The position numbers and the translations under genes were made by a program. Positions 1 to 48,907 of a stretch of 48,907 nt of DNA are shown one piece after another. The notes beneath the pieces are model-generated. The model worked only from the letters and a program-made list of their open reading frames with translations. It was not told where the DNA came from and did not search any database. This stretch comes from Flavobacteriales bacterium (GTDB lineage Bacteria; Bacteroidota; Bacteroidia; Flavobacteriales; BACL11), in NCBI GenBank assembly GCA_002712715.1, contig PAUF01000016.1:1-48907 (forward strand), read 5' to 3'. How positions within the stretch are numbered: the stretch's first letter is position 1; each line of letters starts with the position of its first letter.

Positions 1-51
1 ATTCCTAAATATTTTTTAATCATTTTTTAAATAAAGCGCTAATATATATAA

Positions 52-76
52 AAACCCCAACTATAAGTTGAGGTTT
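52..76 (-). terminator. Rho-independent terminator downstream of tRNA-Val
   Basis: On the minus strand AAACCTCAACT-TAT-AGTTGGGGTTT (one G-U wobble) followed by TTATATATA; lies just 3' of the tRNA. Confidence 0.7.
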
Positions 77-84
77 AATTTGAG

Positions 85-159
85 TGGGCGATGAGGGACT
101 CGAACCCCCGACTTCCTCCTTGTAAGGGAGGCACTCTGAACCAACTGAGTTAATCGCCC
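85..159 (-). tRNA. tRNA-Val(UAC)
   Basis: Reverse complement GGGCGATTAACTCAG...CCTCC-CTTACAA-GGAGG...GGTTCGAGTCC...ATCGCCCA: 7-bp acceptor stem, anticodon loop CTTACAA (anticodon TAC), GGTTCGAGTCC T-arm. Confidence 0.95.
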
Positions 160-171
160 ATTTAATGTTGG

Positions 172-201
172 CAAATATAAATGATTTATAATGACTAACA
201 A
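172..201 (-). promoter_or_regulatory. Bacteroidota-type promoter for tRNA-Val
   Basis: Minus strand TTG (199-201) - N19 - TATATTTG (172-179), matching the Bacteroidota -33/-7 layout, ~12 nt upstream of the tRNA. Confidence 0.65.
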
Positions 202-217
202 TATATAATTCTTTTTT

Positions 218-1435
218 TTAAATAACCTCTGCAACTACGAAAGTGCTGCCTCCAATAAAAATGCAATCTTTTTTATCTGCATTCTCTTTAGCTGCATTAA
301 GAGCATTTGAAACACTGTTATATATATTTCCTTTTAATCCATGTTTTAATGCTTGTTTAAAAAGAACTTCTTTGGGTAAAGATCTAGAGTTTTTAGCTTC
401 ACAGAAATAGTATTTAGCTTTTTTTGGAAGTATTTTCAAAATCTCATCAATTTTCTTTTCCTTAACAATACCAAAAACTATATGAAGTTCTTTAATGCCC
501 AAATCTTTTAATTGTTCAACATTGTGCCTTATGCCATCTAAATTGTGAGCTGTATCAGTAATTATTATAGGAATTTTTGATAATATTTGCCATCTTCCCA
601 ATATTGAAGTATTTGATATGGTATTTAGTAATCCTGTTTTAATATTGAAATCAGATATTTTATATCCTTTCTCATTAAGAATCCAAGTTGCTTGTACGGC
701 AGTAGCTATATTTTCTTTTTGATAATTTCCAGTTAAGTCAGATACATATTTTATATCATTATTTGTAAAGTAAATTTTAGATTTTAATTTTCTTGCTTTT
801 TGTAGAAAAACATGTAGGCAGTCTTGCTGTTTTCTTCCTAATATTACTGGGGTTTTTTCTTTTATTATACCTGATTTTTCTTTAGCTATTTCTTCAATGG
901 TATCTCCTAAAAGATTGTTGTGGTCATGGCTAATGTTAGTAATAATTGATAAAATTGGATTTATAATGTTGGTGCTATCTAGTCTTCCTCCAAGACCAGT
1001 TTCAATTATTGCAATATCTACTTTTTTTTCGGCAAAATAGTTAAAAGCTAATGCTACTGTCATTTCAAAAAAAGACATGTTTATTTTTTCAAATTCAAAC
1101 TTATGTTTACTTATAAATTTTGTTATATAATCTTTTGATATCATTTCACCATTAATTTTAATTCTTTCTCTAAAGTCTTTTAAATGAGGTGAAGTATACA
1201 GCCCAACTTTATAATTGGCCTCATACATGATTGAAGCAATCATATGTGAAGTTGACCCTTTTCCGTTAGTCCCCGCAATGTGTATTGATTGGAATTTTTT
1301 ATGAGGTTTTTTTAATATTTTGACAGCATTTACAATATTGCCAATGTTATCTTTATATGCTGATTTTCCTATTTTTTGGTACATAGGAAGTCTCCGAAAC
1401 AAGTATTTTATTGTTTCATCAAAATCAGTCATCAT
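218..1435 (-). CDS. folC: bifunctional folylpolyglutamate synthase/dihydrofolate synthase
   Basis: HIAGTNGKGSTSHMIASI P-loop, ETGLGGRLDSTNI, ITNISHDH; Mur-ligase family, typical length. Confidence 0.93.
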   Translation of the reverse strand: MMTDFDETIKYLFRRLPMYQKIGKSAYKDNIGNIVNAVKILKKPHKKFQSIHIAGTNGKGSTSHMIASIMYEANYKVGLYTSPHLKDFRERIKINGEMISKDYITKFISKHKFEFEKINMSFFEMTVALAFNYFAEKKVDIAIIETGLGGRLDSTNIINPILSIITNISHDHNNLLGDTIEEIAKEKSGIIKEKTPVILGRKQQDCLHVFLQKARKLKSKIYFTNNDIKYVSDLTGNYQKENIATAVQATWILNEKGYKISDFNIKTGLLNTISNTSILGRWQILSKIPIIITDTAHNLDGIRHNVEQLKDLGIKELHIVFGIVKEKKIDEILKILPKKAKYYFCEAKNSRSLPKEVLFKQALKHGLKGNIYNSVSNALNAAKENADKKDCIFIGGSTFVVAEVI

Positions 1436-2241
1436 CTATTATTTTCGCTAGCTAATAAAAAGTAATACAAAATATATCCCTTTTCTTTTTTCCCATCTTC
1501 TTTAATAGCAAATGATGATTTTCTTGCCGCTTCTTTTGCACGTTTTTCATGATGTGATTCGCACTTCGATAATGAATCTATGACTATGGGATTCGTAATT
1601 GACCCATTTGCTTCTATAGTGAAGCTAACATAAACATATTTAGTATTATATTCGGTTATCTCATCTTCTGTAATCTCTTTTGATGTAGGCTTTTTAATAT
1701 TAGCTGATCTTTTAGAACCAGTTGTCCCATAATTATATCCATTTGATTCACCGTTATAGAAACCTTTATTATTAATACTTTTTGTTGGTAAATGATTTAA
1801 AATGTCTTTTATTTTTTTTTCAGAATGATCTGTGTTTAGGTTATTTTTTAATAACTCATTTATCTTTTTTTGTTTTTCTTTTATTTCAGAGTCATCCTCT
1901 TTATTGGCACTTAGATTTTCTTTAGGTGCTTCAGGATTATCTTCCTGTGTTTTATTTGCATTATTTTTTTTAGGTTCTATTATGTTGTTATCAGCGACTT
2001 TAAATTCATCAGTATTGTTTTCTTCTTCATTATTCGTGTTTGATTCTGAATGATCCTGTTTAGTATTTGTTATAGATGAAGGGCCACTACTCTCAGCGAG
2101 TTCTATTATTATACTCTCAGGAGGATCAGGAGGGTCTTTAAATTCTATTCCTAAATTGTATAGTATTATGACTAATAGTATATGAGTTACAATAGAAATA
2201 CACCATCCAATAAGTCTATTTTTTTTATGAGAAAAATTCAT
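1432..2241 (-). CDS. TonB-like energy transducer protein
   Basis: N-terminal TM helix, long low-complexity charged linker, C-terminal TonB-like region (YVSFTIEANGSI...); follows ExbB/ExbD genes. Confidence 0.75.
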   Translation of the reverse strand: MNFSHKKNRLIGWCISIVTHILLVIILYNLGIEFKDPPDPPESIIIELAESSGPSSITNTKQDHSESNTNNEEENNTDEFKVADNNIIEPKKNNANKTQEDNPEAPKENLSANKEDDSEIKEKQKKINELLKNNLNTDHSEKKIKDILNHLPTKSINNKGFYNGESNGYNYGTTGSKRSANIKKPTSKEITEDEITEYNTKYVYVSFTIEANGSITNPIVIDSLSKCESHHEKRAKEAARKSSFAIKEDGKKEKGYILYYFLLASENNR

Positions 2242-2247
2242 TATATT

Positions 2248-2664
2248 CTATTTTGTTGCTAATGCAATTTTCCAACTATTTTCTCTAGCTATATCTAGTA
2301 TTTCAACTATATATTTAATATCAACTGTTTCATCTGCTCGTAAACTTATTTCTAGATTAGTTGTGTCTGTTTTTGTCTTAAAGTTTATTAATTTTAGTGA
2401 ATCTTCTAATGCGGTAATTAGTTCTTTTTCCTTTGGCTTGATCCGTTGTGAATTAATTGAATAGTGTAAATTAGAGTCAATTTGTAGTATAATACTTTTT
2501 TGTTCAATTGATGAAGAAGTACTGTAAGGTAAATTCAACGTTACAGCGTGAGGACTCATTAGAGTTGCGGTTATCATAAAGAAAATAAGTAAAAGAAAGA
2601 CAATATCTGTCATTGATGACATGTTAAAATTTGGATCAATCTTGTTCTTTCTTTCTAAATTCAT
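2248..2664 (-). CDS. exbD: ExbD/TolR family biopolymer transporter
   Basis: DPNFNMSSMTDIVFLLLIFFMITATL N-terminal TM with conserved Asp. Confidence 0.88.
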   Translation of the reverse strand: MNLERKNKIDPNFNMSSMTDIVFLLLIFFMITATLMSPHAVTLNLPYSTSSSIEQKSIILQIDSNLHYSINSQRIKPKEKELITALEDSLKLINFKTKTDTTNLEISLRADETVDIKYIVEILDIARENSWKIALATK

Positions 2665-2667
2665 ACG

Positions 2668-3327
2668 TTATTGCTTAATTTTTTCAATGAATTCATTAGT
2701 TTCTTTTTCTATAATTTGAATTATGTTATTTACTTTGGAAGAAAGGAAGTTATAAGAAACATATGAAACGATTCCAACAATCAGTCCTGCTACTGTTGTT
2801 ACCATGGCAGTATAAATTCCTTCGGAAAGAACTTTGATTTCAATATTTTCTCCAGATGTTGACATGGAATGAAATGCAAGAATCATTCCAATTACTGTTC
2901 CTAGGAAACCAATCATTGGGGCAACACCAGATATTGTTCCTAATCCAGACAGATTTTTTTCAATCAAAGCTAATTCATATTTTCCTTTATTTTGTACAGC
3001 AAGATTGATTTCTTCAATTGGTTTTTTATGTTTTAAAATAGCTTGTTCAAGTATTCTTGCAAGAGGATGATCTGCGTTTTGACATAAATTAATTGCATCA
3101 TCTATTTTATCAGAATTAGTCAAGGATGACAATTCATCTAATGAAGGTAATTTATTTAATTTAGATATATTATGTAGAGTCACAGTTCTTTCAACTAGAA
3201 TATATATGGTTATGAGAGATAGTATAGCTAGTATAATTAAAATTATGTCAGAAGGTAATCCACCAGACTCAATTAACTGAAATAGGCTTATTTTAGCATT
3301 CATTTGGTTTAGAAATAAGGTTTCCAT
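2668..3327 (-). CDS. exbB: MotA/TolQ/ExbB proton channel family protein
   Basis: GLGTISGVAPMIGFLGTVIGMILAF and VTTVAGLIVGIVSYVSYN; adjacent to exbD. Confidence 0.9.
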   Translation of the reverse strand: METLFLNQMNAKISLFQLIESGGLPSDIILIILAILSLITIYILVERTVTLHNISKLNKLPSLDELSSLTNSDKIDDAINLCQNADHPLARILEQAILKHKKPIEEINLAVQNKGKYELALIEKNLSGLGTISGVAPMIGFLGTVIGMILAFHSMSTSGENIEIKVLSEGIYTAMVTTVAGLIVGIVSYVSYNFLSSKVNNIIQIIEKETNEFIEKIKQ

Positions 3328-3343
3328 ACTGTATGTTTTAATA

Positions 3344-4852
3344 TTAACGTTTAGTAATTAATTTATTGTGATTAGATTTATCGGAAATGGTTATCTCTAT
3401 TTCTAAATTATTAGATGTGATTTCATCTTTTGTATTTGAAGTTTCTATAAGATAATATGTTAACGCCCCCGCTATATATCCAATTAATGCTAAAAATGAT
3501 ATTTTTTTCAAATACCATATAAAATCTATTTTAAGTATTCCCATAACAGCAACTCCAGCTGCTGATCCTATAATTAGTACTGATCCACCAGTGCCTGCGC
3601 AGTAAGCTAAAAATTCCCAAAATGAATGATCTTGTGGATAAGCTAAAATTCCCTCTTGTATTGCTCCTATATTATACATCCCCATCGCTCCAGCTACTAA
3701 AGGAACGTTGTCTACTAGTGCAGATAATAATCCTACTAATACATTAATTATATATATTTTATTTTCACCAGAAAAGGTGCTTTCCAAGTATTTTGCAACA
3801 ATATCTAATTGTCCTGCTGATTGAAGTCCAGCAACAGCTAATAAAATCCCTAAAAAGAAAAATATTGTTGGCGTATCTACTTTCTTTAAAACACCTATTA
3901 CTGATAAGTGAGTTTTCTGTTCATGATTCTTTTTTCGGTGTATGATTTCAGTGGTTACCCATAAAATCCCAAGTGAGAGTAACATTCCAACATACGGAGG
4001 AAGACCTGTAAAAACCTTAAATACAGGAACAAATAACAATCCTAAAACTCCCATATAAAAAATGAGATTTCTCTCAAAAGATGTTGTTGGGTTGATTAAA
4101 TGCTCATTTAATTGTGTTACATTTGGAGCTTCGATACTTCCTTTTAATTTGAAAGAAATATAAATTAATGGAACAATCATACAAATCAAAGAAGGAATAA
4201 ATAGAGATGATATAATATTCCAAGCTGAAACCTGTCCACCTATCCAAAGCATAATTGTAGTGACATCACCCATTGGTGACCATGCGCCTCCAGCATTTGC
4301 TGAAATAATAATCATACCAGCAAACAACCATAAGTCTTGCTTACCTTTAATCATTTTTGATAGTAAGGCAGCCATTACTATTGAAGTTGTTAGGTTGTCT
4401 AAAACAGCAGAAAAGAAAAACGTGATAATGCATAGGATCCACATTAGCGGCACTTTCTTTCTAGTTGTTATTTTATCAGTAATAATAGAAAATCCTTCAT
4501 GTGCATCTACTAATTCTACTATTGTCATTGCAGCAAGAAGAAAAAATAGAATTTCTCCTATATCTACTAAATGATGAGAAAGTTCATATTTTAAAAATTT
4601 AATTGGTTTAACAAGCTCTTCTGCTGGGTAAGATCCTATTTCTTTTAATGCTAGAAATTTAGTTTTAAATTTCTCATAAAATTCTATAAGAAAATCTTGT
4701 AATACTAGTTCATCTATTCCAAGTGCTAATATCCCCCATATTAATCCTCCCATTAGTAAAGCAGATCCTGCTTTGTCAATTTTTAATGGGTGTTCTAGGG
4801 CTATAGCAATATAACCTAGCACAAATATAGTTATCATCGATGTAATTATCAT
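3344..4852 (-). CDS. nhaD: Na+/H+ antiporter NhaD family
   Basis: Multi-TM; EILFFLLAAMTIVELVDAHEGF, LDNLTTSIVMAALL, NAGGAWSPMGDVTTIMLWIGGQ, VDNVPLVAGAMGMY. Confidence 0.9.
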   Translation of the reverse strand: MIITSMITIFVLGYIAIALEHPLKIDKAGSALLMGGLIWGILALGIDELVLQDFLIEFYEKFKTKFLALKEIGSYPAEELVKPIKFLKYELSHHLVDIGEILFFLLAAMTIVELVDAHEGFSIITDKITTRKKVPLMWILCIITFFFSAVLDNLTTSIVMAALLSKMIKGKQDLWLFAGMIIISANAGGAWSPMGDVTTIMLWIGGQVSAWNIISSLFIPSLICMIVPLIYISFKLKGSIEAPNVTQLNEHLINPTTSFERNLIFYMGVLGLLFVPVFKVFTGLPPYVGMLLSLGILWVTTEIIHRKKNHEQKTHLSVIGVLKKVDTPTIFFFLGILLAVAGLQSAGQLDIVAKYLESTFSGENKIYIINVLVGLLSALVDNVPLVAGAMGMYNIGAIQEGILAYPQDHSFWEFLAYCAGTGGSVLIIGSAAGVAVMGILKIDFIWYLKKISFLALIGYIAGALTYYLIETSNTKDEITSNNLEIEITISDKSNHNKLITKR

Positions 4853-4858
4853 ATAATT

Positions 4859-6019
4859 TTATTTTTCTAAATATACAGTAGTTGATGGGAAAGCGAAGTC
4901 AGATCCATTTTCCTTCACTATTTCCATTATTTTGTAGTTTATTTCCTGTCTTACGTTAATAAGATCATCCCAACCTGGACTATTGACATAGTATAGGACA
5001 AGAATATCTAAAGAACTGCTGCCAAATTCCTGAAACCTAACTCTACCTCTTTCATCATTTGTTTCTTCTGGATTTGGTGATGTTGTGTTCGGATGAGAAT
5101 CTATCATAGTTTGTATGTCAGAAACAATTTTTTTAATTTGATCTACAGAAGTATTGTATGTCAGGCCAATTGAAAATTTAATTCTTCTTATAGGTCTCAA
5201 TCCTAAATTATCTAGCTCAGCATCAATCATTTTTTTATTTGGCAGCGTGACAAGACTTTTGTCAAAAGTTCTGATTCTTGTGCTTCTAAAACCAACTTTT
5301 TCGACTACACCAGTAATATTGCCAACCGTTACTAAATCACCAACTGTAAAGGGTTTGTCAATAAAAATTGTAAATGAACCAAGAAGATTTTCTAGACTCT
5401 CCTTTGAAGCCATGGCAAGTGCAATCCCACCAATACCTAAACCAGCAATTACTGCTCCTATTTCAATTTTAAAAACATTACTTAAAACAATAGATATTGC
5501 AATAATCCATGCCAAAAATTTTACTATTTCTATAGCAAAAGGGACTAATTGATCGTCCATTTTGTTTTCTGATTCTTGAGCTTTCTGTATAAATATTAAA
5601 CCAATAAAATCAATAATTCTTAGTGCAATTCTAAAAATAGAATAAATGATTATTAAAGAAAACCCTCGATATAAAATCATTTTAATTCCAAATACATATT
5701 TAATTGAATCTCCTATTTGAACTTCATATGGCCAAGAATAGGGTAGTTGAATTTTTGAAGATCCAATGAAAATTATAATTAACATTACGAAAAAAGAAAT
5801 AGGTTTTGTTAATAGATTATCAAATTTCTCAACTCCTAATCTGGTTTCTTTTTTCCCAATTATTTTATATAAGTAATGACTTAAGTATTTAGAGATTATT
5901 CCTTTGAATATAAGTCCTAAAATTATAGATGAAATAAAAATTAAAATTGATTCATTAGTATTGCCCCATATTAAGTTTTGTGATAGAAATTCTTTTATGT
6001 TTTCTAAACTTAGATCCAT
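4859..6019 (-). CDS. MscS family mechanosensitive ion channel
   Basis: GLGIGGIALAMASKESLENLLGSFTIFIDKPFTVGDLVTVGNITGVVEKVGFRSTRIRTFD motif. Confidence 0.92.
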   Translation of the reverse strand: MDLSLENIKEFLSQNLIWGNTNESILIFISSIILGLIFKGIISKYLSHYLYKIIGKKETRLGVEKFDNLLTKPISFFVMLIIIFIGSSKIQLPYSWPYEVQIGDSIKYVFGIKMILYRGFSLIIIYSIFRIALRIIDFIGLIFIQKAQESENKMDDQLVPFAIEIVKFLAWIIAISIVLSNVFKIEIGAVIAGLGIGGIALAMASKESLENLLGSFTIFIDKPFTVGDLVTVGNITGVVEKVGFRSTRIRTFDKSLVTLPNKKMIDAELDNLGLRPIRRIKFSIGLTYNTSVDQIKKIVSDIQTMIDSHPNTTSPNPEETNDERGRVRFQEFGSSSLDILVLYYVNSPGWDDLINVRQEINYKIMEIVKENGSDFAFPSTTVYLEK

Positions 6020-6025
6020 ATTTTT

Positions 6026-7252
6026 TTAAATTAATTGATTTAATGCAATTTCAAGCGATGTTCTTGAAATGTTTTTTTTGTAAGGGTTTGCTTCATATGT
6101 TTTTTTCATGGATTTTTTGATGGTATTAGAAACAGCTTCAAATATAGGAATGTCACTTATTTCTATATCTTCTTCCATAAAATATGAGAATGCTCGAGCC
6201 ATACCACAATTAGCGATAAAGTCAGGTATAACACTAATGCGATTATCAACATTTTTCGAAATTGGTCCAAAGAAAATTTCTTTATCTGCAAATGGAACAT
6301 TAGCTCCACTTGAAATAAGTTCTAATCCATGATTAATCATAGTATCTATTTGTTCTTGTGTGACGATTCTAGAAGCTGCTGCGGGCACGAAAATATCCGC
6401 TCCAACATTCCATATTTCACGGTTAACTAAATCAAAACTCATCATTTCATCTAACTCTAGATGATTTGAAGTTCTCTTTTGAAGTAAGTCACTAATATAT
6501 TTAAAATCAAAACCATCCTGATTAATGATTCCACCATTTTTATCAATTATTCCTACAATTTTTGCTCCTAATTGAGCAAGGTAATATGCTGCTGAGCCTG
6601 CGACATTGCCCCATCCTTGGATAATCACTTTTTTGTTTTGTAATTCACCTCCATAAATTGAGTAGTAATGCTTGATAGATTCTGATACACCATATCCAGT
6701 AATTAAATCACCTACAGTATATTTTTTTTGGGGATTTGGAGTCAAACAAGCATTGGTAATTATAAAAGGGACGCCTTCAGAAAGTTGTTTAAATATCTTG
6801 TTTTTTTCTTCTGTAGTTTTATTATAGTGACCATTAATTACTCCTTCAAGCGGAAAGAGAATGCCTTGTTTTTTACATATAGGAATAACATCTTCTACTT
6901 CATCAACATTCATATCTCCACCAGTTCCATAATAGGTTTTTAATAGTGATCTGGCAGCTTTATACCATCTGTTTAGAACTTCCTTTTTTCTTGGGTCTTT
7001 AGGGTTGAAATTGATTCCTGATTTTGCTCCACCTATTGATGGTCCAGCTACGGTGAATTTTACCTCCATGGTTTTCGCAAGAGCAGTTACTTCTTCTTCA
7101 TTTACTCCAATTCTCATTCGTGTCCCTCCAGCCGCTGCTCCTCCCTTTAGAGAATTAATGACAATCCATCCTTCAGCATCCGTATATGGATCTTTCCATT
7201 TAAATACTATCTCAGGTTTTTTGTTCTCAAAATTCTTTAATAGATTTTCCAT
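6026..7252 (-). CDS. Glu/Leu/Phe/Val dehydrogenase
   Basis: GGAAAGGTRMRIG..., VAGPSIGGAKSGINFNP, TGGDMNVDE, GWGNVAGSAAYYLAQLGAKIVGI. Confidence 0.9.
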   Translation of the reverse strand: MENLLKNFENKKPEIVFKWKDPYTDAEGWIVINSLKGGAAAGGTRMRIGVNEEEVTALAKTMEVKFTVAGPSIGGAKSGINFNPKDPRKKEVLNRWYKAARSLLKTYYGTGGDMNVDEVEDVIPICKKQGILFPLEGVINGHYNKTTEEKNKIFKQLSEGVPFIITNACLTPNPQKKYTVGDLITGYGVSESIKHYYSIYGGELQNKKVIIQGWGNVAGSAAYYLAQLGAKIVGIIDKNGGIINQDGFDFKYISDLLQKRTSNHLELDEMMSFDLVNREIWNVGADIFVPAAASRIVTQEQIDTMINHGLELISSGANVPFADKEIFFGPISKNVDNRISVIPDFIANCGMARAFSYFMEEDIEISDIPIFEAVSNTIKKSMKKTYEANPYKKNISRTSLEIALNQLI

Positions 7253-7276
7253 TAGTTAGAACTTTTTTAATCGTTG

Positions 7277-7284
7277 CAAATGTA
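7277..7284 (-). promoter_or_regulatory. -7 box (TACATTTG) upstream of the Glu/Leu/Phe/Val dehydrogenase gene
   Basis: Minus strand TAnnTTTG match ~25 nt upstream of the start codon; no clear -33 element. Confidence 0.45.
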
Positions 7285-7319
7285 ATAAAATAGCTTAATA
7301 AAATTTTATTATTATTCTC

Positions 7320-8369
7320 TTATTTAATATAGATATCCCCACAACATGAGTCTCTGCTAGCACCAGTTACGCTACTTAAACAATTGATTTCAGATCGGAT
7401 TGCCAACACTCCTATAAGGCAAAAAACAATAGCTTCCTTATAATTTATAAGATTAATTGATCTTAAATTTAGTTCTTTTTTTGTGATATTTCTTAGTCTC
7501 TTAATTAAAAATTTATTGTGAGCTCCTCCTCCTGTAATTAAAATCTTATCATTTTTTATATATTGTGAGATTTGAATTGATATATGTTCGCAGAATGTTC
7601 TGATTTTATCCTCAATACTGTAGTTGTATTTTTTTAGGATTGGAAAAATGTATTTTTCAACCCATTCTCTAGAAAGAGATTTAGGAGGATCCTTTTGATA
7701 AAAATTTAGATTATTTAACTCTTCAAGCAAATCATATTGGAGAAATCCTTCACTTGCCATTTCTCCATTGTAGTCGAATTCTTTGTTTTTAACTTTACTG
7801 AGAAAATTTAGCACATAATTTACTGGGCATATGTCAAAAGCAGATATTTTCTTTTTGTCTTTAATAGTTATATTCGCAAATCCTCCTAAGTTTAGGTATA
7901 ATTCATATTCTTTGAAAAATAAAACATCTCCAATTGGAACTAATGGAGCTCCTTGTCCATCTAATGAAATATCTAGTTGTCTAAAGTTACATATTGTTGT
8001 GATGTTAGTGATTTGAGATATGGTTTTACCACATCCAATTTGTAGTGTTTTACCCTTTTCAGGTTCATGAAATATAGTATGTCCATGTGATGATATATAA
8101 TCACATTGGATATTTTCTTTTTTAATAAAATTTAATATTTCATTGCCTATAAATTCACCATATTCTTCATGTATATTAGTTAAATTTTTGCCTGATTCAT
8201 TATGAGCATTGGAAAGAATATTCTTCCAATATTTGTTGTAATTTACTGTTTTATATTTTTCTAATTTATAGTTCCATTTTTCATTTTTAAATACAAGACA
8301 TTTAACTAAATCTATACCATCTAGTGATGTTCCAGACATTACTCCAATTACGTGGTATTTGTGATTCAT
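7320..8369 (-). CDS. anmK: anhydro-N-acetylmuramic acid kinase (start trimmed to MNHKYHVIGVMSGTSLDGID)
   Basis: GVMSGTSLDGIDLV, SHGHTIFHEP, NLGGFANIT, ITGGGAHNKFL. The ORF-track start at 8420 is a TTG inside a TAAATTTG promoter box. Confidence 0.9.
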   Translation of the reverse strand: MNHKYHVIGVMSGTSLDGIDLVKCLVFKNEKWNYKLEKYKTVNYNKYWKNILSNAHNESGKNLTNIHEEYGEFIGNEILNFIKKENIQCDYISSHGHTIFHEPEKGKTLQIGCGKTISQITNITTICNFRQLDISLDGQGAPLVPIGDVLFFKEYELYLNLGGFANITIKDKKKISAFDICPVNYVLNFLSKVKNKEFDYNGEMASEGFLQYDLLEELNNLNFYQKDPPKSLSREWVEKYIFPILKKYNYSIEDKIRTFCEHISIQISQYIKNDKILITGGGAHNKFLIKRLRNITKKELNLRSINLINYKEAIVFCLIGVLAIRSEINCLSSVTGASRDSCCGDIYIK

Positions 8370-8417
8370 ATCAAATAATTTATTAAAATAGATGAAAAAT
8401 GAGTATTTTTGTTTTTC

Positions 8418-8425
8418 CAAATTTA
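8418..8425 (-). promoter_or_regulatory. -7 box (TAAATTTG) for anmK
   Basis: Plus-strand CAAATTTA = minus TAAATTTG, ~49 nt upstream of the probable anmK ATG. Confidence 0.45.
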
Positions 8426-8441
8426 ATAAATAATAGAATAA

Positions 8442-9581
8442 ATGAACTTTGATTTAAGTGAAGAACATGAGATGATTAGATCAGCTGCTAGAGATTTCGC
8501 TAACAATGATCTATTACCTGGTGTTATCGAGAGAGATGAAAACCAGGAATTCCCTCATAATCAAATAAAAAAATTAGGTGAATTAGGTTTTATGGGAATG
8601 ATGGTTGATCCGAAATATGGTGGTTCAGGAATGGATACTATATCATATGTGTTAGCTATGGAAGAGATTTCAAAAATTGACGCTTCATCATCTGTGGTGA
8701 TGTCAGTAAATAATTCTTTAGTTTGTTGGGGGCTTGAAAAATTTGGAAATGAGCAACAAAAACAGAAGTATCTTAATCCTTTGGCGAAAGGTGAAAAAAT
8801 TGGAGCATTTTGTCTTTCTGAACCCGAGGCTGGTAGTGATGCAACCTCTCAAAAAACTACTGCTATTGATCATGGAGATTACTACATATTAAATGGAACA
8901 AAGAATTGGATTACTAATGGAAGTACAGCTTCAATATATTTAGTGATTGCACAAACAGATATTAATAAAGGTCATAAAGGTATAAATGCTTTTATTGTAG
9001 ATAAAGATTCTCCTGGATTTACTATTGGTCCTAAGGAAAATAAATTAGGAATTAGAGGATCTGATACCCATTCTTTAATGTTTTCAGATGTTAAGATACC
9101 AAAAGAAAATAGAATTGGTGAGGATGGTTTTGGATTTAAGTTTGCTATGAAAACTTTATCAGGAGGTAGAATAGGTATAGCTGCCCAAGCGTTAGGAATT
9201 GCTTCAGGAGCATATGAGTTGTCTTTACAATATTCTAAGGAAAGAAAATCTTTTGGTAAAGAAATTAATAAACATCAAGCAATTGCTTTTAAGTTAGCAG
9301 ATATGGCGACTCAGATTGACGCTGCTAGATTAATGTGTTTAAAAGCAGCTTGGTTAAAAGATAATAATAAGGATTATAGTAAACTTAGCGCTATGGCTAA
9401 ACTTTACGCTTCTGAAGTAGCTATGAAATCTACAGTGGAAGCTGTTCAAATTCATGGAGGCTATGGGTTTGTTAAGGAATATCATGTAGAAAGATTAATG
9501 AGAGACGCTAAAATTACTCAGATATATGAAGGAACATCTGAAATTCAAAGAATTGTTATTTCTAGATCTGTATTAAAATAG
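8442..9581 (+). CDS. acyl-CoA dehydrogenase
   Basis: GAFCLSEPEAGSDATSQKTTA, RKSFGKEINKHQAIAFKLADMAT, QIHGGYGFVKEYHVERLMRDAKITQIYEGTSEIQRIVISR. Confidence 0.95.
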   Translation: MNFDLSEEHEMIRSAARDFANNDLLPGVIERDENQEFPHNQIKKLGELGFMGMMVDPKYGGSGMDTISYVLAMEEISKIDASSSVVMSVNNSLVCWGLEKFGNEQQKQKYLNPLAKGEKIGAFCLSEPEAGSDATSQKTTAIDHGDYYILNGTKNWITNGSTASIYLVIAQTDINKGHKGINAFIVDKDSPGFTIGPKENKLGIRGSDTHSLMFSDVKIPKENRIGEDGFGFKFAMKTLSGGRIGIAAQALGIASGAYELSLQYSKERKSFGKEINKHQAIAFKLADMATQIDAARLMCLKAAWLKDNNKDYSKLSAMAKLYASEVAMKSTVEAVQIHGGYGFVKEYHVERLMRDAKITQIYEGTSEIQRIVISRSVLK

Positions 9582-9587
9582 AAAAAT

Positions 9588-12089
9588 ATGAAAAAGATTA
9601 TAATAATATGTTTAATGTTTTTATTTCTAGTAAGTTCAAAATCTCAAGACTTATTTGAGCCATATAAGAACTTCACACCTTCAAGTAAAAGTTTAGATTT
9701 TGCTGATGTTAAACCATCTGATATTCCTTCAGAGCAAGTATTAAGAAAAATGGGTTTTACCAATGAAGAAATACTCGAAGCATTATCATTTAAATACCAG
9801 ACTGGTAAGTATAATTCATTAAATGATTCATTAAAGAATATTGAGTCTTCTTCTGAAACATTCATGAATAAAATGGATATAAAAAATGTTGATGATAACG
9901 ATTCTATATCTTTTCCTCAAGCAAAAATTTATGGTCAAGATCTTTTTAGAAATAATAATCTTGATTATTTTTTAAAAGCAAATGATGCTAACCCACCAAA
10001 TAATTATAAGCTTGGTTCAGGGGATCAATTAAATATAGCAGTATGGGGTAATTCTGATTATTCTCAAATTTCTACAATTGATGAAAGAGGATATATTTCA
10101 TTAGATGGATTTGGTCGTGTATATTTAAAGGGATTAACATTTAAAAATGCAAAATCTTTAATTCAGAAAAGATTAGGAATGGGAAGGTCTCAGATGGATA
10201 TTACTATCATATATTCAAGAGTAATTACTGTTAATATAGTAGGAGAAGTTTATAGTCCAGGTTCATATTCAATTCCTGCAATTAATACTGCATTTAATGC
10301 CTTAATTGCAGCGAATGGACCAACTCAGATTGGAAGTGTTCGAAATATTTTTATAAAGCGAAATGGTGAAATAGTAGATACATTAGATGTTTATAAGTTT
10401 TTATATGATCCATTAAAATCTAATGATATATTCCTTCAAGATGGTGACTACATTGTAGTTGCACCTGCTTCCAATTTAGTTGAATTAAAAGGGCAAGTGA
10501 ATCGACCTTACACTTATGAAGTAACGCCTAAGGATATGGTTAGTGATTTGATTAAATTTTCAGGAGGATATACGGATTTTGCATATTCAAAGGTGCTTAC
10601 ATTAAAGAGGTATAATCCAGAATTAAATAATTTTATAATTGACGATGTTCATGAGTCTGATATTGAGATCACAAAACTTGATAATGTTCATGAGATTATG
10701 GTAAATAAAATTAGTGAAAAGATTAATAATTATGTGACTTTTGTTGGCTCGGGTGGGATTGAAGGTTCTTATGAATTTGTTAAAGGAGATAAAATACTAG
10801 ATTTAATGATTACAGCTTCATGCATTGACTCTAAAGTAAATGATAATGATCGATTATTTGATATAGGATACCTTCTCAGAATAAATAAAATTACTGGAGA
10901 AACTGACTACATAAAAATTAATATCACGGAATTGTTAGAAAGTAAAAAAGGAAATATTTTATTAGAAGAGTTTGATGTGTTGTATATTCAATCAAAAGAA
11001 GTAATAAATGATTTTTATATTGATATTTACGGATCTGTTCTTAATATAGGTAGGTACTCATATGGGGATAGATTCATGTTACAAGATTTAATAAATCTAT
11101 CTGGAGGTATTTTGTCTGAAGCTGCTGGAAGTAGAATTGAGGTAATTAGATTTACGGAAAAAATTGATGGCTCATTTGTACCAGTAGAAAGGAATATGGC
11201 TATATCAGGAAAAATTAATAATAATTTATCATTGGATACATTGATTAAGAACTTTGTTTTATACCCTTTTGATCAAATATTTGTTAGAAAGAATCCCGCA
11301 TATAAACAGCCTGCAAATATTTCTATTACTGGAGAAGTATATTATCCAGGTTCATATTCTTTATTATCTGAAGGAGATAAATTGTCTTCTATTATTTCAA
11401 AGGCTGGTGGTTTAACTGATTATGCATTTATTGAAGGTGCCAGACTATATAGAGTTAATAAATTTGTTGAGAAGGAAGTAGATGGAGAAATGATATCTCC
11501 TGATTTTGCTAATGTGATTTTATCTCAACCTGAATTATTTAAAAGATATAGAAATAAGTTAGTTAATAGTCAGTTGAATAGTATGACTTTAGAAAGTTCT
11601 GAAGTTACAGAATTAAGTATTGTTGCATTCGATCTAAATAAAGCCTTATCTTCTAAAAATTCAAAGCATAATATTGTTTTGGAAGATGGAGATAGTATTG
11701 TTATTCCTAAATCTTCTAATATTGTATACATTACTGGAGAGTTAAATAATTATGAGGGTAGAGGTATAAGTGCTCCTTATTTTACCTCTAAAAGAGCTAA
11801 TTATTATATTAATAATTTTGCGGGCGGATATTCAAAACAAAGCGATAGATTTAATACTACCGTAACATATCCAAATGGTTCAGTAAAAAAATCAATTAAT
11901 TTCGGGATGTTTGCTCTGTCACCAAAAGTTACCGAAGGTTCAGTCATTAATCTTAAAAACATTGATGAAAAACCTAATAAAAGTATTATCCCCATAGATT
12001 GGAATGCGGCAATAGAAAATACTATGATTAAAGTTACAGGTATGCTGTCACTATATTTATTAATAGATAGAATCAGAGGTTCTTATTAA
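9588..12089 (+). CDS. SLBB-domain polysaccharide biosynthesis/export protein (Wza-like)
   Basis: Signal peptide; KLGSGDQLNIAVWG polysaccharide export motif; repeated SLBB units (VNIVGEVYSPGSYSIP..., ISITGEVYYPGSYSLL...); C-terminal TM. Confidence 0.88.
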   Translation: MKKIIIICLMFLFLVSSKSQDLFEPYKNFTPSSKSLDFADVKPSDIPSEQVLRKMGFTNEEILEALSFKYQTGKYNSLNDSLKNIESSSETFMNKMDIKNVDDNDSISFPQAKIYGQDLFRNNNLDYFLKANDANPPNNYKLGSGDQLNIAVWGNSDYSQISTIDERGYISLDGFGRVYLKGLTFKNAKSLIQKRLGMGRSQMDITIIYSRVITVNIVGEVYSPGSYSIPAINTAFNALIAANGPTQIGSVRNIFIKRNGEIVDTLDVYKFLYDPLKSNDIFLQDGDYIVVAPASNLVELKGQVNRPYTYEVTPKDMVSDLIKFSGGYTDFAYSKVLTLKRYNPELNNFIIDDVHESDIEITKLDNVHEIMVNKISEKINNYVTFVGSGGIEGSYEFVKGDKILDLMITASCIDSKVNDNDRLFDIGYLLRINKITGETDYIKINITELLESKKGNILLEEFDVLYIQSKEVINDFYIDIYGSVLNIGRYSYGDRFMLQDLINLSGGILSEAAGSRIEVIRFTEKIDGSFVPVERNMAISGKINNNLSLDTLIKNFVLYPFDQIFVRKNPAYKQPANISITGEVYYPGSYSLLSEGDKLSSIISKAGGLTDYAFIEGARLYRVNKFVEKEVDGEMISPDFANVILSQPELFKRYRNKLVNSQLNSMTLESSEVTELSIVAFDLNKALSSKNSKHNIVLEDGDSIVIPKSSNIVYITGELNNYEGRGISAPYFTSKRANYYINNFAGGYSKQSDRFNTTVTYPNGSVKKSINFGMFALSPKVTEGSVINLKNIDEKPNKSIIPIDWNAAIENTMIKVTGMLSLYLLIDRIRGSY

Positions 12090-12097
12090 GTATTTAT

Positions 12098-13114
12098 ATG
12101 AGTCAGGAAAAAAATAGTTTGAGCAATATAATAATCACTACAAATGAATACATCAAAAATTTAAAGAAAAATTTTCTTTCAATTTTTATTGTATTGTTTT
12201 TTAGTGCAGGTATTGGTTTAGTTTATTCATATTTTCTGGAAGATAAATTTGAGGCTAAGTATTCCTTCATGTTTGAAGAAGAGCAAAGTAATAAGTCTAT
12301 AAGTCCCTATTTAGGCATAGTTAGCGATATGGGTATTGATATTGGAGGTGCTAACTCATCATTTTCGAGTCCATCTAATTTAATTCAACTTTTAAAATCT
12401 CAAATGATTTTATTACCAACATTGGAAAGAGATACTATTATTGATGGAATGAATGATAATTTGCTTAATCATTATATTAGGATTGAAGGTCTTCCAAATA
12501 TTCCAACTGAAATTAATGTTCAAAATAAGTATAAAAAAGATAGTATTTTTAAATTAATTCATGAAGAAATAACAGAACATCAACTTGATATATATTTTCA
12601 AAATCCTGATTCTGAAGTGTTAGAAATTTCATTCAAATTTAAAGACAAAAGATTTGCCGAGTACTTTACTAATTTTTTAGTAGATGAGGTTCAAGAGAAA
12701 TACACGCTAGTGAGAACTAAAAAAACTCGTGATCAATTAGAATCTTTAAAAAAAGTGAGAGATTCTATTGCTAAACGATTGGATTTAGTTCAAAAAGAAT
12801 ATATGAGTTATGTTGACCAAAACACAAAAGTAGTGAGATTCTCAGCTAGAGTTAATGAGTTAAGATCGAAAATGGAAGTGGAAGACTTAGGTCAAGCTCT
12901 ATTAGGATATAATAATCAAATAAGAATTATTGACTATAAATTACAAGATAAAAAACCTTTATTGTTTCCAATTGATAAGCCCCTGACACCATTAGAAAAT
13001 ATTAGAGGTTCGCATGTTTTTTGGATTTTTATATTTGTTTCTTTAGGATTATTTATAGTTTTATTTATTCTATTAATAAGAATAACAGTCAATAAGGTAT
13101 TAGTTAAGAAATAA
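12098..13114 (+). CDS. Wzz/chain-length determinant-like protein
   Basis: N- and C-terminal TM helices flanking a coiled-coil region; PLTPLENIRGS before the C-terminal TM; directly downstream of the Wza-like gene. Confidence 0.75.
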   Translation: MSQEKNSLSNIIITTNEYIKNLKKNFLSIFIVLFFSAGIGLVYSYFLEDKFEAKYSFMFEEEQSNKSISPYLGIVSDMGIDIGGANSSFSSPSNLIQLLKSQMILLPTLERDTIIDGMNDNLLNHYIRIEGLPNIPTEINVQNKYKKDSIFKLIHEEITEHQLDIYFQNPDSEVLEISFKFKDKRFAEYFTNFLVDEVQEKYTLVRTKKTRDQLESLKKVRDSIAKRLDLVQKEYMSYVDQNTKVVRFSARVNELRSKMEVEDLGQALLGYNNQIRIIDYKLQDKKPLLFPIDKPLTPLENIRGSHVFWIFIFVSLGLFIVLFILLIRITVNKVLVKK

Positions 13115-14422
13115 TTATAAATATTTAACTATATTTTCTAAATAAAGACCTCTAGATCCTTTTATTAAGATAGTTCTTTTTTTTAGATTATATTCGCTAA
13201 TATTTTCAATTAAATCTGCTGTTGATAGGAAAATATTTTTCTTGATATTATTTATCTCCGTTTCATCAACTAAATCCAGATCATCATTGAACAAGTTAAG
13301 ATATTCCTTGCCAATAAATATACTTTCCAGTCCACTTGTTTTCATTTTTTTAATCAACTTCAGGTGTTCTTTTTCAGAATAACTTCCTAATTCTCTCATT
13401 TCACCAAGGATACATATTTTCTTTTGTTTATCAAGTTTAATAAATGAATCTATCATTGAGTCCATGCTTGATGGATTTGCATTATATGCATCTAAAATTA
13501 TATGATTATTTTTAGTTTCTATTAATTCGGTTCTATTATTTTTTGGAATATATGATTCAATAGATTTTTTTATATTTTCTAACGAAACATTATAGAAACT
13601 TCCAATACAAGAAGCCGCAACTATATTGTCATATTGAAATTTACCTACAAGATGAGATTCTATTGCAGTATCTTTTATTTTTATAGAAACAAGAGGAAAA
13701 CTAGATGTTAATTTAGCTAAAAAATTTGATTTAGTCTCTTTTCCATATATGATTCTATTTTTCCTTCTACTTTTTTTAACAAGTAAATTATCATCACCGT
13801 TTACAAATTGAACACCATTATATTTCTTTAGAAAATCATATAATTCTGTTTTTGCTTTTATTACTCCTTCCAAACTTCCAAATCCTTCAAGATGTGCTTT
13901 TCCAATATTTGTTATTATTCCTGAAGTAGGTTTCGCAATTTCGCATAAATTTTTAATTTCTCCTATTCTATCTGCACCCATTTCAATTACCGCAATTTCA
14001 TGATAGGAAGCAATCTCTAAAATACTTAATGGTAATCCAATTTGGCTATTTAAATTTCCTTTGGTCGCGTAAGTTTTATATTTTTTTGATAAAATTGTGT
14101 AGAGTAATTCTTTAGTAGTAGTCTTTCCATTTGTACCAGTAATTCCAATTAATGGAATGTTTATCTGGTTTCTATGGTACTTGGCTAATTCTTGTAAGGT
14201 TCTTTTAGTATCATTTACAAGTATTGTTTTTTGTGATAAGAATTTTTCATCATCTATGATAGCGTATTTAGCTCCTTGGTGAATGGCAGCTTTTGCAAAT
14301 TTATTTCCGTCATATATTTCTCCCTTTAAAGCGATAAAAATACAACCAGGAGTTATTTTTCTACTATCAGTACAAATCTTAGGGTTCTCACAATATATTT
14401 TGTAAATTTCTTTTAAATTCAT
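13115..14422 (-). CDS. murF: UDP-N-acetylmuramoyl-tripeptide--D-alanyl-D-alanine ligase
   Basis: DSRKITPGCIFIALKGEIYDGNKF, GITGTNGKTTTKELL, EMGADRIGEI, DAYNANPSSM. Confidence 0.93.
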   Translation of the reverse strand: MNLKEIYKIYCENPKICTDSRKITPGCIFIALKGEIYDGNKFAKAAIHQGAKYAIIDDEKFLSQKTILVNDTKRTLQELAKYHRNQINIPLIGITGTNGKTTTKELLYTILSKKYKTYATKGNLNSQIGLPLSILEIASYHEIAVIEMGADRIGEIKNLCEIAKPTSGIITNIGKAHLEGFGSLEGVIKAKTELYDFLKKYNGVQFVNGDDNLLVKKSRRKNRIIYGKETKSNFLAKLTSSFPLVSIKIKDTAIESHLVGKFQYDNIVAASCIGSFYNVSLENIKKSIESYIPKNNRTELIETKNNHIILDAYNANPSSMDSMIDSFIKLDKQKKICILGEMRELGSYSEKEHLKLIKKMKTSGLESIFIGKEYLNLFNDDLDLVDETEINNIKKNIFLSTADLIENISEYNLKKRTILIKGSRGLYLENIVKYL

Positions 14423-14431
14423 TCTAAAAAA

Positions 14432-14455
14432 AAAGCCCCATAAAAAAGGGGCTTT
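14432..14455 (-). terminator. Rho-independent terminator downstream of gldJ
   Basis: Perfect 8-bp inverted repeat AAAGCCCC / GGGGCTTT, 8-nt loop; on the minus strand followed by a run of T (14425-14433). Confidence 0.85.
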
Positions 14456-14475
14456 AAATAAATTATTTGTTAAAA

Positions 14476-16146
14476 TTATTTTTTAGGTTTACTGTAATCA
14501 GAACCTCTTCTTTGGTTGGATTTTTCATTTGAAATAGGAGCTCCAACTCTATCCATAGCACATCTAAATCCAATAGCATCAGTAGCTTGTGATTGGTCTA
14601 AGAACCTTCTTGTTCCAGGGTTTAACCAGTAAGCTCTGTCTTTCCATGATCCACCCTTGTATACTCGAGTTCTATCAGTAATTAATGTAGTATTCCCATA
14701 GTCATACATTTCATTAGAGTTTGAAACCGCATTTTTATCTTTATATTTTGCGGCATCATTGTTACGTTTGTCAATAACTACTTTGCTTTTATCAATATCT
14801 GATTCTTCGCTCGTTTCTTTGTCCCAATCTGTGCCTAATTGTGATTCTATATCGCCATCAAGAAAATTAATATTATTTGCTTTTTTATAATTTCTACGGT
14901 ATACATTATCATCTTCATCAGCTAAAGTTTCTTGAATATGACCTAAAGAATCAATTGTATATGGATTTTCTTGATTGGCTAATTTATCTTGATCTTTCTT
15001 TTTAGTTTTAAAAACAGTTCCCCTAAATGGTCTACTATCAGTAGTTGAATTTTGTTCAACTATTGGTCTATAAACATCAGCAACCCATTCAGAAACATTT
15101 CCTACCATATTATATAATCCATAATCATTTGGCCAGAATGATTTAACAGGGGCAGTTACATCTGCATTATCATTAAGGCTACCAGCTACTCCCATATTGT
15201 CACCTCTTCCTCTTTTAAAGTTTGCAAGCATTTGACCCTGATTTTTCTTAGTACCATTCCTAAGGCTATTTCCATTCCATGGGTATATTTTCCTTTCATT
15301 ATGATTCTCACCAATATCATTTCCTACATACCCTAATGCTGCATACTCCCACTCAGCTTCTGTTGGTAGTCTATAATTTGGCACTAATAAACCGTCTTCC
15401 ATATTTGTATATCTGCCTTCATCATCTGATTTTAGAACCATTTTATTTTGAATTCTCTTTTTTTGTTTTTCGGTAACAAAGTTTGCTAAATAATCTTCAT
15501 CACCATGAAGATATCCATCTGTAGTGAATGGAACTTCAACACCTTCTCTATCTGGATGGTTAACTTCCATTAAGAGTCCAGCGTCAATTAATCTTCTTTC
15601 ATTAACTCTGTCAGTTCTCCAAATACAGTAATTATTCGCTTGTTCCCATGAAATACCAACTACTGGATAGTCTCTATAAGCTGGATGTCTTAAATAATTA
15701 TCTACAAAAATTTCATTTTCTCCTAATTTATCTCTCCATACAAGAGTGTCAGGAAGTGCTGAGAGATAAATTTCATCTCTTCTTTGACCAGTGAAATATG
15801 GACTGCTTTCATAAATGAAATATCTTTTTATCCAATTTAAGTATTCAAGATAATCTAAATTTGTAACTTCTGTTTCATCAATGTAAAATGAAGAAACAGT
15901 AACTGTTTTTGATATATTGTTCCAGTCTCCCATGATATCTTCATCAACTCTTCCCATAGTAATTCTTCCCCCCTCAACAAACATCATACCTGGTGCTGGG
16001 GTTTGTTCCTTGTATACTTTTACGTCAAAACCGCCTTGTTTTCTATCATTAAAATTCCATCCAGTAGACTCAGATTTTTCTCTAGAACAAGAGAATAGAA
16101 CCATCAGACTTACGGTAACTAAAAATACCAAATTTTTATTAATCAT
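14476..16146 (-). CDS. gldJ: gliding motility lipoprotein GldJ (SUMF1/FGE-sulfatase domain)
   Basis: Lipobox VLFSCSRE; STGWNFNDRKQGGF...PGMMFVEGGRITMGRVDEDIMGDWNN...PDTLVWRDKLGENE...DNYLRHPAYRDYPVVGISWEQA; next to murF. Confidence 0.92.
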   Translation of the reverse strand: MINKNLVFLVTVSLMVLFSCSREKSESTGWNFNDRKQGGFDVKVYKEQTPAPGMMFVEGGRITMGRVDEDIMGDWNNISKTVTVSSFYIDETEVTNLDYLEYLNWIKRYFIYESSPYFTGQRRDEIYLSALPDTLVWRDKLGENEIFVDNYLRHPAYRDYPVVGISWEQANNYCIWRTDRVNERRLIDAGLLMEVNHPDREGVEVPFTTDGYLHGDEDYLANFVTEKQKKRIQNKMVLKSDDEGRYTNMEDGLLVPNYRLPTEAEWEYAALGYVGNDIGENHNERKIYPWNGNSLRNGTKKNQGQMLANFKRGRGDNMGVAGSLNDNADVTAPVKSFWPNDYGLYNMVGNVSEWVADVYRPIVEQNSTTDSRPFRGTVFKTKKKDQDKLANQENPYTIDSLGHIQETLADEDDNVYRRNYKKANNINFLDGDIESQLGTDWDKETSEESDIDKSKVVIDKRNNDAAKYKDKNAVSNSNEMYDYGNTTLITDRTRVYKGGSWKDRAYWLNPGTRRFLDQSQATDAIGFRCAMDRVGAPISNEKSNQRRGSDYSKPKK

Positions 16147-16176
16147 ATTTTTTTGTTTTTATAATTATTAAAATAA

Positions 16177-17166
16177 CTAAAATTGAGGACAGCTTATTGT
16201 ATTAAATGACTTACTTCTTGATTTACATGGTAAGAATAGAGAAAAAGACAGCTCATGTGCTCCAAGAGTATTGCTGTTTTCTAAATTACTTACTGTTATA
16301 TCATAACTATATCCGAATTTAAATTCATCCTGAACTAGACCAACCATTAAAATAAATGAATCAAAATTCTTAACACTATGTCTTGCCCATAATCCTCCAA
16401 CTATTGGACCATTGTTTAAATAAACACCATAATTAAATTGTTGAAAATCTTGTTGTTTTTGATATAAAAAGTTAGGAGATATAGTTGTTACACTATTTTT
16501 ATATCTGTTAAGAGGGAATGTTCCTCCTAAGTGCGCAGTATATTTTCTTGGAAGATTACTTACACTAATAAAACCCTGGTCTGGCTGTGTTAAGTGATGA
16601 GTTGCAAAACCAAAAAACATATTTTTTGTATAACCTAAAAGTCCTGCAGAAAAGTCAGGATAGGCTACATTGTTAGGATTGTTTACAATATCTTCATTAG
16701 TAGTGTAAATGAATCCATATGTTTCGTCTATCATATCTCCAAAAGTAAGGTTGCTCCAATCAAGAGCTAGTGATCTATAAGAAGCTTCAAATCCAGCTTT
16801 AAGATCAAAGTCTCTATTTACTTCTAAATGATAGGAGTATATTAAAGATGCATTAAGAGTATTTAGATTCCCACTTCCAGCTTGATCTTGATGAACAAGT
16901 AAACCTAATCCACCACCAATAGCGTCAACATGTAGATCATATGAAGCAGAGTATGTGACATAAGTTCTTCCAATACCTGGCCATTGATCTCTATAATGAA
17001 GTGATGCTGTTGGACAACCATCATTTTTAGCTCCAGCAAATGCGGGATTTAAATATAAATGATTAGCATAAAATTGACTGAATGCGGGATCCTGAGCTTT
17101 TGATTCATTTGTTATAAATAGAATTGACGTAATTACTAGAGATAATCTCAATATATTTCTTAACAT
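16177..17166 (-). CDS. type IX secretion system membrane protein PorP/SprF family
   Basis: QDPAFSQFYANHLYLNPAFAGA...ASLHYRDQWPGIGRTYVTYSASYD; outer-membrane beta-strand pattern. Confidence 0.92.
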   Translation of the reverse strand: MLRNILRLSLVITSILFITNESKAQDPAFSQFYANHLYLNPAFAGAKNDGCPTASLHYRDQWPGIGRTYVTYSASYDLHVDAIGGGLGLLVHQDQAGSGNLNTLNASLIYSYHLEVNRDFDLKAGFEASYRSLALDWSNLTFGDMIDETYGFIYTTNEDIVNNPNNVAYPDFSAGLLGYTKNMFFGFATHHLTQPDQGFISVSNLPRKYTAHLGGTFPLNRYKNSVTTISPNFLYQKQQDFQQFNYGVYLNNGPIVGGLWARHSVKNFDSFILMVGLVQDEFKFGYSYDITVSNLENSNTLGAHELSFSLFLPCKSRSKSFNTISCPQF

Positions 17167-17193
17167 TACAATTTTAAATTAAAATTTGAAATA

Positions 17194-17201
17194 CAAATAT
17201 A
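17194..17201 (-). promoter_or_regulatory. -7 box (TATATTTG) for porP/sprF-gldJ
   Basis: Plus CAAATATA = minus TATATTTG, ~28 nt upstream of the start codon. Confidence 0.45.
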
Positions 17202-17296
17202 TAAATTTTATTTATTCTTATCTTTAGGATCTGATAATATTTCTTTTTTTGTTGCGTTAGTTTTTAAACTATTTGTAAATATTAATCTTTGTTTTA

Positions 17297-20200
17297 ATGA
17301 AATGGAATATACTTTTTTTCTTAGTTTTTTCTTTAATTATAGCTGAACTATATGCTCAAAGAGAAGTTGTTCTAGAATGGAATGATGATGAAAATGATCA
17401 TAATTTTTGGTTTGAAGGAGCTGTGTTTCTAGAGAAATATAATGGTTTGCCAGTATATCAGGAGATTAAGACGCTAAGTGATGGGGTTGGATTTACAGTT
17501 GAAATTTTTGATATTGAATTTGAAGATGTTTCTAATTTAGAAAAAGAATATTTGAGCTTATTACATAAAAATAACGAAGTTGAGCATTCTTCTGATTTAC
17601 TCACATCATCTATAGGAAATTATAACAGAATAATTATATTTCCATATATATCAATTGGAAATAATTATAAAAGAATTAGTAAGTTTAAATTAACAACTAA
17701 TACAAAATCCTCAAAAATTACAGAAAATTCTAACATAAATAAGATAAATTCTGAGTTAAATTCTGGTGATTGGTTTAAAGTTTCTGTTCAACAGAGTGGA
17801 GTATATTCTTTAAACGTTCAAGAATTAGAGATGTTAGGAATAAATACTAATTATCTTTCAATTAATTCTATACGGTTATTTGGTAATGGAGGAGGTATGT
17901 TGCCTTCACTTAATTCTCAATTTAGACACACAGATTTAATTGAAAACGCAATAGAAATTATTGATGAAAACAATAATGGATATTTTGACAACAATGATAG
18001 ATTTTTATTTTATGCTGAGGATGTTGATAAATGGTATCATGATGATCAGAATTTAGGCACATACTATCATGAAAAACATCTCTTTGAAGATGATAATTAT
18101 TATTTTATAAAGATTAGTAGCTCAGGAAGTCCAAAAAGAATTAATTCATATGTTCCAAACTATAATAATGATCTTAATTATTCAAATATATTTAATGACT
18201 ATCAGTTTCATGAAGAAGAGTTAATTAATTTTATTCAGTCCGGTAAAAATTGGTACGGAGAAATATTCGATTTTAATCTTTACCAGGAATTTTCTTTTAA
18301 TTTTCCTAATATTGTTAATGGATCTATTATTCATTTGGAATCTCGTGTTGCTGCTCGTTCTTTTGCTTCCTCATCATTTGACTTTACATATGATGGAAGT
18401 AATATAATGAATTTATCTCTTAACCCGGTAAGTTCAGGATTTGAAACAAATTATGCTTCTCTTGCTAATAATTCATCATCTTTTACTGCTAATGACGATC
18501 AAATTAATATTGGAGTTAATTTTAATAGATTATCTTCTAGTCATAAAGGATGGTTAGATTTTATATCTCTTTCTGTAGAAAGGTATTTAAAATTTATTGG
18601 CAATCAAATGGAATTTAGAAAAACAATCAATTGCTTACAAGATCAATTATTTACTTTAGAGATCAGTGATTTTAGCGATGATTATTCTATATGGAATGTT
18701 TCTGAACCTACTAAAGTAATAAACCAGTTATTGACATCCGCTGGAAATGGAAAATACTTAATCAGTTATGATGCAGATAGTGGTATATCTGATCAAAAAT
18801 TTATTGCTTTTGATCGATCTCAGTTTCTTTCACCCAAATTAGAAGGTTCTGTAATAAATCAAAATTTACATGGAGAAACAGATTTTGAAATGCTAATAGT
18901 TTCTCATGATAATTTTATTACTTCAGCGAATCAGTTATCAAATTTTCATTATATGAATAGTGGTAGAAAGTGTAAGGTTGTTACACCCGAGCAGATATAT
19001 AACGAATTTTCCTCTGGAAAAAAGGATATTGCAGCGATACGAGATTATTGTAGATATTTACAAAAAATTCCTAATAGCCAATTGAAATATCTTTTATTGC
19101 TTGGCGACGCTTCTTATGATCCTAAAGATCGAATTCCAAATAATACTAATTTTATTTTAACTTATCAATCTGAGAATTCAATTAGCCCGTTGAATACTTA
19201 TGCTACTGATGATTTTTTCGGTTTTCTTGATGATGATGAAGGGGTTTTTGCTAATGATTTGTTAGATATAGCTATTGGTAGATTGCCAGCAAAAACTCTT
19301 GAGGAAGCAAATAGTATGGTTAATAAGATTACTGAATACCATCAAAATTCTTCCAAAGGAGAATGGAGGAATATGACTTGTTTTATTGCAGATGATGGGG
19401 ATACTGATGACGGTAATATTCATATGAATCAAGCAGAGAATTTATCTAATATTGTTGATGATAATTATAATATTTATAATCTTAATAAAATATTCCTTGA
19501 TGCATATATGCAAGAATCAACGCCCGTAGGTCCAAGAAGTCCAGATGCGAAACAGAGTATTAATAGGAGGATAGAAGAAGGAGCTCTGATAGTTAACTAT
19601 ACAGGCCATGGGGGAGAACTTGGATTAACTCAAGAAAGGATAATAGATATCGATCAAATAATTAATTGGGAGAATAAATTTAAACTTCCATTATTTATTA
19701 CCGCAACATGTGAATTTGGTAGATTTGACAATCCAGATTTAATTTCTGGAGGTGAATATGTTATTTTAAATAATCAAGGAGGGGGTGTCGCTTTATTAAC
19801 TACTACAAGATATGTATACTCTCATTTGAATTATACTCTAAATACTAATTTTATAAATACTGTTTTTGAAGATTTTAATGGAGAAAAACCTACACTTGGG
19901 GATATATTCTTACAGACCAAATCTATTAGTGGAACTTCTATTAATACAAATAAATTTATCCTTCTAGGAGATCCTATGATGAAATTATCTTATCCAGATT
20001 ATCAAATAATAACAACTGAAATTACTGACACACTATCAGCTTTAGGAAAAGCATTTTTTTCAGGTCAAATTGTAAATATGATTGATTCAAGTTTAGTTGA
20101 TAATTTTAATGGTATTGTCAATATTACTGTTTATGATAAGGAGAAGATAGTTACTACATTGGGTCAAGAATCTTCTACTCCAATGCCATATAGGCAACAG

Positions 20201-21061
20201 AACAATATTATTTATAAAGGAAAATCTACTGTAACTAATGGGCGTTTTACTTTTTCGTTTCTCGTTCCAAAAGATATTGATTACTCTATTGGAAATGGAA
20301 GAATCTCATATTATGCATATCATGATACTGAAAATCTGGATGCTAGTGGTTGGTTTGAACAATTTTACGTTGGAGGCTTTTCTAATGAAAACATTGATGA
20401 TGAATCAGGACCAATGGTTAGTTTATTCATGAATGATGAACAATTTATAGATGGAGGTATTACAGATAAAAATCCTGTATTTTTAGCAATAATTTCAGAT
20501 TCTTCTGGTATTAATACTGTTGGTAATAGTATAGGACATGATATTACTCTTATTTTAGATGATGAAACAACTAATAAGATTATTTTAAATGAATATTATC
20601 AATCTGATATAGATAGTTATCAAAGCGGAAGAATTGAGTATCCATTAGATGAATTGTCACAAGGAATGCATCAAATTGATTTTAAAATATGGGATATTCT
20701 TAATAACTCATCTCAATCCTCAATTGAATTTATTGTTGCAGAATCAGAGGATTTTGTTATTGAAAACTTACTCAATTATCCCAATCCATTTACTCATAAT
20801 ACAGGTTTTTATTTTGAACATAATAGACCAAATCAGAATTTACAAGTTCAAATACAAATATTTACTGTTTCGGGTAAATTAGTAAAGACTATCAACTCAA
20901 TAATTTCTTCTTTAGGATTTAGGGCTGGGCCTATAAATTGGAATGGAAATGATGATTATGAAGATAAGATTGGTAAGGGAACGTATTTGTATAAGATCAA
21001 TGTATTAGATGAAAACGGTGAAGGTATTAATTTAGTTGAGAAATTAGTAATATTGAAATGA
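17297..21061 (+). CDS. porU: type IX secretion system sortase PorU (gingipain-like C25 peptidase)
   Basis: LLLLGDASYDPKDR, VNYTGHGGELGLTQERI (catalytic His region), PLFITATCEFGRFDNP (catalytic Cys region), C-terminal NYPNPF...TVSGKLV...GKGTYLYKI. Confidence 0.95.
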   Translation: MKWNILFFLVFSLIIAELYAQREVVLEWNDDENDHNFWFEGAVFLEKYNGLPVYQEIKTLSDGVGFTVEIFDIEFEDVSNLEKEYLSLLHKNNEVEHSSDLLTSSIGNYNRIIIFPYISIGNNYKRISKFKLTTNTKSSKITENSNINKINSELNSGDWFKVSVQQSGVYSLNVQELEMLGINTNYLSINSIRLFGNGGGMLPSLNSQFRHTDLIENAIEIIDENNNGYFDNNDRFLFYAEDVDKWYHDDQNLGTYYHEKHLFEDDNYYFIKISSSGSPKRINSYVPNYNNDLNYSNIFNDYQFHEEELINFIQSGKNWYGEIFDFNLYQEFSFNFPNIVNGSIIHLESRVAARSFASSSFDFTYDGSNIMNLSLNPVSSGFETNYASLANNSSSFTANDDQINIGVNFNRLSSSHKGWLDFISLSVERYLKFIGNQMEFRKTINCLQDQLFTLEISDFSDDYSIWNVSEPTKVINQLLTSAGNGKYLISYDADSGISDQKFIAFDRSQFLSPKLEGSVINQNLHGETDFEMLIVSHDNFITSANQLSNFHYMNSGRKCKVVTPEQIYNEFSSGKKDIAAIRDYCRYLQKIPNSQLKYLLLLGDASYDPKDRIPNNTNFILTYQSENSISPLNTYATDDFFGFLDDDEGVFANDLLDIAIGRLPAKTLEEANSMVNKITEYHQNSSKGEWRNMTCFIADDGDTDDGNIHMNQAENLSNIVDDNYNIYNLNKIFLDAYMQESTPVGPRSPDAKQSINRRIEEGALIVNYTGHGGELGLTQERIIDIDQIINWENKFKLPLFITATCEFGRFDNPDLISGGEYVILNNQGGGVALLTTTRYVYSHLNYTLNTNFINTVFEDFNGEKPTLGDIFLQTKSISGTSINTNKFILLGDPMMKLSYPDYQIITTEITDTLSALGKAFFSGQIVNMIDSSLVDNFNGIVNITVYDKEKIVTTLGQESSTPMPYRQQNNIIYKGKSTVTNGRFTFSFLVPKDIDYSIGNGRISYYAYHDTENLDASGWFEQFYVGGFSNENIDDESGPMVSLFMNDEQFIDGGITDKNPVFLAIISDSSGINTVGNSIGHDITLILDDETTNKIILNEYYQSDIDSYQSGRIEYPLDELSQGMHQIDFKIWDILNNSSQSSIEFIVAESEDFVIENLLNYPNPFTHNTGFYFEHNRPNQNLQVQIQIFTVSGKLVKTINSIISSLGFRAGPINWNGNDDYEDKIGKGTYLYKINVLDENGEGINLVEKLVILK

Positions 21062-21093
21062 TTTTTTCGTTATCAATACATTGTAAAAAAAAT

Positions 21094-21101
21094 TATATTT
21101 G
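21094..21101 (+). promoter_or_regulatory. -7 box (TATATTTG) upstream of porV
   Basis: TAnnTTTG consensus 7 nt upstream of ATG 21108; it contains the TTG used as start by the ORF track. Confidence 0.45.
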
Positions 21102-21107
21102 CAAAAT

Positions 21108-22298
21108 ATGATAAAAATTAATAAAGTAATTTTAGTGTGTTTATTTCTTTCATTAGTAAGTATTTTTAAAATAGAAGCTCAGGGTACAGGTATTAATGAT
21201 GATAATTTTTTGGGTGGTAATTTAAATACAATTACTACTGCAGTTCCTTTTCTTTTGATTTCTCCTGATTCTAGGTCAGGAGCTATGGGAGATGTTGGTG
21301 TTGCTACTTCACCAGACGCAAGTTCAATGCATTGGAATCCCGCAAAAATGAGTTTTACTGAAGATAATGTAGGAATTTCTGTTTCTATTGTTCCTTGGTT
21401 AAGAGAATTAGTGCCTGACATTAACTTACAATATATTAGTGGGTATTATAATTTTAATAATGATGAATCTATTGGTTATGAGCTAAGATATTTTTCTTTA
21501 GGTGATATAACTTTTACTGATAATAATGGAAATGTTATAGGGCAATATAAGCCTAATGAAATGGCATTAGGAACAGCTTATTCTAGAAAATTGAATCGTA
21601 ATTTATCTATTGCTATATCAGCACGATATATATATTCTAATTTGACTGGAGGTCAAGCTGCTGGCGGCACTGAAACAATGGCAGGACAATCAATTGCTGC
21701 AGACGTTTCATCTTTCTATACTTATCCTACCCAAATATTTTCTAGAAATTCTCAGATGTCTTTCGGATTAAATATTTCTAATATTGGAAATAAGATATCT
21801 TATACTGAAACTTTAACTAGAGATTTTATCCCAATTAACTTGAGGCTTGGGACAGCGCTAGCAACAGAATTTGATGACTATAATAGTTTGACTTTTGCTA
21901 TAGATTTTAATAAGCTTTTGGTACCCTCACCTCCTTTAATAGATGATAACGGAAATATCATTAGAGGAAAGGATCCTGAAGTATCAGTTGTTTCTGGTAT
22001 ATTTCAATCTTTTGGTGATGCTCCAGATGGATTTTCTGAAGAATTACGTGAGGTAAATATTTCAACTGGATTAGAATATTGGTATGATAATCAGTTTGCT
22101 TTGAGATTTGGATATTTTCATGAACATAACACTAAAGGTGGAAGACAATATTTAACTTTTGGTTCAGGAATTAAGTATAATGTTTTTGCATTAGATTTTT
22201 CATACCTAGTTAGCACATCTAATATTGGAGGGACTAATCCTCTTGCTAATACGATGAGATTTACTTTGATTTTTGATTTAGGAGCAATATCTAATTAA
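21108..22298 (+). CDS. porV: type IX secretion system outer membrane shuttle PorV
   Basis: AVPFLLISPDSRSGAMGDVGVATSPDASSMHWNPAKMSF; follows porU; C-terminal beta-strand ending in F. ATG 21108 preferred over TTG 21099. Confidence 0.95.
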   Translation: MIKINKVILVCLFLSLVSIFKIEAQGTGINDDNFLGGNLNTITTAVPFLLISPDSRSGAMGDVGVATSPDASSMHWNPAKMSFTEDNVGISVSIVPWLRELVPDINLQYISGYYNFNNDESIGYELRYFSLGDITFTDNNGNVIGQYKPNEMALGTAYSRKLNRNLSIAISARYIYSNLTGGQAAGGTETMAGQSIAADVSSFYTYPTQIFSRNSQMSFGLNISNIGNKISYTETLTRDFIPINLRLGTALATEFDDYNSLTFAIDFNKLLVPSPPLIDDNGNIIRGKDPEVSVVSGIFQSFGDAPDGFSEELREVNISTGLEYWYDNQFALRFGYFHEHNTKGGRQYLTFGSGIKYNVFALDFSYLVSTSNIGGTNPLANTMRFTLIFDLGAISN

Positions 22299-22777
22299 TG
22301 AAAACAAGAATAGGATTTGGATATGATGTTCATCGTTTAGAAAATGGTGTTGATTTTTGGATGGGTGGTATTAAGATTCCACATTCAAAGGGAGCTGTAG
22401 GTCATTCCGATGCGGATGTTTTGATTCATGCAATTTGTGATGCTCTTTTAGGAGCTGCAAATATGGGGGATATTGGTCAACATTTTCCAGATACGGATCA
22501 GAAATTTAAAGGAATAGATAGTAAAATATTATTAAGGAAAGTCGCTGATCTTATAAGTGAGAAGGGCTTCAGTATTGGTAATATTGACTGTACTATTTGT
22601 TTAGAAAAGCCTAAGTTATTTAAATATATAAATAATATAAAGGATTGTCTTGCTAATTGTATAGGGATTCCAATATTTGATATTTCTATTAAAGCAACTA
22701 CTAGCGAAAAGATGGGTTTTGTAGGAACTCAAGATGGAGTTACAGCTTATTCGGTAGTGTTAATCTATTTAGATTAA
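22298..22777 (+). CDS. ispF: 2-C-methyl-D-erythritol 2,4-cyclodiphosphate synthase
   Basis: RIGFGYDVHRLE, GHSDADVLIHAICDALLGAANMGDIGQHFPDTD, TTSEKMGFVG. TAATG 1-nt overlap with porV. Confidence 0.97.
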   Translation: MKTRIGFGYDVHRLENGVDFWMGGIKIPHSKGAVGHSDADVLIHAICDALLGAANMGDIGQHFPDTDQKFKGIDSKILLRKVADLISEKGFSIGNIDCTICLEKPKLFKYINNIKDCLANCIGIPIFDISIKATTSEKMGFVGTQDGVTAYSVVLIYLD

Positions 22778-23406
22778 ATTTTAGCAAGATAATTAGCAAC
22801 AGATTCATGAGACTCTTCAATAGCTTTTTCACCTTTTATCCAATTTGCTGGACATACCTCTCCATTTTTTTCAAAATGCTCTAATGCGTCTACCATCCTA
22901 AGGGCTTCATCTACATTTCTTCCTAGAGGGAAATTGTTAACTACCTGGTGTTGAACAATTCCATTTGAATCAATTAAAAATAATCCTCTAAAAGCAATCA
23001 TGGGACCAGTGGCTGATATGATATCATGTTCATCTATTTCATAATCACCAAATAAAACTCCAAAGTTAGCTGCAATAGTTTTATCAGTATCAGCTACTAA
23101 TGGGTATTTTACTCCTTTAATTCCACCAGCTTTTTTTTCCATTTGTAACCATCCCCAATGTGATTGTTCAGTATCAGTGGAGCACGCGACAACAGCACAA
23201 TTCCTTTTTTCAAATTCTGACAATTTTTCTTGAAAAGCAAAGAGTTCAGTTGGACATACAAAAGTGAAATCTTTTGGGTAGAAAAAGAAAACAACCGGTT
23301 GTTTTCCAATGAATTGGTTGAGCGAAAATTTTTCCACTATTTCTCCACCATTAATAACTGCTTGTGCTGAAAAATGAGGAGCTTTTTTTCCTATGATACT
23401 TGACAT
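22774..23406 (-). CDS. 2-Cys peroxiredoxin (AhpC/Prx type)
   Basis: VVFFFYPKDFTFVCPTELFAFQ, CSTDTEQSHWGW, VCPANW. Confidence 0.95.
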   Translation of the reverse strand: MSSIIGKKAPHFSAQAVINGGEIVEKFSLNQFIGKQPVVFFFYPKDFTFVCPTELFAFQEKLSEFEKRNCAVVACSTDTEQSHWGWLQMEKKAGGIKGVKYPLVADTDKTIAANFGVLFGDYEIDEHDIISATGPMIAFRGLFLIDSNGIVQHQVVNNFPLGRNVDEALRMVDALEHFEKNGEVCPANWIKGEKAIEESHESVANYLAKI

Positions 23407-23454
23407 GTTTTATATTTTTTCATTAATAGTGCTAAAATAAGCTTATTTATAGAT

Positions 23455-23976
23455 TTAATGTAAATTATTAAAAATAAAATTCATTCTTTTCTTTATTGAA
23501 GACTTAGGAATCATTATCATTTCATATGAGAAAGAAGAGTAAATTTCAATGATATTTTTTTCTATTTTTATTGCTTCCCTTATGCCTTCTTTTCTTTCAT
23601 TATCTATTTTGTAAATTTCCTCCCACATAGGAGTGTAAAATACTTTTTTATGATATTTATTTTTGTGAATTGACAGTGTAAATTTATCTGGGATTTTCAT
23701 TTTTTCCATTTTCATATAACAATAAGTGTCAATGATGCTTCTATCAAAAAATGTTATTGAATCTCTAGTTTTAAGAACTTCCTTTTCTCTATATTTGAAA
23801 ATTAACTCAGAAAAATCAGGTATTTCTTTCCACGATTTAATATTTGAATTTTTACTAATGTATGTGTTAAGGATACTTCTAGTACCTTCTTTAACGCATT
23901 TGTAACCTTTCTTGTTTAGATGATTTATTATACTTGTTTTACCAGTTCCAGGAGCTCCTGTAATAATTATCTTCAT
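23455..23976 (-). CDS. small AAA-type NTPase/kinase-like protein
   Basis: Walker A GAPGTGKTSI, ITFFDRSIIDTYCYM Walker B-like; 4-nt overlap with the upstream methyltransferase. Confidence 0.75.
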   Translation of the reverse strand: MKIIITGAPGTGKTSIINHLNKKGYKCVKEGTRSILNTYISKNSNIKSWKEIPDFSELIFKYREKEVLKTRDSITFFDRSIIDTYCYMKMEKMKIPDKFTLSIHKNKYHKKVFYTPMWEEIYKIDNERKEGIREAIKIEKNIIEIYSSFSYEMIMIPKSSIKKRMNFIFNNLH

Positions 23977-24710
23977 TTAGGCTTTGTGTTTTTCTTTGCA
24001 ATTATGATTATTCTTTCAGATTGTTTTATGTCAAATTTTTTTAAGGAATAGCTTCCGAATTTCTCTATAATTTCAAATCCAGCATGAGAGAGTAATTTTT
24101 TAAATTTAGTAGAGGTTATTATCTTGATTTTTTCTATAAATTCATAATGCTTATTTTTATCATGGAAGACAATTTTTTTATATAAGAAATTTTCATCCGA
24201 ATGTTTAGTTATCTGAAATTTAATATTATTAATAGTTTTTACTTCTTTGATTTTCAAACTATTAAGAGCTTTGTAAATATTAATGAAGTCTATTACTAAT
24301 ATTCCATCATCTTTCAAGTTATTATACATTGCTTTTAATACTTTTTCATCATCCTCATCTTTTTCAAAATAACCAAAAGATGTGAATAGATTAATCGCTA
24401 TGTCATATTCTTGATGCCTATAAGTTAATCTCATATCTGCAACATCAAATTTTAGTTTCTTTTTTTTATATTTATTTGCTTGATTAATACTGTTTTTGGA
24501 TAGATCTATTCCTGTTACATTAAAACCTATTTTATTAAGAAAAATTGAATGTCTTCCTTTTCCGCAGGCAATATCAATAATTTTTTTAGAGTTTGTAAAA
24601 TATTTTAGATTAGTTAATTTCTTCAAGAAAAATTCTGCCTCATCATAATTTCTATTTTTATATAAAATATGATAATATTCACTGTTAAACCATTGTTCAA
24701 ACCACTCCAT
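23973..24710 (-). CDS. class I SAM-dependent methyltransferase
   Basis: Motif I KIIDIACGKGRHSIFLNKIGFNVTGIDLS; YDIAINLFTSFGYF; DDGILVIDFIN. Confidence 0.9.
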   Translation of the reverse strand: MEWFEQWFNSEYYHILYKNRNYDEAEFFLKKLTNLKYFTNSKKIIDIACGKGRHSIFLNKIGFNVTGIDLSKNSINQANKYKKKKLKFDVADMRLTYRHQEYDIAINLFTSFGYFEKDEDDEKVLKAMYNNLKDDGILVIDFINIYKALNSLKIKEVKTINNIKFQITKHSDENFLYKKIVFHDKNKHYEFIEKIKIITSTKFKKLLSHAGFEIIEKFGSYSLKKFDIKQSERIIIIAKKNTKPK

Positions 24711-27700
24711 TATTTAATAATGAGTTTTTTATTTCTTATTATATTTTTATGATAAACTTGAACAGTATAATGTCCACGATTTAGGAAATCCGCGGAAATT
24801 TTCATAGTTTGATGATTAAGATTTTTCTCAAATAAAATTCTTCCAAAAATGTCAATAATTTTTATAGTTGAATTATCTTGTAATGTTCTGATAATGAAAT
24901 TCCCATCACTAGGATTGGGATAGATTTCTATTGCATTTTTATCTATTTTAAATGTATTAAGAATATTGTTGCCATCTATTTTAATATTGTCTAAATAAAA
25001 ATGATTACCATAGTCATTAATTGCTACAAATCGTACCATAATTGTGTCATTTGTAAATCCCAAAGATCCCAAATCATGCGAGTTATTTTTCCAACTTCCA
25101 CATGTAGGTACCCAAACAGATGAAGAATAGTTTGTTGTTTGAAGGCTTGTTCCATATGCACTATATATAGAATCCCAAGTTAACCCACAATCTTTCGATA
25201 TATCTATTCTAAATCCATCATTATGTGCGCTAGAAAATCCTGAATATGAATAGTCATATGATAATATATGTATAGCGGAATCTCCATTTCCTAATTTTAT
25301 TTTATTTGTGATGAGATAAGATTCCTGTGCAGGATATTGTGCCCAATAATGGTTTACATACGCTGTAGTTGTTGGATAGCAATTTGCTCCAGAATCTACA
25401 ACTATTGATTGCCAATTGAAATTTGCTGTAGGATGCTTCCAATATTTTGGAGGAAATGTTCCGCTTTCAAAATCTTGAGTATATTTCATGTTATTTGTGA
25501 TTTTAGAAACGGTGTCGGAGTATTTAATGAAATTATTAATTGTTTGGGTAGAGCTTCCAAACGAGTCAGTAACTGTAAGAGATACATCATACATTCCAGG
25601 TTTTTGATAAACAACTGTAGGATTTTCAAGATATGAAATAGAAGGTGTTCCACCGGGAAAATTCCATAGCCAAGAAGCACTGTTAATTCTAACTGCAGAA
25701 TGATCAATAAAATGCACAGTATCATTCGTACAATCTATTTCTAATTTATCTGCAGCAATTTGTGCAGATGGAGGTGAGTTTTCAAAGAAATTTGCTTCAT
25801 ATACGGATCTATTTGTGCCATTTATGATCAAACCATTTCTGTAATATGGGATTAGTTGAGTCGAGAATGTGCTTACAGGAAGATTGTTATTAAAAATTTC
25901 CCAATCATTCATAGAATTATTTCTATAGTATACATTATTACGAGTTCCTAAATAAACCCCACCATCACTTCCTCTCTGATGTTCAATATTCGTTGCGTTA
26001 ATATTGTCTAATGTAGGTGTACTTAAGTTAATCCAATTTAGTCCGCCATCAATTGATTTGAAAACCTCATAACCTTGTGCATCTTGAACCCCTCCATACA
26101 TTGATGTTCTGGCAATCCATAGTATATTTTCATCTTGGCTACTTACAGTAATATCATATGGAATCCATGCTTGTCCATTAATATTTGTAGGGGTGATCTC
26201 CATCCAATTTGTTCCACTATCTATTGTTTTCCATATTTTCTTTGTGCCCCACCAGCTTTCCCAAGTAGCAATGTATATGACATTTGGATTAGACCAAGCA
26301 ACTTCTATTGAAGTTACTTTATCATTAAAATGATAGACTGGATCAAAAGAAATACCGTTATTTTTAGTGATCCATAATGTTGTGTCATTACCAATATAAT
26401 GCCAATTGTAACACCTTGGATCAAATTCCATTTGGGATGATTCCCCTACAATATATGATGCGTTTGGCTTGAGACTCATATTGAAGGATGCTATATTTTT
26501 AGTTCTATCACCAGATAATATTTTCCCTCCATAATCACTGTAGGCCATTCTTGGATTCCCGAAATTTACAAAACCTCTAATCCCATCTCCACCATCAGTA
26601 CAAATCCAATCATTAATATACGTATTTCCATCTTTAAGAAGTGTTCCATTATGATATGCTCCTCCTAACATTACATTATGATCTTTAAATCCCACTCCAA
26701 ATCCCCAAAAATCAGTTCCAGCAATACCAAGTTGTTTTTTATATATACTATCGGCCGCATTGTTTGAGTAGAATATTCCTCCGTCACATGCAAACCATAG
26801 ATCATTGCCAAAATAATTTATATCATGAATGTCAGCATGTACATAACCTTTTTTATGAGGTTCACTCCATTTAGCTGGACAAGAAAAAGAAATTCCGTTA
26901 TCAAATGATATCCAATGATTAACTCCACCTACATGAATGATATTAGCGTCATAAGGGTTGATTGCTAATGCTAGGTCATAATAGTATTGTCCACCATCAT
27001 CTGATCCATCTGGTTGCCAACCCATAAGATTCATGTTATTTGAAGATGGAACGCCAGCAGGTTGATTCCCGCAACATTGAAAAGTCCAGTTTTCGCCTTT
27101 ATCATCACTAATATAAATTCCATATAAACCGCTTCCTCCATTTGCATTTCCTGTAGCTAGTGCAACAATTTTATTTGGAGAAGCAGGACTTACAGCTATT
27201 TCTGTTCTTTTTTGTTCTTCTCCATTTGTTGGATTTGGCCATCCATTAGTGAATAAATTTAGTGAATTACCTGCATCATCAGATCTATAAAATTCTGTTT
27301 TATTGTTAATTTGTTTTATGAAATAGATAGTATCAGAAGAATTAGTATGGAATTCTATTTCTAAATAATTTCCTGACATTATAGTTGAAAAGTTATTACC
27401 ACCATCTATTGATTTATATAGCCCTTGATTTGATGCTACAAACAAAATTTGGTTATTGGTTGGGCATAACTTAATATCTTTTATGTCGTGTGATAAATTT
27501 GTAAAAACAGAATTACCTATTAATGTCCAGTTATTTCCACTATCATATGATTTGTAAATACCTCCATTTCCGCTAATGTAAATTATTTCAGGATTAGTAA
27601 AATCTATTTCTATAGCATATACTTGGTTTAAAGGCAGTTCCGCTGTGATAAGTTCCCAAGTATCACCTTTATTTATTGATTTCCAAGCTCCAGCTGTGGC

Positions 27701-28105
27701 TGTGCCAGCATAAAGAATATCCGGATTGCTTTTGGATTGTTCCACCGTGTATACATGAGATGAGCCTGGCGCGTAACTTCTACTGGCTGCTTCTTTATCA
27801 AAGTCCCAGGGTCCAACGCATTGCCATTGATTATTTTGAGAACTTTTTTTTGTTGGTTGAGCATTAGTAGATCTACTTATTTCTCTAATCCACCGCTTAT
27901 AGTATTGCGTATGTTTATTTTTAAAAAACTTATTGTTCTTGTAATAATCATTGTATTTATCTATAATAGTTCCTTCATCTGCATTTTGTGAATACATCAA
28001 TTGTATCCATTCAGGGGTATTAGAATCTACTTCATATTTTAATTCTGTTTGACCATATATATATGATATTGAAATAAGATATATGAAATAAATCTTTCTT
28101 ATCAA
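24710..28105 (-). CDS. secreted T9SS substrate: sortilin/BNR-type repeats, PKD domain, type A C-terminal sorting domain
   Basis: Signal peptide; repeated sialidase/Vps10-type units (KSINKGDTWELI, KSYDSGNNWTLIG, KSIDGGNNFSTI); PKD (SASWLWNFPGGTPSISYLENPTVVYQKPGMYDVSLTVTD); C-terminus EIYPNPSDGNFIIRT...IKIIDIFGRILFEK. Confidence 0.9.
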   Translation of the reverse strand: MIRKIYFIYLISISYIYGQTELKYEVDSNTPEWIQLMYSQNADEGTIIDKYNDYYKNNKFFKNKHTQYYKRWIREISRSTNAQPTKKSSQNNQWQCVGPWDFDKEAASRSYAPGSSHVYTVEQSKSNPDILYAGTATAGAWKSINKGDTWELITAELPLNQVYAIEIDFTNPEIIYISGNGGIYKSYDSGNNWTLIGNSVFTNLSHDIKDIKLCPTNNQILFVASNQGLYKSIDGGNNFSTIMSGNYLEIEFHTNSSDTIYFIKQINNKTEFYRSDDAGNSLNLFTNGWPNPTNGEEQKRTEIAVSPASPNKIVALATGNANGGSGLYGIYISDDKGENWTFQCCGNQPAGVPSSNNMNLMGWQPDGSDDGGQYYYDLALAINPYDANIIHVGGVNHWISFDNGISFSCPAKWSEPHKKGYVHADIHDINYFGNDLWFACDGGIFYSNNAADSIYKKQLGIAGTDFWGFGVGFKDHNVMLGGAYHNGTLLKDGNTYINDWICTDGGDGIRGFVNFGNPRMAYSDYGGKILSGDRTKNIASFNMSLKPNASYIVGESSQMEFDPRCYNWHYIGNDTTLWITKNNGISFDPVYHFNDKVTSIEVAWSNPNVIYIATWESWWGTKKIWKTIDSGTNWMEITPTNINGQAWIPYDITVSSQDENILWIARTSMYGGVQDAQGYEVFKSIDGGLNWINLSTPTLDNINATNIEHQRGSDGGVYLGTRNNVYYRNNSMNDWEIFNNNLPVSTFSTQLIPYYRNGLIINGTNRSVYEANFFENSPPSAQIAADKLEIDCTNDTVHFIDHSAVRINSASWLWNFPGGTPSISYLENPTVVYQKPGMYDVSLTVTDSFGSSTQTINNFIKYSDTVSKITNNMKYTQDFESGTFPPKYWKHPTANFNWQSIVVDSGANCYPTTTAYVNHYWAQYPAQESYLITNKIKLGNGDSAIHILSYDYSYSGFSSAHNDGFRIDISKDCGLTWDSIYSAYGTSLQTTNYSSSVWVPTCGSWKNNSHDLGSLGFTNDTIMVRFVAINDYGNHFYLDNIKIDGNNILNTFKIDKNAIEIYPNPSDGNFIIRTLQDNSTIKIIDIFGRILFEKNLNHQTMKISADFLNRGHYTVQVYHKNIIRNKKLIIK

Positions 28106-28116
28106 AGTATGGGAAT

Positions 28117-29376
28117 TTATAGATTAAACACTTTTTTCACTTCTTCAATACAATCTAATTTTTCCCAAGTAAAAGTTTCAACATTGAATTCTTGATCTTT
28201 TCCACCAACTTTAAAATAAACTTTCTTTTCTTCAGGATTTCTTCCCATATGACCGTAAGCTGCGGTCTCAGAATAAATAGGATTTTTTAATTTAAGTCGT
28301 TTTATAATTGATGCTGGCTTAAGATTGAAACATTCCATAGTATTTACAATATCTGCAATTTCCCCATCACTCATATTTACCTTGCTACTCTGGAAGGTGT
28401 CAATAAAAACACCCATAGGTTCAGCAACTCCAATTGCATATGAAACTTGAACTAAAATTCTATCAGCTATTCCAGCAGCTACTAGATTTTTCGCAATATG
28501 TCTTGTTGCATAAGCAGCGGACCTATCTACTTTTGAAGGGTCTTTTCCAGAAAAAGCGCCACCACCATGAGCCCCTTTTCCTCCATATGTGTCAACTATA
28601 ATTTTTCGGCCAGTTAATCCAGTATCGCCATGAGGTCCTCCAATCACAAATTTTCCAGTTGGGTTTACATGATACTTTTCTTTGCCAAAAAGATTTTTAT
28701 TTTCATCAGTTAATTGAGTAATTATTTTAGGAATAAGAATTTGTTTAACATCTTCTTCTATTTTTTGCTGCATTACTTTTTCTTCTGCAAAATCGTCATG
28801 TTGGGTAGACAGTACTATATCTGTAATTTGAAGAGGAATATGATTGTCATCATATTCTAATGTTACTTGAGATTTAGAATCGGGTCTTAGATACTTCATT
28901 TCAATCCCTTCTCTTCTTATCTTCGCTAGCTCTATTAATAATTTATGTGATATGTCTAATGCTAGAGGCATCAAGTTTTCTGTTTCATTGGTAGCATACC
29001 CAAACATCATCCCTTGATCTCCAGCGCCTTGTTCACCGTGAAGACCTTCTCCTTCTATAACGCCCTGTCTAATATCAGATGATTGTTCATGTATTGCTGA
29101 AAGTACTCCACAACTATCGGCATCAAACCTATATTCTGATTTTGTATATCCAATTTTTCTAATTACACTTCTAGCAATCCGTTCAACATCTACGTATCCA
29201 TTAGTTTTTACTTCTCCACTTAAAACTGTTAGTCCAGTTGTTACTAGGGTTTCGCAAGCAACTTTGGATTCGGGATCTTGTGCTATGAAATTATCTAATA
29301 GAGCATCTGATATTTGATCTGCTACTTTGTCTGGATGTCCTTCTGAAACTGATTCAGATGTAAAAAAGTATGACAT
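28117..29376 (-). CDS. metK: S-adenosylmethionine synthetase
   Basis: [79 protein letters not shown]. Confidence 0.98.
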
Positions 29377-29401
29377 TTTTCTTTATTTAAATTAATTATA
29401 T

Positions 29402-29409
29402 GATTTGGC
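29402..29409 (-). promoter_or_regulatory. candidate anti-aptamer element of the metK riboswitch
   Basis: Minus strand GCCAAATC is a perfect 8-nt complement of aptamer core GATTTGGC (29465-29472, minus). Confidence 0.5.
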
Positions 29410-29430
29410 AATTGATCAGATGAAAGATAG

Positions 29431-29480
29431 CTATTTTAGCATTTTTTTTCTGTGGTTGCAATAGGCCAAATCTTTCCACA
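29431..29480 (-). ncRNA. SAM-II (or SAM-V)-like SAM riboswitch aptamer in the metK leader
   Basis: Minus strand TGTGG-AAA-GATTTG-GCCTAT-TGCA-ACCACA-GAAAAAAAAT-GCTAAA-ATAG. P1 TGTGG(29476-29480)/CCACA(29451-29455); conserved-looking GATTTG (29467-29472), TTGCA (29457-29461), GCTAAA (29435-29440); pseudoknot helix CTATT(29460-29464)/AATAG(29431-29435), or 4 bp CTAT/ATAG. Confidence 0.78.
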
Positions 29481-29492
29481 AAATTTGAGTAA

Positions 29493-29500
29493 CAAATATA
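29493..29500 (-). promoter_or_regulatory. -7 box (TATATTTG) for the metK transcript
   Basis: Plus CAAATATA = minus TATATTTG; predicted start a few nt before the riboswitch 5' end. No clear -33 element. Confidence 0.5.
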
Positions 29501-29520
29501 AAATAAAAAATAAAAACATA

Positions 29521-29552
29521 TTTGGTTTTTATCAATTTTTATTATTTCTTTG
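29521..29552 (+). promoter_or_regulatory. candidate promoter for SAM-I/metH transcript
   Basis: TTTG (29521-29524) - N20 - TTTCTTTG (29545-29552, one mismatch to TAnnTTTG), directly before the riboswitch. Confidence 0.45.
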
Positions 29553-29557
29553 CGTTA

Positions 29558-29655
29558 AGACTTATCAAGAAAGACGGAGGGAAGGGCCCTGTGATGTCTT
29601 GGCAACCCTGAAAAAGCAGGGTGCCAATTCCCACTCCAAATGGAGACAGATGATG
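29558..29655 (+). ncRNA. SAM-I (S-box) riboswitch upstream of metH
   Basis: CTTATCAAGAAAGACGGAGGGAAGGGCCCTGTGATGTCTTGGCAACC...GGTGCCAATTCC: hallmark S-box core. P1 TTATC(29562-29566)/GATGA(29649-29653), P2 AAGAC(29571-29575)/GTCTT(29596-29600), P3 CCCTG(29606-29610)/CAGGG(29617-29621), P4 CTCC(29634-29637)/GGAG(29642-29645). Confidence 0.95.
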
Positions 29656-29708
29656 AAAAATCCAAAAAAATTTTCTGACATCTATTTTATAAGTCTATAA
29701 AGATTTTT

Positions 29709-31424
29709 ATGAGAAGATTAATTGATAAAATATTGGAAGAAAGAATATTAGTACTGGACGGTGCTATGGGTACAATGATTCAAGGATATAATTTAACAGA
29801 AAGTGATTTTAGAGGTGATAGATTTATTGATTCTATTTATGACCTTAAAGGAAATAATGATGTGTTATCTATTACTCAACCTAATATAGTTTCTGAAATT
29901 CATGAAAAATATTTAGTAGCTGGAGCAGATATAATAGAGACAAATACATTTAGTTCTAATAGTATTGCGCAAGAAGATTATGGATTACAGTCTTCAGTAT
30001 ATGATTTGAATTATGAGTCAGCTAGAATTGCAAAAGATGCGGCTATTAAATACTCTTCTAATGAAAAACCTAGATTTGTAGCTGGTTCAATAGGGCCTAC
30101 TAATAGAACTGCATCTATTTCTCCTGATGTAAATAATCCAGCATATAGAAATATAACATTTGAACAATTAAGAAAATCTTATTATGGTCAAGTTGGTGGT
30201 TTAATTGATGGTGGAGTTGATTTGCTTCTAGTAGAAACAGTTTTTGATACTTTAAACTGTAAAGCTGCATTGTATGCGATTATGCAGATTTTTGAAGAAA
30301 AAAATCTGCAAATTCCGATCATGGTTTCAGGAACAATTACTGATGAAAGTGGTAGAACTCTTTCAGGTCAGACAGCGGAAGCTTTTTTGAATTCAATTTC
30401 TCATGCTCCACTATTAAGTGTAGGATTTAATTGCGCTTTAGGTACTAAAGCTATGCAGCCGTATATACAAGAGTTATCAAAGAAATCACCATATTTTATT
30501 AGTGCTTTTCCAAATGCAGGATTACCAAATGAAATGGGAAATTATGATGACACTCCAACAGCGATGTCTAAACAACTTGGTGATTTTTTAGATTTAGGTA
30601 TTGTAAATATTATAGGTGGATGTTGTGGTACTACACCAGATCATATTAGAGAGTTCGTTGAAATTTCAAAAAATTTTAATCCCAGAAAAATACCTAAAAT
30701 TGAAAAGAAATTAAGATTAAGTGGTCTTGAATCAGTTACAGTAGATTCTAATTCAAATTTTGTAAATATAGGTGAGAGAACTAATGTTATGGGTTCTAGT
30801 AAGTTTATGAAACTTATTAAAAATAAAGAATACGAGTTAGCTTTATCTGTTGCTCTAGATCAAGTAGAGAATGGTGCTCAAGTTATAGATATTAATATGG
30901 ATGATGGGTTAATAGATGGAATGGAATCTATGACAGTTTTTTTAAATATGATAGCTTCAGATCCGGATATTTCTAAGGTTCCGATAATGATAGATTCTTC
31001 TAAATGGGAGATTATAGAAGCTGGATTAAAATGTTTACAAGGTAAAGGGATTGTTAATTCTATATCCTTAAAAGAAGGAGAATCTATTTTTATTGAACAA
31101 GCTAAAAAGATAATGAGATATGGGGCAGCGGTAGTCATTATGGCTTTTGATGAAAATGGGCAGGCTGTAGATTATAATGATAAGATACGAATATGTAAAA
31201 GAGCTTATGATATTTTAGTTGACAATATTGGATTCCCTGCTGAGGATATTATATTTGATCCAAATATTCTTACTGTTGCTACTGGGATTGAAGATCATGA
31301 TAATTATGCTATAGATTTTATAAGATCTATAAAGTGGGTAAAGAAAAATCTACCATATGCAAAAGTTAGTGGGGGAGTAAGTAATGTCTCTTTTTCTTTT
31401 AGAGGTAATAATAAGGTAAGGTAG
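29709..31424 (+). CDS. metH: methionine synthase (B12-dependent), N-terminal part: homocysteine-binding domain and part of the pterin-binding domain
   Basis: [80 protein letters not shown] then TAG. Confidence 0.93.
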
Positions 31425-31427
31425 GCC

Positions 31428-33326
31428 ATGCATTCAGCTTTTCTTTTTCATGCGATTAAAAATGGAATGGATATGGGTATTGTTAATGCAGGTATGATCG
31501 AAGTGTATTCTGACATTCCATCGGATCTTTTAAATGCTGTAGAAGATGTTATATTTAACAATCATTCTTTATCTACTGAAAAACTTTTAGAGTTAGCAGA
31601 AATGTATAAGGGTAAGGGTAAACAAAAAGTAGAGGATCTTTCTTGGCGAGAAAAAAGTGTGGGAAAAAGATTGGAATACTCATTAGTTAAAGGAATTGTA
31701 AAATATATCGAGGATGACACAGAGGAAGCTAGAACAAATGCTAAAAAACCCCTTGATGTAATAGAAGGTCCTTTAATGAATGGAATGAATATAGTTGGTG
31801 ATCTTTTTGGAAGCGGTAAGATGTTTCTTCCTCAAGTTGTGAAGAGCGCTAGGGTAATGAAGAAGTCTGTGGCTTATCTGACTCCATATATAGAAAATGA
31901 TAAAACTCAAATTAAGAAGTCAGGTAAAATACTTATGGCAACTGTAAAAGGAGATGTGCATGATATTGGTAAGAATATTGTTTCGGTTGTTTTATCATGT
32001 AATAATTTTGAGATTATTGATTTAGGTGTAATGGTTTCATGTGAAAAAATTCTTTCGGCCGCTAAAAATCATAATGTTGATATGATTGGTTTAAGTGGAT
32101 TAATTACCCCTTCATTAGATGAAATGTCTTTCGTTGCTGAACAAATGCAATTAAATAATTTCAATATACCATTAATTATTGGTGGAGCTACTACATCTAA
32201 GGTTCATACTGCGGTAAAGCTAATGGATAAGTATACTAATAATATGATTGTTCATATTTTGGACGCTTCTAAATCTGTAAATATTTGCAATACTATTTTG
32301 GGTCCCAATGTTGAAGATTTTAAAAGAGATTTAAAGCAAGAATACACTGATATTAAGAAAAATTATTTAAACAGATTAAAATCTAAAGATCTTATTTCAT
32401 TAGAAGATGCTCGAAAAAATTCATTTAAACTATCAGCTAATTATCAATCAGTTGAACCTAATACTTTAGGGGTAAGTTTGTATGATGAAATTTCTGTTGC
32501 ATCGGTTGTTCCATATATAGACTGGACACCTTTCTTTATTTCTTGGGAAATGAGAGGTAAGTTCCCTAAAATATTTGATGATGAAAAATATGGTGTCGAA
32601 GCTAAAAAGCTTTATGATGACGCTAATCAAATGATTCAGAAAATTATTAATCATGATTGGGTGATTTTAAAATCTTTAGTTGGAATATGGAACGCTCGAT
32701 CTGTTGGAGATGATGTTGAAGTATATCAAAACGGTCATAAAATAGAAACACTTAATTTTCTTAGGCAACAATCTAGAAAGAAAAATTATAATATGTGTTT
32801 GTCAGATTATATTTCTAAAGAAAACGATTATATAGGTGCATTTATATGTACAGCGGGAATTGGTATAGATAAAAAGTTACAAGAATTTGATAATCAGTTG
32901 GATGATTATAATAGTATCCTATTGAAGTCAATTGCAGATCGACTAGCAGAAGCTTTAACTGAATATATGCATGAAAAAGTAAGAAAAGAAATTTGGGGAT
33001 ATGGTAAAAATGAGAATTTTAATAATGAAGAGTTAATTAAAGAAAATTATAAAGGAATAAGGCCAGCTCCAGGTTACACAGCATGTCCTGATCATACTGA
33101 AAAATTAAAGCTATTTCTATTATTAGGTTCTGAGAAGATAGGAGTTGATCTTACAGAAAATATGGCAATGACACCCAATGCTACCGTATGTGGATATTAT
33201 TTTTCTTACCCTGAATCTAAATATTTTACAGTTGGAAAAGTTTTAGATGACCAAATTAATGATTATGCTAAAAGAAAAAATATGACCTCAAAGGAAGTTA
33301 ATCAATGGTTGAGAACAAATATTTGA
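31428..33326 (+). CDS. metH: methionine synthase, C-terminal part: rest of pterin domain, cobalamin-binding and activation domains
   Basis: Same frame as the upstream [25 protein letters not shown] continues the pterin domain; [30 protein letters not shown] cobalamin motif; [17 protein letters not shown] activation domain. Confidence 0.93.
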
Positions 33327-33330
33327 AAAT

Positions 33331-34284
33331 ATGAAAGTAAAAGAACATTTATCAAAATCTAAAGAAACCCTGTTTTCGTTTGAGATTTTACCTCCTTTGA
33401 AAGGAACAAGTATAAACTCAATTTATAAAACACTCGATCCTTTAATGGAATTTTCACCACCTTTTATTGATGTCACATATCATCGTGAAGAATATGTATA
33501 TAAAAAAAAGAAGAATGGTTTGTTAGAGAGGATTTCTGTAAGAAAAAGGCCAGGTACTGTAGGAATTTGTGCTGCAATAATGAATAAATATCATGTTGAT
33601 ACAGTTCCTCATATAATTTGCGGAGGTTTCAGTAAGGAAGAAACTGAAAATGCTCTTATTGATTTGAATTTTTTAGGAATTGATAATGTGTTAGTTTTAA
33701 GAGGAGATCCTATTAAATCAGAAACATATTTTTCCCCAGATAAAAATGGACATCAATATGCTTCTGAACTTTTAGAGCAAGTAATAGATATGAATAATGG
33801 TAATTATTTAGATGATGAGTTAAGTAATTCATCGCCTACTGATTTTTGCATTGGTGTTGCTGGATATCCTGAAAAACACTTTGAAGCAGCCAATATGCGT
33901 TCAGATATTCATTTTTTAAAGAAAAAGGTAAAGGCTGGAGCTGATTATATTGTGACTCAAATGTTTTTCGATAATCAATGTTATTTTGATTTTGTCAAAA
34001 TGTGTAGAGAAAATGATATTGATATTCCAATTATCCCAGGAATTAAACCAATCTCAACATTAAATCAATTAAAGTTGCTTCCTCATAGATTTCACTTGAG
34101 TTTACCAAATAATTTGGTAGATGAAGTTCTTAAATGCAAGAACAATGATGATATAAGATTAGTGGGTATTGACTGGGCTAAGGAACAAACTAGAGAATTG
34201 ATAGAATTTGGAGCCCCATGTATTCATTTTTATACGATGGGAAAGTCAGATAATGTTCAGCAAATAGTATCAGATTTCAAATAA
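33331..34284 (+). CDS. metF: methylenetetrahydrofolate reductase
   Basis: FSFEILPPLKG, FIDVTYHREEYVY, LGIDNVLVLRGDP, KVKAGADYIVTQMFFDNQCYFDFV. Confidence 0.96.
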   Translation: MKVKEHLSKSKETLFSFEILPPLKGTSINSIYKTLDPLMEFSPPFIDVTYHREEYVYKKKKNGLLERISVRKRPGTVGICAAIMNKYHVDTVPHIICGGFSKEETENALIDLNFLGIDNVLVLRGDPIKSETYFSPDKNGHQYASELLEQVIDMNNGNYLDDELSNSSPTDFCIGVAGYPEKHFEAANMRSDIHFLKKKVKAGADYIVTQMFFDNQCYFDFVKMCRENDIDIPIIPGIKPISTLNQLKLLPHRFHLSLPNNLVDEVLKCKNNDDIRLVGIDWAKEQTRELIEFGAPCIHFYTMGKSDNVQQIVSDFK

Positions 34285-34389
34285 ATTATTATTGATAAAA
34301 GTATTGTCTAATTCTTTTATATAAATCATAAAATAGATGACACTAGAATTCATTTCTCTAACTTAAGATAATCTGAGATTCTTCAGAAA

Positions 34390-34728
34390 TTACAAATCGT
34401 ACTTTCTGAATCTTTTGTCAACGTCATCAAACTTTGGACAATCTTGTAGATCATCTTCATTCCAATCTCTATCATCTATAATGTCTTCTAAATTTTCCAT
34501 TTTTTCTTTAATCATTTCAATTTCAATTTGAATGTTTGTTGGAAGGTCTTCTAAGTCTTCTATATGTCCATATTCATCAAATAAGCTAACCATTCTTTTT
34601 GTAATTATGTCTGCAGCATTTACTACTTCGCACGGATCATACATTGTATCGAAATCTATATCTTCAATAGATTTGCTTCCGCACGCAAAAATGAAAGGTA
34701 TGGTCAATAAGAGTATTATTTTTTTCAT
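34390..34728 (-). CDS. small lipoprotein of unknown function
   Basis: Lipobox-type signal MKKIILLLTIPFIFACGS; acidic alpha-helical remainder. Confidence 0.7.
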   Translation of the reverse strand: MKKIILLLTIPFIFACGSKSIEDIDFDTMYDPCEVVNAADIITKRMVSLFDEYGHIEDLEDLPTNIQIEIEMIKEKMENLEDIIDDRDWNEDDLQDCPKFDDVDKRFRKYDL

Positions 34729-34744
34729 ATTAGATAATTTTATA

Positions 34745-34752
34745 CAAATATA
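34745..34752 (-). promoter_or_regulatory. -7 box (TATATTTG) for the small lipoprotein
   Basis: Plus CAAATATA, ~17 nt upstream of the start codon. Confidence 0.45.
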
Positions 34753-34805
34753 TACTTTTATTTAATTTTAATAAGTGAATATAAAAACATAAAATTACGT
34801 TCTTG

Positions 34806-34813
34806 TATATTTG
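34806..34813 (+). promoter_or_regulatory. -7 box (TATATTTG) upstream of rsgA
   Basis: TAnnTTTG match 4 nt upstream of ATG 34818. Confidence 0.45.
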
Positions 34814-34817
34814 CATA

Positions 34818-35744
34818 ATGAAATGTTTAGTTATTAAATCTACTGGTAGTTGGCATACTGTAAAAGCAGAAGGTGGTCAAATATATGAATGCAAACTTAG
34901 AGGTAACTTTAGAACTCGTGGCATTAAAAGTACTAATCCAGTTGTAGTTGGTGATAGAGTAAGTGTTGTAGATTCTAAAGGTACATATGTAATTGATAAT
35001 GTGTATGAAAGAACTAATTGTATTGTTAGGAGATCTGTAAATTTGTCAAAAAAAACACATGTAATAGCTTCAAATATTGATCAGGCTATATTAATAATAA
35101 CTATGAACCAGCCAGTGACAACTACTGCTTTTATTGATCGATTTTTGGTTTCAGCGAATGCTTTCGGAGTAAATGTTGTTTTGTTATTTAATAAAATAGA
35201 TTTATATGATCTGAATTTATTGAAGACACATAAAGAATATATAGATATGTATGAAAAAATAGGTTACAAATGTATTTCTACCTCCGTATTAAATAATGAA
35301 TTGGATGAGATTAAATCAGTAATGAAAAATAAGATTAATATTATATCTGGTCATTCTGGAGTAGGAAAGTCTACATTGATTAATATGATTCAACCTGATT
35401 TGAGTATATCAACTCAAGATATTTCACTGTCTCATAATCAAGGTCAACATACTACTACTTTTTCGCAACTTTATGACATGGATTTTGGAGCTTCAATTAT
35501 TGATACACCTGGAATTAAAGGGTTTGGATTAGTCGAAATTGAAAAAAATGATATTTGTAACTTTTTCCCCGAATTTTTGAATTTAAGATCTAAATGTAAG
35601 TTTAATAATTGCTTTCATAATAATGAGCCGAATTGTGAAATTAAAGAAGCTGTTTTAAGAAACGAAATTTCTGAGAGTAGGTATAAAAATTATTTAAGTA
35701 TGTATAATGAAGATGATAATGAATATCGAATTAACAATTATTAA
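34818..35744 (+). CDS. rsgA: ribosome small subunit-dependent GTPase A
   Basis: Circularly permuted GTPase: LLFNKIDL, GHSGVGKSTLIN, IDTPGIKGFG; Cys/His zinc region CKFNNCFHNNEPNC. Start moved from TTG 34803 to ATG 34818. Confidence 0.93.
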   Translation: MKCLVIKSTGSWHTVKAEGGQIYECKLRGNFRTRGIKSTNPVVVGDRVSVVDSKGTYVIDNVYERTNCIVRRSVNLSKKTHVIASNIDQAILIITMNQPVTTTAFIDRFLVSANAFGVNVVLLFNKIDLYDLNLLKTHKEYIDMYEKIGYKCISTSVLNNELDEIKSVMKNKINIISGHSGVGKSTLINMIQPDLSISTQDISLSHNQGQHTTTFSQLYDMDFGASIIDTPGIKGFGLVEIEKNDICNFFPEFLNLRSKCKFNNCFHNNEPNCEIKEAVLRNEISESRYKNYLSMYNEDDNEYRINNY

Positions 35745-36200
35745 GTGAGAGTTATTGTTCAGAGGGTAAGCGAAGCTTCTATTCAAATTAATAGAGAAAT
35801 CTATTCTAGTATTAAAGAAGGTCTGCTTATTTTATTGGGAGTTGAATCATCTGATAATTGCAATGATGTATTATGGTTAACAAAAAAAATATCTTCTCTG
35901 AGAATATTTTCAGATAAAAATGGAAAAATGAACAAATCAATAAATGATATTGATGGAGAAATACTTGTAGTTAGTCAATTTACATTACACGCCAAGACAA
36001 AGAAAGGTAATAGACCATCTTATATCAAAGCGGCTAAGCCTAAAGAAGCTATTCCTCTATATGAAAGATTTATTCAAGAATTATCGCTATTAAATAAAAA
36101 TGAAGTGAGAAGTGGTAAATTTGGAGCGGATATGAAAGTACAGTTGATAAATGATGGGCCAGTAACAATCATTATGGATTCTAAGTTTAGAGGTTTTTAA
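35745..36200 (+). CDS. dtd: D-aminoacyl-tRNA deacylase
   Basis: MRVIVQRVSEASI, LVVSQFTLHAKTKKGNRPSYIKAAKP, GKFGADMKVQLINDGPVTIIMDS; GTG start abutting the rsgA stop. Confidence 0.95.
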   Translation: MRVIVQRVSEASIQINREIYSSIKEGLLILLGVESSDNCNDVLWLTKKISSLRIFSDKNGKMNKSINDIDGEILVVSQFTLHAKTKKGNRPSYIKAAKPKEAIPLYERFIQELSLLNKNEVRSGKFGADMKVQLINDGPVTIIMDSKFRGF

Positions 36201-36276
36201 TATTTTTTAGGATAAAAAGTATATTTTATCGGTTTTGATAATTATTTCATTAAAAAATTTATATAGTTCAAAAGAA

Positions 36277-37011
36277 TTATTTCTTTTTACTTAACTTTCC
36301 ATATTTGTGTATTATATTGATTTTATTTGAGAGAGACATGCTTCCAGGATTAATCCCAAGCTTATTTTCTGGAATGTTTATGTTTAACTTTTTGTAGTAT
36401 TTTTCCCAAATATGCATTGTATTGTTTGTGTATGGATCTATAAATGTCATTGGAGATAATTTGAAAATAGAATCGTTTTCGAATGCTTCATATATTAATT
36501 CTGAACAATAGTATTTATTATTATTTAATAAAAAATCATCGTCATATTCGAATCCTATTTTTTCTTGACAGAAATTAACGGCTTTAGGTATTGCAGTAGA
36601 GTATTTTTCTTTTAATCTTCCTACTATAACTTTTGGATTTCCGTTATCATCTAATGATTGATTTAGAAAACTATCTAATCTTGTAGATTGGACACCGCCC
36701 GGTATAGATTCTAGTACTCTGGTATTTAGTAAAGGATTATGTTCTTCATTGTAATGAGTTGGAATCTTGTCATTTCCAGTTTCAATAATTATTCCTATAT
36801 GTGATAAGTTAGAGTTTTGATATCCAGGAGTGACTAATTCGATAGCGTCACAAAGAGGAGAACTGTCTAAATCTTGAAATAAAATATCACCAACTTCTAA
36901 ATTAAATTTCGTGATCTTCTTTTTAGGATTAGAAATAGGTTGAATTAAAAAAAAAGCTGATAATAATATAATCCCAATGGTAAATAATAGAAAGATATTT
37001 TTTTTACCCAT
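36277..37011 (-). CDS. YiiX/YebB-like NlpC/P60-related cysteine hydrolase
   Basis: GDILFQDLDSSPLCDAIELVTPGYQNSNLSHIGIIIE and YYCSELIYEAFE. Confidence 0.8.
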   Translation of the reverse strand: MGKKNIFLLFTIGIILLSAFFLIQPISNPKKKITKFNLEVGDILFQDLDSSPLCDAIELVTPGYQNSNLSHIGIIIETGNDKIPTHYNEEHNPLLNTRVLESIPGGVQSTRLDSFLNQSLDDNGNPKVIVGRLKEKYSTAIPKAVNFCQEKIGFEYDDDFLLNNNKYYCSELIYEAFENDSIFKLSPMTFIDPYTNNTMHIWEKYYKKLNINIPENKLGINPGSMSLSNKINIIHKYGKLSKKK

Positions 37012-37034
37012 TATATTTATAAATAGATTGATTG

Positions 37035-37271
37035 CTAGTCAGCTAAGACAATTATATTGTTTTTTTGCATCTCAATAACACCTCCGTTTATTTCAAAATT
37101 TTCAGTATTATTATCTTTGTCAATAATTCTAATTATCCCTTTGTTTAAAGATGAAATAATTGGTGCGTGATTTTTAAGTATTTCAAATTCTCCATCTGAT
37201 CCTGGAACTTTGATGGAATTAATTTCTCCAGAGTATAATTTGTTAGATGGTGTTATTATATCAACATTCAT
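37035..37271 (-). CDS. atpC: F0F1 ATP synthase subunit epsilon
   Basis: MNVDIITPSNKLYSGEINSIKVPGSDGEFEILKNHAPIISSL; start trimmed from TTG 37295 to ATG 37271, removing the overlap with atpD. Confidence 0.92.
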   Translation of the reverse strand: MNVDIITPSNKLYSGEINSIKVPGSDGEFEILKNHAPIISSLNKGIIRIIDKDNNTENFEINGGVIEMQKNNIIVLAD

Positions 37272-37278
37272 AGTGAAA

Positions 37279-38799
<1,521 letters not shown>

Positions 38800-38832
38800 T
38801 TAAAAAATATTTTTCAGTTAACTTTATTGATG

Positions 38833-38840
38833 CAAACTTA
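38833..38840 (-). promoter_or_regulatory. -7 box (TAAGTTTG) for atpDC
   Basis: Plus CAAACTTA = minus TAAGTTTG, ~45 nt upstream of atpD. Confidence 0.4.
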
Positions 38841-38889
38841 CTATTTTTTATTTGTTAAATAATATAAAGTGTTTAAATAAATTAATGTT

Positions 38890-38897
38890 TAATTTTG
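38890..38897 (+). promoter_or_regulatory. -7 box (TAATTTTG) for ribF
   Basis: TAnnTTTG match ~36 nt upstream of the probable GTG start. Confidence 0.4.
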
Positions 38898-38933
38898 AAC
38901 AGTTTTTCAACACATAAATATTTATTTAAAATT

Positions 38934-39875
38934 GTGAAAGTTTATAATTCAATAGAAGATTTTTCTCCGAAATTTAAAGTTATTTTAACTCTAGGCACCT
39001 TTGATGGTGTACATATAGGTCATCAATCAATAATATCTCAATTAAATGAAGTTTCAAAAAGTATTGGAGGAGAATCTGTTTTATTAACTTTTTACCCTCA
39101 TCCTAGGCATGTATTATTTCCTGAGGATAATAATCTGTTTTTAATTACAAGCATAGAGGAAAGGAAGGATTTGTTAAAACAACATGGATTAGATCACTTG
39201 ATTATACATCCATTTTCGTTGGAATTTTCCAGAATGAATTCTGTGCATTTTGTTAGAGATATTTTAGTACAAAAATTAAATATTAATACATTAGTAATTG
39301 GATATGATCATCATTTTGGGAGAAATCGCAAAGGTAATTTTGATGAATTAATTTCTTTATCTAAAATATATGATTTTAATTTAATGAAAATTAAACCTAA
39401 AACCTTAGATAAGGTTAAGGTAAGTTCTTCCAAAATACGTAAATTAATATTAAGCGGAAATATTAAAAATGCTAATAATTATTTAGGATCTAGATTCACA
39501 TTAAAGGGTTTGGTTGTTCTTGGAAATCAGTTAGGTTCTGATATAGGTTACCCAACCGCTAATATTCAATTAGATTCTGATTTTAAAATTATTCCACCTT
39601 TTGGAGTTTATGTAGTAACAGTTATGTATGAAGATATAAATTATGTAGGGATTTTAAATATAGGTAATAACCCAACAATTAGTCATTTAAATGATCCTAC
39701 TATAGAGGTGCATATTTTAGATTTCAGTAAAAATTTATATGATGAAAAGATCAGAATTTTCTTTGTAGAAAAAATTAGAAATCTAGAGAAATTTGATTCT
39801 ATAAATTTACTTGCTAAGGCTATAAATGAGGATGAGAAATTAGTAAGAGATCAGTATAGCTACTTATTTAATTAG
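38934..39875 (+). CDS. ribF: bifunctional riboflavin kinase/FAD synthetase
   Basis: LTLGTFDGVHIGHQSII, GYDHHFGRNRKGNF, GSDIGYPTANIQLD, GVYVVTV, IGNNPT. Probable GTG start at 38934 (MKVYNSIEDF) rather than TTG 38895. Confidence 0.93.
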   Translation: MKVYNSIEDFSPKFKVILTLGTFDGVHIGHQSIISQLNEVSKSIGGESVLLTFYPHPRHVLFPEDNNLFLITSIEERKDLLKQHGLDHLIIHPFSLEFSRMNSVHFVRDILVQKLNINTLVIGYDHHFGRNRKGNFDELISLSKIYDFNLMKIKPKTLDKVKVSSSKIRKLILSGNIKNANNYLGSRFTLKGLVVLGNQLGSDIGYPTANIQLDSDFKIIPPFGVYVVTVMYEDINYVGILNIGNNPTISHLNDPTIEVHILDFSKNLYDEKIRIFFVEKIRNLEKFDSINLLAKAINEDEKLVRDQYSYLFN

Positions 39876-42113
39876 TCTTAGTTTGGCGAATTTAAGAAGT
39901 AGATTTTTTTTGCCAATGTTTTCAAATAATACTATTGCTTTGGTATTCGCTCCAGACCCTTGAATTTCTATAATTTTTCCGACGCCAAATTTATTATGTT
40001 CTACTATTTGATTAGTTTTGAACGTGTTGATGTTTTCATTTGAAATACTATTATCTGTTTTTCGTATATTTTTAAAATTTCTTGAAACTTTTTTGTTAGA
40101 AATATTTTGACTTGTTTTAATTCTATATTTAGGAAGATTATTTTTATTACTCTTGACAAATCTCTTTTTTGTTATAAATTTCTCATTTAATTCTGAGAGA
40201 AATCTACTAGCAGATGTGTCTATATATTGCCCCCATTTAAATCGAATATTAGAGTGTGATAGAAAAAGCCTTTTTTCTGCTCTTGTAATAGCTACATAGA
40301 ATAGTCTTCTCTCTTCTTCTAGATCTTCTTGACTTGATAGACTTAGCATGGAGGGAAATAATTCTTCTTCCATTCCTACAACAAATACATATGGGAACTC
40401 AAGACCTTTGGATGCGTGTATAGTCATTAATGTTACTTTATTTTTGTCTTCATGATTGTCATTATCAGAATCAGTAAGTAACGCTACATCTCTCATGAAG
40501 TATTCAATCAAAGCATTTTCTTCATTTTCAATGTTGTCGCAAAAATCTTTAATACCATTAAGAAGTTCTTGAATGTTTTCAGATCTACTGATCCCTTCTA
40601 TACTTTGATCATGTTTATGTAATGAGACAATGCCTGATTCTTTTGATATAAGTTCAGCTGTTTCATAAGCGGTACTTGATTTTGATGAATGTATAAAGTT
40701 ATTCATCATTATATAGAAATCTTCTATTTTTTTAATAGTTCCTTTATTAAATAAATGATTAAAATTAGTAATCTTATTTATCGCTTCCCACATGGAGAGA
40801 TTTTGCTCATTAGATATCATTATTATTTTTTGTATGGTTGTGGATCCAATTCCTCTGGCAGGATAATTTATTATTCTTTTTAGTGATTCATCGTCTTTTT
40901 GATTTATAGTAAAGTTGAAATAGGCTAATAAATCTTTTATTTCTTTCCTTTGGTAAAATGATAATCCTCCATATATCTTGTATGGAATTGAAATTTTTCT
41001 TAATGATTCTTCAATTGTCCTAGATTGAGCGTTTGTTCTATATAGTACAGCAAAATTATCGTATTGATTTTCTGAGCTAAGTTCATGGATTGTATTTACA
41101 ACTAATCTCCCCTCATCATTGTCAGTGGAAGCCTCAGAAATTACAATTAGTTCTCCTTCATCATTATGAGTCCATACGTCTTTCTTGATTTGATGCTCAT
41201 TATTTTTGATCAAAGCATTTGCCGCTTCCACAATATTCTTAGTGGATCTGTAATTTTGTTCTAGTTTATATAATTTATAGTCTGGATAGTCTTTTTTGAA
41301 ATTCAGGATATTTTGAATATTGGCCCCTCTAAATGAATAGATAGACTGGGCATCATCTCCTACAACGCATATGTTTTCGTTAAGCGCTGCAAGCTTCTTA
41401 ATAATCAGATATTGTATGTGGTTGGTGTCTTGGTATTCGTCTACTAAGATAAATTGAAATTTTTTTTGATATTTATTCAAAGTTTCTGGAAATTGACATA
41501 GTAATTCATATGTTTTTAAAAGCAGGTCATCAAAGTCCATTGCTCCGAATTTATAGCACCTATTTTTATAGGTTTGATATATTCGATGAAATTCCGTTTG
41601 TTTTTTTCTTAGATCAGTTTCGGAAAGTTCAGGGAAATTTAAATATGATTCGGGAGTAATAAAGTTATTTTTCAAAGAGGATATTCTGTTGTGAATTAAG
41701 TTCACTTTATATGTATCTTTATCTAGATGTAAATCTTTAACAATTGTTTTAATTAGACTTCTTGAATCACTTGTGTCGTAAATAGTAAAGTTTTTAGGGT
41801 AATTAATTTTTTCTGATTCAGACCTGAGAATTCTAGAAAATACGGAATGAAATGTTCCCATCCAGATATTGGTATATTGATTTCCTCCAATAATTTCATG
41901 AACTCTATTTTGCATTTCTTTTGCCGCTTTATTGGTAAAGGTAAGGGCTAGTATGTTAAATGCATGAATTTCGTTTTTTAACAGATGAGCAATTTTATAT
42001 GTAAGTACTCTTGTTTTTCCTGATCCAGCTCCAGCGATTACCATACTTGCTCCTTCTATCTGCTGAACTGCTGCAAGCTGTTCTTTATTCAAGTCTTTTA
42101 AATAATTTTGCAT
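39864..42113 (-). CDS. UvrD/PcrA family ATP-dependent DNA helicase
   Basis: LNKEQLAAVQQIEGASMVIAGAGSGKTRVL, LTFTNKAAKEMQNR, ILVDEYQDTN, VGDDAQSIYSFRGA, LMTIHASKGLEFPYVFVVGMEE. Confidence 0.96.
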   Translation of the reverse strand: MQNYLKDLNKEQLAAVQQIEGASMVIAGAGSGKTRVLTYKIAHLLKNEIHAFNILALTFTNKAAKEMQNRVHEIIGGNQYTNIWMGTFHSVFSRILRSESEKINYPKNFTIYDTSDSRSLIKTIVKDLHLDKDTYKVNLIHNRISSLKNNFITPESYLNFPELSETDLRKKQTEFHRIYQTYKNRCYKFGAMDFDDLLLKTYELLCQFPETLNKYQKKFQFILVDEYQDTNHIQYLIIKKLAALNENICVVGDDAQSIYSFRGANIQNILNFKKDYPDYKLYKLEQNYRSTKNIVEAANALIKNNEHQIKKDVWTHNDEGELIVISEASTDNDEGRLVVNTIHELSSENQYDNFAVLYRTNAQSRTIEESLRKISIPYKIYGGLSFYQRKEIKDLLAYFNFTINQKDDESLKRIINYPARGIGSTTIQKIIMISNEQNLSMWEAINKITNFNHLFNKGTIKKIEDFYIMMNNFIHSSKSSTAYETAELISKESGIVSLHKHDQSIEGISRSENIQELLNGIKDFCDNIENEENALIEYFMRDVALLTDSDNDNHEDKNKVTLMTIHASKGLEFPYVFVVGMEEELFPSMLSLSSQEDLEEERRLFYVAITRAEKRLFLSHSNIRFKWGQYIDTSASRFLSELNEKFITKKRFVKSNKNNLPKYRIKTSQNISNKKVSRNFKNIRKTDNSISNENINTFKTNQIVEHNKFGVGKIIEIQGSGANTKAIVLFENIGKKNLLLKFAKLRLIK

Positions 42114-42194
42114 CTGGTTTTTTAATTTCCAAATTTAGTGATAAAAATATATTCATAACCTTAAAACAAGAAAGTTTTCGTATGTTTGTAAACT

Positions 42195-42230
42195 GTCTCT
42201 AATTCTTTTTTTATGGGTAAATTTAGAGAC
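42195..42230. repeat. perfect 8-bp inverted repeat GTCTCTAA-N20-TTAGAGAC
   Basis: Arms 42195-42202 and 42223-42230, in the gap between the divergent helicase and adhesin genes. Confidence 0.6.
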
Positions 42231-42301
42231 TTGTTAATAATTAATAATTATGTGTTTTGTATCAGTAAAAATTAATAGTAGTTTTTTCTAAAAATTCATC
42301 A

Positions 42302-45300
42302 ATGAAGAAAATATTTATAATATTTGTTTGTTCACTGATGTGTTTGAATAATTCTTATTCTCAATCGATTCAGAATATTTCTATTACATCACCTATTCTA
42401 TGTCATGGTGAACTTGCTGATATAAACATTCTGATTAATCAGACCTCTCCTCCAACAATATTGAAGCTAGTGGTTGGTTACTATCCTTTTCCAGGTGTTT
42501 TTGTTCCAATAACTTCGACAAATAATACTACAGTTGCTAGTATAAATGTTCCTGGATTATCTGCGCAAATTTATACTATAAGGTTAGTAGATTCATTATT
42601 GTATTATCCTACAAATGGATTTGGAGATCCAGCAGACCCTAATGCCATTTATGACGTAGATTCTATTGTTATCACCGAGCCTCCCCCAATAAATGTTGTA
42701 GAAAGTTCACAGAACGCTTCTAGTTTAGTTGTTGCTGATGGGAGTATTAATCTTGCAATATCTGGTGGCGTTGGCTTTTCATCTTCACCATGTATTTGGA
42801 CTGGTCCAAATAATTTTTTTTCAAATAATTTGAATATTAATAATCTTTATGCTGGTGTGTATATATACACAGTTATAGATTCAAATGGATGTGTTTTTTC
42901 TGATACAGTTGAAGTTAATGCTATTCAATTATGTAGCTATGGAAACGTGACTTCCTTTCCAACTATTTGTAATGGAGATGCTAATGGTCTCATAAATGTT
43001 GATTCTGTGTTCGGTTTACCTCCATTTAATTATTTTTTGGAGATTCAGGATTCTCTCTCTCAAAATTGGTACCCTGTAACAAACTTAACGATATATGATA
43101 CTTTTGTTGTTTTTAATAATTTGTTTGCTGGGATTTATAGATATACATTATCCGATAGTATTGGATGTAATCTAACATCACCTAATATTAGCGTCCAGAA
43201 TCCTACTCCAATAACTACAAATAACACTGTAACTAACTCTATCAATAATTCTTCATGCGATGGATCTATATCAATTATTGTTAATGGTGGATTTGCACCT
43301 TTTTCACATTCTTGGTCTGGCCCAAATAATTTTTCTTCACTATCACCCAATTTAAACAATTTGTGTCCTGGTTTATACTGCGATAGTATTGTTGACAATA
43401 ATGGATGTTCTGAAATTATTTGTGAAATTATAGATATTGAACCTCCTTGCATGCCTGAGTTAGAAATTTCAAATGTTTTTTGTAATCAAGACAGTTCAGG
43501 AATAGCTATAGTTACTAAAACAGATAATGCTTATCCATTATTTATTTGGAAGAATGTTTTTGGAGACACGATAAGTATGGATACGTTCGCATTAAATTTG
43601 CCTGCCGGTTCATATACTTTTAACGCTTATAGTTTAGGGTTGCCGAATTCGTGTCCAGATACAACTATTGTATTTGATATATTAGACTCAGAAATTGATT
43701 TAGTTTCATTTAATGGTAATGTTATTTGTGATGGAGATTCTACTTTTTTTGTTGCTGATCCTGTCAATTTAGATTCAAATTTTTCATATCAAATTTTATT
43801 AGAAAATGAGTTTATTTTAGTAGGAGATTCATCATCTTATTATCCTCCTGGTACATATTCATATACTGTATTAGTTGATACAGGTAGTGGATTTTTAACT
43901 TGTTTTGATTCTGATCAAATAGAAGTTTTTGTTAATGATTTATCAATAGATTCTTTAACTATAGTTAATGAGATTTGCGTAAATTCACTTGGAAGTATAT
44001 TAGTGTCGGCGTCTTCCTCTAATTTACCACTGTCCTATTCTATTAACTCAAGTACCCAATTAAGTTCACTTTTTAATAATCTAACAAACAACTTTTATGA
44101 TATTTCGGTTGAGGATAATCTTTCATGTAATGTTAGTATCGATTCAGTTTATGTTGATATAAGTTCTTCAATTGAAATATTAATCGATTCGGCTATGGAA
44201 ACTTGCGCGCTAAATGATGGATATATTAATTTGATTCTAGATGGTGGCTTTGGTTTTTATCAATTTTCATTAGATAGCGGAGTGACTTTCTCCAGTTCTT
44301 TTAATACAGATACTATTTTGATTGATTCTTTATCTAAAGGGCAATACAGTATTATTATTAGAGATGACTCTTTGTGCGTGTCTGAAATGCAAAATATTTT
44401 TTTAAATAGGACTCCAAATCCAAAAATTGATTCTGTCTTAGTGACAAATGAAAGTTGTTGCGGATTTGATGCTACTATTTCAGTTTTTGTTAATCCTTCT
44501 AATAATTTACTATATTCTTTAGATTCATTTAACAATAATCAATCAAATAATATTTTTGACTCACTTTCTAGAGGTTTTTATAATGTTTTAGTGATTGATA
44601 GTAATGACTGTACAGCTAATACGTTAGTTACTATTATTGCTGATTCATTACCTCAAATTAATTTAACGGTTGGCGCTACTGATGTTGTCTGTTATGGTGA
44701 TTCTAACGGAACTTTTAAAGTTTATTATCCTGACAATTGCTATTCATACGATTTATATAGGTATACATTTCTTTCACCACAAATTTTATTAGATACAGGT
44801 ACGTATTTTAATAATCTTATTTCAGGTTATTATGGTGTTATAGCTACTTCTAACTCTGGCGCATGTATTGATTCATCATTTATTAGGTTTATTGATGAAC
44901 CTGCATCATTATCTTACGATTCTTTGTTGATTCAAGATGTCACATGTATTTTAGATGATTCTTGCAATGGTTCTGTTGCTATATTTTCTCAAATATCTGG
45001 TGGTGTTTCACCTTATTTTTACTATTTAAAAGAATTAGATAACAATATCCCGATTGGATTAAATTCTACAACAGATACTTTTGAACTTTTGTGTCCAGGC
45101 TTGTATGAAATGCAGATAATTGATGGTAATGCATGCATTGATATAGATACTATTAATATTAACGATCTATCCTTAAAAATTGATTCATTTGTTGTAGAAA
45201 ATGTAAGTTGTTATAATGGTAGTGATGGTTTAATTGAGGTTTTTTCTAGTGGGGGATTAGGGAATTATGTATATGTTTGGTCAAATGCTGATACAACAAA

Positions 45301-47443
45301 AATAATTGACAGTTTGAATAGAGATTTTTACACTGTTAATGTGTATGATTCTACATTATGCATGGTTTTTGATTCCGTTTTTGTAGCTCAACCAGATACT
45401 CTCCAATTCAAGATTTTGGAGAATGGGAAAAAACCTGAGACATGTATGGGAGTTTCATATGATGGGGAAATATATTTAGAAATCACTGGAGGTACTCCTC
45501 CATACAATTATATCTGGAATTCTTTTTCTAGCATTTCAGGCAATACAGGTTTTGGATTTGGTGATACTATATTTAATTTATCATATGATACAATTGCTAT
45601 TGATGTTACAGACGCTAATTATTGTTCTGGCTCTCCTACATGGGGAACTGTAAACGTAACCATTGTAGACGCTTTAAATGCTGATAATCCCTTATCGATT
45701 GATACAATATATGTTACTTCAGATCCTTTGTGTTATGGGGGGCAGTCTGGTTATATTGATATAGAATTAGATGGAGGAGATATTCCAGTATATTATTCTA
45801 TTGATAGTGGCTTTACATATGTAAGTACCGATTCTTTTGTTTCACTTAGCTCTGGAAAATATTATATTTATGTCATGGATACATATGGATGTTTAGACAG
45901 TGCTGTTGTTGATATTCATCAATCTGATAAACTTGAAGTAATTTATGATTCAATCAAACATGTTAGTTGTTATGAAGGAAATGATGGTTTAATTTCTATT
46001 TCTGTAATTGGAGGATTTCCTCCATTTGAATACATGTGGATTCCTTCAATGAATGATTCTAGTTTTATTAATGAATTATCTGCAGTTCCACATATAGTTA
46101 GAGTTACTGATTCTAATGGATGTACATTATTAGACACAATAATTTTACATGAATTAACTGATCCGATTCAAACTCAAACTAATGTTATTTCAGAGGTGAG
46201 TTGTTTTAATGGATCTGATGGAAGCATTACTACTGTTCCAATTGGCGGATATCCTAACTATACCTATATTTGGATTAACAGTCTTGGAGACACTGTTTCA
46301 TATAATCAGTCTCCAGTTGATCTGCCTTCTGATAATTATTTAGTATTTGTTTCAGATTCTTTTAGTTGTGGTCCTGCTTCAGATAGTATATTTTTAAGTC
46401 AGTCAGCCAAATTAGAGATTGATGTAATTAATGTGATTGATAACACTTGTCATGGAGAAAGATTTGGTGAAATGCAGTTCTCATTTTCAGGAGGGATTCC
46501 ATCTTATAATATTTTTGTTATGGAAAATGGAAATATTTATTCTAGTTCAACTGCTTTAATAGATAATTTACCTTCGGGACTTTATCAAGTTTGGGCTGTA
46601 GATAATAAATCTTGTATCTCAGATACTCTTAATGGTATTAAATTAGGTGAGCCAGGAAAGATTGAGGTAAATAATCTTGTTTCTGATTTAAATTGTTATC
46701 AATCATATGATGGTAATATGCAGATTTCAATATTAGGAGGACTTAGTCCATACAATGTAAATATATATCATGAAAATTCTCTTCTAGAAAATCAATTTGT
46801 AAATCAATCAGAATTGTTTGAAATTTATAATCTTGATATAGGTACCTATTTGATAGGTGTCACTGATTATAATAATTGTTATAATGATTCTTTATTTTAT
46901 GTTCTTCAACCTGAAGAAATTATTGCGGATTTTGATTCGAATTTAGAATTTGGTAGAAAGCCATTAAGATTTTCTGCCTCTAATGCCTCAATTGGAGGAC
47001 ATGTTTTTTATTGGGATTTTGATAATGATTCATTGCTTACTACATTTTATTTACAAAATGTTGATATGGAATTCTATGATCAGGGACAATATGATATTAT
47101 GCTTATTGCTCATGATACATTGTTAGGAAATCAGTGTAATGATACATTAGTTAAGTCAATTAATGTGGAAGGTTATAACGTTTATAATGTTTTCACCCCA
47201 AATAATGATGGTATTAATGATATTTTTAATTTTAATGAATGGATGATTAATGGTATTTATGTGGAAATATTTAATAGGTGGGGTGAAAAAATTTATCATT
47301 GGGAAGATGTTGATTATGGATGGGATGGGAAAGGATACAGTGGTCAAAAAATGGAAGAAGGTGTCTATTTTTATCGAATGACAGCTACTGGAGTTGATGG
47401 TGCGCATTTTGAAGAAAATGGTAGTATTACATTGCTAAGATAG
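42302..47443 (+). CDS. giant SprB-like repeat adhesin with gliding-motility-associated (type B) C-terminal domain
   Basis: Signal peptide; many C-x-G-x(1-2)-G-x-I...GG.PPY.Y.W repeats; PKD-like domain; C-terminal VYNVFTPNNDGINDIFNF...VEIFNRWGEKIYHWEDVDYGWDGKGYSGQKMEEGVYFYRM. Confidence 0.93.
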   Translation: MKKIFIIFVCSLMCLNNSYSQSIQNISITSPILCHGELADINILINQTSPPTILKLVVGYYPFPGVFVPITSTNNTTVASINVPGLSAQIYTIRLVDSLLYYPTNGFGDPADPNAIYDVDSIVITEPPPINVVESSQNASSLVVADGSINLAISGGVGFSSSPCIWTGPNNFFSNNLNINNLYAGVYIYTVIDSNGCVFSDTVEVNAIQLCSYGNVTSFPTICNGDANGLINVDSVFGLPPFNYFLEIQDSLSQNWYPVTNLTIYDTFVVFNNLFAGIYRYTLSDSIGCNLTSPNISVQNPTPITTNNTVTNSINNSSCDGSISIIVNGGFAPFSHSWSGPNNFSSLSPNLNNLCPGLYCDSIVDNNGCSEIICEIIDIEPPCMPELEISNVFCNQDSSGIAIVTKTDNAYPLFIWKNVFGDTISMDTFALNLPAGSYTFNAYSLGLPNSCPDTTIVFDILDSEIDLVSFNGNVICDGDSTFFVADPVNLDSNFSYQILLENEFILVGDSSSYYPPGTYSYTVLVDTGSGFLTCFDSDQIEVFVNDLSIDSLTIVNEICVNSLGSILVSASSSNLPLSYSINSSTQLSSLFNNLTNNFYDISVEDNLSCNVSIDSVYVDISSSIEILIDSAMETCALNDGYINLILDGGFGFYQFSLDSGVTFSSSFNTDTILIDSLSKGQYSIIIRDDSLCVSEMQNIFLNRTPNPKIDSVLVTNESCCGFDATISVFVNPSNNLLYSLDSFNNNQSNNIFDSLSRGFYNVLVIDSNDCTANTLVTIIADSLPQINLTVGATDVVCYGDSNGTFKVYYPDNCYSYDLYRYTFLSPQILLDTGTYFNNLISGYYGVIATSNSGACIDSSFIRFIDEPASLSYDSLLIQDVTCILDDSCNGSVAIFSQISGGVSPYFYYLKELDNNIPIGLNSTTDTFELLCPGLYEMQIIDGNACIDIDTININDLSLKIDSFVVENVSCYNGSDGLIEVFSSGGLGNYVYVWSNADTTKIIDSLNRDFYTVNVYDSTLCMVFDSVFVAQPDTLQFKILENGKKPETCMGVSYDGEIYLEITGGTPPYNYIWNSFSSISGNTGFGFGDTIFNLSYDTIAIDVTDANYCSGSPTWGTVNVTIVDALNADNPLSIDTIYVTSDPLCYGGQSGYIDIELDGGDIPVYYSIDSGFTYVSTDSFVSLSSGKYYIYVMDTYGCLDSAVVDIHQSDKLEVIYDSIKHVSCYEGNDGLISISVIGGFPPFEYMWIPSMNDSSFINELSAVPHIVRVTDSNGCTLLDTIILHELTDPIQTQTNVISEVSCFNGSDGSITTVPIGGYPNYTYIWINSLGDTVSYNQSPVDLPSDNYLVFVSDSFSCGPASDSIFLSQSAKLEIDVINVIDNTCHGERFGEMQFSFSGGIPSYNIFVMENGNIYSSSTALIDNLPSGLYQVWAVDNKSCISDTLNGIKLGEPGKIEVNNLVSDLNCYQSYDGNMQISILGGLSPYNVNIYHENSLLENQFVNQSELFEIYNLDIGTYLIGVTDYNNCYNDSLFYVLQPEEIIADFDSNLEFGRKPLRFSASNASIGGHVFYWDFDNDSLLTTFYLQNVDMEFYDQGQYDIMLIAHDTLLGNQCNDTLVKSINVEGYNVYNVFTPNNDGINDIFNFNEWMINGIYVEIFNRWGEKIYHWEDVDYGWDGKGYSGQKMEEGVYFYRMTATGVDGAHFEENGSITLLR
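45190..46920 (+). repeat. SprB-type protein repeats, ~80 aa (~240 nt) period
   Basis: Successive units begin SCYNGSDGLIEV, LCYGGQSGYIDI, SCYEGNDGLISI, SCFNGSDGSITT, TCHGERFGEMQF, NCYQSYDGNMQI; the last five are spaced about 235-250 nt. Boundaries approximate. Confidence 0.75.
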
Positions 47444-47496
47444 TTGAGTGAATAAGTTTAATGTTACACATTATATATAGAAACGTATTTATTTTG

Positions 47497-47504
47497 TAAA
47501 TTTG
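47497..47504 (+). promoter_or_regulatory. -7 box (TAAATTTG) upstream of the 47519 CDS
   Basis: TAnnTTTG match 14 nt upstream of ATG. Confidence 0.4.
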
Positions 47505-47518
47505 TAAAAAATTGAAAT

Positions 47519-47920
47519 ATGAGAAAAACTATTTTTTTAATTCTTTTGATATTTGTAATGACCTCATTTGGTCAGGAAACTTTATTTGAGAAATATAAAG
47601 AAATCGATGGTGTCGAGATTAAAAAGGCTATTGTAGAATGTAACGGTAATCAGGTATTGACATTCTCATTTAGAAATGACAATTCGCATTCAGTTAAGTT
47701 AAGTTGGTATGAGGAAGTATGGATGGATGGTATTTGTAAACAGAATGGAAGCGGAGAGGAGAATTTTCGAACATTAACATTATCTGCAAATCAAATAATA
47801 GAGGGTGACTGTGATTTTAGAGAGAGTTTTTATATTGGATCGAAAATTAAAAGAGGAAAAAGGTTCTCGCTTTTAACATTTTTCGATTTTAAGAATTTAA
47901 TTGTTGAAAATCTAAATTAG
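47519..47920 (+). CDS. small secreted protein of unknown function
   Basis: Signal peptide MRKTIFLILLIFVMTSFGQ; clean ORF between the adhesin and the next secreted-protein gene. Confidence 0.65.
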   Translation: MRKTIFLILLIFVMTSFGQETLFEKYKEIDGVEIKKAIVECNGNQVLTFSFRNDNSHSVKLSWYEEVWMDGICKQNGSGEENFRTLTLSANQIIEGDCDFRESFYIGSKIKRGKRFSLLTFFDFKNLIVENLN

Positions 47921-47924
47921 AAAT

Positions 47925-48907
47925 ATGAAGAAATTTTATTGTTTAATTGTATTATCATTTTTAAGTTTTCATGTACATTCACAATGTACTGTTAATGCTT
48001 TGTCTTATATATGGCCTGATACAAATAATATAAATTTTTGTTTCCAACTAGGCGACACTTTGGTAATTGACGCAACAAATAATCAAGTAGCTACTCAATT
48101 AGATAATGATTTTGAATTAGGTACTTTTGGTAGTGGATGGCAAACCGGTTTATCAGCAACGATAGTTTTAAATAATCCTGCTCACTGTGCTTGGCCACCC
48201 CCACTTAACCCTAATCCTAATAATGCTTATGCGTGGATGGGGAATGCGGCTGCTCATCCGAGAAATTTAGAATCTGTTGATTTTGATTTGACAAATTGTT
48301 ATAATCTTGAATTCGATATGAAGTATGCAACGCAAAGTCAAGCGGGTCCCTGCGAAGGTCCTGACTTATTTTGTGAGGGTGTAAGAATTCAGTATTCCAA
48401 TGATCAAGGAAATACATGGTATAACTGGGATGGATCTTTAGAACAGCCATGGTCTCCTCCAGGAAGTGGATTGCCTGATGCGTTAACAGGGAATTGTGCG
48501 ACACATCCGGTTTATAATTATACAGGATTAGGATATTGGGATCCTGACACATTAAATGTTGGTGGGTCAGCAAGCAGTCCGTTTGTAAATTGGTTTCATG
48601 TGAATACTGCTCTCCCTGCGGCTGCACGTACTCCTCAAACTAGGATTAGATGGATTCAATTATCTTCTTCCGCTAATTCATTTGATCATTGGGGATTAGA
48701 TAATGTTAAAATAGGCTGTCAAGCTTATGCTCCAGGAGATTATACTTGGACAGGTGGTGCTGCTGTAGATACTATACCTCCTCATTTGCCACAGGGAGGG
48801 TTACATCTTATTACTCCAGATATTCTTGGAACTTATGAATGGGTAGTAACATTTGTCGATAGTTCTGTTATGGCGCAAGGTGCTCCAGGTCCTGATATAT
48901 GTCATGA
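47925..48907 (+). CDS. secreted protein, 5' part only (runs off the window)
   Basis: ATG AAG AAA TTT TAT TGT... open to the window end: MKKFYCLIVLSFLSFHVHSQCTVNALSYIWPDTNNINFCFQLGDTLVIDATNNQ...; includes LEFDMKYATQSQAGPCEGPDLFCEGVRIQYSNDQGNTWYNWDG. Absent from the ORF track, apparently for lack of a stop. Confidence 0.9.
   Translation, partial: MKKFYCLIVLSFLSFHVHSQCTVNALSYIWPDTNNINFCFQLGDTLVIDATNNQVATQLDNDFELGTFGSGWQTGLSATIVLNNPAHCAWPPPLNPNPNNAYAWMGNAAAHPRNLESVDFDLTNCYNLEFDMKYATQSQAGPCEGPDLFCEGVRIQYSNDQGNTWYNWDGSLEQPWSPPGSGLPDALTGNCATHPVYNYTGLGYWDPDTLNVGGSASSPFVNWFHVNTALPAAARTPQTRIRWIQLSSSANSFDHWGLDNVKIGCQAYAPGDYTWTGGAAVDTIPPHLPQGGLHLITPDILGTYEWVVTFVDSSVMAQGAPGPDICH

Follow-up and report, generated by a model that had tools for sequence, protein, structure and literature searches.

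A SAM-II long-loop aptamer ahead of metK in a Flavobacteriales bacterium, its putative anti-aptamer strand and its divergent SAM-I partner

Introduction

The SAM-II long-loop family (RF01726) was introduced in 2010 under the entry 'SAM-II long loops; Bacteroidetes, marine' (Weinberg 2010, PMC2864571, Table 1), Bacteroides having already been part of the SAM-II alignment of 2005 (Corbino 2005, PMC1273637). The alphaproteobacterial SAM-II elements (RF00521; PMC1273637; e.g., those of S. meliloti metA and metZ, PMC9373788) share with the element analyzed here the binding core and the H-type pseudoknot topology, but rely on terminators or on masking of the Shine-Dalgarno sequence by the pseudoknot, neither of which was found in the latter. 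How SAM-II elements act in Bacteroidota is not addressed in the literature that we searched, and Shine-Dalgarno masking cannot explain it. Two SAM classes are known to lie close together for methionine genes in the tandem SAM-II/SAM-V and SAM-II/SAM-I-IV arrangements, which share one transcript; the 2022 review of tandem riboswitches covers same-transcript pairs only (PMC9481103). A survey of 2007 found no species with both SAM-I and SAM-II (PMC2258182).

Here we analyze a contig of 48,907 nucleotides (PAUF01000016.1, assembly GCA_002712715.1; hereinafter the window) from a Flavobacteriales bacterium. The aptamer ahead of its metK gene does not differ from that of the long-loop family, with which it has the phylum, the sequence, P1, the core motifs and an A-rich long loop in common; the main text of PMC2864571 mentions neither an anti-aptamer strand nor a SAM-I partner. 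Unlike the tandem pairs, the SAM-II and SAM-I aptamers of the window lie on opposite strands, in two transcripts that share one 73-nt spacer.

Results

A SAM-II long-loop aptamer of known type precedes metK

An earlier note on this DNA had proposed a pseudoknot riboswitch of SAM-II (or SAM-V) type ahead of metK, in a gene context and lineage that it considered atypical. The elements which it listed on the minus strand (P1 TGTGG/CCACA, GATTTG, TTGCA, GCTAAA and P2 CTATT/AATAG) are all present, and its 50-mer corresponds exactly to 29480-29431, with 54 nt between it and the ATG of metK at 29376 (Table 1). A cmscan search of the whole window with Rfam 15 recovered RF01726 over its full length (65.2 bits, cut-off 44, E 2e-10), and this is the only match to the family in the 1.55-Mb, 91% complete genome. 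Given this score, metK as the next gene and the lack of a second match in the genome, the element is a real member of the riboswitch family, far above chance. The alphaproteobacterial model SAM_alpha (RF00521) remained below its cut-off (18.3 versus 36 bits). A SAM-V identity, to which the common binding core lends some appeal, can practically be dismissed: the SAM-V model gave no match at E<=10 in the search that assigned 65.2 bits to SAM-II, and we regard this part of the note's proposal as refuted by the model scores.

Table 1. Features of the metK-metH intergenic region and its flanking genes.
Feature	Position	Strand	Basis
SAM-II long-loop aptamer RF01726	29426..29485	-	cmscan 65.2 bits, model 1-60/60
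P1 5' strand TGTGG	29476..29480	-	sequence and P1 covariation in relatives
P1 3' strand CCACA	29451..29455	-	sequence and P1 covariation in relatives
P2 (pseudoknot) 5' strand CTATT	29460..29464	-	sequence
P2 (pseudoknot) 3' strand AATAG	29431..29435	-	sequence
Aptamer core GATTTGGC, putative target of anti-aptamer strand	29465..29472	-	ATTTGGC invariant in 31 family leaders
Putative anti-aptamer strand GCCAAATC	29402..29409	-	conserved family block; helix of at least 7 bp in 34/36; duplex tests against shuffled and swapped leaders
Probable -7 element TATATTTG (TAnnTTTG) of the metK promoter, Bacteroidota type	29493..29500	-	sequence; position kept in most family members
metK, SAM synthetase	28117..29376	-	TIGR01034, 514 bits over cut-off; only metK in genome
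SAM-I aptamer RF00162, divergent partner ahead of metH-metF	29559..29656	+	cmscan 72.4 bits, cut-off 44.4
Putative SAM-I-leader anti-aptamer strand, complementary to 29559-29582	29671..29696	+	duplex -17.9 kcal/mol versus -10.3 shuffled; in predicted free fold
metH, methionine synthase, in-frame TAG at 31422-31424	29709..33326	+	NF007024/TIGR02082 on both halves; 1 TAG inside
metF, methylenetetrahydrofolate reductase	33331..34284	+	TIGR00676, 313 bits over cut-off

Covariation in the leaders of relatives, which the note had named as a check, is two-sided for P1: among 172 leaders its second pair reads T-A in 95 and A-T in 76, with a single leader unpaired, and the same compensatory change appears in an alignment with controls (U-A 31, A-U 21, other 1; n=53). 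The pairing of P2 is found in 88% of cells across families, with changes in that alignment being one-sided only, and four leaders show CTG/CAG replaced by CCG/CGG. P2 is kept better outside the window's family (as CTG/CAG) than within it, where one mismatch is found in the majority of members; that of the window pairs in full.

The aptamer thus belongs to a known family and occupies its usual place. The lineage is hardly atypical, since RF01726 was described from Bacteroidetes (PMC2864571, Table 1) and matches 203 of the 298 genomes sampled from the window's order; nor is the gene context, metK being the usual target (all 41 of the first 41 loci inspected read into a protein with a MetK N-terminus). 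A pattern search likewise placed the motif at 40 of 80 named Bacteroidota metK loci, including those of Flavobacterium, Polaribacter, Chryseobacterium, Bacteroidales and Muribaculaceae. Both SAM-I and SAM-II are present in 166 of the 298 genomes, which contradicts the 2007 statement that no species has both (PMC2258182).

SAM-II and SAM-I aptamers face away from each other across a promoter spacer

Beyond anything in the earlier note, the metK leader has a partner on the other strand, an ordinary SAM-I (S box) aptamer ahead of metH-metF. The two aptamers lie back-to-back, their starts separated by 73 nt, and are divergently transcribed. SAM-II was detected in 35 and SAM-I in 30 of 52 genomes from the window's family, and all 25 that have both classes show the divergent pair, with gaps of 64-121 nt; comparably tight pairs were seen outside the family as well, in at least four genomes belonging to three families (gaps of 48, 76, 90 and 136 nt). 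Genomes with SAM-II only include five in which no metH was found, some of these being incomplete. The SAM-I-only genomes gave no SAM-II match at E<=0.5; in five such genomes of the family metK is still the divergent neighbor. We found no description of the divergent SAM-I/SAM-II arrangement in the open-access literature searched, though an earlier one is possible.

The spacer is filled jointly by the putative metK and metH promoters. Directly before the SAM-II aptamer lies an instance of TAnnTTTG, which we take to be the -7 consensus of Bacteroidota promoters, and transcription of metK is therefore expected to begin only a few bases from P1. The metH side has similar elements that match less exactly.

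A leader strand complementary to the aptamer varies along with it

In the alignment of the window's family, the leader downstream of the pseudoknot contains one conserved block, GCC.A.T, ahead of metK, and this block is complementary to the aptamer core GATTTGGC. In the window it reads GCCAAATC, lies 16 nt downstream of the aptamer and pairs with the core in the aptamer's 5' half. The helix is mostly invariant within the family; in 4 of 31 leaders G-C replaces A-U at its outer pair, with both strands changed. Other lineages have aptamer/leader pairs with changed letters, namely GATTTGTGAAT/ATTCACAAATC, AAGATTTGAC/GTCAAATCTT and GATTTGATT/AATCAAATC, and a further lineage has its own complementary pair, TGAGGAAGGATTTGA with TCAAATCCTTCCTTG. 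The targets vary among lineages and change along with the aptamer. In one leader the block is replaced by TGCCACTTAT, whose pairing partner is the P1 5' strand AAGTGG and not the core.

A search for a perfect helix of at least 7 bp over the TTTG core, which recovers 34 of 36 leaders in the window's family, was rejected as a general test: it recovers few in the remaining lineages, whose targets lie in different stretches of the 5' half or whose helices are imperfect. Accordingly, we computed instead the duplex energy between the aptamer's 5' half and the leader for 158 non-redundant metK leaders from the order. The leaders' own duplexes average -17.79 kcal/mol, versus -11.70 for dinucleotide-shuffled and -11.17 for reversed leaders. 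Overall, 97% of the leaders surpass their own shuffles (p 1.6e-27) and permutation of leaders among genomes gives a mean of only -13.99 (sd 0.22; 0 of 2000 permutations reach the observed value), p values that overstate independence, since neither the permutations nor the pooled tests fully remove shared ancestry; the differing targets across lineages are the stronger argument. Taken singly, 67% of the leaders reach p<0.05, the window's own being borderline (-13.9 versus -9.9, p 0.059). The effect relative to shuffles resides in the 5' half (-6.1, versus -1.0 for the 3' half), and a control stretch upstream of the aptamer shows no such difference (-11.03 versus -10.75, p 0.32). Two families (f10 and f15) display little complementarity.

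The SAM-I leaders show the same feature. Their duplexes average -23.2 versus -13.2 kcal/mol for shuffled sequences, with every leader better than its shuffles; these values come from a table in which two overlapping patterns count most loci twice, the distinct loci numbering 22, mostly metH leaders from the family of the window. A small difference is also seen here for the upstream control (-10.0 versus -9.0, p 0.012). In classical S boxes it is the 3' strand of P1 that is paired in the antiterminator; the window's SAM-I leader strand, in contrast, is complementary to the 5' half of the aptamer, and a terminator was not seen.

A proposed OFF switch and its alternatives

These features point to a SAM-II long-loop riboswitch that probably shuts down metK at high SAM through an anti-aptamer expression platform. 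The computations show what the aptamer is, that P1 covaries, that the complementarity is conserved and coevolves, and that an intrinsic terminator is lacking; that the element binds SAM, switches in this direction and does so at the level of translation we infer. As the aptamer begins a few bases past the transcription start, it would fold first. With SAM bound, P1 and the pseudoknot would hold; in its absence GCCAAATC would invade GATTTGGC, and the resulting long helix would disrupt both P1 and the binding pocket. This long helix would represent the ON state, in which the A-rich region before the metK start is open. With SAM, the stabilized pseudoknot would free the strand, which, along with its neighbors, may partly cover the start region and turn metK off.

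In the predicted free fold, the window's metK leader adopts the anti-aptamer helix (-17.3 kcal/mol), while its final 38 nt, which extend past the ATG, stay unpaired; enforcing P1 changes the prediction to -11.1 kcal/mol and brings TCTTT into pairing with AAAGA directly ahead of the ATG. The folding program scores neither the pseudoknot nor SAM, and hence these must supply the difference between the two values. The predicted folds fit an OFF switch in which SAM favors the pseudoknot and the start region becomes partly covered. Across the SAM-II leaders, predicted masking of the start lies slightly above control (gain 0.108 versus 0.072, p 0.0008 for -15..+3; p 0.13 for -30..+3), while the same general test on SAM-I leaders found it absent or reversed. 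Masking of the ribosome site as the last step is thus weakly indicated by these predictions, and we did not retain simple start-codon sequestration as a general rule, the signal being weak for SAM-II and unseen for SAM-I.

This modest masking signal lends some weight to a switch at the level of transcription, where SAM would free the anti-aptamer strand to recruit Rho or allow an intrinsic terminator to form. The strand is pyrimidine-rich, as expected of the complement of a purine-rich aptamer strand, and many alphaproteobacterial SAM-II elements carry terminators (PMC1273637). Against this, the window contains no terminator-like site ahead of metK, and the energies of hairpins followed by T-runs equal those of shuffled sequences over the 158 leaders (-0.41 versus -0.48). 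We consider such a mechanism a minority possibility and favor translational control over Rho-dependent termination. Distinctly less probable is masking of the ribosome-binding site directly by the pseudoknot, the mode of compact marine SAM-II elements, with the downstream complementarity having no role. Such masking is the mechanism described for translational SAM-II (PMC9373788); however, in the window 54 nt lie between the end of the pseudoknot and the ATG, no Shine-Dalgarno-like motif occurs in the pseudoknot, the separation between aptamer and start is 38-112 nt in relatives, and the specificity of the complementarity for the aptamer's 5' half would remain unexplained. The skewed composition and the modest p values of single leaders might suggest that AT-rich or shared composition, and not structure, gives rise to the complementarity, but we judge this very improbable: the complementarity is reproduced neither by dinucleotide shuffles or reversed leaders nor by the upstream control or swapped leaders.

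With translational control by an anti-aptamer strand as the preferred reading, a broader proposal, on which we are evenly divided, is that in Bacteroidota, which largely lack Shine-Dalgarno control, the structurally unrelated SAM-I and SAM-II classes converged on one expression platform, in which an antisense copy of the aptamer's 5' half, placed downstream, refolds the switch when SAM is absent. One family has the two facing each other over a shared promoter spacer, such that SAM synthesis (metK) and methionine synthesis (metH-metF) would be set by the same ligand via two sensors, whose affinity may differ. We could not find an anti-aptamer platform common to two SAM riboswitch classes described in the open-access literature searched, though it may have been described before. 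The coevolving strand offers a directly testable mechanism over hundreds of genomes, some of them from easily grown organisms, and the divergent pair in one intergenic region a natural side-by-side test of why different classes serve one ligand.

Variant loci and the metH reading frame

The in-frame TAG of the window's metH takes the place of a Glu codon in four relatives (VREAMHS), and the other family genomes with a full-length metH match have no stop; the stop reflects a recent nonsense mutation or else an error of sequencing or assembly. Recoding of TAG was rejected as the cause of the split gene, with TAG ending 6 of the 32 window ORFs listed and the relatives having a sense Glu codon. 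One genome has two near-identical divergent SAM-II/SAM-I loci on two contigs, reflecting duplication or else assembly or contamination, and in another the SAM-I adjoining SAM-II falls below the cut-off (36.6 bits) and is perhaps a decaying copy. Finally, five loci of Flavobacterium-like and related genomes have one or two extra hairpins in the A-rich loop of the SAM-II aptamer, which brings these aptamers to more than 100 nt.
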